The position numbers were made by a program, and so were the translations under genes. From Granulicella sp. (GTDB lineage Bacteria > Acidobacteriota > Terriglobia > Terriglobales > Acidobacteriaceae): 64,000 nt of DNA. A model generated the notes under the pieces. The model did not search any database. It saw only the letters and a program-made list of their open reading frames with translations, and was not told the DNA's origin. How positions within the stretch are numbered: position 1 is the first letter of the stretch; each line of letters starts with the position of its first letter. This document shows, one piece after another, positions 1 through 64,000 of the stretch. Where the stretch lies: contig JANXYX010000001.1 in NCBI GenBank assembly GCA_025408425.1, positions 248,001-312,000 on the forward strand. The letters run 5' to 3'.

Positions 1-2016
1 GAAGAGCGAGGTGAGGGAGTATCCGGTGGCGCTGACGGTGGTTTCGCCGCCGTCGGTGGAGCGGCGTGCGCCAAAGAAGCGATCTATGAGGCGGATGACC
101 TCGGGGAGGTTGGCACGGCGCATGGCGGTGCCGATGTTTGCGGAGAAGGTGGCGAAACGTTCGACCTCGGTGGGATCGTCGGCGTTGTAACGTTTGACGG
201 CGGCGGAGAGGTTCTGGTCGCCGAGGTGGAGGACGGCGAAGCAGATGGTTTCAGCCTCCTCGGTGATGCGGGAGCTAATGAGGGCGCGACCGAGTGCGAC
301 GCGACCGCGTCCGGAGCTGAAGACCTCGTGGGAGTCGCGGTGGAGGTCGAAGCAGAAGAGCTCGCCGTCTTCGGGGTAGGAGCGGAAGATGGAGCTGATG
401 GCGTAGTGTGCACCGACCTGTTCGAGGCCGATGCGCATGGTGGTGACGTAGCGGCGATAGACTTCGGCGCCGTCCTTGAGCTCTGGGACGTTGCTTTTTG
501 CGTTGGCGAGGAGGGCGAGGAACTGGGCTTCGAGGGCGGCGCCGGGCTCGCCAAAGAGCTTGGCGGCGAGCTGGAGGACGCGTCCGGCGTAGGCGATGAT
601 CTGGACGGTTTCGATGCCGGAGATCTCGTCGAAGAACCATCCGCAGCTGGTGTACATGAGCTGGGCGTGGCGCTGGAGCTCGAGGAGTTCAAATGCGGTG
701 ACGCGCTCCGCGGGTGACAGAGGGTGAACCTGGTGAGCGGCAAAGAAGGATTCGGTATTGGCTGGGGAGCGATCAAGGATGATCTGGATGTAGGCGTCGC
801 GAGCGGCCCAGAGATCTTTGAAGAGTCCCTTGGCCAGGGTTTCGGCGAGGGGGGCGGAGGTGTCGCGGAGGAGGTCGAGGGCTTCGCGGAGGGGCTTGCG
901 CCACTGCTGGTTCCATCCGGCTTTGCCGCCGTTGCAGCCGCAGTCGGAGCGCCATCGTTCTATTCCGTGTGCGCAGGACCAGGAGGTATTTTCGGCGACC
1001 TCGGCTTGCCACTGGGGCGGGAACTTGTCGAGGAATTCTCCGTAGTTGGTGAGCTGGGCGACCTGGCCTTCGTCGATCCAGTGCATGGCGTAGGAGAGTG
1101 CCATCTCGCCGTGCTTGTGGTGGTGGCCGTAGCTTTCGCCGTCGGTGGCGACGTGTGAGAGCTGGGCGTTGTCGGGTTGGCCGGGAGTGGCGGAGTGGAG
1201 GCCGTTGAGGAGGCGACGGCCGAACTCTTCGCCGCTGTTGAGGAGGCCTTCGAAGGCGATGGCGCGGGAGCCGGGGCCATCGTAGAAGAAGACGGCGATG
1301 CTGCGGCCGTTGTTGAGGTTGACGGTGTAGGGGTGGGTGGGGTCGCAGGTGGCGTTGGGGGTGTCGGTCCAGGCTGCGTCTGGCGCCTCAGCGATATGGC
1401 GTACGCGGGCACACTGGATGGGGGCCAGGACGGTGAACTTGATGCCTTCCTGGGCCATGAGGTCGAGGACTTCGCGATTGGCTGCGGTTTCTGCGAGCCA
1501 CATACCTTCTGGCTTGCGGCCGAAGCGATGTTCGAAGTCAGCGATGCCCCAGCGGATCTGGGTGATGGCGTCTCGGCGGCTGGCGAGGGGCATGATGATG
1601 TGGTTGTAGACCTGGGCCATGGCCGAGCCGTGTCCGCTGTAGCGCTGGCGGCTGGTTTTGTCGGCGTCGAGGATCATGCGGTAGGTGCGGGGAGCTTTGT
1701 CCTGGAGCCAGCTGAGCAGGGTGGCGCCGAAGTTGAAGCTCATGCGGGCGTAGTTGTTGACGATGCGGATGATCTCGTTCTTGCTCTTGGTGTCGACGAT
1801 GCGAGAGGCGCCGTTGGGGGCGTAACACTCTGCAGTGATGCGGTCGTTCCAGTCGTGATAGGGAGCGGCGGAGTCCTGAACTTCGACGGTTTCGAGCCAG
1901 GGGTTCTCGCGGGGCGGCTGGTAGAAGTGGCCATGGACACAGACGTAGCGAGCAGGCTGGGTAACGGCCCTGGACAGCTTCGCGATGTTGAACATGCCGG
2001 ATCGGTTCTTTGCCAT
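1..2016 (-). CDS. Glycoside hydrolase family 57 protein with DUF3536 (3' end beyond window)
   Basis: I translated this frame directly: it is open for 672 codons from ATG at 2016 to the window edge, so the C-terminus is missing. Residues 27-40 (VHGHFYQPPRENPW) are the first GH57 signature. MWLAET places the expected nucleophile Glu at residue 176, and ATDGESYGHHH gives a likely acid Asp at residue 292. Members of this family are alpha-glucan-active retaining hydrolases, and the DUF3536 subgroup is uncharacterised, so the substrate is unknown. No signal peptide is seen, so it is probably cytoplasmic. The start is uncertain because no good ribosome site is visible and Met8 is an alternative. Codons end overwhelmingly in C. 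It lies 108 bp downstream of the alkA-like gene on the same strand. Confidence 0.85.
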   Translation of the reverse strand, partial: MAKNRSGMFNIAKLSRAVTQPARYVCVHGHFYQPPRENPWLETVEVQDSAAPYHDWNDRITAECYAPNGASRIVDTKSKNEIIRIVNNYARMSFNFGATLLSWLQDKAPRTYRMILDADKTSRQRYSGHGSAMAQVYNHIIMPLASRRDAITQIRWGIADFEHRFGRKPEGMWLAETAANREVLDLMAQEGIKFTVLAPIQCARVRHIAEAPDAAWTDTPNATCDPTHPYTVNLNNGRSIAVFFYDGPGSRAIAFEGLLNSGEEFGRRLLNGLHSATPGQPDNAQLSHVATDGESYGHHHKHGEMALSYAMHWIDEGQVAQLTNYGEFLDKFPPQWQAEVAENTSWSCAHGIERWRSDCGCNGGKAGWNQQWRKPLREALDLLRDTSAPLAETLAKGLFKDLWAARDAYIQIILDRSPANTESFFAAHQVHPLSPAERVTAFELLELQRHAQLMYTSCGWFFDEISGIETVQIIAYAGRVLQLAAKLFGEPGAALEAQFLALLANAKSNVPELKDGAEVYRRYVTTMRIGLEQVGAHYAISSIFRSYPEDGELFCFDLHRDSHEVFSSGRGRVALGRALISSRITEEAETICFAVLHLGDQNLSAAVKRYNADDPTEVERFATFSANIGTAMRRANLPEVIRLIDRFFGARRSTDGGETTVSATGYSLTSLF

Positions 2017-2124
2017 AGACGTGATGTAAGGGTATCGCGTGCAGGGGAATTGTGGATGCCGCGAAGGTCGTACTTAGTACGATTCGTTGGGGGGAGGTGT
2101 GGGGTTGCCTGGGTGCCTGGAGGT

Positions 2125-2847
2125 TTAGGGGCGGGAGGCGACGATGGGGGTGACTTTGGTTTTGGCGAGGTCGCAGGCTCGCCAGAGGTACCAGCTGGCG
2201 ACGGATTGCCATGGTTGCCAGCGTTTTGCGCGGGTGCGCATGACGTCGGGTTTGGGGAGGTCGGCGGGGGTGACCTTGTCGGTGGGCTTGAGGCCGAGGA
2301 AGGTGAGGGCGAAGCCTTTGCGGACGCCGTAGTCGTCTACGGGGAGGACGTTGGGTCGGCCGAGGCGGAAGATGAGGAGCATCTCGACGGTCCATTTGCC
2401 GATGCCGCGGACCTGGGTGAGGTGTTCGATGATGGCTTCGTCGGACATACGACGGATGCGGGCGAGGGTGGGGACGGTGCCGTCGAGGGTTTTGGCAGCG
2501 AGGTCGCGGAGGGCGAGGGATTTGTTGTGGGAGAGGCCGGCGGCGCGGAGCTGTTCGTTGGGGGCGTCGAGGATGTGCTGGGCGGCGAAGTGTTCGTCCC
2601 TGGTGAGGGGGTAGAAGGATTCGAGCAGGCGGCGGTGGATGGTTGCGGCGGCTTTGCCGTGGAGTTGCTGGTAGACGATGCTCTCGACGAGTGCTTCGAA
2701 GGGGGACTGGGTGCTGGAGATGCGCAGGGTAAAGGGGCCGGCGCGCTGGATGAGTCTGGCGAGCTTTGGATCGGCGGCGGCGAGGTGGCTGAGGGCGAGG
2801 GCGGAGTCGTAACGCGGTGGGCGCGGGCTGGCGAGTGGTCGCGGCAT
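2125..2847 (-). CDS. alkA: DNA-3-methyladenine glycosylase II (AlkA family)
   Basis: This 240-residue base-excision-repair glycosylase should remove alkylated purines from DNA. The helix-hairpin-helix is seen at about residues 143-165 (VRGIGKWTVEMLL). It is followed by PVDDYG, in which Asp172 aligns with the catalytic Asp of the HhH-GPD superfamily. The N-terminal half (SPFEALVESIVYQQLHGKAA, about 48-67) is the usual AlkA-type core. The length suits the compact form without a fused Ada domain. The gene is upstream of the GH57 gene on the same strand, and co-transcription is possible but not shown. The exact lesion range cannot be read from sequence. Confidence 0.9.
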   Translation of the reverse strand: MPRPLASPRPPRYDSALALSHLAAADPKLARLIQRAGPFTLRISSTQSPFEALVESIVYQQLHGKAAATIHRRLLESFYPLTRDEHFAAQHILDAPNEQLRAAGLSHNKSLALRDLAAKTLDGTVPTLARIRRMSDEAIIEHLTQVRGIGKWTVEMLLIFRLGRPNVLPVDDYGVRKGFALTFLGLKPTDKVTPADLPKPDVMRTRAKRWQPWQSVASWYLWRACDLAKTKVTPIVASRP

Positions 2848-3328
2848 GGAAACAACGCTACAACATCGGGCTAGTCAGAGAGATTCCTGGGGCGTAGTAT
2901 TCGGAAGTTTCCAACTGCGGGGGTGGGGTAGAAGGCGGCGAGAAATACGACTGAAGCAGTCCACATTGCTAAGCGAGATACGTGGCGCGGGCTCTTAAAC
3001 GGGAGAAGCAGTACCGGCTATTTTGTATAGAATTGGCGCGTTGAACGCGGGATATACGAGATGTTGTGGATGGGCCGCTGACGGTGTTTTCGATAATCGA
3101 TTTGCGTTGAACAAAAAACAGTTACGGTATTCGGACGACGGTTTAGTAAAGCTTTTTCGACTGCTATACTCAGAGTTTCTTAGACTACTTTTTCTACGGG
3201 CGCCGCCAAGTGGCGCGTCCTCAACAACCGACACGCTGGACGATCGGCTTAGCACGAGCAGAATTACCGATCAACGGCAACTTCTCGACCTCAGTAATAG
3301 GTAACGCAGAGGAAGCAGGAACGCACTC
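2848..3328. promoter_or_regulatory. Intergenic/leader region before the act-cta operon
   Basis: This is a 481-bp divergent region between the alkA-like gene and actA. A sigma70-like candidate is TTTAGT (3142-3147), 17 bp, then TATACT (3165-3170). If used, it would give a leader of about 150 nt. A small inverted repeat (GCGCC 3200-3204 with GGCGC 3212-3216) sits in that leader. A short + frame (3023-3304) and a short - frame (2995-3255) are open, but neither has protein-like composition or a ribosome site. The promoter call is weak. Confidence 0.3.
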
Positions 3329-4195
3329 ATGGCGCAAGTTTTTGACCGCAGTTCGAACGCGCTGGCCCGATTCAGCCTGGTGTTGACCGGGCTAATTGTG
3401 ATCGCGCTCGGCGTAGCTCTGGACCAGTTGCAGCGCTCCCCCTGGGTGACGCGGCAGGGACAACGGCCAGATCAGCCGGTACCATTCAGCCACAAGCACC
3501 ACGTTGAGGGTCTTGGGCTGCAATGCCAGTATTGTCACGTGCAGGTAGAGAAGGCGGCGTATGCCGGCATTCCTCCGACGAAGACATGTATTAATTGCCA
3601 TGCGCAGATCTGGACGAATGCGGCCCTTTTGGAGCCAGTTCGTCAGAGCTGGGCGACCGGTGCATCGATCCAGTGGATCCGGGTGCATGACCTTCCGGAC
3701 TACGTTTATTTCAATCACGACATCCATGTAAACAAGGGCATCGGTTGCGCGAGCTGCCATGGTCGCGTTGACGAGATGCCTCTGATGTATCAGCAGAGCA
3801 CGCTGCAGATGGAATGGTGCCTGAACTGCCACCGCAATCCGGGAAAGAATTTGCGCCCCGTGAGTGAGATTTACAACATGGCGTGGGCTGGCCCGTCGAG
3901 CGACAAGCCGGTATGGTGCACGAGCACTGTTAAGGGCGGCGCCACGGCGCAGAACGTGAACTGCACGACGACGAATCCGACGGCGGGTGGACCTGAAGTT
4001 GCGATGCTGCAGATGGAAGGCGCGACGCCAGCCGGAACTGCGAAAACAGCTTCGGATGGTCCAGCGATGGGTGTGATGGTTCCGGCGAGTTACGAGAAGT
4101 TTTCGAGCCAGGAAGATCTGGGCAAGTATTTGACGGCCCAGTACCACATCCGCACACCGAATGAGCTTTCGAGCTGCGAGACGTGCCACCGATGA
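3329..4195 (+). CDS. actA: Alternative complex III subunit A, pentaheme cytochrome c
   Basis: This is the electron-transfer subunit of alternative complex III (quinol:electron acceptor oxidoreductase), which passes electrons from the iron-sulfur subunit towards the oxidase. Five CXXCH heme sites are present: CQYCH 66-70, CINCH 87-91, CASCH 140-144, CLNCH 164-168 and CETCH 283-287. Five is the number expected for ActA. A single N-terminal membrane segment lies at about residues 12-32 and the heme domain should be periplasmic. The start has a GAGGAAG ribosome site about 15 nt upstream. It is the first gene of the operon and its TGA overlaps the ATG of actB (ATGA). Confidence 0.95.
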   Translation: MAQVFDRSSNALARFSLVLTGLIVIALGVALDQLQRSPWVTRQGQRPDQPVPFSHKHHVEGLGLQCQYCHVQVEKAAYAGIPPTKTCINCHAQIWTNAALLEPVRQSWATGASIQWIRVHDLPDYVYFNHDIHVNKGIGCASCHGRVDEMPLMYQQSTLQMEWCLNCHRNPGKNLRPVSEIYNMAWAGPSSDKPVWCTSTVKGGATAQNVNCTTTNPTAGGPEVAMLQMEGATPAGTAKTASDGPAMGVMVPASYEKFSSQEDLGKYLTAQYHIRTPNELSSCETCHR

Positions 4196-7100
4196 AGACG
4201 ACACTTGGGAATGAACAGACGATGGCTGATATGAAGGCAAAGGCAGCACAACCCGTAGTTGTGACCCAGATCGCTCCTGCGAAGCTGACGCTGGCAGAGG
4301 TTCAGGCGAAGTTGGATGGCAAGACTGGCCGGCGCTTCTGGAAGAACCTGGACGAGTTGGCGGAGACGCCGGCGTTCCACGAGCTGATGGCGGAGGAGTT
4401 TCCGCGGCAGTCGATGGGGAGTTCGAACGAGTGGGTGGATGCGGTGAGCCGCCGCGGCTTTCTGAAGGTAATGGGAGCTTCGCTGGCGCTGGCCGGACTG
4501 GCGGGTTGCACCAAGCAGCCGGATGAGCCGATCTATCCGTACGTGAAACAGCCTGAGGATCTGGTTCTCGGCAAGCCGATGTACTTTGCCACGGCGTATC
4601 CGTTCCCGACTGGTGCGATTCCGGTGCTGGTGAAGTCGGATGCGTTCCGCCCGATCAAGGTAGATGGCAATCCAGATCACCCGATGGCGAAGGGCAAGTC
4701 TGACGCGTTGACTCAGGCGACATTGCTCGACATGTACGACCCGGATCGCTCGCAGCATGTTGTATATCGTGGCGAGAACTCGAGCTGGGAGAAGTTTCAG
4801 CAGGATTTTGCCGCAGGGGCGAAGAAGACCTCCGGCGGGCAAGGCCTGTACTTCCTGAGTGAGACGATTACGTCACCGACTCTGGCAGAGCAGTGGAAGC
4901 AGGTTCAGACGGCCTATCCCCAGGCGCAGTTGACGCAGTGGGAGCCGGTGAATCAGGACTCCTCGCGTGCGGCGTCGAAGGCTGCGTTTGGCAGCTATAC
5001 GGACGCGCAGTACAAGTTGGAAGAGGCTGACGTCATTCTTTCGCTGGATGCAGACTTTCTGGGTGGTATTGCGCATCCGGGCTTCCTGCCGCTGGCGGCT
5101 GGCTATGCTGAACGGCATCGCTACGAAGAAGGCAAGACGATGAACCGGCTGTACGTCGTCGAGAGCATGCCGACGGTTACGGGGTTCAAGGCTGAGCATC
5201 GACTGGCGCTGAAGCCGAGCGATATTGCTGGTTTTGCGACAGCACTGGCAAGCGGGACGGCTCCGCAGGGCGCCGACGCCGAGCAGCAGAAGTTCTTTAC
5301 GGCTCTGAGCGCGGACCTGAAGAAGGCTGGCGGCAAGGTGGTTGTAATCCCGGGCGAGCAGGCTGCGCCGGCGGTTCACTCTGCGGCGTATGCGCTGAAC
5401 AACGCGCTGGGAGCTGTAGGCAAGACAGTGGTTTACACCGAGACGGTGAACCCGATGCCGAGCGAGCAGGTTGCCGATCTGAAGGCGCTGGTTGCGGACA
5501 TGAACGCGGGCAAGGTGCAGTGGCTCGTGATTCTGGGTGCCAATCCTATCTATGCAGCACCGGCAGATCTTGAGTTCAAGGCAGCGTTCGACAAGGTTGG
5601 AACGACGGTACATCTCGGTTCCCACCTGGACGAGACGGGTGTGCTTTCGACCTGGCACATCAACAAGACGCATTACCTGGAGAGCTGGTCGGATGCACGT
5701 GCGTACGATGGCACGATTACGATCATCCAGCCGATGATTGACCCGCTGTATGGCGGCAAGTCGGCGCACGATGTACTGCAGGCGCTGCTGGCGAATCCGC
5801 AGGCTTCGGCGTATGACGTGGTTCAGGCAAACGCCAAGACTTACATCAAGGGCGATTTTGCGGCTGGCTGGCGCAAGGCCCTGCATGACGGATGGGTTGA
5901 AGGCACGGCATTTACGGCAAAAGCGACGGGCGCGCCGAAGGCTGGCGTCGCAATGGCATCAACCCCGATGAGCGGCCTGGAGATTTCGTTCCGACCGGAT
6001 CCATCCTTATATGATGGCCGATTTGCGAATGTTGGCTGGCTGCAGGAGTTGCCGAAACAGGTCACGAATCTGAGCTGGGATAATGCTGCGCTGATCAGCA
6101 TCAAAACCATGGCCGACCTGAAGCTGGACGAGAACGACAAGATCGAGATTAACGTGAATGGCCGCAAGGTGGTCGCTCCCGTTCTTCTGGCACCAGGTCA
6201 TGCGGATGGCGCCATCACGGTGCATTTGGGGCTCGGCCGTACGGTTGAAGCGGGCCGCGTTGGGGCAGGCGTTGGATTTGACGCCTACACGCTGCGGACT
6301 TCGGATGCGCCACTGTTTACGAGCGGTGCAAAGATCACGAAGCTGGAAGGAACGTATGACCTTTGCGTGACCAAGGTTCACAACGTTGAACACCGCGGCG
6401 CCTTTGCGCAGCATGATCTCGAGCAGAAGCTGTCGGATAAAGATGGAGCGTACTCACTCGCGGGACATGAGGCGATGGAGCGGTCGATTATCCGCTATGC
6501 AACGCTTGACGAGGTGAAGAAACATCCTGACTTTGCGCACGAAGGCGCGAGCGGGACGCTGGTGAACAAGGTTGGGTATGGTCCGCAGGGGGAAGCTCCG
6601 AAGCATGACGAAAGCTTCTTCCCTGAGGCGTGGAACTACCAGAAGACTGACCCATCGTCGCTGAAGATACAGAACGCCTGGGGCATGTCGATCGACCTGA
6701 ATAGCTGCATCGGTTGCAATGCGTGCATTGTGAGCTGCTATGCGGAGAACAATATTCCGGTGGTTGGGCGTGAGCAGGTGAAGGTTGGCCGCAATATGCA
6801 GTGGATCCGGATCGATACGTACTTCGAGGGCGATCTGCATGCCCCGAAGGCGCACTTTCAGCCGATGGCTTGCCAGCACTGCGAGAACGCAGGTTGTGAG
6901 CAGGTTTGCCCGGTGGGCGCCACGGTGCATACGCCGGAAGGCCTGAATACGATGGTGTACAACCGTTGCGTTGGAACGAGATATTGCTCGAACAACTGCC
7001 CGTATAAGGTTCGCCGGTTCAACTTCCTTCTGTACTCGGACTACGACACGGAGAGCCTGAAGTTCATGCGCAATCCGGACGTGACTGTACGGTCACGCGG

Positions 7101-7380
7101 TGTGATGGAGAAGTGCAGCTACTGTGTGCAGCGGATTGAAGCTGCGAAGATCACAGCCGACAAGGAAAATCGTGAAGTTCGCGATGGCGAGATTGTGACG
7201 GCCTGCCAGCAGGCCTGCCCGACCAGCGCCATTGTTTTCGGCAATATCAATGACAAGGCAAGTAAAGTGGCGAAGCGCAAGGCTGAGGAGCGAGACTACC
7301 AAGTGCTCTCGGACCTCAACTTCCGCCCACGCACGTCCTACACGGCCGGAGTCATCAACCCAAATCCGGAGCTGGCATAA
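4192..7380 (+). CDS. actB: Alternative complex III subunit B, molybdopterin-oxidoreductase-like and 4Fe-4S fusion
   Basis: I chose the ATG at 4192, giving 1062 residues, because it overlaps the actA stop. An in-frame GTG at 4183 and ATG at 4222 are alternatives. A Tat signal follows a leader of about 85 residues (SRRGFLKVMGAS at about 86-97) and ends in LAGC with Cys106, the TAT-variant type typical of ActB. The middle is a molybdopterin-oxidoreductase fold, which in known complexes binds no Mo cofactor. From about residue 840 there is a ferredoxin-like domain with CIGCNACIVSC, CQHCENAGCEQVCP, CVGTRYCSNNCP, CSYC and CQQACP, enough for several Fe-S clusters. It stops at TAATG, sharing one base with actC. 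Confidence 0.95.
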   Translation: MKTTLGNEQTMADMKAKAAQPVVVTQIAPAKLTLAEVQAKLDGKTGRRFWKNLDELAETPAFHELMAEEFPRQSMGSSNEWVDAVSRRGFLKVMGASLALAGLAGCTKQPDEPIYPYVKQPEDLVLGKPMYFATAYPFPTGAIPVLVKSDAFRPIKVDGNPDHPMAKGKSDALTQATLLDMYDPDRSQHVVYRGENSSWEKFQQDFAAGAKKTSGGQGLYFLSETITSPTLAEQWKQVQTAYPQAQLTQWEPVNQDSSRAASKAAFGSYTDAQYKLEEADVILSLDADFLGGIAHPGFLPLAAGYAERHRYEEGKTMNRLYVVESMPTVTGFKAEHRLALKPSDIAGFATALASGTAPQGADAEQQKFFTALSADLKKAGGKVVVIPGEQAAPAVHSAAYALNNALGAVGKTVVYTETVNPMPSEQVADLKALVADMNAGKVQWLVILGANPIYAAPADLEFKAAFDKVGTTVHLGSHLDETGVLSTWHINKTHYLESWSDARAYDGTITIIQPMIDPLYGGKSAHDVLQALLANPQASAYDVVQANAKTYIKGDFAAGWRKALHDGWVEGTAFTAKATGAPKAGVAMASTPMSGLEISFRPDPSLYDGRFANVGWLQELPKQVTNLSWDNAALISIKTMADLKLDENDKIEINVNGRKVVAPVLLAPGHADGAITVHLGLGRTVEAGRVGAGVGFDAYTLRTSDAPLFTSGAKITKLEGTYDLCVTKVHNVEHRGAFAQHDLEQKLSDKDGAYSLAGHEAMERSIIRYATLDEVKKHPDFAHEGASGTLVNKVGYGPQGEAPKHDESFFPEAWNYQKTDPSSLKIQNAWGMSIDLNSCIGCNACIVSCYAENNIPVVGREQVKVGRNMQWIRIDTYFEGDLHAPKAHFQPMACQHCENAGCEQVCPVGATVHTPEGLNTMVYNRCVGTRYCSNNCPYKVRRFNFLLYSDYDTESLKFMRNPDVTVRSRGVMEKCSYCVQRIEAAKITADKENREVRDGEIVTACQQACPTSAIVFGNINDKASKVAKRKAEERDYQVLSDLNFRPRTSYTAGVINPNPELA

Positions 7381-8822
7381 TGGCAACCAAAGGCCCCATC
7401 CACGATCCAGTGGCCGACCCGATGATCGATCCGCGCACCGGCGAGTACGCGGTTATCGCGCCGGGCCATAACTTCAAATCAGTCACCCAGAAGATTGCTG
7501 GAATCGTTCTTACTTCGAACACTCCGCTGGGCTGGTTCTTTGGCCTGATGGTGGGCGGGGCCGTCGCGACCGGCGTGGTGATTGGCTGCACCTGGCTGTT
7601 CCTGAAGGGCACCGGCATCTGGGGTGTTACGATTCCGGGCGCCTGGGGCTTCGCCATCATCAACTTTGTCTGGTGGATTGGTATCGGCCACGCGGGCACG
7701 CTGATTTCGGCGATTCTGCTGCTGTTCAAGCAGACATGGCGCAACTCGATCAATCGATTTGCCGAGGCGATGACGATCTTCGCGGTGGTCTGCGCTGGAA
7801 CGTTCCCGTTGATCCACGTTGGTCGTCCCTGGTTGGCGTACTGGCTGTTCCCTTACCCGAACACGATGAACGTGTGGCCGCAGTTCCGCTCGCCGCTGGC
7901 GTGGGACGTGTTCGCGGTATCGACCTACGCAACGATCTCGATTGTGTTCTGGTACGTGGGCATGATTCCCGACTTTGGGACCTTACGCGACCGGGCGACG
8001 ATGCCTTTCGCGAAGTACATGTATGGGCTTCTCTCGCTGGGTTGGCGCGGATCGACGCGGCACTGGATTCGGTATGAGTCGGCCTCGCTGCTGCTGGCGG
8101 GTCTCTCGACGCCCCTGGTGCTCTCGGTTCACACGGTCATCAGCTTCGACTTTGCCGTGGCGGCGCTTGCGGGTTGGCATACAACGATCTTCCCGCCTTA
8201 CTTTGTCGCGGGCGCAATTTACTCCGGCTTCGCGATGGTGCTGACGTTGGCCATCCCGATCCGCAAGTTCTACAACCTGGAAGACCTGGTTACGCTGCGC
8301 CACCTCGACAATATGGCGAAGGTGATGCTGGGAACTGGTGGCATTGTGGCTTATGGCTACGGCATGGAAGTGTTTATGTCGTGGTACTCGGCCAGCCACT
8401 GGGAGTTCTTCATGATGTGGAATCGTATGTTTGGGCCTATGGGCTGGGCGTACTGGATCCTGATCTTGACGAATATTGCGATTCCTTTGACTACGCTGTG
8501 GTCACGCAAGCTGAGGGTGAATGTGACGTATCTCTTCATCCTGTCGCTGATCGTGAATACGGGTATGTGGTTTGAGCGCTTCGTCATTGTTGTGACGAGT
8601 CTTTATCGGGACTACCTGCCGTCGAGCTGGGGCACCTACCGGGCCACGCGCTGGGATTACATGATTTACGTCGGAACAATGGGGCTCTTTACCTTCTTGT
8701 TCTTCCTGTTTGTTCGCTTCCTGCCGATGATTCCAATGTCTGAGATCAAGATGATGCTGCCGCAGACCAAGGTGAAGCGGGGCGGAACCGATGCTGAGAC
8801 TGCTGTTGAGGAGACTGTCTGA
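7380..8822 (+). CDS. actC: Alternative complex III subunit C, NrfD/PsrC-like quinol-site membrane protein
   Basis: This 480-residue polytopic protein of the NrfD/PsrC family would provide a quinol-oxidising site and membrane anchor of ACIII. Many hydrophobic helices are visible, for example LGWFFGLMVGGAVATGVVIG near residues 50-70 and AYWILILTNIAIPL further on. The N-terminus DPRTGEYAVIAPGHNF, before the first helix, is typical of ActC. It shares one base with actB (TAATG) and one with actD (TGATG), which points to tight translational coupling. Family membership and operon position agree. Confidence 0.93.
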   Translation: MATKGPIHDPVADPMIDPRTGEYAVIAPGHNFKSVTQKIAGIVLTSNTPLGWFFGLMVGGAVATGVVIGCTWLFLKGTGIWGVTIPGAWGFAIINFVWWIGIGHAGTLISAILLLFKQTWRNSINRFAEAMTIFAVVCAGTFPLIHVGRPWLAYWLFPYPNTMNVWPQFRSPLAWDVFAVSTYATISIVFWYVGMIPDFGTLRDRATMPFAKYMYGLLSLGWRGSTRHWIRYESASLLLAGLSTPLVLSVHTVISFDFAVAALAGWHTTIFPPYFVAGAIYSGFAMVLTLAIPIRKFYNLEDLVTLRHLDNMAKVMLGTGGIVAYGYGMEVFMSWYSASHWEFFMMWNRMFGPMGWAYWILILTNIAIPLTTLWSRKLRVNVTYLFILSLIVNTGMWFERFVIVVTSLYRDYLPSSWGTYRATRWDYMIYVGTMGLFTFLFFLFVRFLPMIPMSEIKMMLPQTKVKRGGTDAETAVEETV

Positions 8823-9364
8823 TGCCGCCGCGTGAAGGAATATACGGTCTGATCGCTGAGTTCAATACCCCTTCGGAGCTGGTCCATGCGACGGAGCAGG
8901 CACGTGCCGCCGGCTACCGCCGGATGGAGTGCTACACGCCGTATCCTGTGGAAGAGGCGGCCGAAGCGCTGCATTTCCATAAGACACGGGTTCCCCTTGT
9001 ATGCCTGTTGGGTGGGCTGATGGGGGTGACGACGGCATTTCTGATGGAGACCTGGGTTAACGTCTGGGGCTATCCGCTGAATATTGCAGGGCGTCCTCTA
9101 TTTTCGTGGCCGGCGTTCATCATTCCGGCGTATGAGTGGACGATTCTGTTTGCAGGTCTCTCGGCCGCGTTCGGGATGATTGCGCTGAATGGGATGCCGC
9201 AGCTTTACCATCCTGTTTTCAATGCGCCGAACTTCCGTAACGGTGCCACGACTGACAAGTTTTTCCTGTGCCTTGAAGCGTCAGACCCCAAGTTTTCTCT
9301 TTCGGAGACACGGGCGTTTCTCGAACAATTCCCCGCGATATCCGTGGTGGAGGTGGATCATTAG
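8822..9364 (+). CDS. actD: Alternative complex III subunit D (DUF3341 family)
   Basis: This 180-residue DUF3341 protein is a membrane subunit of ACIII. The N-terminal domain begins GIYGLIAEFNTPSELVHATE, a characteristic ActD opening, and runs to about residue 55. Two transmembrane helices follow (VPLVCLLGGLMGVTTAFLM and a second near residues 100-125). Towards the C-terminus DKFFLCLEASDPKF is the usual conserved stretch. The start shares one base with the actC stop. Its own TAG is preceded by a strong GGAGGTGG ribosome-site-like sequence that serves the next gene, which seems to start inside this stop region. Confidence 0.92.
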   Translation: MPPREGIYGLIAEFNTPSELVHATEQARAAGYRRMECYTPYPVEEAAEALHFHKTRVPLVCLLGGLMGVTTAFLMETWVNVWGYPLNIAGRPLFSWPAFIIPAYEWTILFAGLSAAFGMIALNGMPQLYHPVFNAPNFRNGATTDKFFLCLEASDPKFSLSETRAFLEQFPAISVVEVDH

Positions 9365-10136
9365 TACGCAAATCAAACAGAATTCCGGGCGTGCACTCGC
9401 CGCCGCTGCCGCACTTGGGTTGATGTTTACGCTGGGCTGCAGGCAGGACATGCATGATCAGCCTAAGTTCTTCCCGCAGCGTGGGACCAGCTTCTATGCA
9501 GACGGCCGTTCGGCTCGTCCGCAGGTGGAGAACACGGTCGGCCGAAATCAGCTTCATGAGGACGCCTACTTCAGTACTGGATTTAGTGGCGGTAAAGAGG
9601 GTGATGGGCTTCCCTTCCCTGTGACGATGCAGGTACTGCAGCGCGGCCAGGAACGCTTCAACATCTACTGCACGCCATGCCACTCCCGGGTGGGCAACGG
9701 CGTGGGCATGATTGTGCAGCGCGGATATGCTCCCGCAGGCAACTTCCATACTCCTCGCCTTCAGGCAGCTCCGCTTGGTCACTTTTTCAATGTGATTTCG
9801 AACGGCTATGGAGCAATGCCGGACTACTCGGCGCAGTTGAGTCCAGTCGATCGCTGGGCCATCGTCGCCTACATCAAGGCGCTGCAGCTGAGTCAGAATG
9901 CGACTCAGGCTGACGTCGCTGCCGGCGCCCATGTCCAGCCGCTCACAAGCATTGCAGAGGGTGAAGGCCTGCCAGCATCTTTTGCAGATGAGTGGACGTT
10001 GCCGCCAACTGCGGTTCATGGCACTCCCGATGAGCAGACGTTCACTCTTCCGTTGCAGAGCAATGCACCGCAAGGTGAAGGTTCACCTGCAGCGAAGCCC
10101 AATGCAGCAGTCGGTCAGGAAACAGTTAAGAAATAA
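9360..10136 (+). CDS. actE: Alternative complex III subunit E, monoheme cytochrome c lipoprotein
   Basis: This frame encodes a lipoprotein signal (GRALAAAAALGLMFTLGC, Cys27 with the start used here) and one heme site, CTPCH 104-108, followed by a class I cytochrome c domain (GNGVGM, YGAMPDYS). ActE donates electrons from ACIII to the oxidase. No in-frame ATG, GTG or TTG lies at a sensible place. The nearest upstream ATG (9189) would fuse antisense-like residues from inside actD, and the next downstream ATG (9423) would remove nearly the whole signal peptide. An ATT at 9360 lies 5-6 nt after GGAGGTG and shares one base with the actD TAG, like the actB-actC and actC-actD junctions. The start is therefore inferred as ATT. 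Confidence 0.88.
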   Translation: MSTQIKQNSGRALAAAAALGLMFTLGCRQDMHDQPKFFPQRGTSFYADGRSARPQVENTVGRNQLHEDAYFSTGFSGGKEGDGLPFPVTMQVLQRGQERFNIYCTPCHSRVGNGVGMIVQRGYAPAGNFHTPRLQAAPLGHFFNVISNGYGAMPDYSAQLSPVDRWAIVAYIKALQLSQNATQADVAAGAHVQPLTSIAEGEGLPASFADEWTLPPTAVHGTPDEQTFTLPLQSNAPQGEGSPAAKPNAAVGQETVKK

Positions 10137-10169
10137 ACTCGGAAGCTTCCGAACGAAGGCTTGAAACGC

Positions 10170-11513
10170 ATGTCATTAGGACACGAACATAACGGCGCAG
10201 CAGACGGGCACCATCAGAGTGCACATCATGGGCCTCGCACGCTCCCGAGCGCATTGGCTGCCCCGGAGATCGTAGACGTTTGGCGGACCCGCTTGCTGAT
10301 GGTGGCAGCTCTGTTTGCGCTGCTGACTATTCCCTTTGGCTTCTCGCACGAGGGCAAGAACCACATCCTCCGCGCCTACCTGCTGGGCTACATGACCTGC
10401 TTCAGCTTTGCTGGCGGCGGCTTGGTGTTGCTAATGCTTCAGTACGTCACGGGCGGAAAATGGGGTCTGCTGCTACGGCGTCCCCTGGAAGCGATGACCC
10501 GCACCATTTGGGTGGTTGGGCTGATGCTGCTGCCGATCCTGTTCTTCATGAAGCACCTATACCAGTGGGCGTTGTATCCCACGGCTGCCGCTACCGCCGA
10601 GGCTCTTGCGGCGCACGCGATTACGGCTGAGCAGGCGATGACTGCGGATGCCAAGCGGGCGATGCTAAGTCCAGCCAGCGCCACGCTGCAAAGCGCAGTT
10701 ATCTTCGGCGTGCTGCTGCTGATCACCTATTTCCTGAACAAGTGGTCTCTGCAGCGTGATGCTGATCCCGCGCGCGGAACCCAGGGAAGCTTCGATGCAT
10801 GGCGGATCAAGTTTGAAAACCTGAGCGGCATCGGCATCTTCATCTACGTCGTTCTGCTGACAGATGGCGCGATCATCTGGATCAAGTCGCTGGATGTCAC
10901 CTGGTATTCGTCGATCTGGGGGTTGCAGTTCCTCGTTGGCCAAGGTTACGCGGTTCTGGCACTGAGCATTCTGAGTGTCATACTGCTGTCGCGCTATGAG
11001 CCGATCAAGACGCTCCTTCGGACGACTGAGCAGCATGATCTGGGCAAGTTTGCTTTTGCCTTTGTGATGCTCAATATCTATTTGACCTTTGCTGAATTTC
11101 TGATTATCTGGTCAGGCAATGTACCGGACGAGATTCCGTGGTATTTGAACCGTATCCACGGCGGATGGTGGTATGTCTGCACCGCGGACTTCCTCTTCCA
11201 CTGGCTGGTTCCCTTTACCCTTCTGCTGTCGCGCGACTTGAAGCGCAATAAGAAGAAGATGATTTGGCTGACCTGCTGGATGATCTTTGCGCGCTGCGTG
11301 GATATGTTCTGGCTGATTGAGCCGAACTTCAAAGATGCCGCCGGCAACCTGCATATCAGTGGGAACATCGGGATTTTGGCTTACATTACGGTTCCAGCCA
11401 CTGTGTTGTCCCTCTGGGGCGCGTATTACCTGACGCAACTCAAGGCCCGTCCGCTGGTCAACGTGAACGATCCGCACCTCGAAGAGATATTGGAGCCCGA
11501 ACATGCACACTAA
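10170..11513 (+). CDS. actF: Alternative complex III subunit F, second NrfD-like membrane subunit
   Basis: This polytopic membrane protein of about 447 residues is homologous to ActC and belongs to the quinol-oxidising core of ACIII. The N-terminus is His-rich (GHEHNGAADGHHQSAHHG), followed by about ten hydrophobic helices; the stretch GGKWGLLLRRPLEAMTRTIW is typical of ActF. I chose ATG 10170 over the in-frame TTG at 10161 because GAAGG at 10155-10159 is correctly spaced only for the ATG. The 3' end overlaps the next gene by 11 bp. Confidence 0.92.
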   Translation: MSLGHEHNGAADGHHQSAHHGPRTLPSALAAPEIVDVWRTRLLMVAALFALLTIPFGFSHEGKNHILRAYLLGYMTCFSFAGGGLVLLMLQYVTGGKWGLLLRRPLEAMTRTIWVVGLMLLPILFFMKHLYQWALYPTAAATAEALAAHAITAEQAMTADAKRAMLSPASATLQSAVIFGVLLLITYFLNKWSLQRDADPARGTQGSFDAWRIKFENLSGIGIFIYVVLLTDGAIIWIKSLDVTWYSSIWGLQFLVGQGYAVLALSILSVILLSRYEPIKTLLRTTEQHDLGKFAFAFVMLNIYLTFAEFLIIWSGNVPDEIPWYLNRIHGGWWYVCTADFLFHWLVPFTLLLSRDLKRNKKKMIWLTCWMIFARCVDMFWLIEPNFKDAAGNLHISGNIGILAYITVPATVLSLWGAYYLTQLKARPLVNVNDPHLEEILEPEHAH

Positions 11514-12189
11514 TGATGATGGGTTGAACAACGTGCCACAGCACGAATCAGGCCCGCCTGATTCCGAGCACCCCGGCTACGAGACTACTGACGTTAACGT
11601 CAGCGGAGTTGCCGTGTTTTTGGCGAGCCTCTTCGTTTTTGTGCTGATCTTCTTTGGCTTCTGCTTCATCATGGGTCGCGTGATCAACAGCGCGTTCGAA
11701 AGCGCAGATGGCAAGGCAGACAAGTGGCATCAGGGCCCAGCGCTTGGGGGCGAAGCTACTCCCGGCGGCAAACGGCAGAATCTGGCAAGTAACCCGGAGA
11801 TGCAGCAAAAGCAATTGCAGCAGGTGACAAATTCTTTCCCTTCTCCACGTCTGGACATCGATGACGGGAACCAGGCCACGGCTGACCTGCACGCACGCGA
11901 AGACCTGCTGCTGGATCACTACAGTGTGACGGTGGTCGGGAGTGGGTCGATTCGGATCCCGGTTACCCGCGCAATGGAGCTGATCGCACAACGCGGATTG
12001 CCGGTCATTGCTTCGACAACAACCTCGGTGCAGCTCGCTGGTGATACAAAGCCGGTGGTGCAAGCTCCTTTGACGACGGGTTTTGCGCGGACTGGTTACG
12101 AGCTTGGCGTGATGGAAGCGCGGGCCCAGAAGTTGAGCTATGGCAAAGCTGAGACCAGCGCCCATGCCGAACTTGCTCCAGCAAAGTAA
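11503..12189 (+). CDS. Membrane-anchored protein of unknown function within the ACIII-caa3 operon
   Basis: I do not recognise a named family. The 228-residue protein has a polar N-terminus, one strong transmembrane helix at about 33-55 (GVAVFLASLFVFVLIFFGF), a Gln/Asn-rich linker, then a small soluble domain. That domain includes HAREDLLLDHYSVTVV and RIPVTRAMELIAQRGLPV at about 127-165 and ends in an Ala/Thr-rich tail. The first residues overlap actF by 11 bp and the SCO gene follows after 48 bp, so it is inside the respiratory operon. From this context it may be an accessory subunit or assembly factor of the ACIII-oxidase supercomplex. That role is inference only. Confidence 0.75.
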   Translation: MHTNDDGLNNVPQHESGPPDSEHPGYETTDVNVSGVAVFLASLFVFVLIFFGFCFIMGRVINSAFESADGKADKWHQGPALGGEATPGGKRQNLASNPEMQQKQLQQVTNSFPSPRLDIDDGNQATADLHAREDLLLDHYSVTVVGSGSIRIPVTRAMELIAQRGLPVIASTTTSVQLAGDTKPVVQAPLTTGFARTGYELGVMEARAQKLSYGKAETSAHAELAPAK

Positions 12190-12237
12190 CGCGGTTGGCT
12201 GGCGAGGATTAAGATAAGAAGTGACGGATTTGAGTCT

Positions 12238-13137
12238 ATGAAGAGCTGGCGCACAATTCGAGCAACCTGGCAGATGGCGGCACTGTGTTCCGTCCTGCTG
12301 AGTGCGACCGCGCACGGCCAAGTCTCAAGTTACGGCGACAAGCAGTTGGGCGAGAACTCTGGGGATCAGCTTCCGCAGGTCTTGCAGAAGGTTGGAGTTG
12401 CCCAACACTTGAACCAGCAGCTCCCGCTGGGCGCGGAGTTTGTCGACGATACCGGCAAGTCAGTGAAGCTGGGAGACTATTTTGGCAAGCATCCGGCGGT
12501 ACTCTCGCTGGTGTACTACAACTGCCCAATGCTTTGCTCTGAGGAACTGGATGGCCTGACCGGTGCGCTGGAGATGGTGAAGCTTACTCCAGGCAAGGAC
12601 TTTGAGATCGTTATTATCAGTATCGATCCTAGCGAAACCCCGGACCAGGCAGCGAAGAAAAAGGCGTTTTACGTCAAGCGCTATGGACGTCCAGAGACTG
12701 CAGCAGGGTGGCATTTCCTGACGGGCAAGAGTCCTGCAATCGATGCGGTTACTGGGGCGGTCGGATTCGGCTATGTTCGGGTGCCTGGGCCTGACGGAAC
12801 GCTTTCTCAGTTTGCACATGCCAGTTCGATTGAACTGGTGACGACGGAGGGCAAGTTGGCTCAGTATTACCTTGGCGTGGAGTACTCGCCAAAGGATATG
12901 CTGCTGGGCCTGATTGAGGCTTCGAATAACAAGATCGGTTCGCCGGTCGCCAATATTTTGACGTACTGCTACCACTACGACCCCCAGACGAACAAACATT
13001 CTCTGGTGGTGGCGCGAGTTGTGCAGTTTGGCGGAATGGTTACGGTGGCCGGACTAGGTGGTTTTATGTTCCTGATGTTTCGGCGAGACCTTAAGCTTGG
13101 GCGCGACCACGACCTGACGAAGAAAGAGAACGGATAA
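12238..13137 (+). CDS. SCO1/SenC family copper chaperone for cytochrome c oxidase
   Basis: This 299-residue protein has an N-terminal export signal (residues 1-27, ending AHGQ) and a thioredoxin-like SCO domain. The copper-binding cysteines are in CPMLC (Cys96 and Cys100), and the third ligand His is in FAHASS (His194). SIDPSETP is the usual SCO motif. A C-terminal transmembrane segment (GMVTVAGLGGFMFLMF, about 261-280) with a basic end may anchor it. SCO proteins deliver or reduce copper for the CuA centre of subunit II, the product of the next gene, which starts 9 bp downstream. Operon position fits that role exactly. Confidence 0.93.
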   Translation: MKSWRTIRATWQMAALCSVLLSATAHGQVSSYGDKQLGENSGDQLPQVLQKVGVAQHLNQQLPLGAEFVDDTGKSVKLGDYFGKHPAVLSLVYYNCPMLCSEELDGLTGALEMVKLTPGKDFEIVIISIDPSETPDQAAKKKAFYVKRYGRPETAAGWHFLTGKSPAIDAVTGAVGFGYVRVPGPDGTLSQFAHASSIELVTTEGKLAQYYLGVEYSPKDMLLGLIEASNNKIGSPVANILTYCYHYDPQTNKHSLVVARVVQFGGMVTVAGLGGFMFLMFRRDLKLGRDHDLTKKENG

Positions 13138-13146
13138 AGGGTAACG

Positions 13147-14190
13147 ATGCATATCAGTCCAGTCCTGTGGCAATTTTTGGTGAAATGGCTTAACGCTTCA
13201 GCGCTCTTTCCGCGCGAGGCGTCGACTATTGCGCCGTACACTGACGCGCTCTATTTTTTCCTGCTGGTGATCACGGTCGTTGGCCTGATTCTTGTAGGTG
13301 CTCTGGTGTTCGGATTTTCGATCCGCTACAGGGCTGAGCGGCACCCTGTGGCGATCCAGGTGGAAGGGTCTACGCTGCTCGAAGCAACGTGGACGATCAT
13401 TCCGCTGGCGCTGTTTCTGGTGTGCTTTGTCTGGGGCGCATTGCTGTATTTCCGTATCTATACGCCTCCAACGAACGCGATGAACGTGTATATCGTTGGC
13501 AAGCAGTGGATGTGGAAGGCTGAGCATCCTGGCGGACAGCACGAGATCAATGCGCTGCATGTTCCGACTGGCCGGCCTGTACAACTCACGATGATTTCGC
13601 AGGACGTGTTCCATAGCTTTTCCGTCCCTGATTTTCGGGTGAAGCGCGAAGTCATTCCAGGCCGCTATTCGACGGTGTGGTTCGAAGCAACTGAGCCAGG
13701 AACGTATCACATATTCTGCACTCAATATTGCGGCACGCAGCACTCCGGGATGATCGGTGAAGTAACGGTTCTGACCCCGGAGGACTATAAGAAGTGGACG
13801 CAGGAGTCGACGAGCGGAATGTCGCTGGCGCAAAATGGCGAACGGCTGTTCGCAAGTATGGGTTGCAATGCGTGCCACTCGGGAAGTGCTGCTGCGCGAG
13901 GTCCGAATCTCGCAGGCGTGTATGGATCAAAGCTGACGCTCACCAATGGCTCGCAGGTTCTGGTAAATGACGCGTATCTGCGTGACGCGATTCTGAACCC
14001 TTCTCAACATATAACTGCTGGTTTTGCGCCGATTATGCCGACCTACCAGGGTCAGGTTAGCGAGGATGGCTTGATCGATCTGGTGGAATACATCAAGACA
14101 TTGGATACCAATTATCGGGTGCAGCAGACCCTGACCACATCAGAGTCGAACCAAGTGGCACCGAAAACGCCGGGGATGGTGAAGCCATGA
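13147..14190 (+). CDS. ctaC: Cytochrome c oxidase subunit II, caa3 type with fused cytochrome c
   Basis: This 347-residue subunit II has two N-terminal transmembrane helices (about 34-54 and 77-97) and a cupredoxin domain. The CuA ligands are in [12 protein letters not shown] (Cys191, Cys195, His199, Met202). A heme c domain is fused at the C-terminus, with CNACH at 240-244 and a later Met in PIMPTYQG. The fusion defines a caa3-type oxidase, so ActE or ActA can pass electrons straight to the covalently attached heme. It overlaps ctaD by 4 bp (ATGA). Confidence 0.95.
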
Positions 14191-15860
14191 GTACAACAAC
14201 TACGACAATCGTCAACCTGCCAGATCAACGAACGGCAACGCTGCCGAAGCGCCACTACCTCAATAATGAGGACGGCCTTTTGAGCTGGTTGTTTACGGGC
14301 GACCACAAGCGGATCGCGATCCTGTATCTGATATCGATCACCTTTTTCTTCTTTATTGGCGGAGCCTTTGCGGGCCTGATTCGGCTTGAGCTCTTAACGC
14401 CTCAGCCGGATTTGATGGCGTCGGATACTTATAACAAGATGTTCTCGATGCATGGCATCGTGATGGTCTTCCTGTTTCTGGTGCCTTCCGTTCCTGCGAC
14501 TCTTGGGAACTTCCTGATTCCGATCATGCTGGGCGCAAAGGATCTGGCGTTTCCGAAGATCAACCTCCTGAGTTGGTACCTGTATGTCGCTGGTGGTCTT
14601 TTCACCCTTGCAGCATTGGTGTTGGGTGGAGTCGATACGGGCTGGACATTTACGACCCCGCTGTCGACTCATTACCTGAACACGAATGTAGTCACTGCGG
14701 CGACGGGAATCTTTATCGCCGGATTTGCTTCGATTTTTACTGGTTTGAACTTCATCGTGACGATTCACCGGATGCGCGCACCGGGTATGACCTGGTTTCG
14801 GATGCCGCTCTTTGTGTGGGCGAACTATGCTGCGTCGATCCTGATGGTTTTGGGTACGCCAGTTGTGGCCATTTCTCTGGTGCTGGTTGCCCTTGAGCGT
14901 ACGGTTGGCATCGGCGTTTTCGACCCAACCAAGGGCGGCGATCCACTGCTGTTCCAGCATCTTTTCTGGTTCTACTCGCACCCTGCGGTGTACATCATGA
15001 TTCTGCCAGGCATGGGTGTGATCTCGGAAGTGATCAGTACGTTCAGCCGCAAGCGGGTTTTTGGCTATACGGCGGTGGCGTTCTCGTCGGTGGCGATCGC
15101 CTTGTTCGGCTTCTTTGTTTGGGAACACCACATGTTCATCATGGGTGTGTCGAACTACTCAGCGCTGGTTTTCTCATTGCTGACGATGCTCGTCGCGGTA
15201 CCTTCAGCGATCAAGATCTTCAATTGGGCGTTTACGCTGCAGAAGGGTTCGATCACGTTTGAGACACCTATGATCTACGCCTTTGCATTCATGGGGCTCT
15301 TTGTGATCGGCGGCATGACGGGCGTTTTCCTTGGCGCTTTGGGCATGGACATTCATCTGACCGAGACGTACTTTATCGTGGCGCACTTCCACTATGTGAT
15401 GGTGGGCGGCATGTTGATGGCGTTTTTGGCGGGCATCCATTTCTGGTGGCCTAAGATGACGGGCCGGATGTACCCGGAATCGTTCTCCAAGCTCTCTGCG
15501 GTGACCAGCTTTATCGGCTTCAATCTAACTTTTATGCCGCAATTTATTCTTGGTTATCTTGGGATGCCGCGTCGGTACCATGTGTATCCGCCGGAGTTTC
15601 AAGTGCTGAATGTTCTCTCTACGGCCGGAGCTACGGTGCTTGGCGTGGGTTTCCTTCTGCCCTTGCTGTACCTTGGCTGGTCGCTGAAGTACGGTGCGAT
15701 TGCCGGGGACAATCCATGGCAGGCAACCGGGTTAGAGTGGCAGATCCAGTCGCCACCTATCACGGAGAATTTCACTGAAATCCCCATTGTTGATCATGAA
15801 GCTTATGACTACGATTGGCTTGCGCACAAGACAGAACAAGAGGTGACGACCGTTGGATAA
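14187..15860 (+). CDS. ctaD: Cytochrome c oxidase subunit I
   Basis: This 557-residue heme-copper oxidase catalytic subunit reduces O2 and pumps protons. Recognisable features are [12 protein letters not shown] (low-spin heme His region), [18 protein letters not shown] (CuB His and cross-linked Tyr region of A-type oxidases), WEHHMF (two CuB His) and VAHFHYVM (the two axial His near the C-terminal end). About twelve transmembrane helices are expected for the length. [12 protein letters not shown] with the conserved Tyr is the A1-type pattern. The start overlaps ctaC by 4 bp. Confidence 0.96.
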
Positions 15861-16617
15861 TGCGCTGGTAGCTACGCATCACCATACTGACGAGACGGCC
15901 GTGCACGAAGAGCATGAGCATGTGGTTCTTCCGCAGCACCGCCATCATTTTGAGACGGAACAGCAACAGCGCGAGGCCGGCACGTTTGGCATGTGGCTGT
16001 TTCTGCTGACCGAAATCATGTTCTTCGGTGGGCTCTTCTTCGCCTACCTGCTGTACCGCAACTGGTATCACGATGCGTTTGTCGCAGCGTCGAATCAGCT
16101 CAGCATTCCGCTTGGGGCCACGAATACTGCCATCCTGATCGGCTCCGGTTTCTTTATGGCGCTGGGTGTGTGGGCGGCCGAGGTTCGGAAGAAGGGTTTG
16201 CTGGTTCTGTTTCTGGTTATTACGACCGTGCTTGGATTTGCCTTCCTGGGAATCAAGTATGTGGAGTATCACGAGAAGTGGGAGAAGCACCACATCCCGG
16301 GCGAACACTTCGACGTGTCGGAGTTCGTGAATCCACAGGCGTACGGATTGAAGGAACAGCCGTTGGCACCGGATATGGCACAGAAGACCCAGGTGTTCTT
16401 CTCGCTCTACTTTGCCATGACCGGAATGCACGCGCTGCATATGATCATTGGCATTGGGCTGCTGTTCTGGCTTACCTGGCGAGCGTATCGCGGTGAGTTC
16501 TCAAGCGGATACGTTGCACCGATCGAGAACTTCGGGTTGTACTGGCACTTTGTAGATATTGTGTGGATCTTCCTGTTTCCGCTGCTTTATCTCATCAATC
16601 GGCACCCTGGATCGTAG
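15853..16617 (+). CDS. ctaE: Cytochrome c oxidase subunit III
   Basis: This 254-residue subunit III has a His/Glu-rich N-terminal tail (about residues 1-40) followed by hydrophobic helices. [20 protein letters not shown] is the conserved first helix pair of this family, and [14 protein letters not shown] and [18 protein letters not shown] are the hallmark C-terminal helices. The start is TTG at 15853, with AGAGGTGA about 7 nt upstream and an 8-bp overlap with the ctaD stop. An out-of-frame ATG lies nearby and cannot be used. It stabilises the oxidase core. Confidence 0.94.
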
Positions 16618-16658
16618 CTGCGATCAACACCGTACTCTGACCACGAAAAGAGAGATAT

Positions 16659-16994
16659 ATGTCTGAACATCACGATCCTTCCAATGTGACGAATCCCGAG
16701 CATGCGGAGCATCACATTGTCACCCCGATGACTTACACCATCATCTTTGGGACCTTGCTGACTTTTACTGGTATTACGGTTGGTGCAGCGTTTATTGATC
16801 TGGGAATATTCAACCCGATTATTGCGCTTGCGATTGCCAGCATCAAGGCAGTGATCGTAATCCTGTTCTTCATGCACGTTTTTTACCAGTCCAACCTGGT
16901 GAAGATGACGGTCTCTGCTGGATTTTTTACTTTTCTCGTTTTGATTACGATGACACTGACCGACTACATCAGCCGGGCGTGGGGTCTTTGGTAA
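16659..16994 (+). CDS. ctaF: Cytochrome c oxidase subunit IV (small membrane subunit)
   Basis: This 111-residue protein has a His-rich N-terminus and three transmembrane helices (about 26-45, 50-72 and 82-100). ASIKAVIVILFFMHVFY is the typical signature of bacterial oxidase subunit IV. An AAGAGAG ribosome site precedes the ATG. It is the last gene of the respiratory operon and is followed after 28 bp by a strong hairpin. Confidence 0.92.
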   Translation: MSEHHDPSNVTNPEHAEHHIVTPMTYTIIFGTLLTFTGITVGAAFIDLGIFNPIIALAIASIKAVIVILFFMHVFYQSNLVKMTVSAGFFTFLVLITMTLTDYISRAWGLW

Positions 16995-17022
16995 CGCAGA
17001 GCGCAAGATTGTTTTGACACTG

Positions 17023-17050
17023 ATGCGGCCTGCGGGCCGCATTCTTGTTG
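17023..17050 (+). terminator. Hairpin terminator ending the act-cta operon
   Basis: ATGCGGCC (17023-17030), a TGCG loop, then GGCCGCAT (17035-17042) form a perfect 8-bp stem followed by TTCTTGTTG. It is 28 bp after the ctaF stop and before the photolyase gene, so it probably ends the long respiratory transcript. The tail is only moderately U-rich. Confidence 0.7.
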
Positions 17051-17090
17051 TGGTGAACAGGAGTGGATGGTGGCGCACTAGACTTGAGAG

Positions 17091-18545
17091 ATGAGAGAGC
17101 CGGGTCCCTCGTTGATGCAAGAGCTTGAATCGCTGGCAGCCAATCCGCGCGTGACTGTTCGTCGCAACGGCTCCCCTGATACTGAGGGGAAGTGCGTTGT
17201 GTACTGGATGCAGCGGGCGCAGCGGGGAGTGGATAACCATGCCGTGGATATTGCGGTTCAGGTTGCGAATCTGCTTGGATTGCCATTGGTGGTTTATTTC
17301 GCGGGCGTTTCTAATTTTCCTCATGCGAACCTGCGGCACTATGCGTTTCTGAATCAAGGATTGCCGGATATCGAGGCGGACCTTGCGGCGCGGAACATCA
17401 GCTTCGTTATGCGATGTGCTCCGCATGAGTCACATGAGCGTCTGCTGGCAGATGTGCAGGCTGCGATGGTGATTGGGGATGAGAACCCGATGCGGGTTCC
17501 TGAGCGATGGCGGCAGGAACTGGCGGCACGGATACGGATTCCCTTCTGGACTGTCGATGCCGACGTGGTGGTTCCTTCAAAGCTGATCGAGAAGGCACAG
17601 TATGGGGCGTATACGATTCGTCCGCGGCTGTACCGCATGCTGCCGGAGTTTTTGCAGCCGTATGAGAATGCGGTGGCGGAGCATGCGTGGAAGCGGCCAC
17701 GGGGTTTCCTTGCCGATTCGGTGCATGAGGACATGACCCGCGGTTGGAAGGATCTGGACCGGAGTGTGGGGCCTGTGGAGGCGTGGAAGGGTGGCACGCA
17801 TGCTGCGCTAAAGCGGCTGAAGCTGTTTGCCGGACCGATGCTGAAGGACTATGAGACGCGGCGGAACCATCCGGAGACCGATGGAACGTCATGCCTGTCG
17901 CCGTATCTGCACTACGGGCATATTGGCCCAGTGACGATTGCGCTGGCGATCGATGCTGCGGTGGCGGCGAATCCTGATTTGAAGTCGGCGCGGGACAGTT
18001 ACTTCAACGAGTTGATTGCGTGGAGGGAGCTGGCGGTGAATTTTGTGAAGTACACGCCGACCTATGACTCGGTGGAGTGTGCGGAGTCGTGGGCGAAGAA
18101 GTCGATTGCGGAGCATGCGCGGGATGAGCGGGAGACGATTTATACGTTGGATCAGTTAGAGAAGGCTCAGACGCATGATGATCTTTGGAATGCGGGCCAG
18201 ATCCAGATGGTGCGGCATGGGTGGATGCATAACTATGTGCGGATGTACTGGGCGAAGAAGATATTGGAGTGGACACCGGATGTAGCGACTGCGATGAAGT
18301 GCTGCATCCACCTGAATGACAAGTATTTTCTGGATGGGCGCGACCCGAATGGGTATGCGGGGATCGCGTGGGCAGTGCTGGGGAAGTTTGACCGGGCGTG
18401 GTTCGAGCGGCCGATCTTTGGGAAGATCCGGTATATGTCGGGTGGGTCTACGGGGAAGAAGTTCGACTCAAAGAAGTACATCCGACAGATGCATGCGCTG
18501 CAGGAGGAGCAGATGTCGATGTTTTCTGACTCTGCTGTGAGCTGA
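17091..18545 (+). CDS. phr: Deoxyribodipyrimidine photolyase, class II type
   Basis: This 484-residue flavoprotein should use light to reverse cyclobutane pyrimidine dimers. VYWMQRAQRGVDNHAV near residues 41-56 is the class II N-terminal signature, and LNDKYFLDGRDPNGYAG near 410-426 is the class II C-terminal FAD-binding signature. SPYLHYGHIGP and RHGWMHNYVRMYWAKKILEW also match the family. The length is normal for a complete enzyme. It follows the respiratory operon terminator and precedes the polysaccharide genes by nearly 300 bp, so it appears to be a single gene. Confidence 0.93.
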   Translation: MREPGPSLMQELESLAANPRVTVRRNGSPDTEGKCVVYWMQRAQRGVDNHAVDIAVQVANLLGLPLVVYFAGVSNFPHANLRHYAFLNQGLPDIEADLAARNISFVMRCAPHESHERLLADVQAAMVIGDENPMRVPERWRQELAARIRIPFWTVDADVVVPSKLIEKAQYGAYTIRPRLYRMLPEFLQPYENAVAEHAWKRPRGFLADSVHEDMTRGWKDLDRSVGPVEAWKGGTHAALKRLKLFAGPMLKDYETRRNHPETDGTSCLSPYLHYGHIGPVTIALAIDAAVAANPDLKSARDSYFNELIAWRELAVNFVKYTPTYDSVECAESWAKKSIAEHARDERETIYTLDQLEKAQTHDDLWNAGQIQMVRHGWMHNYVRMYWAKKILEWTPDVATAMKCCIHLNDKYFLDGRDPNGYAGIAWAVLGKFDRAWFERPIFGKIRYMSGGSTGKKFDSKKYIRQMHALQEEQMSMFSDSAVS

Positions 18546-18829
18546 CCAGCTGGTTGCGGGATAAATGCTCGTTTCTGAGGGTAACCCCTTGGGGTGTTCT
18601 CCAGGTGGGAGGCGGGTTGCTGGTATCGGGGTGAAGCTCTGTCCTTCCGGGTTTGAGATGTTGGTGTGGGAGGTTGAGGGCGATGGCGAGGTGGATCCGT
18701 CGGTCGTCCGCTGCGCGATGGATGGCCAATTTCATTCCTGGGCCTGGGTGCGGGTCAGGCTGATCAGTGGCAGTGATGGGAGCGCTGCAGTGTGTTTTGT
18801 AGAAGAATGGGAGTGGCGACGGAGGGATT
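18546..18829. other. Intergenic region between photolyase and epimerase genes
   Basis: This is 284 bp without a convincing gene. It holds two perfect palindromes close to the photolyase stop, ACCAGCTGGT (18545-18554) and ACCCCTTGGGGT (18584-18595). Neither has a U-tract, so terminator function is uncertain. An open frame starting at 18565 runs into the epimerase gene and has no family resemblance. Confidence 0.35.
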
Positions 18830-19792
18830 ATGGCGAAGTATCTGGTGACGGGTGGGGCGGGGTTTATCGGGTCACATCTGGTGAAGACTCTAGTGGGGCG
18901 GGGCGATGAGGTGCGGGTGCTCGACAATTTTGAGACGGGGAAGCGGAGCAATCTGGTAGAGGTGGAAGGCCAGATTGAGCTGCGGGAGGTGGACCTGAGG
19001 GATGCAGGTGGGGTGAGGGAGGCGTGCGAGGGGGTGGACTATGTATTGCATGAGGCAGCTTTGCCGAGCGTTCCGCGGTCGGTGAAGGAGCCCAGGCCGA
19101 GTCATGAGACGAACGTGGATGGAACGTTTAATGTGCTGGAGGGTGCTCGGCTGGCAGGGGTGAAGCGGGTGGTGTATGCGGCTTCGTCGTCTGCATATGG
19201 GAACCAGCCGGGGTTTCCGCGGGTGGAGACGATGCGTCCGCAGCCGGTATCGCCTTATGCGGTGCAGAAGCTGACGGGTGAGCTTTACATGCAGAGCTAC
19301 TGGCAGGTGTATGGGCTGGAGACGGTGTGTTTGCGGTACTTCAATATTTTTGGACCGTGTCAGGATCCGAGTTCGACGTATTCGGGGGTGATGGCGAAGT
19401 TTGCGATGCAGATGCTATGTGGCGAGCAACCAACTATTTTTGGCGACGGAGAGCAGGGGCGGGACTTTACGTATATCGACAACGTAGTGAGCGCAAACCT
19501 TTTAGCTATGAAAGCGCCCGCAACTTTTGTGGCGGGACGCGTGTTCAACATTGCATGCGGCGAGCGGCACACTTTGAATGAGACTTACAGCGGCCTAGCG
19601 CGTCTACTTAGCTATGCCCTTCCAGCGCAGTATGGGCCGGAGCGGGAGGGTGATGTTCGGGACTCGTTGGCTGAGGTGAGTGCTGCACGGGCTGCGTTTG
19701 GTTATGAGCCGCAGATTGATTTTGCGGAGGGCTTACGTCGCACGGTTGATTGGTATCGCCAAAAATATGCTCCACGGGAAGAACAGACTTGA
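18830..19792 (+). CDS. NAD-dependent sugar-nucleotide epimerase/dehydratase (probable UDP-GlcNAc or UDP-glucose 4-epimerase)
   Basis: This 320-residue extended short-chain dehydrogenase has the NAD-binding motif TGGAGFIGSH at 7-16 and a catalytic YAVQK (Tyr143, Lys147). The region SVPRSVKEPRPSHETNVDGT resembles WbpP/GalE-like 4-epimerases that act on UDP-sugars. GRDFTYIDNVVSAN is a further family motif. A GGAGG ribosome site precedes ATG 18830. The stop overlaps the start of the adjacent UDP-sugar dehydrogenase by 4 bp, so the two probably act in one pathway to a UDP-aminouronic acid for surface polysaccharide. The exact substrate cannot be fixed from sequence. Confidence 0.88.
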   Translation: MAKYLVTGGAGFIGSHLVKTLVGRGDEVRVLDNFETGKRSNLVEVEGQIELREVDLRDAGGVREACEGVDYVLHEAALPSVPRSVKEPRPSHETNVDGTFNVLEGARLAGVKRVVYAASSSAYGNQPGFPRVETMRPQPVSPYAVQKLTGELYMQSYWQVYGLETVCLRYFNIFGPCQDPSSTYSGVMAKFAMQMLCGEQPTIFGDGEQGRDFTYIDNVVSANLLAMKAPATFVAGRVFNIACGERHTLNETYSGLARLLSYALPAQYGPEREGDVRDSLAEVSAARAAFGYEPQIDFAEGLRRTVDWYRQKYAPREEQT

Positions 19793-21177
19793 CACCCTCT
19801 AATTCTGCTATTGCTTCCGTAATAGAGATTGAAAGCTGGCTCGAAGGGGTTGAGCAACGTACTGCGCGGGTTGGCATTATCGGCCTGGGGTACGTTGGTC
19901 TGCCGCTGGCTTTGCTGTTTAGCGAAGAGCGATTCCGGGTTACCGGCTTTGACATTGATGCGGAGAAGGTGAGGAGTCTCAATGAGGGGGAGTCGTACAT
20001 CCACCGGATTGAGGGCGATCATGTTTGTGCGGCGCAGAAGAGCGGGTTCCGAGCGACCTCGAATTTTGCCGAGATAGCGAGTATGGATGCGGTGCTGATT
20101 TGCGTGCCGACTCCATTGCACGAAGATCACACGCCAGACATGAGCTATGTGGTGGCGACGATTGAAGGGATTGCGCCGTACCTGCGTGCGGGACAGTTAG
20201 TGGTGCTGGAAAGTACGACGTATCCGGGGACGACGGAAGAGATTATTGTCGCGACGATCAACCGATATGGTCGGGTGCGAAATGTGTCTGTGCTGCGGGA
20301 CGATGCGGGTTTGGGTGAGCCGGAGGACGATCTGGATGGCGTGATGGTGGCGTTCTCTCCGGAGCGTGAAGACCCGGGCAATATGGTGACGCCGCGACGC
20401 GATATTCCGAAGTTGGTTGGCGGGTTCGATGCGCGTGCGACTGCAGCGGCCCGTGCGTTGTATGGCAGCGTTTTTCGGACGACGGTGGCGATGTCCACGC
20501 CGGCAGCGGCGGAGATGACGAAGCTGCTGGAGAACATCTACCGGTGCGTGAATATTGCGCTGGTGAACGAGATGAAACAGATCTGCCAGAGCATGGGAGT
20601 GGATATCTGGGAGGTGATTAACGCAGCGGCGACGAAGCCGTTTGGGTTCCAGGCGTTCTATCCGGGGCCGGGCGTGGGTGGGCACTGCATTCCGGTGGAT
20701 CCTTTCTATTTGAGTTGGAAGGCGAAGCAGTTCGGCTGCTCGACGCGATTTATTGAGCTGGCGGGCGAGGTGAACGAGTCGATGCCGGAGTATGTGGCGC
20801 AGACGACGGTTCGGGCGCTGGAGCGGAATGGTACTTCCCTGCCGGGCGCGAAGATTCTGGTGCTGGGCGTTGCCTATAAGGCCGATGTGGACGATCTGCG
20901 CGAATCGCCCGCATTGACGATTATCGAGATGTTGCAGAAAGGGCAGGCGACGGTCAGCTATAACGACCCGTACTTCCCTGCTGTGGGGCATGGGCGCAAG
21001 TACGATCTGCATCTGGAGTCGACTTCGCTGGATGATTTGGGGAGCTTCGATTGTGTGCTGATCGTGACGGACCACTCGGTCTATGACTACGAGAGGATTG
21101 TTCGCGAGTCTCGTTTGGTGATTGATTCGAGGAATGCTACACGATCGTTTGAGTCGTCCAAGATCGTTCGCTGCTGA
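19789..21177 (+). CDS. Nucleotide-sugar dehydrogenase (UDP-N-acetylglucosamine/UDP-ManNAc 6-dehydrogenase type)
   Basis: This protein oxidises the C6 hydroxyl of a UDP-sugar to the uronic acid with two NAD. Motifs are GIIGLGYVGLPLAL (NAD site, near residues 25-38), the catalytic Cys300 in GVGGHCIPVDPFYLSW, and ILVLGVAYKADVDDLRESPA in the C-terminal UDP-binding domain. This pattern is closest to the WbpA/TviB group rather than plain UDP-glucose dehydrogenase. I chose TTG 19789, giving 462 residues and a TTGA overlap with the epimerase stop, over the TTG at 19750. The GGGAAGA upstream is a plausible ribosome site. Confidence 0.9.
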   Translation: MTPSNSAIASVIEIESWLEGVEQRTARVGIIGLGYVGLPLALLFSEERFRVTGFDIDAEKVRSLNEGESYIHRIEGDHVCAAQKSGFRATSNFAEIASMDAVLICVPTPLHEDHTPDMSYVVATIEGIAPYLRAGQLVVLESTTYPGTTEEIIVATINRYGRVRNVSVLRDDAGLGEPEDDLDGVMVAFSPEREDPGNMVTPRRDIPKLVGGFDARATAAARALYGSVFRTTVAMSTPAAAEMTKLLENIYRCVNIALVNEMKQICQSMGVDIWEVINAAATKPFGFQAFYPGPGVGGHCIPVDPFYLSWKAKQFGCSTRFIELAGEVNESMPEYVAQTTVRALERNGTSLPGAKILVLGVAYKADVDDLRESPALTIIEMLQKGQATVSYNDPYFPAVGHGRKYDLHLESTSLDDLGSFDCVLIVTDHSVYDYERIVRESRLVIDSRNATRSFESSKIVRC

Positions 21178-21356
21178 TCTGCATTGCGGCCTGGGTTGAT
21201 GGCGTGGATGTGGCGAGTAAAGCGCGCCGAACATTAGAGTGCTCTCATCCCTTTCTGGTATTGAGCGTGAGAACTCTGTGCAGGTTGCATTGACGCATCC
21301 TTGATTAGCCTTGAGTATCGAAGTTAGAGGTCTGCCGCACCCCAGCTGAGCGCCAT

Positions 21357-24300
21357 ATGGGTCTGACCAACTATCTTCGATTGGAGTACCTTGCCCGGCG
21401 CGTGGGTTGCGGCCGGAGGCGAGGACTTCCGTTATTGGGTGCGGGAGTCTGGACTGCGTTGCTGCTGGTCTGTACGGTGGCGGTGGGTCAGATCTCGGAG
21501 GCCATTGGGTCTGTTACAGATGGGAACGGGGTTGGCGCAGTTACGGTGACCGCCGGTCCCCATGCTGTGCGAGCCAAGCGCTTTCTGGGTGGGCGGAGTG
21601 CTGTCGCGGGCGATGCAGCTGCAAATGCGATGGATGCAGCGAGACAAGAGCATGCGAAGATGCTGCTGCAACAGAGCGTGTTGCCGCGGCTTTCTCCGCT
21701 GAATGCGAGCTGGCAGGCGGTTGGGCCGGGGCAGATCGCGAGCATCGCTTATGGGAATGTTGCCGGACGGGTTACAAGTATTGCGATCGACCCGCAGGAT
21801 GCTACCGGGAATACGGTGTATCTGGGGACGACCGGCGGCGGAGTGTGGAAGTCGACGAATGCTGCTGGACCGGCGGCGAGTGTGAGCTTTGCTGCGCTAA
21901 CGGATACGCTGCCGGTGTTCAGTGCGAATGCGGGGACGGCGGCGATTCCCTCGTTGAGTATTGGTGCAGTTAGCGTGCAGTCGGGCGTGGTGCTGGCGGG
22001 CACGGGCGATCCGAATGATGCAGCGGATTCTTTTTACGGGAGCGGCTTGCTGCGTTCTGCGGATGGGGGCGTTAGCTGGACGTTGATTCAGGGTTCGCAT
22101 GATGGGGTGGCTGGAAATCACTCATTTACGGGATTGGGGGTTGCGGGATTTGCGTGGAGCGATCGGACTCCGGGCCTAGTGGTGGCGGCGGTATCGCAGG
22201 CTGCGGAGGGCTCGCTGGTAAATGCAGTAGATGCGACGAACAGTGTGATGGGGCTGTATTACTCGACGGATGCGGGTGTGACGTGGCAGATGTCGGTGGT
22301 GATGGACGGCAGCCAGGTGGTGCAGACTCCGCTGCCACCGGGATCGAACCACGGTGGCAATGCAGCGACAGCGGTGGTGTGGAATTCGGTGAGGCAGAGG
22401 TTCTATGCCGTTGTGCGATACCACGGGTACTATCAATCGGCGGATGGGCTGACGTGGACGCGGCTTGCAGTGCAGCCGGGGAGTGGGCTGACGCTTGCGG
22501 CGTGTCCAACGAATCCGGGAAGTACGGGCAGCACGGGGTGCCCGGTGTTTCGGGGGGCGCTGGCGGTGCAGTCGACGACGGGGGATACGTTTGCGCTAAC
22601 GGTGGACCGTAATAATGTGGATCAGGGGTTGTGGCAGGATGTGTGCGCGCTGAATGGGAGTAGCTGCTCGAATGGGAGTGTTGCGTTCGGCAAGCAGTTG
22701 GCGTCGGGCTCGCTGGAGGCTGGAGGTGGCAGTACGGCGATTGTGCAAGGTGACTACAACCTGTCGCTGGCTGCGGTGTCGGCTGCATCGAGTGGCGCGA
22801 CCGCAGACACGCTGCTGTATGTAGGAACGGTGGATGTATATCGGTGCTCGCTGGCGAGTGGCTGCGCACTGCGCAACACAACGAACTCGGTGAACGGATG
22901 TGCTGGGTCTTCGAAAGTTGCGCCGGCGCAACATGCGCTTGCGGTGCTGGGTACGGTGGCTCAGCCGTTGCTGTACCTGGGGAACGATGGCGGTTTGTGG
23001 CGCTCGACGGATGGGATCAACCAGCAGGCGACGCCGTGTTCTTCGGATGATGCGACGCACTTTGACAATCTGAACTCTGGACTGGGATCGCTGGCGGAGG
23101 TGGTGAGCTTTGCGCAGGATCCGACGGATCCTGGGACGGCGCTGGTGGGGCTGGGTGCGAATGGAAGTGCGGGAACGGGTGGGGCTGGATCGGGTGGTGT
23201 GTGGGCGCAACTCTCAGCTGGCGAGGGTGGGATGGTGGCGATTGACCAGACGAATCCACTGCTTTGGTATGTGTCGACGGCAGCGGGGGTGAGTCTGCGA
23301 CAGTGTTCGAATGGGGCGGCTTGCGCTGCTACGGACTTTGCCGGAGCACCGACGATTGGAGCAATACAGGTGGGAGGGGATGACTCGCTGATTGATGCTC
23401 CCTGGCTGCTTGATCCGGCTGTGTCGGCGGATGTGTTGATTGGCACGTGCCGCGTATGGCGTGGGCCTGCGGGCAGTGGAGCGCTGTGGTCGTCTTCGAA
23501 TGTGATCAGTAAGCTGCTGGCAGGGCCGCAGAACGCGGCGTGCTCGAACACGAATCCGGTGATTCGTTCGTTGGCTGCGGGGGGTGCGGTCAGCAGTGCG
23601 AGCAGTGCTCAGAACGCTGGCGCGCAGGTGATCTATGCGGGCATGGCAGGGGCGCTGGATGGTGGCGGAACCTTCGGGGGGCACTTGTTCTCGACTACGG
23701 CTGGAGGCACGGCGGGCGCGACGACGGCGTGGACGGACCTGGCGGCTTCACCGGTCTTGAACGATGTTGCCGATCAGGGCAGGTTCAATCCGGGGGGCTT
23801 CGATGTTTCATCCCTGGCTGCCGATCCGCATGATGCTACGGGAAAGACGGTTTATGCGACCGTGATGGGATTTGCGGGTAATGGAACGAACGCTCCGCAT
23901 CTTTATCGTTCGGTCGATGGTGGAGCGCATTGGACGAATATCAGTAGCAATTTGCCGAATGCTCCGGCGAATAGCGTGGTGATTGATCCGAATGATGCAA
24001 ATACGGTCTATGTGGCGCTGGATACGGGAGTATATGTAACAACGCAGGTGGCTAGTTGTTCCAGCGGCAATTGCTGGAGCGTCTATGGGGTGAGTTTGCC
24101 GAACGCTCCAGTGGTGCAGCTTGCGGCTGCGACCGCGATGACGACAGGCGACGGCCGCACGGGCGAGTTGCGTGCCGCCACCTATGGCCGTGGAGTATGG
24201 CAGATTCCTTTGCTGACTGCGGCCTATCCAGCACAGCCTATGATGAGCCTGCAGCCGGTCGCGCTGGTGTTTTCCGCGCAGGCAGTTGGGACTGCGAGTG

Positions 24301-25982
24301 CGGTGCAGACTGTGGTGGTTACAAATACAGGCAGCGCTGCGTTGCTGGTTAGCCAGATTGTGGCGACGGGCGACTTTCACGAGACGGACTCCTGTATCGG
24401 GGGTGCGATTGCTGCGGGAGCGAGTTGTGCGGTCCAAATAACGTTCCTGCCCTCCGTAACCGGGGCACGGGTTGGAGTGCTGACGGTGTATGGCAATGTG
24501 GGGGGCGGTCAGGCTACGGTTGCGATCTCTGGTGTTGCAACTGCATCAGCGGCGATTGTGCTGAATCCGATTGTGCTGACGTTTTCCGCGACGACGGTGA
24601 ATGCTTCGAGCGCTGCGCAGAACGTAACGATCTCGAATATGGGCGGGACGAGTGCGGCGCTGCAGGCTCCGGTGGTAACAGGAGATTTCGTGCTGACTGC
24701 AAATACCTGCGGTGGGACGCTTGGACCGAACGTTGGATGTACGGTGGCGATTGCGTTCAGGCCGACTGCTTCGGGGACGCGCAGCGGAACTCTGACGCTG
24801 GTGGACGATGCCGGGACGCAGATGGTGGCGTTGAGCGGCGTTGGCACGTTGCCAGCGACGGATACGCTTGCGCCGATGAGTCTCAGCTTTGCTGCACAGC
24901 AGTTGAATACGGCGAGTGCGATGCAGCAGGTTACGCTTACTAATGTTGGTGATGTTGCGCTGACGTTGATCTCCACGCAGATTGCAGCGGGCGATTTTTC
25001 CGTCGTGAATGGTTGCGGCAACTCGCTGAATGCGCGATCGAGTTGTTCGATCGGAGTTTTGTTCCAGCCTAAGAGTGTTGGTGCGGGTAGTGGAGTGCTG
25101 ACGGTGTCTGATCAGTTTCGAAGCCAGAGTGTGGCGTTGAGTGGGACAGGTATTACGGGGCCGGGTGTTTCGTTATCGCCAACTATGGGACTGGGGTTTT
25201 CTGCTACGGCGGTTGGGAGCAGTTCCGCGGCTCAGTTGGTGACGCTGACTAACAATGGCGGAGTCGTGCTGAGTCTCCAGAGCGTGGGGCTGACGGGTGA
25301 TTTTGTTGCGGTGACGGGAAGTAATACCTGCGGCGCTACGCTGGCGATTGCATCGTCGTGTACGTTGCAGGTGGAATTTGTTCCGGTGGTTGGTGGCGCG
25401 AGGAATGGAACGCTAACGGTTACAGATGATGCTTTGACTTCTCCGCAGACGCTGCAGCTTACGGGAACTGGTGTCGACTTCAGTTTAGCGGCAGATGGGA
25501 GTACGACGGCGACGATTGCCAGTGGCAAGAATGCTGTGTATCCCCTGCTGCTGACACCGGCGGTGGGGCTTGGTACGGCTGTCAGCTTTAGTTGCACCGG
25601 CGTTCCGGCTAATGCGACGTGCAATGTTTCGCCTGCGGTAGTGACGCTGGGGAGCACGACGGTTGTTTCTGTAACGGTGAACACGGGTGTCGCGAGTGCG
25701 GCGATTTCTCCGGCGGTGGGGCGGCTAGTCTGGCTGGGATTGCTGGTGCCGCTGGGGTGGTTGGGGCGGGGACGTCGGGGTGTGCGGCGACTGGTGGGAG
25801 CCGGGCTGGTGTGCTGCCTGCTGGTGATGGCAGGGTGTGGTTCGGGACGGACGATTCCTGGAGACAGCACTGCGCCGGGACCGGTGACTGCGCTGACGCC
25901 ATCGGGTACTTATGGGATCGTGGTGTCGGCGACGAGTGTGGGTTTGACGCGGACGGTGAGCCTGACGCTGGTGGTGCAGTAG
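21357..25982 (+). CDS. Giant secreted beta-propeller protein with four ASPM-SPD-2-Hydin (choice-of-anchor D) repeats
   Basis: This 1541-residue exported protein has an N-terminal signal (GVWTALLLVCTVAVGQ, about 30-45). Residues about 115-950 contain BNR/VPS10-like beta-propeller blades, such as VYLGTTGGGVWKSTNAAG, LLRSADGGVSWT and LYRSVDGGAHWTNIS. Four Ig-like repeats of about 105 residues follow from about 956 to 1375, each with a vFsa..vg..s..q.vtl.n.G core and a paired-Cys loop. A final Ig-like domain begins at about 1378. It appears interrupted near 1453-1500 by two hydrophobic segments separated by RGRRGVRR, the second ending in VMAGCGSG, before the domain resumes and ends LTLVVQ. The ligand is unknown and an adhesin or surface enzyme is possible. 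Confidence 0.85.
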   Translation: MGLTNYLRLEYLARRVGCGRRRGLPLLGAGVWTALLLVCTVAVGQISEAIGSVTDGNGVGAVTVTAGPHAVRAKRFLGGRSAVAGDAAANAMDAARQEHAKMLLQQSVLPRLSPLNASWQAVGPGQIASIAYGNVAGRVTSIAIDPQDATGNTVYLGTTGGGVWKSTNAAGPAASVSFAALTDTLPVFSANAGTAAIPSLSIGAVSVQSGVVLAGTGDPNDAADSFYGSGLLRSADGGVSWTLIQGSHDGVAGNHSFTGLGVAGFAWSDRTPGLVVAAVSQAAEGSLVNAVDATNSVMGLYYSTDAGVTWQMSVVMDGSQVVQTPLPPGSNHGGNAATAVVWNSVRQRFYAVVRYHGYYQSADGLTWTRLAVQPGSGLTLAACPTNPGSTGSTGCPVFRGALAVQSTTGDTFALTVDRNNVDQGLWQDVCALNGSSCSNGSVAFGKQLASGSLEAGGGSTAIVQGDYNLSLAAVSAASSGATADTLLYVGTVDVYRCSLASGCALRNTTNSVNGCAGSSKVAPAQHALAVLGTVAQPLLYLGNDGGLWRSTDGINQQATPCSSDDATHFDNLNSGLGSLAEVVSFAQDPTDPGTALVGLGANGSAGTGGAGSGGVWAQLSAGEGGMVAIDQTNPLLWYVSTAAGVSLRQCSNGAACAATDFAGAPTIGAIQVGGDDSLIDAPWLLDPAVSADVLIGTCRVWRGPAGSGALWSSSNVISKLLAGPQNAACSNTNPVIRSLAAGGAVSSASSAQNAGAQVIYAGMAGALDGGGTFGGHLFSTTAGGTAGATTAWTDLAASPVLNDVADQGRFNPGGFDVSSLAADPHDATGKTVYATVMGFAGNGTNAPHLYRSVDGGAHWTNISSNLPNAPANSVVIDPNDANTVYVALDTGVYVTTQVASCSSGNCWSVYGVSLPNAPVVQLAAATAMTTGDGRTGELRAATYGRGVWQIPLLTAAYPAQPMMSLQPVALVFSAQAVGTASAVQTVVVTNTGSAALLVSQIVATGDFHETDSCIGGAIAAGASCAVQITFLPSVTGARVGVLTVYGNVGGGQATVAISGVATASAAIVLNPIVLTFSATTVNASSAAQNVTISNMGGTSAALQAPVVTGDFVLTANTCGGTLGPNVGCTVAIAFRPTASGTRSGTLTLVDDAGTQMVALSGVGTLPATDTLAPMSLSFAAQQLNTASAMQQVTLTNVGDVALTLISTQIAAGDFSVVNGCGNSLNARSSCSIGVLFQPKSVGAGSGVLTVSDQFRSQSVALSGTGITGPGVSLSPTMGLGFSATAVGSSSAAQLVTLTNNGGVVLSLQSVGLTGDFVAVTGSNTCGATLAIASSCTLQVEFVPVVGGARNGTLTVTDDALTSPQTLQLTGTGVDFSLAADGSTTATIASGKNAVYPLLLTPAVGLGTAVSFSCTGVPANATCNVSPAVVTLGSTTVVSVTVNTGVASAAISPAVGRLVWLGLLVPLGWLGRGRRGVRRLVGAGLVCCLLVMAGCGSGRTIPGDSTAPGPVTALTPSGTYGIVVSATSVGLTRTVSLTLVVQ

Positions 25983-25994
25983 GTAGTTGTGAGG

Positions 25995-27185
25995 CTAGGC
26001 GGATTGGCCAGCGCTGAAGCCTGAGGCCCAGGCCCATTGGAAGTTGTAGCCTCCAAGCCATCCGGTGACGTCGACGACTTCTCCGATGAAGTAGAGGCCC
26101 GGGACTTTTTTAGCTTGCATGGTTTTGGCGTCGAGTTCGGCGGTGTCGACACCCCCGGCGGTCACTTCGGCTTTGGCGTAGCCTTCGGTGCCTGCGGGGG
26201 TGATGCGCCAGGTATGGAGTTGCTGCTCGAATTTATCGAGCGAGGAATTAGTCCAGTCGGCGGGTGGATGGAGGTCGAACCAGCGCTCGGCCATTCGGGT
26301 GGGCAGGACGGATCGCAGAGCCTGAATTGCTGCGCTGGGGTCGCGACGGGCGTTGCGGGCGAGTAGAGGCTGGGTGATTTGGAGGCCGGGGGCCAGATCG
26401 AAGTCTACGGCTTCTCCTGGGTGCCAGTAGGAGGATGCTTGCAGGACGGCGGGGCCGCTCAAGCCGCGATGGGTGACGAGGAGTTTCTCGCGGAAGCTGG
26501 CGCGGAGTTTTCTGGTGCCGGCGGATGCGATGACTTCCGCGGAGAGACCAGCGAGGTCGCACCAGCGGGCATGGTCGTCGGGGTTGAAGACGAGCGGGAC
26601 GAGGGCGGGCCGGGTGTCGATGACGCGGAGTCCGAAGTGCTGGGCGAGGGTGTATCCGAAGCCGGTGGCTCCCATCTTGGGGATGGAGAGGCCGCCGGTG
26701 GCGACGACGACTGATTCGGCTTGAAACGAGCCGGAGGAGGTTTCGATGCGGAAGCGGGTGTCTGCGGTGTCTCGGGTGACGGAGAGGATTTTGGTGCCGA
26801 GGAGAGTGTGGACTCCGGCTTCGGCACATTCGCGCTCGAGCATGGTGACGATGTCGTGAGCGGAGCGGTCGCAGAAGAGTTGGCCGAGGGTTTTTTCGTG
26901 ATAGCTGATGTGATGCTTTTCAACGAGCGCGATGAATTGCGCTGGGGTGAAGCGGGCGAGTGCGGACTTGGCGAAGTGGGGGTTGTTGGAGAGGAAGTTT
27001 TCTGCACTGGTGTGGATGTTGGTGAAGTTGCAGCGGCCTCCTCCGGAGATGAGGATCTTCTTGCCTGCTTTTTCGGCGTGATCGATGAGGAGGACGCGTC
27101 GTCCGCGGCGGCCTGCTTCGATGGCGCACATGAGGCCTGCGGCACCTGCTCCGAGGACGACTGCATGGAATGTCTGAACAGGCAC
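25995..27185 (-). CDS. HI0933/BaiN-like NAD(P)/FAD-dependent flavoprotein
   Basis: This 396-residue flavoprotein begins with the dinucleotide-binding motif VVLGAGAAGLMCAIEAGRRG at about 9-28. The family hallmark GKKILISGGGRCNFTN follows at about 41-56, and YFIGEVVDVTGWLGGYNFQW near the C-terminus is the FAD-binding end. The family is widespread and its biochemical role is not generally established; one branch reduces bile-acid derivatives in gut bacteria. The start is GTG at 27185. The gene converges on the giant secreted protein with only 12 bp between stops. Confidence 0.88.
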   Translation of the reverse strand: MPVQTFHAVVLGAGAAGLMCAIEAGRRGRRVLLIDHAEKAGKKILISGGGRCNFTNIHTSAENFLSNNPHFAKSALARFTPAQFIALVEKHHISYHEKTLGQLFCDRSAHDIVTMLERECAEAGVHTLLGTKILSVTRDTADTRFRIETSSGSFQAESVVVATGGLSIPKMGATGFGYTLAQHFGLRVIDTRPALVPLVFNPDDHARWCDLAGLSAEVIASAGTRKLRASFREKLLVTHRGLSGPAVLQASSYWHPGEAVDFDLAPGLQITQPLLARNARRDPSAAIQALRSVLPTRMAERWFDLHPPADWTNSSLDKFEQQLHTWRITPAGTEGYAKAEVTAGGVDTAELDAKTMQAKKVPGLYFIGEVVDVTGWLGGYNFQWAWASGFSAGQSA

Positions 27186-27398
27186 GGTTGCACTACTTTC
27201 GCTGATGACGAGATGGTGGGGTCGAGAGCGCCTGATGGTATGGCCTGGACGCGTTTTGTCAATCCCCCTTTAGGTTCTCACGCCCAGAACGGAACAGAGG
27301 TAGGCTGACGTTAGTGAAATCCATAATGTGGCCGTCAGTGTGTCGATCGTGATGGCTTCCGGGGAACTATGCACGCTTTCGCAAGAAGGAAAAATATT

Positions 27399-29267
27399 AT
27401 GACGGTGGATGCTGTACCTCGTTGGACGAGAACTCTTGCGGTTGGTGTTACTGCTGCGATCGTGGCGCTAGGGGCTACTGGCTGCGGTCTGAGTCCAGCG
27501 GCGGCAGTGCCTGTAGTGGGGAACAGCTTTAGCGGACATATTCTTGGCGGAATTCAGCCAGTGAGCAATGCGACGATTCAGATGTACGCTCCGGGGACGA
27601 ACGGTTACGGAACGGCAGCGCTTGCGTTGCTGAACCGACCGGTGATCACGGACGCAAATGGCAATTTTTCGATTGCGGGAGACTTCACGTGCCCATCCGC
27701 GAGCACGCCGGTGTACATGGTGGTGACGGGCGGGAATCCTGGACTGGCGGCTGGAACGAACAACGCCGCGCTTTCCTTGATGGGTTTGATTGGACCATGC
27801 GGGAGTCTGGGGCCGAGTAGCTTCATCCTGCTGAATGAGCGGACGACCGTGGCTGCGGTGTGGGCGCTGACGCCGTTTATGGTGGATGCCACGCATATCG
27901 GGACGAGTCCGACAAATGTGCAGGGGCTGGTGAATGCGTTTTCGATTGCTGCGAATCTGGTGAACATCAGTTCTGGTTCGACCCCGGGGACAGCGCCATC
28001 GATTGCAACGATTCCGTCCGCAGAGATCAATACGCTGGCAGATATTCTGTCGGGCTGTGTGAATTCGAATGGAAGTACTTCGCCACTGACTGCGTGCGGA
28101 CGCCTGTTTGCTGCGGCAACGCCATCGGGTGGAGTTGCACCTACGGATACGGTGGGGGCGGCACTGGATATCAGCCGGAACCCAGGACATAATGCGGGGA
28201 CGATCTTCAGCACGTTCTCATCGACTGGGCCTTACCAGCCAACGCTGGGGAGTGCACCGAGCGACTGGACGATTTCGATCAATTACGCCTCGACGGCGTT
28301 TGCCACTCCGAGCGATCTGGCGATCGACTCGCAAGGGAATGCGTGGGTGGTGTCGACGCCGGGCAGTTCATCGACCAGTGTGGTGAGTGTGCTGAACTTT
28401 GGTGGTATCGTGGCGAGTTATCCGCAAGCTGGTTCGACGTTTGCGCATATTGCGCTGGATGCGTTCGATGATCCCTGGCTGACAAATACGTTTAGTTCCA
28501 ATGTGACGGAGCTAACCAATTCCGGGACGAGAGCTACGTTGAATCCGTTCAGCGGCGGGGGAGTCCAGGGGCCTGGGCCGCTGGCATTTGATGGTTACGG
28601 GAATGCGTGGGTGGCGGACAACGGGCCTACGATGAGCAAGCTGAGTGCGAACGGGGCAGCGCTGTCTCCGTCGACGGGATTTGCTACGGGTGGGGTAAGC
28701 GGGCCGGTGGGGATCGCGTTGGATACGTCAGGGAATGCGTGGATTGCGGACAGTGGCGGCAATGAGCTGACGGTGTTGAGCAATACGGGACTTCAGATAC
28801 CGGGGTCACCGTATACGGGTGGCGGACTGGATCAGCCGTTTGCGCTGGCGATCGACTCGACAGGCGGGGCGTGGGTTGCGAACAATCATGGCAGCAGCCT
28901 GAGCCGGTTCTCGAACGCAGGCTCTCCGATCTCTGGCAGTCCGTACTACGGTGCGGGATTGAATCAGCCGATTGGGCTGGCGCTGGATGGATTGGGCAAT
29001 GTCTGGCTGGTGAACTCCGGGAGCAACAGTGTTTCGGAGTTTCTGAGCTCGGGTCGGGCGCAGTCCGGGGCTGGTGGTTATGGCAGCTCGGCGCTGGGGA
29101 ATCCGTACCGTCTGGCGATTGACCGGTCGGGCAGTGTTTGGATAGCGAACCTGGCGGGGTCATCGTCGGGGACGAGCACGATTACGCAGATGGTTGGCGT
29201 GGCGGCTCCGGTGATTACACCGCTGGCACTGGCGATCCAGAACAATGCGTTGAATCAGCGACCGTAG
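27399..29267 (+). CDS. Lipoprotein with regulatory-like N-domain and NHL-type propeller, paralogue 1
   Basis: This 622-residue predicted lipoprotein has a lipobox GATGC (Cys29) after a basic signal. I chose ATG 27399 with AAGGA upstream over ATG 27369. Residues about 45-130 hold a GHILGGIQPVSNATIQMYAP segment similar to carboxypeptidase-regulatory domains, with a GGNPGL motif. A middle domain has NTLADILSGCVNS and PTDTVGAALDISRNPGHNAG. The C-terminal half has six or so NHL/Vgb-like blades (LAIDSQGNAWVVS, IALDTSGNAWIADS). Two close paralogues lie at 30703-32601 and 39746-41611. All share the tail pattern VG.A.PV.TP. Function unknown. Confidence 0.82.
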   Translation: MTVDAVPRWTRTLAVGVTAAIVALGATGCGLSPAAAVPVVGNSFSGHILGGIQPVSNATIQMYAPGTNGYGTAALALLNRPVITDANGNFSIAGDFTCPSASTPVYMVVTGGNPGLAAGTNNAALSLMGLIGPCGSLGPSSFILLNERTTVAAVWALTPFMVDATHIGTSPTNVQGLVNAFSIAANLVNISSGSTPGTAPSIATIPSAEINTLADILSGCVNSNGSTSPLTACGRLFAAATPSGGVAPTDTVGAALDISRNPGHNAGTIFSTFSSTGPYQPTLGSAPSDWTISINYASTAFATPSDLAIDSQGNAWVVSTPGSSSTSVVSVLNFGGIVASYPQAGSTFAHIALDAFDDPWLTNTFSSNVTELTNSGTRATLNPFSGGGVQGPGPLAFDGYGNAWVADNGPTMSKLSANGAALSPSTGFATGGVSGPVGIALDTSGNAWIADSGGNELTVLSNTGLQIPGSPYTGGGLDQPFALAIDSTGGAWVANNHGSSLSRFSNAGSPISGSPYYGAGLNQPIGLALDGLGNVWLVNSGSNSVSEFLSSGRAQSGAGGYGSSALGNPYRLAIDRSGSVWIANLAGSSSGTSTITQMVGVAAPVITPLALAIQNNALNQRP

Positions 29268-29332
29268 GCTGGTGCAGGTGCTGAGCCTGGCGTAGGATCG
29301 CTGGATTCGGATGGCTGTGCGACGATACATAC

Positions 29333-30604
29333 ATGTTCAAGACAGGTTTAGATAGAGGACCGCGGGTTGCGGCTGCTCAAGCTTACGGGCCGGCTGCGTC
29401 CATTACGCGGCGGGCGGCAGATCGTCTCCGTGCAGGGCATTTGTGGGTGTATCGGTCGGACGTAGAGACACTGGTGCCGCATACGGGAGAGGCTGGGATC
29501 GGCGTGGGGGCGCTGGTGACGGTAATGGACAGCCGGGGGATTTCGCTAGGGACTGCGCTGTATAGCTCGGCATCGCAGATCATGTTGCGGATGGTGTCGC
29601 GCGAGGCTGGCCTGACTCGAGGGGCTTATCTGGAGCAGTTGCGGGGGCGAGTGACTGAGGCGCTGGCGCTGCGGACGGAGTTGGTTCCGGAGAGTTCTGA
29701 GGAGAATGCTTGCCGACTGGTGTTCTCGGAGGCGGATGGACTGCCTGGAATTGTGGCAGACCGGTACAACGATCTGGTGGTGTTGCAGCTGCTGACGCAG
29801 GGTACGGCGCAGGATGATGTTCGCGCGGCGCTGACAGAGGCGTTTGTCGAGCGGTTTGGAACAGGGATTGTGGTTTGGGAGCGTCCTGATGCGAAGGTTC
29901 GAGAGTTGGAGCAGTTGGCTGCTCCGGCGGCAGGAGCGTTGTATGGGGATTCTGAACGGACGACAACGGTGTTCCGCATCAATGGGCTGAAGTTGAACTT
30001 CGATGCCGGGTCGGGACAGAAGACGGGTGCGTTTCTGGATCAGCGGCTGAATTATGCCGCGGCGGCGCGGTATGCGAAGGGGACGGGGCTGGATGTTTGT
30101 ACGTATCAGGGTGGATTTGCCCTGCATCTGGCGCAGCGGTGTGCGCGGGTGACAGGAGTGGATGCCAGTCGTGCGGCGCTGGAGGTGGCGGACCGGAACC
30201 GGGAGCTGAATCCTGAGCTGGGTGCGAAGGTGGACTGGATTGAGGCGGATGCGTTTGAGCTGATGCGGGAGTATGAGGCGTCGGGCAAGCAGTACGACAC
30301 GATTGTGCTGGATCCCCCGGCGTTTGCGAAGTCGAAGCGGGCGGCGGAAGGCGCGCTACGGGGGTACAAGGAGTTGAATCTGCGGGCAATGAAGATGTTG
30401 CGGGCGGGTGGGACGCTGGTGACCTGCTCTTGCTCTCACCATGTTTCGGCGGCGGAGTTTACGGAGGTGGTTGCGGCTGCGGCTTCGGATGCGGGGCGGC
30501 GGGTGCAGGTGCTGGAGACGCGGGGGGCTGCTCCGGACCATCCGGCAGTGCTGACGCTGCCGGAGACGAGCTATTTGAAGTGCCTGATCTGCCGCGTGGG
30601 ATAA
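29333..30604 (+). CDS. Class I SAM-dependent rRNA methyltransferase, RlmI-like
   Basis: This 423-residue protein has an N-terminal PUA-like region (GHLWVYRSDV near residues 35-45) and the RlmI/YccW-type core (EADGLPGIVADRYND, about 131-145). The methyltransferase domain follows, with DQRLNYAAAARYAKGTGLDV and the catalytic-type motif LDPPAFAKSKR near 325-335. RlmI methylates C5 of a 23S rRNA cytosine. The same specificity here is inference from family. The start ATG has no strong ribosome site. It is followed by a hairpin terminator. Confidence 0.88.
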   Translation: MFKTGLDRGPRVAAAQAYGPAASITRRAADRLRAGHLWVYRSDVETLVPHTGEAGIGVGALVTVMDSRGISLGTALYSSASQIMLRMVSREAGLTRGAYLEQLRGRVTEALALRTELVPESSEENACRLVFSEADGLPGIVADRYNDLVVLQLLTQGTAQDDVRAALTEAFVERFGTGIVVWERPDAKVRELEQLAAPAAGALYGDSERTTTVFRINGLKLNFDAGSGQKTGAFLDQRLNYAAAARYAKGTGLDVCTYQGGFALHLAQRCARVTGVDASRAALEVADRNRELNPELGAKVDWIEADAFELMREYEASGKQYDTIVLDPPAFAKSKRAAEGALRGYKELNLRAMKMLRAGGTLVTCSCSHHVSAAEFTEVVAAAASDAGRRVQVLETRGAAPDHPAVLTLPETSYLKCLICRVG

Positions 30605-30647
30605 CCCCTATCTGGAAAGTGCGTGAAGATCTTGCGGGACGGTTTTG

Positions 30648-30676
30648 GGGCATGGCTGACGCCATGCCCTTTGGTT
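30648..30676 (+). terminator. Hairpin terminator after the RlmI-like gene
   Basis: GGGCATGGC (30648-30656), TGAC loop, GCCATGCCC (30661-30669) form a perfect 9-bp stem followed by TTTGGTTT. It lies 43 bp after the methyltransferase stop and before the convergent lipoprotein gene. Confidence 0.65.
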
Positions 30677-30702
30677 TGGTGCGGGTGATTGTTTGGGGTG
30701 GA

Positions 30703-32601
30703 TTAGGGGCGCTGGCCGTGGGTGGTGGGTGAGATGGGGGTGACTACGGGGGTGGCGAGGCCGAGGACGAGGGTGACGGAGTTGGCGGTGAAGTTAGTGA
30801 CCCAGACGTTGCCGGAGCCGTCGATGGCCAGTCCGTGGGGGGATTGGAGACCGGTATGGCCTACGACTACCGGGTCGATGGCGGTCTGGCTGGAGGGCTG
30901 GTAGCCGGTGGCGGGGGAGATGGCGGTCCCATCGTTATTGAAGGCTGAGATGGAGTTGCCGTCGCGGTTGGCGACCCAGACGCGGTTGGAACCGTCGATG
31001 GCGAGCTGGGCGGGGTACTTGAGGCCGCCTCCCTTGTATCCACCGGAGGGAGAGATGGCTTTTCCGGCCGAGTCAGTGCGGCCGATGGCGTTGCTCTTGC
31101 CGCTGGAGAACCAGACGTTGTCGGCGGAGTCGATGGCGATTTGGTTGAGGTCGCTGGTAGCGGCGGTGGAGGTGGTGGTGAAGGTACTGGTGGAGTTGGG
31201 CAGGGTGAGGCGGTAGAGGTTCTGATTGAGGCCGACGGTCCAGGCGCGGCCGGCGCTATCGAGTGCGAGGCCTGCGGCCAGGGCGGTGGTGGGGAACTGG
31301 GCGATGGGGAGCGTGGAGTGGTGGATGGCGATGACGGCGGTGCTGCCTGCGATCCAGACGTTTTGATTGGCGTCGATGGCGATTCCTGTGCAGTAGACAC
31401 CGCAGGCGGTTCCGCCGAGGGGTGCGCCGGTGGAGTTGAACTGGGAGACGTTAGCGTGGCCGGAGAAGGCGTAGTTGGCGACCCAGGCGCTTTGCGAGGC
31501 GTCGATGGCGATGGAGAAGGGCTGATTGAGATTGCTGCCCTTGTATCCGCCGGGGTAGGAGAGTTCTGCTCCGTAGGGATTGAATTCGGTGACGGTGTTG
31601 TTAGCGTATCCGGGGACCCAGAGATTTCCAGCGGCGTCGACGGCTGGGTAGTAGGGGCCGGCCATGATGTCGGAGTAGATGGTGACGGCGAGGGTGAAGT
31701 CGTTGGGTGCGGCGCCGAGGGCGGGCTGGAAGGGCGGATTGGCGGTGGCGAGGGTGAAGAGGGCGGGAACGTTGGCTCCGGGGTTGTGCGCGATGTTGAG
31801 GATGGCGGCGACGGTGTCATTGGGGGTGGAGCCGGTGGGGCCCTTGGTGTTGGCGAAGAGAGTGGAGCAACTGGTGGAGTTGCCGGGGGAGTTTACGCAG
31901 GCCGTTAGGAGATTGGCAAGGGTATTGACGGTGGCCTGGGGTGCGGAGCCGTTGCCAAGGGGAGTGAGACTGCGGGCTGCGCCAGAGATGATATTGACGA
32001 GGAGATTGACGTTGGTGAAGGCGTTGGCGAGTCCGGTGACCGCTAGATCTGTGCCGCTGGTGCTGAGGTGGGTGGCGTCGGTCATGAATCCGGCGAGGGC
32101 GTAGGCGGCGGCGACGGTGGAGACCTCAGTGATGTTGATGACGGGGACGGTGTTTGCGAGGTTTCCGGCGGCGGGGCATTGTCCGAGAGCGGTCATGAGG
32201 GCGAGCGAAGGGTTGGTGATACCGGGTGCGAGGCCCGGGTTGCCGCCGGTGGCGAGCAGGTAGACCTGTTGGCCTGGGGTGCAGGTGTAGGCTCCGCTGA
32301 TGTTGAAGGCTCCATTGGCGTCGGTGGGGACGTAGGATCCGGTCTCGTCGGTGGAGACGCCGGGGAAGGTGGGGTTGAGGAGGGAGATGCTGGGGCCACC
32401 GTAACCGCTGGTTCCAGCGGCGAGGAGATAGATATGTGCTCCGCTGACGGCCTGGCTGCCACCGTGGACCTTGCCCTGGATGGTCTGGCCGGTGGCGACG
32501 GAAGCGATGTTTGTCGGGACGGCGCCGCATCCCGCGAGAAAGATGGACCCGGCGGAGAGGAGGGCGGCGGCGGTAAGGCGGGTCCGGACGGCGGGGCTCA
32601 T
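30703..32601 (-). CDS. Lipoprotein with regulatory-like N-domain and NHL-type propeller, paralogue 2
   Basis: This 632-residue lipoprotein has lipobox LAGC (Cys25) and an AGGAGA ribosome site 7 nt before the ATG. Its layout matches the gene at 27399. The N-domain has GKVHGGSQAVSGAHIYLLAAG and GGNPGL, the middle region has VNTLANLLTACVNS and PNDTVAAILNIAHNPGANV, and then come NHL-like blades (LAIDGSNRVWVANRDGNSIS, LAIDGSGNVWVTNFTANSV). The tail is GLATPVVTPISPTTHGQRP. Codons are C-ending, as expected for this strand. Surface-exposed binding or structural roles are possible but nothing proves one. Confidence 0.82.
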   Translation of the reverse strand: MSPAVRTRLTAAALLSAGSIFLAGCGAVPTNIASVATGQTIQGKVHGGSQAVSGAHIYLLAAGTSGYGGPSISLLNPTFPGVSTDETGSYVPTDANGAFNISGAYTCTPGQQVYLLATGGNPGLAPGITNPSLALMTALGQCPAAGNLANTVPVINITEVSTVAAAYALAGFMTDATHLSTSGTDLAVTGLANAFTNVNLLVNIISGAARSLTPLGNGSAPQATVNTLANLLTACVNSPGNSTSCSTLFANTKGPTGSTPNDTVAAILNIAHNPGANVPALFTLATANPPFQPALGAAPNDFTLAVTIYSDIMAGPYYPAVDAAGNLWVPGYANNTVTEFNPYGAELSYPGGYKGSNLNQPFSIAIDASQSAWVANYAFSGHANVSQFNSTGAPLGGTACGVYCTGIAIDANQNVWIAGSTAVIAIHHSTLPIAQFPTTALAAGLALDSAGRAWTVGLNQNLYRLTLPNSTSTFTTTSTAATSDLNQIAIDSADNVWFSSGKSNAIGRTDSAGKAISPSGGYKGGGLKYPAQLAIDGSNRVWVANRDGNSISAFNNDGTAISPATGYQPSSQTAIDPVVVGHTGLQSPHGLAIDGSGNVWVTNFTANSVTLVLGLATPVVTPISPTTHGQRP

Positions 32602-32903
32602 TGCTTGGATCTCCTGTGTTTCTGGTTCTGGTGCGGCCTTGCCGGATGTTTGGCAAGCGGAGGTCGACTTCCGTTGGGCGTGCGGACGCGCAGGTTGAGA
32701 GTAGGAGATTTTGTGGAAAAAGGCAGTAGCACTATCGGGGGAGTGGGGTGGATGGGCGAGGGAGAGGGTAAAAATATGAGTGAATTGCCATCATATTTTC
32801 TTCCTAATTTGGAGTATATTAGTTCTCAGCAAAGCTAAGGGTGGTGGAAAGCTGCCCCGGAGCTTACGAAGTACTTGATTGCAAAAACAAAAAGGAGAGT
32901 GTT
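32602..32903. other. Divergent intergenic region between lipoprotein 2 and hsp20
   Basis: This is about 300 bp without a gene. The half nearest hsp20 is AT-rich (about 32770-32840), unlike its surroundings, and probably holds the heat-shock promoter. No convincing sigma32 site or complete CIRCE element is visible. An AAAGGAGAG ribosome site ends the region. Confidence 0.35.
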
Positions 32904-33433
32904 ATGACGACGATGACTCGATTTGTTCCGTTGCGTACCCCCCCTTTGAAGATGTGTCCACGCTGCAGAGCCAGCTGAACTCGATCTTCAACGAGTTTGT
33001 ACGCCCAGCGATTGTGAGTGACGAGGCGGGCCAGGCTGAAGGCCGATCCAGCGGGAGCTTTGTACCTCCGGTGGACGTGTATGAGGACGAGAAGCAGATT
33101 GTGTTGAAGCTGGAGGTTCCGGGGGTAAGGCTTGAAGACCTGGACATTCGGCTGGAGAACCAGCGGCTGACGGTGAAGGGGGAGCGCCGATTTGAGACTG
33201 GAGAGAAGGCGGAGAACTTTCATCGGATTGAACGGCGTTTTGGCAGCTTCGCGAGGAGTTTCACTCTACCGCAGACCGTGGATATGGAAGGCGTAACCGC
33301 TGCGTATGATGCGGGCGTGTTGACGATCTCGCTGACGAAGAAGGCTGAAGCTCAGCCGAAGCAGGTGAAGATCGAGGTTGGCGCCTCGAACCCAGCGCAG
33401 CAAGTGAAACAGGTTGAGGGTTCGACCAAGTAA
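32904..33433 (+). CDS. hsp20: Hsp20 small heat-shock protein with apparent frame break in a C7 tract
   Basis: The body is a complete alpha-crystallin-domain chaperone: [19 protein letters not shown], then [40 protein letters not shown], the GVL motif [11 protein letters not shown], and a polar tail. A perfect ribosome site (AAAGGAGAG) leads to ATG 32904, which reads [12 protein letters not shown], the usual Hsp20 opening. That frame runs into a run of seven C (32938-32944) and then stops at about 32977. The chaperone body is in another frame. One extra C (or two fewer) would join them into about 176 residues. The only continuous alternative starts at TTG 32879, upstream of the ribosome site, and translates that site, which is unlikely. 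The cause is either a sequence error or a real indel. The body lies 125 bp before clpB. Confidence 0.85.
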
Positions 33434-33558
33434 GGCAAATAGTTTGTCGTTCTGTTGTTGTGTGGGGGGTCACGCTGGAAGCGTTGGTCTCCCACTTTTG
33501 TATTGGGAGTGGTTGCGATTGGGTTGGACGTGCGGCTTTCGAATTGAGGAGATATACG

Positions 33559-36183
33559 ATGGCGATCAAATGGGAAAAGTTGACAGTGAAGTCGCAGGAG
33601 GCGGTTCAGGCTGCGGTGCAGATGGCTGGGGAGCATGGGAATCCTGAGGTGCTGCCGCTGCACTTGATGGCGGCGCTGCTGGAGGACCGCGAGGGTGTGG
33701 TGATTCCGGTGTTGGAGAAGGTTGGGGTACCGGTGCAGGAGTTGCTGAGTCGCGTGAATGCTGCGATAGAGAAGCTGCCAAAGGTTTCGGGTGGGGCGGC
33801 GCAGCCGGGGCTGGGGCAGGCGCTGCAGAAGGTGCTGGATCAGGGGTTCAAGGAAGCTGAGAACTTCAAGGATGAGTACTGCTCGACGGAGCATTTCTTG
33901 CTGGCTTTGACGCGGGCGAAGAATGATCCGGTGCAGATGGCGTTGCAGTCGTTTGGCGCGACGCATGATGCGATCCTGAAGGCCTTGAGCGCGGTGCGCG
34001 GATCGCAGCGGGTGACGGACCAGACTCCTGAAGGGAAGTTCCAGGCTCTGGAGAAGTATGCGAAGGACCTGACGGAGCTGGCGCGGCGAGGCAAGCTGGA
34101 TCCGGTGATTGGGAGGGACGAGGAGATTCGCCGCGTGGTGCAGGTGTTGAGCCGGAGGACGAAGAATAATCCGGTGCTGATTGGCGAGCCGGGTGTGGGT
34201 AAGACGGCGATTGTGGAGGGGTTGGCGCGGCGGATTTTTCTGGGCGACGTACCAGAGATTCTGAAGGGCAAGCGAGTGTGCGCGCTGGACCTGGCATCGA
34301 TGGTGGCGGGTGCGAAGTTCCGCGGGGAGTTTGAGGAACGGTTGAAGGCGGTGCTGAAGGAGATCGAAGACTCGAACGGCGAGATTATTTTGTTCATCGA
34401 TGAGCTACATACTCTGGTGGGCGCGGGTGCGGCGGAGGGCGCGATGGACGCCAGCAATATGCTGAAGCCGGCTCTGGCGCGAGGCGCGCTGCGTGCGATT
34501 GGCGCGACGACGTTGAATGAGTACCGGAAGTACATCGAGAAGGATGCGGCGCTGGAGCGGCGGTTCCAGGTGGTGTATGTTGGCGAGCCGAATGTGGAGG
34601 ATACGGTTGCGATTCTGCGTGGCTTGAAGGAGCGGTACGAGGGGCACCACAAGATCCGGATCAAGGACTCGGCGATTGTGGCAGCGGCGACGTTGAGCCA
34701 TCGGTATATCAGCGACCGTTTCTTGCCGGACAAGGCGATCGACCTGGTGGACGAGGCTGCCGCGGCGCTGGCGATCCAGATTGGCAGTGTGCCGGTAGAG
34801 ATTGACGATCTGGAGCGGAGGGCGACGTCGCTGGAGATTGAGCGGGCGGCACTGAAGCGCGAGAAGGATCCGGGCTCGATTGAACGGATGGAGATTGTAG
34901 AGCGTGAGCTGGCCGAGGTGCAGGAGAAGGCTTCGGGGCTGCGGGCACGGTGGCAGAAGGAGCGCGGAGCGATTGGCCGGATTGCAGAGTTGAAGGAGAA
35001 GCTGGAGTCGCTGCGGTTTACGGCGCAGGAGGAGACGCGGAAGGGCAATCTGCAGCGCGCTGCGGAGTTGCAGTATGGCGAGATTCCGAAGATGGAGGCG
35101 GAGTTGAAGGAGCTGACGAACCTGCAGGATGCGGGGTCGGCTGACTCGCGGCGGATGCTGAAGGAAGAGGTGGACGAGGAGGATATTGCGGCGATCGTTT
35201 CGAAGTGGACAGGGATTCCAGTGAGCAAGATGCTGGAAGGCGAGATGCAGAAGCTGGTGAAGATGGAGGACCGTCTGCGTGAGCGAGTGGTGGGCCAGGA
35301 TGAGGCTCTGCAGGCAGTGGCGAATGCGATTCGGCGTTCGCGAGCGGGGCTGAGTGACCCGAAGCGTCCGATCGGCAGCTTTATTTTTCTAGGGCCGACA
35401 GGTGTGGGTAAGACGGAGACGGCACGGGCTTTGGCTGAGTTCCTGTTCGATGATGAGCAGGCCATGGTGCGGATCGACATGAGTGAGTACATGGAGAAGC
35501 ACGCGGTGTCGCGGTTGATTGGCGCGCCTCCGGGGTATGTGGGATACGACGAGGGTGGTCAGCTGACGGAGGCGGTGCGACGGCGGCCGTATGCGGTGGT
35601 GCTGTTTGATGAGATCGAGAAGGCGCATCCGGATGTGTTCAACGTGTTGCTGCAGGTGCTGGATGATGGGCGGCTGACGGACTCGAAGGGGCGGACGGTG
35701 GACTTCAAGAACACGGTGCTGATCATGACGTCGAATGTAGGGGCTTCGCAGTTGTCGACGGCGTGGGCTGATGGCGAGGAGGGGTTTGAAGAGGCGAAGA
35801 GTCGCGTGATGGATGCGCTGCGGCAGCAGTTCCGGCCGGAGTTTCTGAATCGCGTGGATGACATTGTGGTGTTCCATGCGCTGAGTGAGGCGCAGTTGAC
35901 GCACATCATCGATCTGCGCCTGGCGGACCTGCAGAAGCTGCTGGCGGATCGGAAGATTACGCTGGAGTTGAGTGAGGCTGCGCGGAAGGCGATCTTTGTC
36001 GCAGGCTACGACCGGGCGTACGGAGCGCGGCCGTTGAAGCGGGCGATCCAGCGGATGGTGCAGGACCAGTTGGCGGTGAAGATATTGGATGGCAGCGTGC
36101 TGCATGGCGACCATGTGGTGGTAGATGCTGGGAAGGGCGGCTTGACGTTTGAGGTCACCGAGCGCGAGGCAGTGGCAGTTTGA
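33559..36183 (+). CDS. clpB: ATP-dependent disaggregase ClpB
   Basis: This 874-residue Hsp100 chaperone resolubilises aggregates with the DnaK system and small heat-shock proteins. I chose ATG 33559 with GAGGAG 9 nt upstream; the open frame extends further but without a start site. There is an N-terminal double Clp repeat (about 1-150), Walker A GEPGVGKT at 209-216 in AAA1, and the ClpB-specific coiled-coil middle domain with many EREL/KEEL stretches (about 410-525). Walker A GPTGVGKT at 612-619 marks AAA2. [17 protein letters not shown] and the [13 protein letters not shown]-terminus are standard. It follows hsp20, forming a heat-shock pair. Confidence 0.95.
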
Positions 36184-36192
36184 GGTTAGAGG

Positions 36193-36221
36193 GCGTGGTC
36201 TGGTGCGGCGCCAGACCACGC
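36193..36221. terminator. Inverted repeat between clpB and the convergent J-domain gene
   Basis: GCGTGGTCTGG (36193-36203) pairs perfectly with CCAGACCACGC (36211-36221) around a 7-nt loop. It begins 10 bp after the clpB stop. Position suggests a bidirectional terminator, but no U-tract follows on either strand. Confidence 0.5.
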
Positions 36222-36293
36222 TGGTGCGTGAGGCTGCTTTAATATGATCTTGTGCTTCGCACGAGGGTTAGAACCTTCACGACCGGTACTCTG

Positions 36294-37175
36294 CTATGCC
36301 GGCGCGGGCAGTGCCGGCAATTGCATCTTCGAGAAGTTCGCCTGCTCGTTCTCAAATGCTTCCACGCCGCGAACGGTGATCATAAAGCTGTTGTTGTCCG
36401 CACGCTGGACGAAGTGCTTCTCGCTGAGTATCCAGAAGGCAAACTGCAAGTGCTCCAGGGGGCAAGCCAACATTTGTCCAATTTCCCACGCGCTCATGGA
36501 TGCGGCGTTCGTATCGGTGAGGCGCTTAGCATAAAGGATTCGCAGAATTCCTTCGCGCTTGCGGATTTCCGCTTGCACGCCGATTGTGCTTTGCAGTGAG
36601 TCGAAGATCTTGTAACGGGATTTGTCCTCGGCCGCGAGTCCCACGTCATAGGCGGCGCGTTGAGCTGGATCGCACAGTATGGAGTGAGCTGTCACGACCT
36701 GGCGGAAGTGAGGGTCGCTGCCTGTGTCAAGGTTATCCGGGTGGTAACGCTGCGCGAGTATATGAAATACGCGGCGAATCGTGTCGAAATCGGCCTGACG
36801 ACTTACCTGCAGCACCTCGTAGTAGTCGAGATCGGCGTTATTTCGAGCGATGTTCTGGGGGATTTCTTCGGAGACGACTTCCGGAATCAGGTCGATGTAG
36901 TACTTTCCGAGGCTGGCAATTCGGCAGGATCGCACACGGTATTGACCGAAGAATGGCGTACGGCCGGAGGAATTCTCTACCTCGCCAGCGACGCGGATGA
37001 GCATGTTCTGGCCCAGCGCAGCGTCGAGTTGAATCTGGATTGAATCCTGAGTGCGCTCCAGAAGCCTGGCCTGCAAGCGCGAGGCGGGGCTGCCTGTGTC
37101 ATCCAGAAAGACGGTGAGTTCTGGAAGTGTGTCGAGAATGCCCAAGACCTCATCCTGCACTGCTATTGTTTGCAT
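36294..37175 (-). CDS. J-domain (DnaJ-like) protein with unknown flanking domains
   Basis: This 293-residue protein starts at ATG 37175, which has AGGGG upstream; a longer frame begins at 37226. A J-domain lies at about 118-177 (DYYEVLQVSRQADFDTIRRV) with the HPD triplet at 145-147, so it should stimulate an Hsp70. The N-terminal 100 residues look PilZ-like, and the C-terminal part (MSAWEIGQMLACPLEHLQFA) resembles a winged helix. No zinc-finger or client-binding domains of classical DnaJ are present. Codon use here is mixed, unlike the C-ending neighbours on the same strand. It converges on clpB. Confidence 0.8.
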   Translation of the reverse strand: MQTIAVQDEVLGILDTLPELTVFLDDTGSPASRLQARLLERTQDSIQIQLDAALGQNMLIRVAGEVENSSGRTPFFGQYRVRSCRIASLGKYYIDLIPEVVSEEIPQNIARNNADLDYYEVLQVSRQADFDTIRRVFHILAQRYHPDNLDTGSDPHFRQVVTAHSILCDPAQRAAYDVGLAAEDKSRYKIFDSLQSTIGVQAEIRKREGILRILYAKRLTDTNAASMSAWEIGQMLACPLEHLQFAFWILSEKHFVQRADNNSFMITVRGVEAFENEQANFSKMQLPALPAPA

Positions 37176-37222
37176 ATTATCGACCCCTGCATGGGGATAT
37201 TGACACTTGGCAAGTAATAGAG

Positions 37223-37246
37223 ACACTCCTACTTTTGTGGGAGTGT
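37223..37246. repeat. Inverted repeat in divergent promoter region
   Basis: ACACTCCTAC (37223-37232), TTTT loop, GTGGGAGTGT (37237-37246) make a 10-bp stem with one T-G pair. TTGACAC (37199-37205) and GTGTCAA (37245-37251) form a further wider inverted pair around it. The element sits between two divergent genes (J-domain protein and FAD oxidoreductase), so an operator for both is possible. Confidence 0.5.
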
Positions 37247-37385
37247 GTCAAGAGGTGCGCAGATCGGAGGTTGTTGACTCGATAACAGCCGCGTGGTTGA
37301 TGGGTGGGAGCCACATGGTGAGCGGGTGGGTTGCCGTTTGAAGTGGCGGAGCAAGGATGCGGGTTGATCCAAAGGATTGCAGGCA

Positions 37386-39167
37386 ATGCAGTTGCGGATC
37401 GATGGTGCAGGTGAACGATATACTCAGGTGGGCATTGAGATTGCGACGGACGACAGGAGCGGTGTGGCGAGACGAGCTGTAATTATTGGAGCCGGACCGG
37501 CGGGGTTGACGGCGGCGCTGGAGCTGCTGCGGCGGACGGATGTTATGCCGATTGTGCTTGAGGCGAGCGAGGAGATTGGCGGGATCTCGCGGACGATCAA
37601 ATACAAGGGCAATCGTATGGATATTGGGGGACACCGGTTTTTCTCTAAGAGCGACCGCGTGATGCAGTGGTGGATGGACCTGATGCCTCCTGAGGTGGGA
37701 GACGACGTTGGGACGCCGGAGATCAGCTACCAGGGGAAGACGCGGGTGGTAGAGGTGCCAGCGCGGCTGGAGGAGGAGCCGGTGCTGCGGGGCGTGGGTC
37801 CGATCGTGATTGAGACCGATACGGATGAGCTGGATGTGGAAGGGCATGTGCATCCGGAGGAGCATGGGCATACGGAGACGGTGGTGGTTGCGGAGCCAGT
37901 GGACCCTGATCTGGTGATGCTGATTCGTCCACGGAAGAGCCGGATTTATTATCTGCGGAAGTTTTTCGATTATCCGATTACGTTGACGGCGCAGACGCTG
38001 GGGAACCTTGGAGTGGTGCGGACGCTGAAGGTGGGGACGAGTTATATGGTGTCGCGGGTGCGACAGATTTCCCCGGAGAAGAGCCTGGAGGATTTTCTGA
38101 TCAACCGGTTTGGGCGGCAGCTCTATCTGACGTTTTTCAAGAGCTACACGGAGAAGGTCTGGGGGACGCCGTGCGATGAGATCTCGGCGGAGTGGGGCGC
38201 ACAGCGCATCAAGGGTTTGAGTCTGACGACGGCTGTGAAGCATTTTGTGAGGAAGGCATTTCGCGGGAAGACGCGGGCGGGTGCGGCGGGTGGTGATGTC
38301 TCGCAGAAGGGGACGGATACAAGTTTGATTGAGCGGTTCATGTATCCGAAGTTTGGACCGGGGCAGTTGTGGGAGCATGTGGCGGAGCTGGTGCAGGAGG
38401 GTGGCGGCGAGATCCACATGGGGTGGAAGGTGGATGCGATTCATTGTGACGGGACGCAGGTGGTTTCGATTGAGGCGGTGAATGCTGCGGGAGAGCGGCA
38501 GACGTTTGCGGGGGATTACTTCTTTTCGACGATGCCGATGCGGGAGTTGGTGGAGGCGATGGATGCAGAGGTTCCGGCGAATGTTCGCGAGGTGAGCGAG
38601 GGGTTGCAGTATCGCGACTTTATTACGGTGGGGCTGCTGGCAGACCGATTGAAGGTGCAGGAGCCGGATGGGGGATTGCTGAAGGACACCTGGATTTATG
38701 TGCAGGAGCCAGATGTGATACTTGGACGGTTACAGATATTTAACAACTGGAGCCCTTACCTGGTTTCGGACCCGACGAAGGTGTGGATTGGGCTGGAGTA
38801 CTTCTGCTACGACACGGATGATTTGTGGAAGATGGCGGATGAGGACCTGAAGAAGTTTGCGATTGCCGAGGTGGCGAAGATCGGGATTTTGAACGCGGAG
38901 GATGTGACGGACGGGCACGTGGTGCGGGTACCGAAGACGTATCCGGCGTATTTTGGGACGTATGACCGGTTTGATGAGCTGCGGGCGTTTACGGATGGGT
39001 TTGAGAATCTGTTTCTGGTGGGGCGGAATGGGATGCATAAGTACAACAATCAGGACCACAGTATGTTGACTGCAATGACTGTGGTGGATGGTCTGGTTTC
39101 CGGGAGGGTGGACAAAGCGAAGTTGTGGGGTATTAATACTGAGCAGGAGTACCACGAGGAGAAGTAA
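37386..39167 (+). CDS. FAD/NAD(P)-dependent oxidoreductase, UDP-galactopyranose-mutase/protoporphyrinogen-oxidase-like fold
   Basis: This flavoprotein of about 593 residues has [20 protein letters not shown] (about 31-50) for FAD binding, then [20 protein letters not shown] and HRFFSK, seen in FAD-dependent amine-oxidase/UGM-like proteins. [20 protein letters not shown] and [19 protein letters not shown] are the conserved later motifs. Between about residues 115 and 180 lies an acidic, His-rich stretch ([13 protein letters not shown]) that looks like an insertion before [15 protein letters not shown]. Members are often found with glycosyltransferase genes, but the substrate is unknown. ATG 37386 was preferred over TTG 37377 from the spacing of AAAGGA. 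A membrane protein gene follows after 6 bp. Confidence 0.82.
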
Positions 39168-39173
39168 CCGGGC

Positions 39174-39572
39174 TTGAAGAAGATATGGATTGGCGGGCTG
39201 GTGGTTTTGGTGCTGGTTCTGGTGGTTTTCCGGCAGAGGCTGTATCTGCGGGATCCGATTGCGCGGGTGGAACGGAACGGGATGCGTCAGTCTGGGGTGC
39301 GGATCTACTTCAATTTTTACAACGACATTCTGGTGGAGGATGTAAGGGGGAATCAACGGTACCTGGTGCAGGCGGTGAATGGGGTTCCGCTGGTCCCGGG
39401 GGTTCCGTTGCACTTGCGTTGCATGCGCGGAATGGCTTGTCTTACGGACAGGAACTTCGCTGCGACGCGACCGCTGGCTGGGGGAGGCTATACCGGGCAG
39501 GTGGAGATGACGAATGCGTTTGTGACGCTGACGGATGGAAGCGGGGCTTCGATTCGGGTGGCTTTGCGGTAA
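39174..39572 (+). CDS. Small single-pass membrane protein of unknown function
   Basis: This 132-residue protein starts at TTG 39174, since no in-frame ATG exists near the start. It has a Lys-Lys N-terminus, one transmembrane helix at about 6-20 (GGLVVLVLVLVVF) and then a periplasmic-looking beta-rich domain. That domain has FNFYNDILVEDVRGNQRYLV, three closely spaced Cys/Met residues (LRCMRGMACL) and TNAFVTLTDGSG. It is 6 bp after the FAD oxidoreductase, whose end supplies GAGGAG as a ribosome site, so the two are probably co-expressed. I do not recognise a family. Confidence 0.7.
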   Translation: MKKIWIGGLVVLVLVLVVFRQRLYLRDPIARVERNGMRQSGVRIYFNFYNDILVEDVRGNQRYLVQAVNGVPLVPGVPLHLRCMRGMACLTDRNFAATRPLAGGGYTGQVEMTNAFVTLTDGSGASIRVALR

Positions 39573-39609
39573 GGGATATTTCGACGAGGAAGCATGAGAG
39601 GAGGATGCT

Positions 39610-39738
39610 ATGAGCGACGGGCGTGAGGAGCGGAAGGAGCAGGAAGAACGGCGGAAGTGGGAGGAAGAGAAGGATCGCGATGATGCCGTTGATCGCGATA
39701 GCCGCCGTGATCGGGAGCCGGAGCGGCGCGATTCTTAG
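39610..39738 (+). CDS. Tiny highly charged protein (42 residues)
   Basis: ATG 39610 follows a near-perfect GAGGAGG ribosome site by 5 nt and opens a 42-codon frame ending at TAG 39736-39738. By my count 32 of 42 residues are Arg, Lys, Glu or Asp, in alternating blocks (EERKEQEERRKWEEEKDRDD), predicting a lone charged alpha-helix. It lies 37 bp after the small membrane-protein gene, probably in the same transcript, and 8 bp before the stop of the convergent lipoprotein gene. Function unknown. The ribosome site is the main support. Confidence 0.6.
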   Translation: MSDGREERKEQEERRKWEEEKDRDDAVDRDSRRDREPERRDS

Positions 39739-39745
39739 GGGTGGA

Positions 39746-41611
39746 CTAGGGGAGTTTGGGCGGGCCGATTTGTGGAGTCTTGACAGGTGTGGCGAGGCCT
39801 ACGAACTGGGTGAGACAGTCGTCTCCGAAGCCGGTGGTCCAGATGTTTCCGCTGCTGTCGATGGCGAGGGCATAGCCGAGGAGGATTTTGGCATCGGGAC
39901 CCCAGCCTGCGGCGGGTGAGAGAGCTGCGCCGGGGTTGGGAGTGTTGGAGCCGGCGAGTTGGGTGAGGGAGGAGCCGCGGTAGTTGGCGATCCATACGGA
40001 GCCTGCGCCGTCGATGGCGATGCCTTGCGGGAAAGAGATTCCTCCTCCGGTGTAGGTGCCGTTGGAGAGGATGGTTCCGGCGGAGGAGATTTCACTGATG
40101 CTGTTGCCGTAGTAGTTTGCGACCCAGACGTTTGCATTTTGGTCGATGGCGACGCCGGCGGCTCCGTTGCAGCAGGCGAAGTCGGCGATCTGTGTGCCGT
40201 CCGGGGAGATGCGGGTGATGGAGGTTCCGCTTTGGTTGGCGATCCAGGCGTTGTGGCTGGCATCGGTGGCGATGGCGACGGGGAAGGCTAGGTGGCCGAG
40301 GCCGTAGCCCGGGGCGCTGGAGAGGGGCGTGCCAGAGCTGGAGAGGAGGCTGACGGTGGAGGTTCCGTAGTTGACGACCCAGGTGGTGGCGTTGGAGTCT
40401 GTGGCGACGGCGACGGGGTAGTCGAGTTGGCTGGTGGAGAAGCCGCTGGTACCTGCGATGGACTGGCCGGAGGAGTTGAGGACGGATACGCTGCCGTGGC
40501 CGCCATTGACGTTGGAGGCGGAGTCTTCGTCAGGGATCCAGACGTTGTTGCTGTTGTCGAGCGCGAGGCCGTAGGAGTGGGCGAGGCCGCTGCCGGTGAT
40601 TCCGTTGGGGAAGAGGGGCAGTCCGGTGGGAGAAAACTGGGAGGCGGAGCTGAAGTAGCTGGCGACCCAGACGTTGCCGGTAGCGTCAACGCCGATTCCA
40701 GTGGGGGAGCTCATGCCGCCTCCGGTGAATTTGACGGCGAGGGTCCAGTCGGGTGGGGCGGTGGCGAGGGTGCTGGTGAAGGGCGGGGCGGGCGGAATCA
40801 GGTTGAAGAGTGCGGCGACGTTGTTGGAGGGGTGCGTGACGATGCTAAGGGCTGCCTGAAAGGTATCGGTGGGGACTGAGGCTGACGGGGGAGTGGCGGC
40901 GGCGAAGAGTGAGGAGCAGGGGGTTCCACCGTTGGAGTTGACGCAGTTGGCGAGGGTGTCGGCGAGAGAGTAGATTTTGTGGCTGTTGATCGCGGCGTTG
41001 GCTGGGGCGTGTGCCGAGGGGGAGAGACCGGAAGAGGTGTCTGCGAGACTGGCGGCGGTAAGGAAGGCGTTGTTGAGGCCGGTAAGGTTGGTGCTGGTGG
41101 CTCCTACGTGGGTGGAGGAGGTGGCGAAGGGAGCGAGCGCCCAAGCGGCGGCGACGGTGGTGACCTCGTTGACGAAGATGAAGGTAGAGGCAGTGAGACT
41201 GGCGCAGGATCCGAGGGCATTGACGAGGACGAGCGCGGAATTGTTGACGTTGCCGGGGAGGCCAGGATTGCCGCCGGCGGCGACTAGATAGACGGGAGCT
41301 GCGTTGGCGGGGCAGGTGTAGTCGCCTGTGATGGTGAAGTTACCGCTGGAGTCGGTGAAGACCGGGGCGTTGAGCAGGGGAGTTGCGGCGGAGGCGTTGC
41401 CGGTAGTGCCTGCGGCGTAGAGCTGGATGGTTGATCCGGAGACGGGCTGCTGGCCTCCTATGATGCGGCCGGTGAGCACGGCGGTAGAGTTGGCTGACGT
41501 GGGGAGGCCGGAGTTAATGCCGCAGCCTGCAAGCAGGGCGAAGAGGGGAGCCACGAGCAGAACTCTACTGAGGCGGTGCCGGACCAAAAGAGCTGGTGGT
41601 GACTGGAGCAT
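39746..41611 (-). CDS. Lipoprotein with regulatory-like N-domain and NHL-type propeller, paralogue 3
   Basis: Starting at ATG 41611 rather than the longer frame at 41662 gives 621 residues with a clean signal and lipobox LAGC (Cys30). The layout repeats the genes at 27399 and 30703: GRIIGGQQPVSGSTIQLYAA, GGNPGL, a middle domain with YSLADTLANCVNS and PTDTFQAALSIVTHPSNNV, then NHL-like blades (VAIDQNANVWVANYYGNSIS, IAIDGAGSVWIANYRGSSLT). The tail is VGLATPVKTP. No ligand is suggested by sequence. Codon use is C-ending, as in paralogue 2. Confidence 0.82.
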   Translation of the reverse strand: MLQSPPALLVRHRLSRVLLVAPLFALLAGCGINSGLPTSANSTAVLTGRIIGGQQPVSGSTIQLYAAGTTGNASAATPLLNAPVFTDSSGNFTITGDYTCPANAAPVYLVAAGGNPGLPGNVNNSALVLVNALGSCASLTASTFIFVNEVTTVAAAWALAPFATSSTHVGATSTNLTGLNNAFLTAASLADTSSGLSPSAHAPANAAINSHKIYSLADTLANCVNSNGGTPCSSLFAAATPPSASVPTDTFQAALSIVTHPSNNVAALFNLIPPAPPFTSTLATAPPDWTLAVKFTGGGMSSPTGIGVDATGNVWVASYFSSASQFSPTGLPLFPNGITGSGLAHSYGLALDNSNNVWIPDEDSASNVNGGHGSVSVLNSSGQSIAGTSGFSTSQLDYPVAVATDSNATTWVVNYGTSTVSLLSSSGTPLSSAPGYGLGHLAFPVAIATDASHNAWIANQSGTSITRISPDGTQIADFACCNGAAGVAIDQNANVWVANYYGNSISEISSAGTILSNGTYTGGGISFPQGIAIDGAGSVWIANYRGSSLTQLAGSNTPNPGAALSPAAGWGPDAKILLGYALAIDSSGNIWTTGFGDDCLTQFVGLATPVKTPQIGPPKLP

Positions 41612-41692
41612 GCAGACAGGATAGCGGGTGAAGTGGAGAGACAGGTATATCGTGGCTGGCACACCGGGTTATTGCCTGGCACAGCGGGATGC

Positions 41693-42073
41693 TTATATTG
41701 GCGTGGTATGGATGATGGCGTTGTGGTGGGCTATGGTTCCCTGGTGGAAGAAGAGTTGCCAGCGTTGGTCGCGAAAGATCCATAGAGACGAGCGATGGGT
41801 GGTAGCGTGCTCGGTGACGGAGTGGTAGGTCGCGTGGGCTACTTCTGGTGCGAGTCGGGATACGTAGAAGAAGGCAATGATGGCAGGGTGTGGGGCACTG
41901 GTGAAGAGGGCGTGAACGGTCTGGTCGCGACTGAAGATGCGGCCGGAGCTGCAGAACTCCTGGTAGTCGAATGCGAGGAGATTCGCCAGCGCGGAACGGT
42001 CGGACTCGCGGTCGGGGTTGAGGAGACGCTCTTCGAGAGTGTAGAGATGTTGCTGTAGCTCTGGATCATTCAT
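41693..42073 (-). CDS. NTF2-like (SnoaL/DUF4440-type) small protein
   Basis: This 126-residue protein begins at ATG 42073 (MNDPELQQHLYTLEERLL). It has the cone-shaped NTF2-like pattern: an N-terminal helix, LLAFDYQEFCSSGRIFSRDQ, then alternating strands ending SLWIFRDQRWQLFFHQGT. DUF4440/SnoaL members range from small enzymes to binding proteins, so no reaction can be assigned. The longer frame to 42136 lacks support. It lies downstream of the TonB receptor terminator. Confidence 0.75.
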   Translation of the reverse strand: MNDPELQQHLYTLEERLLNPDRESDRSALANLLAFDYQEFCSSGRIFSRDQTVHALFTSAPHPAIIAFFYVSRLAPEVAHATYHSVTEHATTHRSSLWIFRDQRWQLFFHQGTIAHHNAIIHTTPI

Positions 42074-42188
42074 GGCAGTGTTACCGCGCCAATTTAGGCA
42101 CGGTCGAATCTTACGGCTTGTGAGCTGAAGCCACAACTGGAATCGCGCAGGGGGATTGGAAGGGAGTGGAGGAAGCAGCAGGCAAGAG

Positions 42189-42214
42189 AAAGGCGGCCAT
42201 TGCTGGCCGCCTTT
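42189..42214 (-). terminator. Strong hairpin after the TonB-dependent receptor gene
   Basis: AAAGGCGGCC (42189-42198) and GGCCGCCTTT (42205-42214) pair perfectly around a 6-nt loop. It begins 21 bp after the receptor stop on the - strand. The 3' tail on that strand is CTCTTGC, so the U-tract is weak apart from the three T of the stem. Confidence 0.7.
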
Positions 42215-42235
42215 GTGGTTGGGTGATGCGTTGGG

Positions 42236-45200
42236 TTAGAAGGTGAACTTGCCGGCGGCCTGGAAGATGCGAGGTGCCTGGGCGGAGGTGGCTTGTCCAA
42301 AGGAGCTGGAGCTGAGGGCAGTAGTGAAGCCGTTGAAGTTGGGGTGATTGAAGACGTTGAAGGCTTCGAGGCGGAGGTTGAAGGCGAGGCGCTCGTACAG
42401 CGGGAAGTTGCGGCTGACGGAGGCGTCTACGTCGTAGTAGCTGGGCTGACGGAAGGCGTTGCGACCAAGGTTGCCGAAGGTTCCGGTGGCATTGTTCGCG
42501 AAGGCTCCGACGGACTTGGCTGCGAGATACTGCTTGTTGCCGTTGGTGGCCGACTGGGTGATCTTCGTGCCGGAGTAGACGGCAGAAGCGTTGACCAGGT
42601 TGGGACGGTCAAGGCCGACTCCGTTGAGGGAGAGGTCCTGGCCAGTGGTGACGTTGAGGGGAGCGCCCGAGAGGATACGGACGAGAGGAGCAATCTGCCA
42701 GTTGTTGACCAGTGCTCCGGCTACGCCGTGGAGGCTGTTGAAGTGGCTCTGGGCGACCATGGTTGTGTTGAAGATGTGACGGATGTCGTAACCGCAGTTT
42801 GCACGGTCGAGACGCTTGTTGTTGGGATCCTCGTAAACGCCACCGGTGACGTCGCCGTTGGCATCAGCCGGGCTGATGCAATGGGAGTAGGTGTAGTTGG
42901 CGAGGAAGCTGAAATTGTGAGTCATGCGATGCTGGAGGGCGATGATCGCCCCGTGATAGGTGGAGTTTCCGCCATCATCAAGGAGGGTCATGCCGACGTT
43001 ATAGCCGGAGCCGTTCGCGTAGTTGGCGAGGGCGAGGCGGGTGCGCTGGGCGGTGTTCTTGGTGCTGGAGCAGGCTACACCGTTGGCAGGAAGGCCGGTG
43101 GTTGGGGTGAGCGCACCGCATGATCCGGTTACGCCGGTAGAGATGCCGGGGATGTAGATGGAGGGGTTGAGGCTGGTCCCGAGCCAGAGGTGGGTGTTCT
43201 TGTTGCCCAGGTAGTTCGCGGAGAGGTTCCAGCCGAGGCCGAGATCCTGCTGGATGCTGGCCGTCCATTGATTGACGACCGGCGGGTGCGGGCTGCTGGG
43301 GATGACGATGAAGAGGCTTCCGGTTGGGAAGGGAGAGGATGAGTTGGGGGGGAAGACGCCAGGATAGGGATTTCCGCCGGGGTAGTTGGCGTATGGATTG
43401 GCGAAGCTGATCTGTCCGGTCTGGTCAATTTCGTCGACGTATGGTGGGTTGGAGGTCATGCGCTGTGTGGCGAAGAGACCGGGGGTGTCATACATGATGG
43501 CACCACCGAGGCGCAGAACTGTTTTGCCTTTGCCTGTGGGATCGTAGGTGACTCCAAGGCGCGGGGAGAAGTTAGCAAGGTGATTGGTTGCGAAGGACTT
43601 GGATACACCAGCGTCGCCGTAGTAGAAGGAACCTGCGGGGGCGTTGGGGTATTTGGTGCTTTTCTGTCCGGCATCAAAAGCAGCCTGTGAGAAGATGCTG
43701 CCGCGGCCCTGCTGATCGATTGGAACGGTGTAGGGGTCCCAACGGAGACCGGCGATGACGGTGAGGCGCTGGGTGGCGTGGTAGGTGTCCTGCGCGTAGA
43801 TGCTCCAGATGGACTGGCGGTAGGCGGTCTGCTGAGCGCGGCTCTGGCTGAAGGCGTTCTGCTGTCCGGTGATGAAGTCCAGGAGACCCTCGCCGGTGTT
43901 GGAGTTCTTGGCGCCGCTGATGGCTCCAGAGAAGGAGAAGCTGCCGTTCTGGAGGTATCCAGCGTTGGAGTTTTGAGCGGTGCGCAGGAACTCACCACCG
44001 AAGGCGATCTGATGCTTGCCGCGGAGGTAGTCGATGTCGTCGGAGAAGTCTTCGGTGTAGGTGTTGAAGTAGCCCGGGGAGCAGGTGCCGCAGCCGATGG
44101 AGAAGCCATTGGTGATGGTGAGGCGGAAGTCAGCTGGGACGTAGGTGTACATGTTGACGCCGACGGCGTTGGCGTTGATGCCACCAGCGGTGGGTCCGCG
44201 GTTGTCGCGGCGACGTGCATAACCGCCGTGGAATGTGTTTACCATTTTGGGCGTGATGATGAAGGTTTCACCGAGGGTGAAGTTCATGACTCGCTCGTCG
44301 TTGCCAGCAGTGGTGGTGAGGAGGAGGTTGGTGGGCGAGTAGAAAGCAGGCGCCTTGTAGTTGGTGATGAAGTAGCGGGCGAATACTGAGTGCTTGGCGT
44401 TGAGAGAGTAGTCGATGCGGCCGATGTACTGGTCCTCGCTGTTGATGGCCGGGAGGGAGATCTGGGTGAATCCGGTGACGGGATCTGCCTGGGAGAGAGG
44501 AAGGAGCTTGGAGAGCGCGATGGCCTGCGGGCTGATGCTGCTGGTGGGGACCTTACGGGTGGCGGTGATATCGGCTCCGGTGACTGGGTCGACGAGGGAC
44601 TTGCCGGCACCGATGGTGGCCTGGGCGCAGTTGCCGGTCTTGCCCTGCTGGGAGAAGTCGCCGGCGAGTTCAAGGGCGGTGGGGAGGCAGACGGAGGCGG
44701 CGTTGGTGGCCTGTTTCTCGCGAGTGCCCTGGTAGCCGCCGAAGAAGAAGAGCTTGTCAGAGATGATTCTGCCGCCGAAGGTGCCGCCGAACTGGTTGCG
44801 GTGGAGGGTGTCCTTCTTGGTGGAGAAGAAGCTGGTGGAATTGAGGTAGTTGTTGCGAATGAACTCGAATGCGGAGCCGTGCCACTGGTTTGTGCCGGAG
44901 TTGGTTACAACGTTGACGAGGGCACCGGGGTGGAGGCCGTTACGGGCTGGGAGTGAGTTGGACTCGACAGAGAACTCGCGAAGCGCGTCGGGGAAGGGAT
45001 AAGGCAGGTTGGTATTGGTGAAGGTGTCGACGTTGTTGCCGCCATCGAGCACGTAGTTGTTGTAGTTACCCTGGCTACCTGCGACTGCGATGACTGTGGA
45101 GCTGGCGTAGGTCTTGGAGCCGACAAGATCGCCCGTGGGAGCGGTGACTGCGCCGCCGGAGATGAGGATGAGCTGCGTGGCCTGGCGACCGTTGAGGGGT

Positions 45201-45670
45201 AGCTCGGTGATGCGCTGCTGGTCGATGACCTGCTTGAAGTTCGCGGTCTCGGTCTCGAGGGCTACACCGGAGGCCTGAACTTCTACGTGTTCTGATGCGC
45301 TGCCTACCGTGAGGGCGGGATTGATCTGGACGTTTGTACCGACTTCAAGGACGCCCTTCTGGACGAAGCCCTGGAAGCCTGGGGCCGCTACGGTGAGGCT
45401 ATAGGGGCCGACTGGAACGTTGGGCAAGCTAAAGATGCCGGCGCCATCGGAGACAGTGGCACGGGAGGTACTAGTTTCCGTGTTGATGAAGGTCACGTGT
45501 GCGTTGGGGATTGCGGCGCCGGAGGGGTCGGCAACGGTGCCCTGAATGCTGGCGGTACCGGCGGACTGGGCGTGCGCGAAGGGTTGTGCAGCACACATAA
45601 GGAGTACGGCGACAAAGGTCAACCGTGCAAAGAATTTGTTAAACAGGCCACCTGAATTTTGTAGCAGCAT
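42236..45670 (-). CDS. Oar-like TonB-dependent outer-membrane receptor with carboxypeptidase-regulatory domain
   Basis: This 1144-residue protein starts at ATG 45670, 8 nt after GAGGA; the TTG at 45685 is unnecessary. The signal peptide ends AHAQ near residue 35. A carboxypeptidase-regulatory/Ig-like domain follows (GTVADPSGAAIPNAHVTFIN, about 43-120), then the plug (QRITELPLNGRQATQLILIS; NYNNYVLDGGNNVDTFTN). The large beta-barrel ends in GKFTF, a typical outer-membrane C-terminus with terminal Phe. Such receptors are abundant in Acidobacteria and probably import oligosaccharides or other large nutrients. No neighbouring sugar genes show the substrate. A hairpin follows the stop. Confidence 0.92.
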   Translation of the reverse strand: MLLQNSGGLFNKFFARLTFVAVLLMCAAQPFAHAQSAGTASIQGTVADPSGAAIPNAHVTFINTETSTSRATVSDGAGIFSLPNVPVGPYSLTVAAPGFQGFVQKGVLEVGTNVQINPALTVGSASEHVEVQASGVALETETANFKQVIDQQRITELPLNGRQATQLILISGGAVTAPTGDLVGSKTYASSTVIAVAGSQGNYNNYVLDGGNNVDTFTNTNLPYPFPDALREFSVESNSLPARNGLHPGALVNVVTNSGTNQWHGSAFEFIRNNYLNSTSFFSTKKDTLHRNQFGGTFGGRIISDKLFFFGGYQGTREKQATNAASVCLPTALELAGDFSQQGKTGNCAQATIGAGKSLVDPVTGADITATRKVPTSSISPQAIALSKLLPLSQADPVTGFTQISLPAINSEDQYIGRIDYSLNAKHSVFARYFITNYKAPAFYSPTNLLLTTTAGNDERVMNFTLGETFIITPKMVNTFHGGYARRRDNRGPTAGGINANAVGVNMYTYVPADFRLTITNGFSIGCGTCSPGYFNTYTEDFSDDIDYLRGKHQIAFGGEFLRTAQNSNAGYLQNGSFSFSGAISGAKNSNTGEGLLDFITGQQNAFSQSRAQQTAYRQSIWSIYAQDTYHATQRLTVIAGLRWDPYTVPIDQQGRGSIFSQAAFDAGQKSTKYPNAPAGSFYYGDAGVSKSFATNHLANFSPRLGVTYDPTGKGKTVLRLGGAIMYDTPGLFATQRMTSNPPYVDEIDQTGQISFANPYANYPGGNPYPGVFPPNSSSPFPTGSLFIVIPSSPHPPVVNQWTASIQQDLGLGWNLSANYLGNKNTHLWLGTSLNPSIYIPGISTGVTGSCGALTPTTGLPANGVACSSTKNTAQRTRLALANYANGSGYNVGMTLLDDGGNSTYHGAIIALQHRMTHNFSFLANYTYSHCISPADANGDVTGGVYEDPNNKRLDRANCGYDIRHIFNTTMVAQSHFNSLHGVAGALVNNWQIAPLVRILSGAPLNVTTGQDLSLNGVGLDRPNLVNASAVYSGTKITQSATNGNKQYLAAKSVGAFANNATGTFGNLGRNAFRQPSYYDVDASVSRNFPLYERLAFNLRLEAFNVFNHPNFNGFTTALSSSSFGQATSAQAPRIFQAAGKFTF

Positions 45671-45891
45671 CGTGTGTTTCCTCAAGGTCTAATTGTGAGC
45701 TATTGGTCTGACCTAAATGTTTGCGGTCTGCAAATATGGCCGTTCCGAATGCTGAAGAACTATATGGACGGGCTAAGAACACTGTCAATAAGAAAAGTTA
45801 TTCCCCAGGGAGAATAAGTAGGCTCATTCACCTATGGATCAAGGGAAATGACGTGATTACGGCTTCGGGCAGGAGGTGGGCAGGGGGCGTT

Positions 45892-46737
45892 TCAGGGTCT
45901 GCGGGCGAGGGCGATCCGGGGGATCTCCTGCAGGTCGTTGAGGATAAGGAAGTCGTACCAGTCTGCAAGGAGATGTTGGATTGCGGTGGATTGACCTATA
46001 CCAATTTCGAGAACGAGGAGGCCATGGGGACGGAGGGCGGCGTAGGCCTGGGGGATGAGGCGAGAGTAGATGTCGAGACCGGTAGGGCCGGCGAAGAGGG
46101 CGGTGTGGGGTTCGTGGTCGCGGACCTGGGGGTGGAGGGTGGGAAGGTCGGAAGTGGGGATATAGGGGGGGTTGGAGAGGATGGCGTCGAATGTCTGGTG
46201 GGCGACGGCGGCGAGGAGATCGGACTGTAAGAAGGTGATGCGGTCGGCGACGTGGTGGGTTTCGGCGTTTTGGCGGGCGATGTCGAGGGCGGCGGGGGAT
46301 AGGTCGAGGGCGGTGAGGTGGGCGTGGGGGAGGTGGGTGGCGATGGCGATGGCGATGGCTCCGGAGCCGGTGCCGACGTCGGCGATGTGGAGGGGTTGGT
46401 CGGGCGGGAGGCGTTGGAGGGTGGCTTCGACGAGGAGTTCGGTTTCGGGGCGGGGGATGAGGACGGCGGGGGTGACTTTGAGAGGGAGGCCGTAGAACTC
46501 CTGGGTGCCGGTGATGTATTGGATGGGCTCGAGGGTGAGGCGGCGGGCGATACCTTGTCTATATATAGAGAGTTGCGTGGGGGTGAGTTCGCGGGTGGGG
46601 TGGGCGAAGAGGGTGGAGCGGGGGGCGTTGAGGGCGTGGAGGAGGAGGAGTTCGGCGTCGCGGGCGGCGTTGCCCTGAAGGTGCGGGTTGGCGGCGAGTT
46701 GGGCGGCGGCGGTGGTGAGGGCTTCGCGGAGGGTCAT
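45892..46737 (-). CDS. prmC: Peptide chain release factor N5-glutamine methyltransferase
   Basis: This 281-residue enzyme methylates the Gln of the GGQ motif in release factors. ATG 46737 begins MTLREALTTAAAQL, the normal N-terminal helical domain. The SAM-binding motif is DVGTGSGAIAIAIA from Asp120, and the catalytic NPPY is at 189-192 followed by IP. RPETELLV is the family motif just before the fold. The longer frame to 46791 reads through the C-rich intergenic tract. Its likely substrate, RF1, is encoded about 7 kb away at 53144-54220. Confidence 0.93.
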   Translation of the reverse strand: MTLREALTTAAAQLAANPHLQGNAARDAELLLLHALNAPRSTLFAHPTRELTPTQLSIYRQGIARRLTLEPIQYITGTQEFYGLPLKVTPAVLIPRPETELLVEATLQRLPPDQPLHIADVGTGSGAIAIAIATHLPHAHLTALDLSPAALDIARQNAETHHVADRITFLQSDLLAAVAHQTFDAILSNPPYIPTSDLPTLHPQVRDHEPHTALFAGPTGLDIYSRLIPQAYAALRPHGLLVLEIGIGQSTAIQHLLADWYDFLILNDLQEIPRIALARRP

Positions 46738-46988
46738 GTTTTTGTGGTACCCCCCCCTCCCCCGGTAAAGTGTGCAAAATCTTCTAAACAAAGTACTTAG
46801 GTGTGGACCTTAGTGCAGGGTATGAGGTGATGAGTCGGGGGTGAGCGGTGGCTGAACTGTGGTTTGTACCCTGTTCAGCGTATCGCATCTGTCAAGAGTG
46901 GGTGGATTACTGTCCTGACCTTATACTTGGTAGGAAGTTGATCGGGATGGGCGTGGTTCTTTGGTGCCCACCTGCTTTTAAGGAGTTT

Positions 46989-47564
46989 ATGGCTGTACTG
47001 ACCGAAGCGATTCATATCAAGCGTAAGTCTTTATTTGAGTTTGAAGGTGCTCCGTTTGTGTGTCTGGATTCAGACATCAGCACGCCGACGGCGCGGGGTG
47101 GACAGACGCTGGTGCGGCTGAAGATGCGGAACCTGCTGACGGGCGCGGTGTTTGAGAAGACGTTCAAGGCGCAGGATAAGTTCAAGGAGCCGGACCTGGT
47201 GCTGGTTCCGGCGTCGTACCTGTATAGCGATGGGCAGGGCTCGCACTTTCTGGACCAGGAGATCTACGAGACGCTGACGCTGGACGCGGGGATGGTGGGG
47301 AATGCGCTGGACTTCCTGATCGAAGGGACGATGCTGCAGCTGCACAAGTACAACGGGAATCCGATTGGGCTGCAGTTGCCGATGTTTGTGGAGCTGGATG
47401 TGGTGGAGGCGGAGCCGTCGGCGAAAGGTGATTCTTCGAGCGGCAGCGGGTCCAAGATGGTGAAGCTGGAGACGGGGCTGGAGTTGCGGGTTCCGCCGTT
47501 TATCAAGCAGGGTGAGAAGGTGAAAGTGGCTACGGAGACGGGGGAGTTTTCGGGGCGGGCTTGA
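46989..47564 (+). CDS. EF-P family translation factor, EfpL/YeiP-like
   Basis: This 191-residue three-domain EF-P-like protein should relieve ribosome stalling. ATG 46989 has AAGGAG 5 nt upstream; the frame upstream to 46848 is not needed. Domain I carries STPTARGGQT (31-40), which resembles the SPTARGAAT loop of E. coli YeiP/EfpL rather than the PGKGQA loop of canonical EF-P. The modifiable Lys34 of E. coli EF-P aligns with a Gly here. LRVPPFIKQGEKVKVATETG near the C-terminus is the standard EF-P domain III. It is divergent from prmC. Confidence 0.85.
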   Translation: MAVLTEAIHIKRKSLFEFEGAPFVCLDSDISTPTARGGQTLVRLKMRNLLTGAVFEKTFKAQDKFKEPDLVLVPASYLYSDGQGSHFLDQEIYETLTLDAGMVGNALDFLIEGTMLQLHKYNGNPIGLQLPMFVELDVVEAEPSAKGDSSSGSGSKMVKLETGLELRVPPFIKQGEKVKVATETGEFSGRA

Positions 47565-47928
47565 GGGTGGGTGCGGGGCTTGGATCGCTTTCGCAGGGCT
47601 GAAGCCCTGCGCTCCCACCGAAAGGCAAGAGCAGGCAAGCGTGTGACTGTGTACACCGAGTGTCTGTTCGGCCAGATGCTGTATACGTGGGATGACACCA
47701 ATGGGTGATGGCTTGGTGTGTAACTGAATGATTTCAACAACAAATCAGCCAAAACTAGAAATGGCTGTCCGTTTGCTATGGCAGATACAGCGAAGCGTCG
47801 GCCCAAGGGATTGATCTGTGTACTGGAGTTAGGGAGATTTCTTTTCGCCTATCCATTTTGATTAGGCGGACTCTGCGGTGAGACATGATCGGCCTCAAAT
47901 CCGATGTTGGAAATGCCAGGAGACTTAC
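47565..47928. other. Intergenic region with one copy of a palindromic dispersed repeat
   Basis: This 364-bp region has no gene. Near 47588-47638 is a repeat with the palindrome GCAGGGCTGAAGCCCTGC, flanked by TTTC and GCTCCCACCGAAAG, then GAGCAGGCAAG. A second diverged copy lies at 49088-49140. The last 100 bp should hold the promoter of the following lipoprotein gene, which has AGGAGA as ribosome site. Confidence 0.6.
47588..47638 (+). repeat. Palindromic dispersed repeat, copy 1
   Basis: TTTCGCAGGGCTGAAGCCCT, then GCGCTCCCACCGAAAGGCAA and GAGCAGGCAAG. The GCAGGGCT/AGCCCTGC arms form an 8-bp hairpin with a 2-nt centre. Copy 2, at 49088-49140, matches over about 50 bp with a few substitutions. 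Confidence 0.7.
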
Positions 47929-48987
47929 ATGTTTGCTCATCGTTGTGTTCGGGGACTATTGCTCCTCTGCCTTGGTACCGCCCTTGTAGGGTGTAACAAC
48001 TCGGGGCTGGATTCCATTCAGGTTACACCGACGACTCAGGCTGTGACGGTAGGTCAGACTGCGCAATTTACCGCAGTCGGGACATACGGCAATGCGACAC
48101 ACACGTCGACGCAGAATATAACGAACAGCGTGACCTGGATCTCCAGTGTTTCTTCTGTGGCAACCGTAAGTGCATCCGGGCTGGTAACGGCTGTGGGGGC
48201 GGGTACAACAACGATCACAGCTAGCGCAACGGCGTTCAATGGTTCTACTAGCTCAAGTGCAACCCTGGTAGTTACAGGCTCAGGGGGAGGCGCAGCTGGG
48301 GGGAATATACTTTCGCTCACGATTATTCCGAGTTCTATTACAGTTGGCAATTTGCAGGATACCGGGCAATTCCTGGCGATCGGAACGTTCTCGACTCCCC
48401 CAACCGTCAGGGATCTGACGAACTCACCCACTCTGACCTGGATTTCTGCCGCGCCCAGCGTCTTCCCCGTCAACACCAACACCGCCGGGACTCTCGGGGC
48501 TAGCGCCGGGATTGTTACTGCTTACGGGAATGGTGGCGGCGCCATCATTGCTGAAGCAACGAGCAGCGACGGGACGATACAAACCGCCACGGCAACGTTC
48601 AACTGCCCCCTGGTTATCCCGACGCCAACAAATCCTGGTACGTGCTATCAGGGTTCGCAGGCACCTGCGCTGTTGGCGACCCTGACTGTCTATAACGAAG
48701 GCTTGAATACCACCAGTTGGGAAGTGACCGCTCCCTCCGCTACTGGCACGCCGAACGTGCTCCATTGCGGCCCAGGTTGGACCCTGAACGGCGGGACGGG
48801 AGGCTCGGTTTGCACGGCGACCTATCCCGTGGGCACCACTGTGACGTTGACTGCGCCAGCCAAGGCGGGAGCCTTCGGTGGATGGTCCTATAACTGCGCG
48901 AACACTGGGCCAATTACTGCAGCCGGGCCGAACAGTTGTACGGTGACGTTGACGACTAACGATACTGTTGGAGCTATCTTCAACTAA
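47929..48987 (+). CDS. Lipoprotein with bacterial Ig-like (BIG2) domains
   Basis: This 352-residue exported protein starts at ATG 47929 with AGGAGA 7 nt upstream and has a lipobox LVGC (Cys22). Two BIG2-like domains follow: DSIQVTPTTQAVTVGQTAQF to about residue 115 (with VATVSASGLVTAVGAGTTTI), and a second from about 125 to 230. A Cys-containing C-terminal domain ends FGGWSYNCANTGP and a final CTVTLTTNDTVGAIFN strand. The + strand here is not G-rich, unlike neighbouring + genes, and the gene lies between two direct copies of a repeat, so it may be an insertion. A terminator follows. Confidence 0.8.
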   Translation: MFAHRCVRGLLLLCLGTALVGCNNSGLDSIQVTPTTQAVTVGQTAQFTAVGTYGNATHTSTQNITNSVTWISSVSSVATVSASGLVTAVGAGTTTITASATAFNGSTSSSATLVVTGSGGGAAGGNILSLTIIPSSITVGNLQDTGQFLAIGTFSTPPTVRDLTNSPTLTWISAAPSVFPVNTNTAGTLGASAGIVTAYGNGGGAIIAEATSSDGTIQTATATFNCPLVIPTPTNPGTCYQGSQAPALLATLTVYNEGLNTTSWEVTAPSATGTPNVLHCGPGWTLNGGTGGSVCTATYPVGTTVTLTAPAKAGAFGGWSYNCANTGPITAAGPNSCTVTLTTNDTVGAIFN

Positions 48988-49011
48988 GAGTAATTGTGGT
49001 TATCTCAGAGA

Positions 49012-49036
49012 GGCCGCTCTTCGGGGCGGCTTTTTT
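49012..49036 (+). terminator. Rho-independent terminator after the Ig-like lipoprotein
   Basis: GCCGCTC (49013-49019), TTCG loop, GGGCGGC (49024-49030) then TTTTTT. The stem has one T-G pair and the stable TTCG loop. It lies 25 bp after the stop and is the clearest terminator in the window. Confidence 0.88.
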
Positions 49037-49087
49037 GCTGGCCTTATCTGCGGGTACGCCGGGGCTAAGCCCCAAGGACTTGGGTTG

Positions 49088-49163
49088 TTTTCGCAGGGCT
49101 AAAGCCCTGCGATCCCACTGAAAGACTAGAGCAGGCAAAGGCAAAGGCAAAGGCAAAGGCAAG
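49088..49163 (+). repeat. Palindromic dispersed repeat, copy 2, with adjoining GGCAAA hexamer array
   Basis: TTTTCGCAGGGCTAAAGCCC and TGCGATCCCACTGAAAGACT match copy 1 at 47588. From about 49132 it runs into roughly five tandem GGCAAA units, then degenerates to GCAAGAGCGAGAGCAAGG. A second short palindrome, GGGGCTAAGCCCC, lies just upstream near 49060. No gene is present between 49037 and 49290. Confidence 0.7.
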
Positions 49164-49290
49164 AGCGAGAGCAAGGGCTGGGTGAGGGTGTCGATTCCCA
49201 TGCTGAATCTGGAGTGATATCCGGGCGAGAACAGCCGCGGGGATTTTTCATGCGGCTGGGCTCCGGGGCAAGCGGGTTGGTGTGGGTGGG

Positions 49291-49932
49291 CTACTTGACC
49301 TTGAGGACTTTTCCGGTGTCGGCGTCGACGAAGGCGTTATAGTAGCCGGACTTCTGGTCGCCCCACATGAAGTACCAGACGACGGCGTGCACCTTGAAGA
49401 CGTTTCCGAGTGCGGGATCGGCGAGCTTCTTGGCTGGATTCTTCTTGAGCCATGCGGTGGCATCGGCTGCTGCGGTGGTGTATGCGGCATCGGAATCGAC
49501 GTTGAAGCTGGAAGGATCGATGGGCATGGTGTCGCGGGTGAAGCCTCCCCAGGGCATTGGGAGACCCGCGGTGGCGCCTTTGTGAATCTGCGGCAGGATG
49601 GTGGTGATGGCGTAGGTGTCGACTCGGTACTGATGCCGGCTGGGCGAGGCGAAGGTTGCCTCCCACATTGCCGCCTTGCCAGCTTCGTTTTTGAAGCCCG
49701 GGATCTCCTTCGCCACGAGCTTCAGCATGACGACGTCGGCAGTCCAGTTCCGAGCGGAGGGGTAGATGGCGGCAAAGGCGGTTTTGGCAGTGGCGAGCTG
49801 GGGCGGACCGGCGGGCTTTGCGGCCGCGGACACATCGGTGACTGGGGGCTGAGTGGATTGATTGCAGCCGGCAAGAAGGAGCCCTGCAAGAGCCACGACA
49901 CTTACCGCACATTGTTTGAGTAAAGCGTTCAT
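49291..49932 (-). CDS. Lipoprotein of unknown function, possibly PepSY-like
   Basis: This 213-residue predicted lipoprotein has lipobox LAGC (Cys23) and a GGAGGA ribosome site 6 nt before ATG 49932. The body has ATAKTAFAAIYPSARNWTAD, TYAITTILPQIHKGATAGLP, a middle helix with DATAWLKKNP, and a terminal beta hairpin YYNAFVDADTGKVLKVK that resembles the last strands of PepSY domains. The final hairpin is the only family-like feature. The codon pattern is mixed rather than strongly C-ending. Neighbours give no clear role. Confidence 0.72.
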   Translation of the reverse strand: MNALLKQCAVSVVALAGLLLAGCNQSTQPPVTDVSAAAKPAGPPQLATAKTAFAAIYPSARNWTADVVMLKLVAKEIPGFKNEAGKAAMWEATFASPSRHQYRVDTYAITTILPQIHKGATAGLPMPWGGFTRDTMPIDPSSFNVDSDAAYTTAAADATAWLKKNPAKKLADPALGNVFKVHAVVWYFMWGDQKSGYYNAFVDADTGKVLKVK

Positions 49933-50239
49933 CGAAGTCCTCCACTAACTGTCGCTTCCGGGTTGATCTGAGGGCGAAGACGCCAGCAGATCCTCGATCG
50001 CAGTGCAGCGGTAGGTGAGTGAGCCAGCGAATGAGTTTGCACGCGACTCAGCATCTGCCGTCATTTTTGACGGCCTATTACTATCACAATTCAGGAGCTT
50101 ACGGTTGTGACGCCCGTTACTATCGTTCGCGCGTCACAAGTAAGGACAGATGGAACAGCAGATCCTCCGCTGCGCTCAGGATGACGGCGTAAGACAAGCA
50201 ACGGCAGGTTCTTCAATTTCGTTGCTCACTATGAGACTG
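49933..50239. other. Intergenic region with a short dispersed repeat
   Basis: This 307-bp region has no gene. It carries one copy of the GCAGATCCTCCGCT...CAGGATGAC element (50158-50185). The rest should hold the promoter of the 49291-49932 lipoprotein. ACTATCACAATTCAGGAGCT and TGACGCCCGTTACTATCG show no recognised operator. Confidence 0.5.
50158..50185 (+). repeat. Short dispersed repeat, GCAGRTCCTCCGCT...AGGATGAC family, copy a
   Basis: GCAGATCCTCCGCTGCGCTC then AGGATGAC. The arms TCCT and AGGA are complementary around CCGC/GCGC, so it can form a small hairpin. Related copies are at 52911-52929 (partial), 52965-52992, 55941-55967 and 55980-56036. Confidence 0.65.
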
Positions 50240-50713
50240 TCAGTGGGGAAGTCCAGGTCTCAGTAATCCGTAGACCCAGGTGCCGAGCAGTGCGCTGACG
50301 ACCGCCGCAAGAATCACAGTAACGCCGTTGCCGATGAGTGCGAAGAGTGGTCCCGGGCAGGCGCCGGTGAGTGCCCATCCCAGGCCGAAGATGGTGCCGC
50401 CGAGGGCGTAGCGTACCCCGTTTCCCATGTGCTTGTCGGGGATGGAGATGAGTTCGCCCGAGACGGACTTGAGGCGAGCCCGTTTAATGAGCGCAGTGGA
50501 AAGAGCGGCGGTGGCGATTGCCGTGCCAATAATGCCGTACATGCGGAACGCCTGGAAGCGGAACATCTCCTGGATGCGAAACCATGAGAGGACCTCTGAT
50601 TTGGTGAGGACTGCTCCGAAGACGACGCCGAGAAGCAGATAAATTGCGAAGAGAGCCGGGCTGCGTTCAGCCTGGGCTGAGGCCTGTTTTTCGGTGCTGG
50701 GTATGGTCGTCAT
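50240..50713 (-). CDS. YeeE/YedE-family transporter half, second gene of pair
   Basis: This 157-residue membrane protein starts at ATG 50713; the longer frame to 50788 reads back into the partner gene. Helices are visible at about 20-40, 60-80, 105-130 and 130-150. GTIFGLGWALTGACPGPLFA carries the conserved Cys of this family. YeeE/YedE proteins take up thiosulfate or related sulfur compounds through Cys residues. Two-gene forms such as this pair, with the gene 7 bp upstream, supply the complete transporter. The cargo is inferred from family only. Confidence 0.82.
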   Translation of the reverse strand: MTTIPSTEKQASAQAERSPALFAIYLLLGVVFGAVLTKSEVLSWFRIQEMFRFQAFRMYGIIGTAIATAALSTALIKRARLKSVSGELISIPDKHMGNGVRYALGGTIFGLGWALTGACPGPLFALIGNGVTVILAAVVSALLGTWVYGLLRPGLPH

Positions 50714-50720
50714 AGGTTTC

Positions 50721-51278
50721 TCAGAACAGCAGAGGCAGAATGAAGTGAGTGGCGAGAAGGCCGCCGGCGAAGAAGCCGAAGACCGCAATCAGGGACGGCA
50801 ACTGAAAGTTTGCAAGTCCCGCTATGGCGTGGCCGGAGGTGCAGCCACCGGCATAGGCGGTTCCGAAGCCTACCAGGAAGCCACCGACGATGATGGACAC
50901 AAATCCGCGCAGAGTGAGAAGAGCGTGCCAGTTGAATACCTCATGCGGAGCGATGCCGGAGAAGTCGTGTATGCCGAGCTTCGTCAGGGCGAGCCTGGTT
51001 TGCGGGGAGATGGCGATGTCGTGCGGTGTTGTCCAATGAGACACGAGAAAGCCGCCGAGCAGTACTCCGACCAGGAAGATGAGGTTCCACAGCCCAGCCT
51101 TTTTCCAGTTGTAGCGGAAGTACTCCAGTTTTCCGGGGACGACGGCGGAACAGATGTGCCGCAGGTTGCTGGAGATTCCGAACTCTTTTGTATCGACGAT
51201 CAGGAGTGCTGGAACGAAGAGTCCGATGATGGGGCCTGCGACATACCAGGGCCAATCGTTGGTGAGCCATGCTGCCAT
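50721..51278 (-). CDS. YeeE/YedE-family transporter half, first gene of pair
   Basis: This 185-residue membrane protein has AAAGGA about 11 nt before ATG 51278. Helices lie at about 12-28, 64-82, 125-145 and 160-182. FGTAYAGGCTSGHAIAGLAN carries the GCTSGH motif with the conserved sulfur-handling Cys. A stretch from about 88 to 125 (PQTRLALTKLGIHDFSGIAP) is a soluble loop. It ends 7 bp before the second half and begins 52 bp after the OmpP1-like gene, so the three form one operon. Confidence 0.84.
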   Translation of the reverse strand: MAAWLTNDWPWYVAGPIIGLFVPALLIVDTKEFGISSNLRHICSAVVPGKLEYFRYNWKKAGLWNLIFLVGVLLGGFLVSHWTTPHDIAISPQTRLALTKLGIHDFSGIAPHEVFNWHALLTLRGFVSIIVGGFLVGFGTAYAGGCTSGHAIAGLANFQLPSLIAVFGFFAGGLLATHFILPLLF

Positions 51279-51330
51279 ATTGATGTATTTCCTTTCCGTG
51301 TGAGCCGAGTCCTGGCGTCACAAATGCGTA

Positions 51331-52599
51331 TTACTTGTTGCGATTCCAGCCGAAGCCGATTTGAAACGAATTCTGATACATACTCAGGTTCGCGTTTCCG
51401 CCGCCTGCGGTTGGAGCGATGGAGTTGATTCCGTTCATGGTGTTCTGAAAGGCGTGGACGTAGGCCAGATTGATCTCTTTGCCACTTTGCAGGTTCCATG
51501 TAGCTCCGAGGTGCAAGTGATTCTGGACGACGGCTGGAGCGAGGATATTGAAGAATGTCTGTGAATTGTCGAAGGGAGAAGTGGCGTGGTTGTAGCCACC
51601 CCGGAGCGACAAGGCTGGGTTTACGGTGAAGGCGAGGCCCGTCTTAATCACAGTGACATTGTGCCATCCGAAGCCTGGGCCGTCGTTGGAGCCAAGTAAG
51701 GCCTGGTTTGAGCCGGAGTTGGCGATCGACTTTACCTGTCCGTAGAGGATGCGCTGGGTATCGAAGAGGACGGTTGCCCGGGGATGGACCTTTACGGCGA
51801 CGCCGCCGGAGAAGCTGGCCGGGATGTCGAATCCACCCTGCTCGGCAAAGAGTCCGCTGTAGCGGGAAAATTTAGTGGCGTAGGTTTTGGTTTGATAGGT
51901 TGCGCCGAGGTTGATGCCGTGGCTGAGTTCGCCGAGCCAGCCGATGTGTACGCCGGCCCCGTATGAGTTGGAGTGTCCGGTGTTGGTGACGGCGGTGGGG
52001 TTGGCGGAGTAGTTGGGAGAGGCGAAGTTCTGAATGCCCTCAGCGGCGAAGCGTTGGTATGCAAGGTTTACGCCGAGGCCAAAGGAGTTGTGTGCGTCTA
52101 CTTTGTAGGCAATGGTGGGAGAGACAATCACCTGATCGAGATCGACACCGCCGCGAGTGTTGCCGAGCAGGGGGATGGGATTGACGTAGGAGGTGTTCAT
52201 GCCTCCGTTGCCGTAGAGGGCCACTCCGAAGGCGAGGTTGGGCCTGAGCAGGTGGTTGTAGCCCAGATCAGGAAGGAAGAAGTTTGTAACTCTGCTGGCG
52301 CTGTAGGTGCCGTTGATGTTGGGATATCCCGGGGGCAACTGGTTGCCGGTAATGGTGGTGGAACGGATGGGGCGAAAGAGGGTGAGGCCGAGATCGAAAC
52401 GGTTTCCGACGCGAACGAGTCCTGCGGGGTTGGTCGCGGATGCAAGGCTGTCCAGTGGTAGTGCGACGCCTGCTCCTCCCAGGCCTTGTTGCTTGGCGCC
52501 GTAACCAGTGAGAAAGTAGCCGTCGGTGGCGAACGAGGAATCGACGAATAGGAAAGATGCGATGAGGAGGAGTGCGGTTCTCTTGCTAATCAGTTTCAT
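51331..52599 (-). CDS. OmpP1/FadL-family outer-membrane channel
   Basis: This 422-residue outer-membrane beta-barrel has a signal peptide (1-24, ending SSFA). The start of the mature protein, TDGYFLTGYGAKQQGLGGAG, is the OmpP1/FadL N-terminal hatch motif, followed by ATNPAG. Strands alternate to the C-terminus (MYQNSFQIGFGWNRNK). GGAGAT precedes ATG 52599. FadL members pass hydrophobic compounds across the outer membrane. As first gene before two YedE-type genes, it may admit a sulfur compound here. A terminator-like hairpin lies about 100 nt upstream in the leader. Confidence 0.88.
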   Translation of the reverse strand: MKLISKRTALLLIASFLFVDSSFATDGYFLTGYGAKQQGLGGAGVALPLDSLASATNPAGLVRVGNRFDLGLTLFRPIRSTTITGNQLPPGYPNINGTYSASRVTNFFLPDLGYNHLLRPNLAFGVALYGNGGMNTSYVNPIPLLGNTRGGVDLDQVIVSPTIAYKVDAHNSFGLGVNLAYQRFAAEGIQNFASPNYSANPTAVTNTGHSNSYGAGVHIGWLGELSHGINLGATYQTKTYATKFSRYSGLFAEQGGFDIPASFSGGVAVKVHPRATVLFDTQRILYGQVKSIANSGSNQALLGSNDGPGFGWHNVTVIKTGLAFTVNPALSLRGGYNHATSPFDNSQTFFNILAPAVVQNHLHLGATWNLQSGKEINLAYVHAFQNTMNGINSIAPTAGGGNANLSMYQNSFQIGFGWNRNK

Positions 52600-52694
52600 G
52601 CAGATGATCTCCGTGGCAAGGCTGCCGCGATGCGGCGTCTTCGCTGTGACTGTGTATCGCTGTCCTGACCTTCGGTGATCTTGCAGGCTTAAGT

Positions 52695-52732
52695 AAAAAA
52701 CCCACCTACCAGATCAACTTCTGGCGGTGGGC
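52695..52732 (-). terminator. Terminator-like hairpin in the leader of the OmpP1-YedE operon
   Basis: On the - strand GCCCACC, CCAG and their partners CTGG, GGTGGG form a two-part stem around a short loop, followed directly by TTTTTT. It is a canonical intrinsic terminator by shape. It lies about 95 nt upstream of the OmpP1-like start and over 400 bp after prfA, so it may act as an attenuator rather than as the prfA terminator. Confidence 0.65.
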
Positions 52733-52964
52733 TAAAAACTTATTTCCCTGAGACTACGGCTTTAGATGATTCTGCCTAGCCTCCCCATGCCAGAGGACAC
52801 CCCTATGCGCGTACATGCGCAGCGACATGGTGTAGAAGTTCTCTGGTGGGTGTTGAACATATATTGGAGGCTACTGAGGAATCTAACCCATGTCAAGAAA
52901 GACGGCTGGTTCGCACCGCTCAGGATGACGGCGGAAATGGGCAATGGCAAGAACAACAGCAACA

Positions 52965-52992
52965 GCAGGTCCTCCGCTACGCGAAGGATGAC
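52965..52992 (+). repeat. Short dispersed repeat, copy b (with partial copy at 52911-52929)
   Basis: GCAGGTCCTCCGCTACGCGA then AGGATGAC, 4-5 substitutions from the 50158 copy. The partial copy TTCGCACCGCTCAGGATGAC lies just upstream. Both are in the non-coding stretch after prfA. Confidence 0.6.
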
Positions 52993-53143
52993 AAATTTGA
53001 GGGTGGTTCGATATCTGCGCGGATCAGGCGTTAGCGGTTTCGGTTTCGGCTTTTAGCTTTTCGGCGGTGTAGACGGGTACCGATGGTCAGGCATTTGTTG
53101 TTTCGGCTTTTAGCTTTTCTGCGGTGTAGACGGGTACCGATGG

Positions 53144-54220
<1,077 letters not shown>

Positions 54221-54456
54221 GGGGCTTCTCCTCCTGCTGGGCAGGGAATTGATCTGAAATTTGGGTGGGGCGGGGTTGGGAGCAGCTGTATTGGCGCAGC
54301 TAGGCAAAGTCGTGGCGCTGGAGGCTCACGACGGGGGTGTTCACCGGGATTGCGGCTGCGTTCATGCTTATTAGATGTTACTCCTTGCCGAGAGGGTTCT
54401 GAATGCCTGTTTCGGGGGTTCAAGGGAGGTATGACGTGTTTTGCTGGCGGGTGGGG

Positions 54457-54693
54457 CTATTCCAGCTGGCCGGTGACGTCGAATTTGACGGTGTGATTGT
54501 CGGGGAAGAGGATTTCGTAGGTTTGGTGGGAGACGTAGTCTGCGCGGTGGAGGTCTGCGGTGAGGCGGGCTTTGTAGTTGCCGCAGGCGATGAGGCCCCA
54601 GGTGTTGCGGGTGGCGAAGAGGGCGTCGCCTTCGAGCGCGTATTTTTTGCCGTCGATGACGGCGTCGAGGTGTGCGGCGAGGACTGACTTCAT
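54457..54693 (-). CDS. Small protein of unknown function, 78 residues
   Basis: ATG 54693 opens a 78-codon frame, with AAAGAG about 10 nt upstream. The sequence has protein-like composition (MKSVLAAHLDAVIDGKKYAL; WGLIACGNYKARLTADLHRA; YEILFPDNHTVKFDVTGQLE), mostly beta strands, while the region upstream in the same frame is low-complexity and not protein-like. It lies 236 bp upstream of prfA on the same strand. I do not recognise a family. Confidence 0.65.
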   Translation of the reverse strand: MKSVLAAHLDAVIDGKKYALEGDALFATRNTWGLIACGNYKARLTADLHRADYVSHQTYEILFPDNHTVKFDVTGQLE

Positions 54694-54794
54694 GGATGGG
54701 CTCTTTCTCGGGGATTTGCGGGTGTGAATGTAAGCGGTTTCTTTTCGGCGGCAAGGATAGAGGAGGCGGGGTAGAGGGTGCAAGGGAAGTTTGG

Positions 54795-55094
54795 TTAGCC
54801 GGCGCGTTTGGTGCGGATGATGTCTTCGCAGTTGAAGCAGAGGCGTAGGCCGGGTGCGGGTTTGCCGGTGGAGTAGCGGATGCGCTTGTTGCGCGGGATG
54901 GCTTTGAGACGGGTGCATTTCTCTGAGGTGTGGAAGACTTCGCTGCCCTCGCACCATGTGGGCGGGATCTCGGGGGTGAGGTCGGGCTGGTCGGGGAAGT
55001 TCAGGGAGGGCTGCATTTGGGCTAAGGATAACTGGTGGGTGGCGGGTGCTGGAGCGGAGTTTGCTACGACGGACTCTTCGGGAGTACGTCGCAT
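54795..55094 (-). CDS. Small cysteine-containing protein of unknown function
   Basis: The C-terminal 73 residues look genuine: PPTWCEGSEVFHTSEKCTRL and GLRLCFNCEDIIRTKRAG contain four Cys and one His in a spacing that could bind a metal. The start is uncertain. ATG 55094 gives 99 residues and ATG 55016 gives 73, and neither has a clear ribosome site. No family is recognised. It is in a run of small - strand genes upstream of prfA. Confidence 0.55.
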   Translation of the reverse strand: MRRTPEESVVANSAPAPATHQLSLAQMQPSLNFPDQPDLTPEIPPTWCEGSEVFHTSEKCTRLKAIPRNKRIRYSTGKPAPGLRLCFNCEDIIRTKRAG

Positions 55095-55277
55095 CGAGAG
55101 CAGCCGGATGTTCCGGATTCTCGCTGGCGGGTGAGAAGCTGCTGTCACATGGTTCAGACTGCGACGTGGCGAGCTAACTTGAAGCTGCGACGGTCCGTTG
55201 TGGCGTAGCGATCGCGTAGCCGCTTGGTTCGCGGGAGACGGGGTTACTGGCAACTTCCTAGGTTTGTGGGGAGTTGG

Positions 55278-55481
55278 CTAGACAGCCTTGCGCTGGAAGG
55301 TCGTTTTCTTGGTGCTGGCAAACGAATCTTTCGCCTTGAAGGATGACGCGGACGCTCCGGGTAGTGGTTTTGCGCCACTCTTGACCCGGGCCGCCTTTTC
55401 GCGTGCCGACTGGAGCTTCTGGGCTGCGCGACCGAGTCCGCCTATCTTTACTGCGCCTGCTTTGGGGATGAAATCACTCAT
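55278..55481 (-). CDS. Small basic protein of unknown function, 67 residues
   Basis: GAGAGGA lies 8 nt before ATG 55481, a strong ribosome site. The protein is Lys/Ala/Ser-rich (SDFIPKAGAVKIGGLGRAAQ; KLQSAREKAARVKSGAKPLP) and ends TKKTTFQRKAV. Composition suggests a disordered, nucleic-acid-binding or ribosome-associated peptide, but this is only composition. No family is recognised. Confidence 0.6.
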   Translation of the reverse strand: MSDFIPKAGAVKIGGLGRAAQKLQSAREKAARVKSGAKPLPGASASSFKAKDSFASTKKTTFQRKAV

Positions 55482-55635
55482 ATAGAAATCCTCTCACGAT
55501 CTGTAAGTTTGAGTACCGAGGGAACATATTTGCGGCAAAACGGGCTTTTGAGTGAGTGCCAACCCAAGTTGTCCTGCATGGGAGGAAGGATTGGCTGCGG
55601 GTTGCGTGATCGATCCGCTGCGGTTGGCGGGCTGG

Positions 55636-55860
55636 TTAGCTGTCTTTTCGGTAAAGGAGGTTGCGCATTGCTGCGCGGCGGGCTTCGTTGGCCTCTTTGG
55701 AGGACTTGAGATCTTCGGGGTCCATGTGGCGTTTGGTGATGGGGTCTACGGTTTCGTCGTTGGTGCTGCAGTCGAGGCAGCGGTTGGCGAAGCCGGGCTT
55801 GTCGGGCTTGAGTTCGAACTCTTCTTTGCAGATGACGCAGGTTCTGATGGGGAACGGCAT
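55636..55860 (-). CDS. Small zinc-ribbon-like protein, 74 residues
   Basis: The sequence begins MPFPIRTCVICKEEFELKPD and KPGFANRCLDCSTND, with two CxxC knuckles 18 residues apart, a treble-clef or zinc-ribbon pattern. The rest is a charged helix (DPEDLKSSKEANEARRAAMR) ending NLLYRKDS. The function is unknown and nucleic-acid or ribosome binding is possible. The start at 55860 lacks a strong ribosome site, but the Cys motif supports the frame. Confidence 0.7.
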   Translation of the reverse strand: MPFPIRTCVICKEEFELKPDKPGFANRCLDCSTNDETVDPITKRHMDPEDLKSSKEANEARRAAMRNLLYRKDS

Positions 55861-55940
55861 GGCTTAACCATGATACGACGGTGGGTTGGGGGTGGGGAAG
55901 AGGGTGGGCAGTGCAATGGGCGACGGCAAAGGCGAAATAC

Positions 55941-56036
55941 GGGGGTCCTTCGCTGCGCTCGGGACGAGCAAGGGCAAATGCAGGTCCTTCGACTCCGCTA
56001 CTCGCAAAGTGCGCGAGTAGCTTCGCTCAGGATGAC
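55941..56036 (+). repeat. Short dispersed repeats, copies c and d
   Basis: Copy c (55941-55967) reads GGGGGTCCTTCGCTGCGCTC then GGGACGA. Copy d (55980-56036) begins GCAGGTCCTTCGACTCCGCT and ends CTTCGCTCAGGATGAC, with an inserted perfect hairpin CTACTCGC/GCGAGTAG around AAAGTGC. Both lie in the non-coding region upstream of the aldo/keto reductase gene. Confidence 0.65.
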
Positions 56037-56099
56037 ACTTGCTGGGTTGTTGAAGGGGTGAGTGGAAGTGGTAGGGGTTTGTGGTGCATTCTATGAGGC

Positions 56100-57134
56100 A
56101 TGGAATATAGACAGCTGGGTAGGTCGGGATTGAAGGTGCCGGAGCTTTGCTTTGGTGCGGGGACGCTGGGGACTAGCGGGGAGTTTTTTGAGGCGTGGGC
56201 GAAGACGTCGGAGGCGGAGGCAGACCGGGTAGTGGGGATCTGCATGGATGCCGGGTTGAACTTCTTCGATACGGCGGATGTGTATTCGACGGGTGGGAGC
56301 GAGGTGGCGCTGGGGAAGGCTTTGGCGAAGTATAAGCGGGAGGATGTGCTGATCTCGACGAAGTGCACGTTCCGGTTTGGGCCGGGGCCGAATAATGTTG
56401 GGTCGAGCCGGTATCACCTGATCCAGTCGCTGGAGGGGAGTTTGAAGCGGCTGGGGACGGACTATGTGGATGTGTATCACCTGCACGGGTTCGATGCGAC
56501 GACTCCGGTGGAGGAGACACTGAATACTCTGGACAAGTTTGTGCGCGAGGGGAAGGTGCGGTATATCGCGTGCTCGAATTTTTCAGGCTGGCATCTGATG
56601 AAGTCGCTGAGTGTGAGTGAGCGGTATGGATGGGCTCGGTATGTGGGGCACCAGGTGTACTACTCGCTGATTGGGCGGGACTATGAGTGGGAGTTGATGC
56701 CTCTGGCGCTGGACGAGGGGGTTGGGGCGCTGGTTTGGTCTCCGCTGGGTTGGGGGCGGTTGACGGGAAAGATTCGGCGGGGGCAGCCGCTGCCGAAGGA
56801 CAGCCGGTTGAACTCAAAGGTGGTAGTGGAGGGTGGGCCGAAGCCTGATGAGGAGTATCTGTACAAAGTGGTCGATGCGCTGGATGAGGTGGCGGCGGAG
56901 ACGGGGAAGACGGTTCCGCAGATTGCGCTGAACTGGCTGCTGCAGCGGCCTACGATCTCTACGCTGATTGTTGGGGCGCGGAATGAGGAGCAGCTGAAGT
57001 CGAACCTTGGTGCGGTGGGCTGGAAGCTGTCGGCGGAGCAGATTGCGAAGCTGGATGCGGCGAGCGAGGTTCCGCTGGCGTATCCGTACTGGCATCAGCG
57101 GCAGTTTGGGGAGCGGAATCCTAAGCCGGTGTAG
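56100..57134 (+). CDS. Aldo/keto reductase
   Basis: This 344-residue NADPH-dependent (beta/alpha)8 oxidoreductase has the catalytic tetrad in its usual places: Asp and Tyr in FFDTADVYSTGGSE (about 58-71), Lys in VLISTKC (about 83-89) and His in DVYHLHGFD. IGRDYEWELMPLALDEGVGA and STLIVGARNEEQLKSNLGA are typical of the AKR subfamily resembling YghZ/general stress proteins. The substrate is not evident. It converges on a secreted-protein gene with a shared hairpin between. Confidence 0.92.
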   Translation: MEYRQLGRSGLKVPELCFGAGTLGTSGEFFEAWAKTSEAEADRVVGICMDAGLNFFDTADVYSTGGSEVALGKALAKYKREDVLISTKCTFRFGPGPNNVGSSRYHLIQSLEGSLKRLGTDYVDVYHLHGFDATTPVEETLNTLDKFVREGKVRYIACSNFSGWHLMKSLSVSERYGWARYVGHQVYYSLIGRDYEWELMPLALDEGVGALVWSPLGWGRLTGKIRRGQPLPKDSRLNSKVVVEGGPKPDEEYLYKVVDALDEVAAETGKTVPQIALNWLLQRPTISTLIVGARNEEQLKSNLGAVGWKLSAEQIAKLDAASEVPLAYPYWHQRQFGERNPKPV

Positions 57135-57144
57135 GGGAATGAGA

Positions 57145-57172
57145 CAGGGAACAGGTAGGTGCCTGTTCCCTG
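57145..57172. terminator. Bidirectional hairpin between convergent genes
   Basis: CAGGGAACAGG (57145-57155) pairs perfectly with CCTGTTCCCTG (57162-57172) around a 6-nt loop. It sits between the stop of the aldo/keto reductase and the stop of the convergent gene at 57189. Flanks are only weakly T-rich, so efficiency is uncertain. Confidence 0.7.
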
Positions 57173-57188
57173 CTTTCGTGCGGTGGGG

Positions 57189-58085
57189 TTAGTTGGCTAG
57201 TTTTGCTGCGGGTGCGGCGGCTGGTTTTGCTGCAGCAAGCTTCGGTGCAGCGGGGGCTTTGGGCTTCCAGAATTCGGGCTCGGCCTTGATCCACTCTTCT
57301 GGCGGGAAGCTCATCTTGGGGTTTATTGCGTAGAGGTTGGTCTGCTGGGTTTTGACCGCGGAGCGGGTGAGTTCGCGGATCCTCTTCATGCCATCTTCGC
57401 CGATTGCGTCTGCGAATTGTTTGTTGCTGGCGAGTTCTGCGTCAGCTTCTGCGAGCGTCTTGAGGGTGGTGATGGCTATGAAGACATCTCCTTCGGCGAC
57501 GCCGTAGACGATCTCGTAGGTTGCCCAGTTGGTGGCGATGCCGGCTTTTTTCGTGCCGTCCATGTAGAGCTTGACGAGTTCTTCAAACTCTTTTCCGTGG
57601 CCTGGCTTGATCTCCCATCGGCCGATTTCGAAGTAGCGTTTTCCGATGAGGTTCCCCTCGTTAAAGCTGAGGTCTTCCCGGTGGGCGAAGACAGTCTGGT
57701 CATACGAGGTGAGGAGTTCGCCGTCAGCGATGACGGCGCGGTCGAGCGCGGCGGAGAGCGCGACGTTCTTCTGGACGGTCTTGTTGTCCTGCTCCCATGC
57801 TGCGACGGAGGGGTATGGGGAGAAGTAGAGGGCGCGGGAAGGGCCTGACATGGAGTCCATACCGAAGTAGTGAGAGGTCGACTTGGCTTCAGTCATGGCC
57901 TTTACGAAGGCGCTTTCGGTCCTCTCGTGGAGGCTGCCAGCCTTGCCGGGCTTGAGGAATTCGCGCTGGCTGACGAGGACTGCGGGTGGGCCGTCCATCT
58001 GTGCGAACGAGGTGAGTGGCGCGGCGAAGAGAAGACAGAGAGTGAGAGGAAGTGCGGCAGATCGAGGGATAAGTGAGAACTTCAT
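57189..58085 (-). CDS. Secreted protein with possible dimeric alpha/beta-barrel domains, unknown function
   Basis: This 298-residue protein starts at ATG 58085, which has AGGAGA 8 nt upstream, and has a signal peptide ending SFAQ near residue 29. Two segments of similar shape, about 35-150 and 155-260, each contain strand-helix patterns seen in ABM/NIPSNAP-type ferredoxin folds: LVSQREFLKPGKAGSLHERT and YFEIGRWEIKPGHGKEFEEL. The C-terminus is an Ala/Pro/Lys tail (APAAPKLAAAKPAAAPAAKL). No catalytic motif is visible. Confidence 0.72.
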   Translation of the reverse strand: MKFSLIPRSAALPLTLCLLFAAPLTSFAQMDGPPAVLVSQREFLKPGKAGSLHERTESAFVKAMTEAKSTSHYFGMDSMSGPSRALYFSPYPSVAAWEQDNKTVQKNVALSAALDRAVIADGELLTSYDQTVFAHREDLSFNEGNLIGKRYFEIGRWEIKPGHGKEFEELVKLYMDGTKKAGIATNWATYEIVYGVAEGDVFIAITTLKTLAEADAELASNKQFADAIGEDGMKRIRELTRSAVKTQQTNLYAINPKMSFPPEEWIKAEPEFWKPKAPAAPKLAAAKPAAAPAAKLAN

Positions 58086-58246
58086 GCGCGGATGTCTCCT
58101 GAAGCTAGATCGATCGGTTGAGGTGCCGAGGAACAGCAGATGGTGGAGGGGAACTCCACCAATGGTGAGGAAGAGAGCGGCTGAAGCTCTCTGCTGGAGG
58201 GCAGAGATCTTCAGCCGCATATGTCTTGAGGCGGGTAGTGGTGAGG

Positions 58247-58810
58247 CTAGGGGCCGGGTGTTGCGGGTGGAATGGAGCTGAGGTAGGCGTAGATGGCCTC
58301 GATATCGTGGTCGGTCATGCTCTGGTAGGTGGGCCAGGGCATCACTTGCAGGAGTGGGCTGATCTGCGGGTGGAGGTGATCGTAGTCGATACCGGTGCGG
58401 AGGATGTTCTTGAATTCGGCCAGGGTGTGGCCTTCAGGAAGACCGTTCTCCGGAGTGAGGTTGCGTGAAATGAAGGGACCGAATGCCTGGCCACCAGCAA
58501 GGTAGTGCTGGGAGTTGACGATCTTGGTCTGCCCCCTGAAGGGATCGCCTCCGGGTAGATAGGAGGGGTTGGTGTGGCAGTCGTTGCAGCCGCCGACAGC
58601 GTTTACGAGGTAGCTACCGAGACCAACCAGATTGCGATCTTTGTGGTCGTAGTTGAGGTAGACGGGCGCAATTCGGAAGCCTTCTTCGATGCGGTTTCGC
58701 TCGAGAGCCTCCTGGCTTGAATCGTTGTCGGCGTGTGCTTTGTGCTGCATGACACCGAGGCTGACACCGATGGCTGCAATTGCGAGGATAGAAGTGGCGA
58801 GATACTTCAT
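58247..58810 (-). CDS. Secreted monoheme cytochrome c
   Basis: This 187-residue exported protein has a signal peptide ending AHAD near residue 28 and one heme site, CNDCH at 75-79. GSYLVNAVGGCNDCHTNPSY and TDHDIEAIYAYLSSIPP are the usual start and end of a class I cytochrome c domain. FISRNLTPENGLPEGHTLAE resembles the c-type subunits of alcohol/aldehyde dehydrogenases. The ribosome site AAAGGAGA is strong. It lies upstream of the 57189 gene by 161 bp on the same strand. Its redox partner is unknown. Confidence 0.88.
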   Translation of the reverse strand: MKYLATSILAIAAIGVSLGVMQHKAHADNDSSQEALERNRIEEGFRIAPVYLNYDHKDRNLVGLGSYLVNAVGGCNDCHTNPSYLPGGDPFRGQTKIVNSQHYLAGGQAFGPFISRNLTPENGLPEGHTLAEFKNILRTGIDYDHLHPQISPLLQVMPWPTYQSMTDHDIEAIYAYLSSIPPATPGP

Positions 58811-59103
58811 GCTTTTCTCCTTTCAGGGGCCCGATAGAGATAAGTCGATGAGACGGAAAGGGCATAGGGGTCTCGACGGTTTTGGAAGAACCCGTTGTCG
58901 ATACCTGATTCCTAACCAGTGCGGGCAAGCTTGCGCTTTGGCGAGGCAGATGTCAATACAAAGAGCCGTAAATATTGCAACGGGGCGGATGCCGGGTTAT
59001 AGATGGGTAGAATAGCGGTGGCTTGTGGGCTGGCAGTGCGGGGCTGGCTGGTTGATCTTGCAGGGTTGTTTGGCAGGACTATTTCTGAGCACTGAGGTGA
59101 CGT
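58811..59103. other. Divergent region between cytochrome c and GH35 genes
   Basis: This is about 290 bp without a gene. It must hold both promoters, but I see no convincing boxes. A GAGGTGA ribosome site for the GH35 gene closes it. Confidence 0.4.
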
Positions 59104-60951
59104 TTGCGTTCCAGATATTTCGCATTGACGATGATGGTTTGTTGCTTGGTGGGTTTTGGTTCGTTGGCCACAGGCGCGGTTGCACAGGGCCGGACGCCGC
59201 ACCGTTTTGGCGTGGAGGGCGGGCAGTTTGTGCTGGATGGCAAGCCGTTCCGGGTGATCTCGGGGGAGATGCACTATCCGCGGATTCCGCGTGCTTACTG
59301 GCGTGAGCGGCTGCGGATGGCGAAGGCGATGGGGCTGAATACGATTACGACGTACGTGTTCTGGAACGCGCATGAGCCGCAGCCGGGAGTGTATGACTTT
59401 TCTGGGAACAACGATGTGGCGGAGTTTGTGCGGGAGGCGCAGGAGGAGGGGCTGTATGTGATTCTGCGGCCGGGGCCGTATGTGTGCGCGGAGTGGGAGT
59501 GGGGTGGGTATCCGGCGTGGCTGCTGAAGGACCATGGGATGGTGGTGCGGAGCAGCGATCCGAAGTTTATGGGGCCGGTAACGACGTGGTTCAAGCGGCT
59601 GGGGGAGGAGTTGGCGCCGCTGCAGATTGGGAATGGCGGGCCGATTATTTTGACGCAGGTGGAGAACGAGTACGGTTCGTATGGGAAGGACCATGCGTAC
59701 ATGAAGGAGGTCCACCAGGGGCTGGTGGCGGCAGGGTTTACGAAGTCGCAGCTGTATACGGCGGATGGGCCGGAGCAGGTGCCGGATGGGTCGTTGCCAG
59801 AGTTGCCGGTGGGGATCAACTTTGGTGGGGAGCATGAGGGCGATGCGCAGAAGGCTTTTGCGACGCTGAAGAAGTTCCGTCCGAATGGGCCGTTTATCAA
59901 TAGCGAGTACTGGGCGGGTTGGTTTGATCACTGGGGCGGGGAGCATGCGCATACGAATGCCGGGGCGCAGGAGGCGAACCTGGAGTGGATGCTGGGGCAG
60001 GGCTACTCGGTGAGCATTTACATGTTCCATGGCGGGACTAGCTTTGGGTGGATGAATGGGGCGAACAGCGACGGCAAGGGCAGCTATGAGCCGGATGTGA
60101 CGAGCTATGACTACGACTCGGTGCTGGATGAGAGTGGTCGGCCGACGGCGAAGTACTTTGTGTTTCGGGATTTGATTGCGAAGGCTACAGGAGTGACTCC
60201 GCCAGCGGTGCCGAAGGTGGCTGCGGCGGTGAGCGTGCCTGTGGTGCGGTTGGTGGAGGGGGCTTCGTTGTGGAGCAATCTGCCGGAGCCGGTGAAGTCG
60301 GAGCAGGTTTTGAGCATGGAGGATGTGGGGCAGGCTTATGGATATATTTTGTATCGGAGCAAGTTACAAAATGTTGGTGATGGCGAGTTAGTGCTGGACC
60401 AGTTGCATAGCTATGCGGTGGTTTATGTGGATGGGAAGCAGGTGGGGACGGTGGATCGGCGGTTGAAGCAGGACCGAGTGAAACTGACGGGAGTGAAGGC
60501 TGGAGCCCGGCTGGACATTCTGGTGGAGAATACTTCGCGGGTGAACTTTGGATTGTCGATTGGCGGGGAGCGCGCGGGAATTACGAAGCGGGTGACGCTG
60601 GCGGGGAAGGAGCTGACGGGGTGGGAGATTTATCGGCTGCCGATGGAGGCTCCGGAGAAGCTGCAGTACAGCGTGAAGGCGTGCGATGGGCCGTGTTTCT
60701 ATCGGGCGAAGCTGGATGTGGCGGCGGTGGGCGATACGTTTCTGGATACGAGTGAGTTTGTGAAGGGGCAGCTTTGGCTGAATGGGAAGGCGCTGGGGCG
60801 GATATGGAATGTGGGGCCGCAGAAGGCGCTGTACGCTCCGGGGCCGTGGCTGGTGAAGGGAAAGAATGAGGTGGTGGTGTTTGACCTGGAGGGCAAGAGC
60901 GGCAGGAGCTTGCGGGGAGTGGACAAGCCGATGTTGGGAGGTACGAAGTAG
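59104..60951 (+). CDS. Glycoside hydrolase family 35 beta-galactosidase, exported
   Basis: This 615-residue protein starts at TTG 59104, with GAGGTGA about 5 nt upstream and no useful ATG. A signal peptide ends AVAQ near residue 28. The GH35 catalytic domain begins QFVLDGKPFRVISGEMHYPR. The acid/base Glu is in TQVENEYGSYG (Glu189), and the nucleophile is Glu268 in INSEYWAGWFDHWG. C-terminal beta-sandwich domains (about 400-610) include GQLWLNGKALGRIWNVGPQ. The export and GH35 membership suggest trimming of terminal beta-galactose from plant polysaccharide. Confidence 0.93.
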   Translation: MRSRYFALTMMVCCLVGFGSLATGAVAQGRTPHRFGVEGGQFVLDGKPFRVISGEMHYPRIPRAYWRERLRMAKAMGLNTITTYVFWNAHEPQPGVYDFSGNNDVAEFVREAQEEGLYVILRPGPYVCAEWEWGGYPAWLLKDHGMVVRSSDPKFMGPVTTWFKRLGEELAPLQIGNGGPIILTQVENEYGSYGKDHAYMKEVHQGLVAAGFTKSQLYTADGPEQVPDGSLPELPVGINFGGEHEGDAQKAFATLKKFRPNGPFINSEYWAGWFDHWGGEHAHTNAGAQEANLEWMLGQGYSVSIYMFHGGTSFGWMNGANSDGKGSYEPDVTSYDYDSVLDESGRPTAKYFVFRDLIAKATGVTPPAVPKVAAAVSVPVVRLVEGASLWSNLPEPVKSEQVLSMEDVGQAYGYILYRSKLQNVGDGELVLDQLHSYAVVYVDGKQVGTVDRRLKQDRVKLTGVKAGARLDILVENTSRVNFGLSIGGERAGITKRVTLAGKELTGWEIYRLPMEAPEKLQYSVKACDGPCFYRAKLDVAAVGDTFLDTSEFVKGQLWLNGKALGRIWNVGPQKALYAPGPWLVKGKNEVVVFDLEGKSGRSLRGVDKPMLGGTK

Positions 60952-60987
60952 CTGGAGCCTCGCGGGCGTGGATGTTAGGCTGTGGCC

Positions 60988-61207
60988 ATGCGAGAGAGAT
61001 CTGGGTTGATGTTGGGTTGGATTGCGGCGCTGTTTTGTGGCGCGGCGATGCTGGTGCCTGCGGGTTTGGCGCAAGTGATTCGTCCGAAGGTGGTGATTGT
61101 TGGGAACTTTGAGGTGGGTGGGCAGAGTATGGGGAGACGGTGCCGGGGCGGTGAGAGCGGCAGTGGGAGGAGTTCTCGCTGGAGGCAAAGAGGGTGTGTG
61201 CCCCTTC
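60988..61207 (+). pseudogene. Probable broken 5' fragment of a purine nucleoside permease-like gene
   Basis: ATG 60988 reads a signal peptide (GWIAALFCGAAMLVPAGLAQ) and then VIRPKVVIVGNFEVG, which resembles the start of secreted NUP-family proteins. After about 61120 the frame degenerates. In the next frame GETVPG is readable, then ERQWEEFSLE after a stop, as if the family pattern GD.PGE...W were broken by small indels. Homology is lost at about 61200, where the unrelated convergent gene begins. The family call rests on a short segment. Confidence 0.45.
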
Positions 61208-61984
61208 CTAGTGAATGGGAACCTCGCGTACTGCTCCGCTCGGGGTTATTTCGGTCTTAACAACTGGTTGGATTCCAATGTAATAGCTGCCGTCACTAGG
61301 CTCCCATGTCTGAATCCAGAATCGGCGGTATGAGGTTGAGTCCAGCGCCTGAGCTAAGAGAAGTCGTGCGGCGATAGGTGTCGGGTTGCCGATGGTGACA
61401 TAGGTAGTAGCCGTTCCATTGTCCATGATGCCACCTCTTTCAAATGGCTTGCCGATCTTCTGCGAAACGGCAACGAGGATTGCTTCAATGGTTTGGTCCA
61501 CGGTTCTCATTGAGATTGGGAGAACAATCGGTGTATCCAATATTCGTTCCGATGCGTTGGATGGCGATACTGTGATTCTGTCGTTCGTGCCGGTGATTGC
61601 AGTGAATTGTTGCGCGCCGCCAGCGCTGAATTGCGCTAGTGCTTCGGCGATCATTTGTTGTGAAGCGGCGAATCCTGGTGAGCTGGGCTCATTAATTCTG
61701 ATCGTATAGCTGCCGCCTCTCCATCTTCTTTGATTCCCAGTGCCACTTACACGCGCTGGGTCGTTGCTTGCTCCTTCTTCATAGTCAAGAACTATGCCGT
61801 ATTCTCGACGAAGTTGGGACAAGCCCTGCTCAATTGGTCTGGGGCTGCTCACCTGGAGCACAAGCTTGCCGCCTTGGTGAGTGAGGACTCCGTGGGGCAA
61901 ATAACTTCCGGCCGTTGGTGCATTTTGCGCCAGCACAAAGCCTGCGACACCAATTCCAAGCAAGATAAGACAACATCTGATCAT
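61208..61984 (-). CDS. Secreted protein of unknown function, 258 residues
   Basis: A signal peptide ends VLAQ near residue 20. The rest is a Ser/Thr-rich soluble domain with RPIEQGLSQLRREYGIVLDY at about 49-68, DQTIEAILVAVSQKIGKPFE, and a C-terminal half of strands ending YYIGIQPVVKTEITPSG. The alternation of helix and strand resembles secretin/STN-like small domains, but I cannot place it. The sequence is less GC-rich and the codon use is mixed, unlike the strongly C-ending neighbours. It abuts the end of a broken gene at 61207, consistent with an insertion. Confidence 0.7.
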   Translation of the reverse strand: MIRCCLILLGIGVAGFVLAQNAPTAGSYLPHGVLTHQGGKLVLQVSSPRPIEQGLSQLRREYGIVLDYEEGASNDPARVSGTGNQRRWRGGSYTIRINEPSSPGFAASQQMIAEALAQFSAGGAQQFTAITGTNDRITVSPSNASERILDTPIVLPISMRTVDQTIEAILVAVSQKIGKPFERGGIMDNGTATTYVTIGNPTPIAARLLLAQALDSTSYRRFWIQTWEPSDGSYYIGIQPVVKTEITPSGAVREVPIH

Positions 61985-62037
61985 GGCCGGCCTTATGGCA
62001 GTTCTGGTTCATCGATAGATGATGCTGGATGTTCGCT

Positions 62038-63309
62038 TCAGGCGAATTGGTTGAGGTTGAGGCCTAGCTGGTAGGTTTCGCCGTGGGCGAGGAGGTCTTC
62101 CCAGGTGACTTCGCGGTGCTGGAGTCCGGCCATGCGGCCGAGCATGCAACTGAGGGCGGTTTCGACACCGGCGGCGATCTGATTGTGGGGCTGGTTGGAG
62201 GTGATGCTGTCGATGAAGGTGCGCTCTTTGTCGCGGTCTGCGAAGGCGAGGTTGTCGGAGAAGGCGCCGTTGGCGGCGAACTTTCCTGATCCGGCTGGGG
62301 TGTTGGTGGAGGCGTCCCAGGCCCAGGCGTTGTCGCCGGTGATCTGGACGGGGCCGGAGTAGGGGACGGTTGCGTAGCCGGTGGCGCCGAAGAATTTGAG
62401 GCCGGCGTCGAAGAGACCGTAGGCGCCGAACTGGGTGGAAGAGAAGGAGAGGTGGACGTCGTTGGGGTAGGTGAAGTCGACCTCGTAGTGGTCCCAGCAG
62501 TCGCCGGCGTGGGTGAGAATGTTGCGGCCTCCGGTGGCGATGGCTTTGAGGGGGTGGGAGCCGAGGAGCCAGTTGCAGAGGTCGATGATGTGGATGTTCT
62601 GTTCGACGAGAATGTCGCCGGAGATGGCGCGGTCCCAGAGCCAGTTGCGGAGGCGGTACTCGTCAGGGCCAGCGCCGGGGCGGTTTTTTTCGAGGGATGC
62701 GGGGGCGTTGTAGTTGCCTGAGACGGAGGCGATTTTGCCGAGGGCTCCGGCCTTGATCTTTGCTGCGATGGCGGCGATGGGCGGAGCGTTGCGGCACTGG
62801 AAGCCGACGTCGACGCTCTGGGTGGGCTTGACGAGTTTCGCAATCTCGAGCGCGTGGCGGGCCTGGGCGATGTCGACGCCGACGGGCTTCTCGCAGTAGA
62901 CGTGTTTGCCGGAGGCGACGGCGGTTTGCAGGTGCTGGACGTGGAAGAAGGGGGGGGTGGAGATCTGGATGAGATCGACGTCGGGCGAGGCGGCGAGCTG
63001 CTCGAAGGCGTGGGGGCCGTGGAAGAGGAGCTTGCTGTCGATGGGCTGGCGACCGAGGGAGGCGTTGAGCTGGTTGAAGTGAGCTTGGCCGACGGCGAGG
63101 TTGTCGGGGAAGAGGTCTGCGATGGCTACGACCTGTGCAGAGGTGCTGTGGGAGAACGAAGTAGCGACGGAGGTGCCGCGGTTGCCGCAGCCGAGCAGTC
63201 CGAGGCGGACGGCGGAGTTTGCCTGATATCCGAAGGCGGTGCTGGGCTTGACGAAGAGGAGTCCGGAGGCGGTTGCGGAGGCGGACTGGATAAATTTCCT
63301 ACGGTTCAT
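62038..63309 (-). CDS. Tat-exported Gfo/Idh/MocA-family oxidoreductase
   Basis: This 423-residue NAD(P)-dependent sugar-type oxidoreductase has a Tat signal (NRRKFIQSASATASGLLF). The Rossmann motif is RLGLLGCGNRGTSV near 35-48, and GKHVYCEKPVGVD near 133-145 contains the catalytic-type Lys. GDILVEQNIHIIDLCNWLLG is the family motif in the C-terminal domain. Exported Gfo/Idh/MocA proteins are common in polysaccharide degraders. GAGGA precedes ATG 63309. A sugar isomerase/epimerase gene lies 51 bp upstream on the same strand, so they probably act on the same sugar. Confidence 0.9.
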   Translation of the reverse strand: MNRRKFIQSASATASGLLFVKPSTAFGYQANSAVRLGLLGCGNRGTSVATSFSHSTSAQVVAIADLFPDNLAVGQAHFNQLNASLGRQPIDSKLLFHGPHAFEQLAASPDVDLIQISTPPFFHVQHLQTAVASGKHVYCEKPVGVDIAQARHALEIAKLVKPTQSVDVGFQCRNAPPIAAIAAKIKAGALGKIASVSGNYNAPASLEKNRPGAGPDEYRLRNWLWDRAISGDILVEQNIHIIDLCNWLLGSHPLKAIATGGRNILTHAGDCWDHYEVDFTYPNDVHLSFSSTQFGAYGLFDAGLKFFGATGYATVPYSGPVQITGDNAWAWDASTNTPAGSGKFAANGAFSDNLAFADRDKERTFIDSITSNQPHNQIAAGVETALSCMLGRMAGLQHREVTWEDLLAHGETYQLGLNLNQFA

Positions 63310-63360
63310 TGGTCCTCGATTTCTGGTGATTGCTGGGGCAGCTTCGGCGGTGTTGCGAGG

Positions 63361-64000
63361 TTATGCAAGCACGTCGCGAAGAATCTTTTCGAGGTAGATC
63401 TTTTCCTGCCGGACGTCCTCGATTTGCTGGGGGCCTGAGGTTTCGCGCTCGATGGTGACGGCGCCAGTGTAGCCGAGGCGATGAAGTTTGGAGAAGACCT
63501 GGCGGAAGTCTACGAGGCCCTGGCCGATGAGGACTTCTTCGCCGAGTTCGCTGGGGTTGGTGGGCCAGCGGCCGTCTTTGGCGTGGATGCTGCGGATGTG
63601 GGGGCCGAGGATGTCGACCGCATCGACTGGGTTGGCTTTGCCGTAGAGGATGAGGTTCGCGGTGTCGAGGCCGACGGCGAGGTTGGGCATGGCGACGTCG
63701 CGGAGCATGCGGGACATGGTGGTGGGGGTCTCCTGACCGGTCTCCATGAGGAAGTATTGGCCGTTGTCGTGGCAGTGCTGGGCGACGGTGCGGATAGCTT
63801 CTACGGTGCCGGGGTACTTGGGATCGGCGGGGTCTTCGGGCATGAAGCCGCAGTGGGTCTGGACTTGAGGGACGCCGATTTGTTTCGCGAAGTCGGAGAC
63901 CTGACGGAGGGCGTCGATGCGAGCGGCACGGGTTTCGGGCGGGACGAGGCCTATGGTGGAGGGGCCGTGGGTGAAGTCCCAGATGAGGGGCTTGGGACCG
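63361..64000 (-). CDS. Sugar phosphate isomerase/epimerase, TIM barrel (5' end beyond window)
   Basis: The frame is open to the right edge, so the N-terminus is missing. Upstream of the internal Met at 63843 it reads PKPLIWDFTHGPSTIGLVPP and SDFAKQIGVPQVQTHCGFMP in the same frame. The visible part of about 213 codons has a xylose-isomerase-like TIM-barrel pattern: YFLMETGQETPTTMSRMLRD, AVGLDTANLILYGKANPVDA, SIHAKDGRWPTNPSELGEEV and TIERETSGPQQIED with metal-ligand-like Glu, Asp, His and Glu residues. It precedes the Gfo/Idh/MocA gene, a common pairing in inositol or sugar catabolism. Confidence 0.85.
   Translation of the reverse strand, partial: GPKPLIWDFTHGPSTIGLVPPETRAARIDALRQVSDFAKQIGVPQVQTHCGFMPEDPADPKYPGTVEAIRTVAQHCHDNGQYFLMETGQETPTTMSRMLRDVAMPNLAVGLDTANLILYGKANPVDAVDILGPHIRSIHAKDGRWPTNPSELGEEVLIGQGLVDFRQVFSKLHRLGYTGAVTIERETSGPQQIEDVRQEKIYLEKILRDVLA

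Follow-up and report, generated by a model that had tools for sequence, protein, structure and literature searches.

A putative acidobacterial form of the ActG subunit encoded between actF and SCO in a Granulicella respiratory operon

Which protein is encoded at the junction between the alternative complex III (ACIII) genes and the caa3 oxidase genes of Granulicella sp., and what might it do there? The locus lies in a window of 64,000 nucleotides (assembly GCA_025408425.1, contig JANXYX010000001.1, positions 248,001–312,000, forward strand), in which the gene order is actA-B-C-D-E-F-G-SCO-cox (Table 1). In cultured Acidobacteria, according to PMC8407424, ACIII genes and the caa3 oxidase genes that follow them form one superoperon. 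The initial annotation regarded the product as a membrane protein unlike ActA-F, perhaps an undescribed supercomplex subunit or an assembly factor. That observation is correct; as judged from sequence and gene position, the protein is a known subunit, ActG, in a long lineage-specific form.

The operon and the 228-residue protein

Table 1. Features of the ACIII–caa3 operon (window coordinates)
Feature	Position	Strand	Remarks
actA, multiheme cytochrome c	3329..4195	+	Pfam Cytochrome_C7; homologues at same place in relatives
actB, molybdopterin-like plus FeS subunit	4183..7380	+	Pfam/NCBIfam support; homologues in relatives
actC, NrfD-like	7380..8822	+	Pfam NrfD
actD	8822..9364	+	Pfam ActD, E 1.9e-66
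actE, monoheme cytochrome c	9189..10136	+	Pfam/NCBIfam; start as listed, true start probably further downstream
actF	10161..11513	+	without Pfam match; assigned by position and homologues in relatives
actG	11503..12189	+	228 aa, ATG start; putative ActG subunit of ACIII
Single transmembrane helix, residues 33-58	11599..11676	+	hydropathy; AF2 helix 33-68, pLDDT up to 96 as mean of ten-residue blocks
Conserved ActG C-terminal motif, residues 135-168, LLLDHY...RIPVTRAMELIAQRGLPV	11905..12006	+	matches 8k9e_G residues 79-110
Lineage-specific C-terminal tail, residues 169-228, with PLTTGFARTGYE and predicted helix 198-220	12007..12186	+	
SCO1/SenC copper chaperone	12238..13137	+	Pfam
Oxidase subunit II with cytochrome c domain (caa3 type)	13147..14190	+	Pfam/NCBIfam
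Oxidase subunit I	14187..15860	+	Pfam/NCBIfam

The ORF coordinates confirmed what had been read at the locus: the 228-residue ORF overlaps the end of the actF ORF by 11 bp, and the SCO ORF starts 48 bp after its stop. The description of the protein as having one helix and a distinct C-terminal pattern was accurate as well; hydropathy shows a single hydrophobic segment, at about residues 33–58 (Kyte-Doolittle maximum 2.93), and the pattern, with its RIPVTRAMELIAQRGLP motif, is found in the translation. The protein contains no CxxCH or other redox motif and has a single Cys, at position 54. The AF2 model (mean pLDDT 64, pTM 0.23) contains one confident helix and no confident overall fold. Compared with shuffled sequence, the operon showed no excess of promoter sites (5 versus a mean of 7.4) and about equal numbers of terminators (14 versus 13.4). 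The listed start of actE falls within actD; a lipobox-like LMFTLGC stretch beyond it points to a start further downstream and to a lipid anchor on ActE.

Relationship to ActG

At an E value of 0.1, the window protein matched none of the curated Pfam and NCBIfam families, those of oxidase assembly factors included. In a phmmer search of the PDB it matched chain G of entry 8k9e (8k9e_G) over residues 135–168 with an E value of 0.0069; from the single sequence this similarity spans only ∼34 residues, and the two proteins are 228 and 112 residues in length. A profile search reached the same chain with far more strength: built from 18 acidobacterial members that hold this position in act clusters throughout the phylum, the profile matched 8k9e_G with an E value of 3.1e-10, and the next match had an E value of 0.88. 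"ActG" is among the depositors' names for this chain, and we take entries 8k9e, 8k9f, 8x2j and 9ilt to be ACIII of Chloroflexus aurantiacus.

Two clusters of one genome (G534) connect the structure to the window. The cluster with the order actB-C-D-E-F-G (L179) encodes an ActG that agrees with 8k9e_G in each of its 112 residues, and the second cluster (L177) has the order actB-E-A-G-SCO-cox2-cox1-cox3-cox4, which is that given for the C. aurantiacus respiratory operon in PMC3150298. In a two-sequence BLASTP comparison, the respiratory-type ActG of L177 matched the window protein with an E value of 5e-9. An unrelated protein that carries an IP-RAM motif by accident is a vanishingly improbable explanation. 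It would account for the short pairwise similarity to 8k9e_G; however, the profile match (E 3e-10) and a position in the gene order that is shared across many phyla weigh decisively against a chance resemblance.

Taken together, these comparisons indicated that the window protein represents ActG, the known seventh subunit of ACIII, in its acidobacterial form. The expectation of no match to ActA-F was thus borne out, while the suggestion of an undescribed subunit was not: ActG is already known as a named ACIII chain with a solved structure, 8k9e_G, and the family, though known, is not an unrelated one but belongs to ACIII. When the 18 relatives were compared with Pfam and NCBIfam, each weak match occurred in one member only (best E values 0.0029 and 0.021, respectively). 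Since neither collection gave a convincing model for the family, ActG genes can go unrecognised, and identification of ActG here closes that annotation gap. A tblastn search of 72,556 plasmid records (E limit 1e-5) gave no match to the window protein.

What distinguishes this lineage is the longer linker, together with a conserved C-terminal tail (GFARTGYE). The stretch from the membrane helix to the motif is 88–103 residues long in the 30 loci of the genus, compared with a median of 67 (range 45–98) in 108 other members; the tail after the motif is 65–76 residues, compared with a median of 36 (range 9–125). Among 139 ORFs with a match, the GFART tail is present in all 30 genus loci and in nine further loci, eight of which are named, with titles of Acidobacteriaceae, Terracidiphilus or Acidobacteria, consistent with an Acidobacteriaceae origin of the window itself. 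The tail is the one part of ActG whose role could be new. On the Bacteroidota side, two ActG proteins (L175:6618-7388, minus strand; L171:2824-3363, plus strand) have N-terminal extensions before the membrane helix; that of L175 resembles a fn3-type domain by eye and has no Pfam match at E 0.01.

Gene position and occurrence across genomes

The gene was thought to be tied to the ACIII-caa3 operon, and this held in the genus: the order actF - ActG gene - SCO is present in 30/30 same-genus loci, the window included. In 29 of them the ActG gene covers the last 11 or 14 bp of actF, and in one its assigned start is 10 bp downstream of the actF stop. Across 149 genomes of the phylum, 58 of 61 matches lie 1762–2336 bp downstream of ActD on the same strand, as counted with the 70 strongest of 129 ActD rows. 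One of the three exceptions (G086) has its match on another contig, yet its locus (L143) reads actF-ActG-SCO; in another (G161), actC-D-F stand behind cox and the locus L142, apparently on the same contig as L097, reads actE-ActG-SCO. The third, a second match in G199 (L141, E 4e-4), has no recognised act gene nearby and is probably a chance match. Fifteen of 20 acidobacterial act regions have the order actF - ActG - SCO - cox2 - cox1 - cox3 - cox4; no ActG was recovered in the remaining five.

The arrangement extends to other phyla. Counted with ActD rows from ActG-bearing genomes, the matches located within 5 kb downstream of ActD are 10/16 in Chloroflexota, 7/8 in Pseudomonadota and 41/41 on the Bacteroidota side, where some matches are weak, down to E 9e-4. 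The other six Chloroflexota matches represent second copies that are not near ActD; for the remaining Pseudomonadota match (G328), ActD lies on the opposite strand of the contig only. We also analysed the best 80 of 289 loci in named genomes; they include the query's own record (L051) and a few genomes already covered by the survey of the phylum. Among these loci, the next recognised gene upstream is actF in 76 and actE in two of the 78 in which upstream sequence is available, and downstream it is SCO in all 79 with downstream sequence, neighbours being called by similarity to reference proteins, so that small intervening genes may escape. Except in three loci cut by a contig end, ActG lies between recognised act genes and SCO. 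The titles include Acidobacteria, Anaerolineales, KSB1, Planctomycetes, Verrucomicrobia, Chlorobi, Armatimonadetes, Omnitrophota, Hydrogenedentota, Deltaproteobacteria, Binatia and Methylobacteriaceae; the records are mostly metagenome bins, whose names can be wrong.

Some loci depart from this order. In two rearranged clusters (L084 and L097) the ActG gene stays with SCO-cox, and actC-D-F are elsewhere. In three of eight Pseudomonadota loci (L131, L137 and L138) cox2 takes the place of SCO as the next recognised gene, and L131 also has the ActG gene divergent from actA. No SCO or cox match was found in the 4.7 kb fetched downstream of ActG in L179. Two genomes titled Verrucomicrobia and Chthoniobacterales (G207 and G208) carry a second ActG match beside actE-actF (L139 and L140), and neither SCO nor cox was recognised in the 2–3 kb left on the contig.

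To follow the gene at the level of genomes, we used ActD (PF11821) as the marker of ACIII in surveys that each cover a subset of a phylum; matches to ActG were accepted at E ≤ 0.001 per genome, a threshold that diverged ActG can escape. ActG and ActD were found in 59 and 100 of 149 genomes of Acidobacteriota, 8 and 21 of 200 of Pseudomonadota, 10 and 39 of 121 of Chloroflexota, and 40 and 110 of 148 on the Bacteroidota side. For the surveys centred on G204, G215 and G216, the phylum is taken from the titles of L052, L119 and L124. Over the four surveys (618 genomes), ActD is present in 117/117 genomes with ActG, and none of the 348 genomes without ActD gave an ActG match. Within the genus, a homologue is present in 36/37 genomes, the window's genome included.

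Pseudomonadota separate ACIII from the oxidase. The COX2 membrane domain (PF02790, which also marks quinol oxidases and so not caa3 alone) is present in 85 of the 200 genomes, one of them below the curated cut-off. Nine of the 85 have ActD, and ActG is found in eight of these nine; it is found in none of the 76 with COX2 but without ActD, and in none of the 12 with ActD but without COX2. Within this sample, ActG accompanies ACIII in genomes that also encode a COX2-type oxidase. On the 0/76 result, ActG tracks ACIII, not the oxidase, in the genomes sampled. The ActD scores are weaker in the 12 ActD-only genomes (92–112 bits, versus 118–196 in the eight ActG genomes), and these genomes may therefore simply hold another type of ACIII.

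ActG appears dispensable across ACIII, as 41 of the 100 ActD-bearing acidobacterial genomes gave no match; some of the 41 may have an ActG that was missed. One genome (G093) has a weak ActG candidate in the slot, with an E value of 0.04 (L150). Nitrospirales with ACIII are reported without actF and actG (PMC12342949), and PMC8552683 gives six subunits, A to F, for the ACIII of F. johnsoniae.

Other proteins occupy the slot after actF in clusters without ActG. In acidobacterial clusters, a monoheme cytochrome c is found there in 18 rows, representing 17 distinct genes (L045, L046, L048, L146, L155-L161 and L163-L169, with L045 identical to L169; families f32, f13 and f37). Sixteen of the 18 rows have an N-terminal membrane helix, 16 of 18 show a short IPV-x-x-A stretch at the C-terminus, and L045 and L046 match Pfam Cytochrom_C. 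A profile comparison gave no support for homology of this cytochrome to ActG, with an hhalign probability of 12% over the membrane helix only. In other clusters without ActG, a periplasmic-looking protein lies between actF and the oxidase genes (L033:6649-7371, minus strand; L147:10513-11481, plus strand; L148:7667-8620, minus strand; genomes G175, G191 and G173); G175 has ActG at its other cluster. This protein has a CDVHPWM-like stretch and looks cupredoxin-like by eye; its Pfam matches are to carboxypeptidase-regulatory and fn3-like domains, above the cut-off only in L033. In L149 (10600-13600, plus strand), the act cluster is followed by a multiheme cytochrome and by genes that resemble cbb3 oxidase subunits by eye, and no ActG match was found.

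These occupants provide a lead on how ACIII couples to its acceptor. The slot between actF and SCO-cox might hold exchangeable proteins that couple ACIII to its electron acceptor; ActG, with the long linker and tail of Acidobacteriaceae, would then be a cofactor-free tether to caa3, and acidobacterial clusters without it would rely on one of two substitutes, a membrane-anchored cytochrome c whose IPV-x-x-A end is shortened or a beta-sandwich protein of the periplasm. We consider this reading quite unlikely.

Predicted role and comparison with known ActG proteins

The absence of a redox motif and the single helix fit the cofactor-free membrane subunit ActG as PMC5928083 describes it. ActG is most likely a structural, redox-inactive accessory subunit. 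As a whole, we regard it as very probable that actG encodes a single-pass, cofactor-free seventh subunit that stabilises ACIII rather than carrying electrons or protons. Its helix would pack at the edge of the ACIII membrane arm, the conserved IP-x-x-RAM lobe would clamp a conserved surface of ACIII itself, and the clamp would stabilise the complex without taking part in electron or proton transport. ActG is kept in L179, where no oxidase gene is recognised beside the cluster, so the conserved lobe should contact ACIII itself. The structural study of C. aurantiacus by Xin et al. (2024) reportedly assigns ActG and ActI a contribution to the stability of the complex. One feature does not fit easily: an excess of Lys and Arg on the C-terminal side of the helix is seen in 28/30 genus members and 11/18 profile members, and in the solved ActG the charge pattern is the reverse of that in the genus members. 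Read as a topology signal, the genus pattern speaks against a C-terminus in the periplasm, which a clamp on the ActA/B/E arm would require; over all proteins compared, the signal is mixed.

Two alternatives give the oxidase a larger part. The constant neighbourhood of SCO, next recognised gene in every one of those best 80 of 289 loci with downstream sequence, and the ActG genes that stay with SCO-cox in L084 and L097 would suit a factor for assembly of, or copper delivery to, the caa3 oxidase, acting with SCO. Such a factor is very unlikely, and we rejected this reading on the 76 Pseudomonadota genomes with COX2 but without ActD, none of which has the ActG gene; moreover, L179 has ActG after actF and no SCO or cox match in the 4.7 kb fetched downstream, its homologue occurs as a chain in ACIII structures, and the window protein has one Cys only. 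The other alternative is a linker of an ACIII-caa3 supercomplex, in which the long Acidobacteriaceae tail would reach the oxidase. The gene sits at the act/oxidase boundary, members of the lineage conserve the tail with its predicted helix, and Pseudomonadota have ActG where ActD and COX2 coincide (8/9) and lack it where ActD occurs alone (0/12); however, ActG is also found in L179, where no oxidase gene was recognised beside the cluster, and the weaker ActD scores of the ActD-only genomes may mean another ACIII type. We judge the linker unlikely, and the stabilising subunit remains the preferred reading.

Another subunit, ActH of Rhodothermus marinus, is described as a periplasmic three-helix bundle; the window protein has a membrane helix. 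R. marinus ActG, as described in PMC5928083, has one predicted membrane helix and no cofactor, and its gene is not in all act clusters; it was reported there by peptide mass fingerprinting and has no density in that structure. Contrary to PMC5928083, PMC9316378 gives ActG as absent from R. marinus.

The closest likenesses are to the two ActG proteins of Chloroflexus, ActG being described in C. aurantiacus in PMC3150298. The ActG of the actABCDEFG type (chain G; published as Caur_0627) shares with the window protein one membrane helix, the conserved HIPIDRAMDLIVERGLPV lobe and a gene directly after actF; it differs in its 112 residues, its short linker and its lack of a tail, and L179 differs in that SCO and cox were not recognised in the downstream stretch fetched. 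The respiratory-type (Cr) ActG (published as Caur_2139; L177 and L178) differs in its size (134 residues in L177), in following actB-E-A rather than actF and in having no C-terminal tail. Like the window protein, however, it is encoded directly before SCO and the cox genes, and both proteins contain the PPAPRLEQNP linker and the HIPIERAMEL motif.
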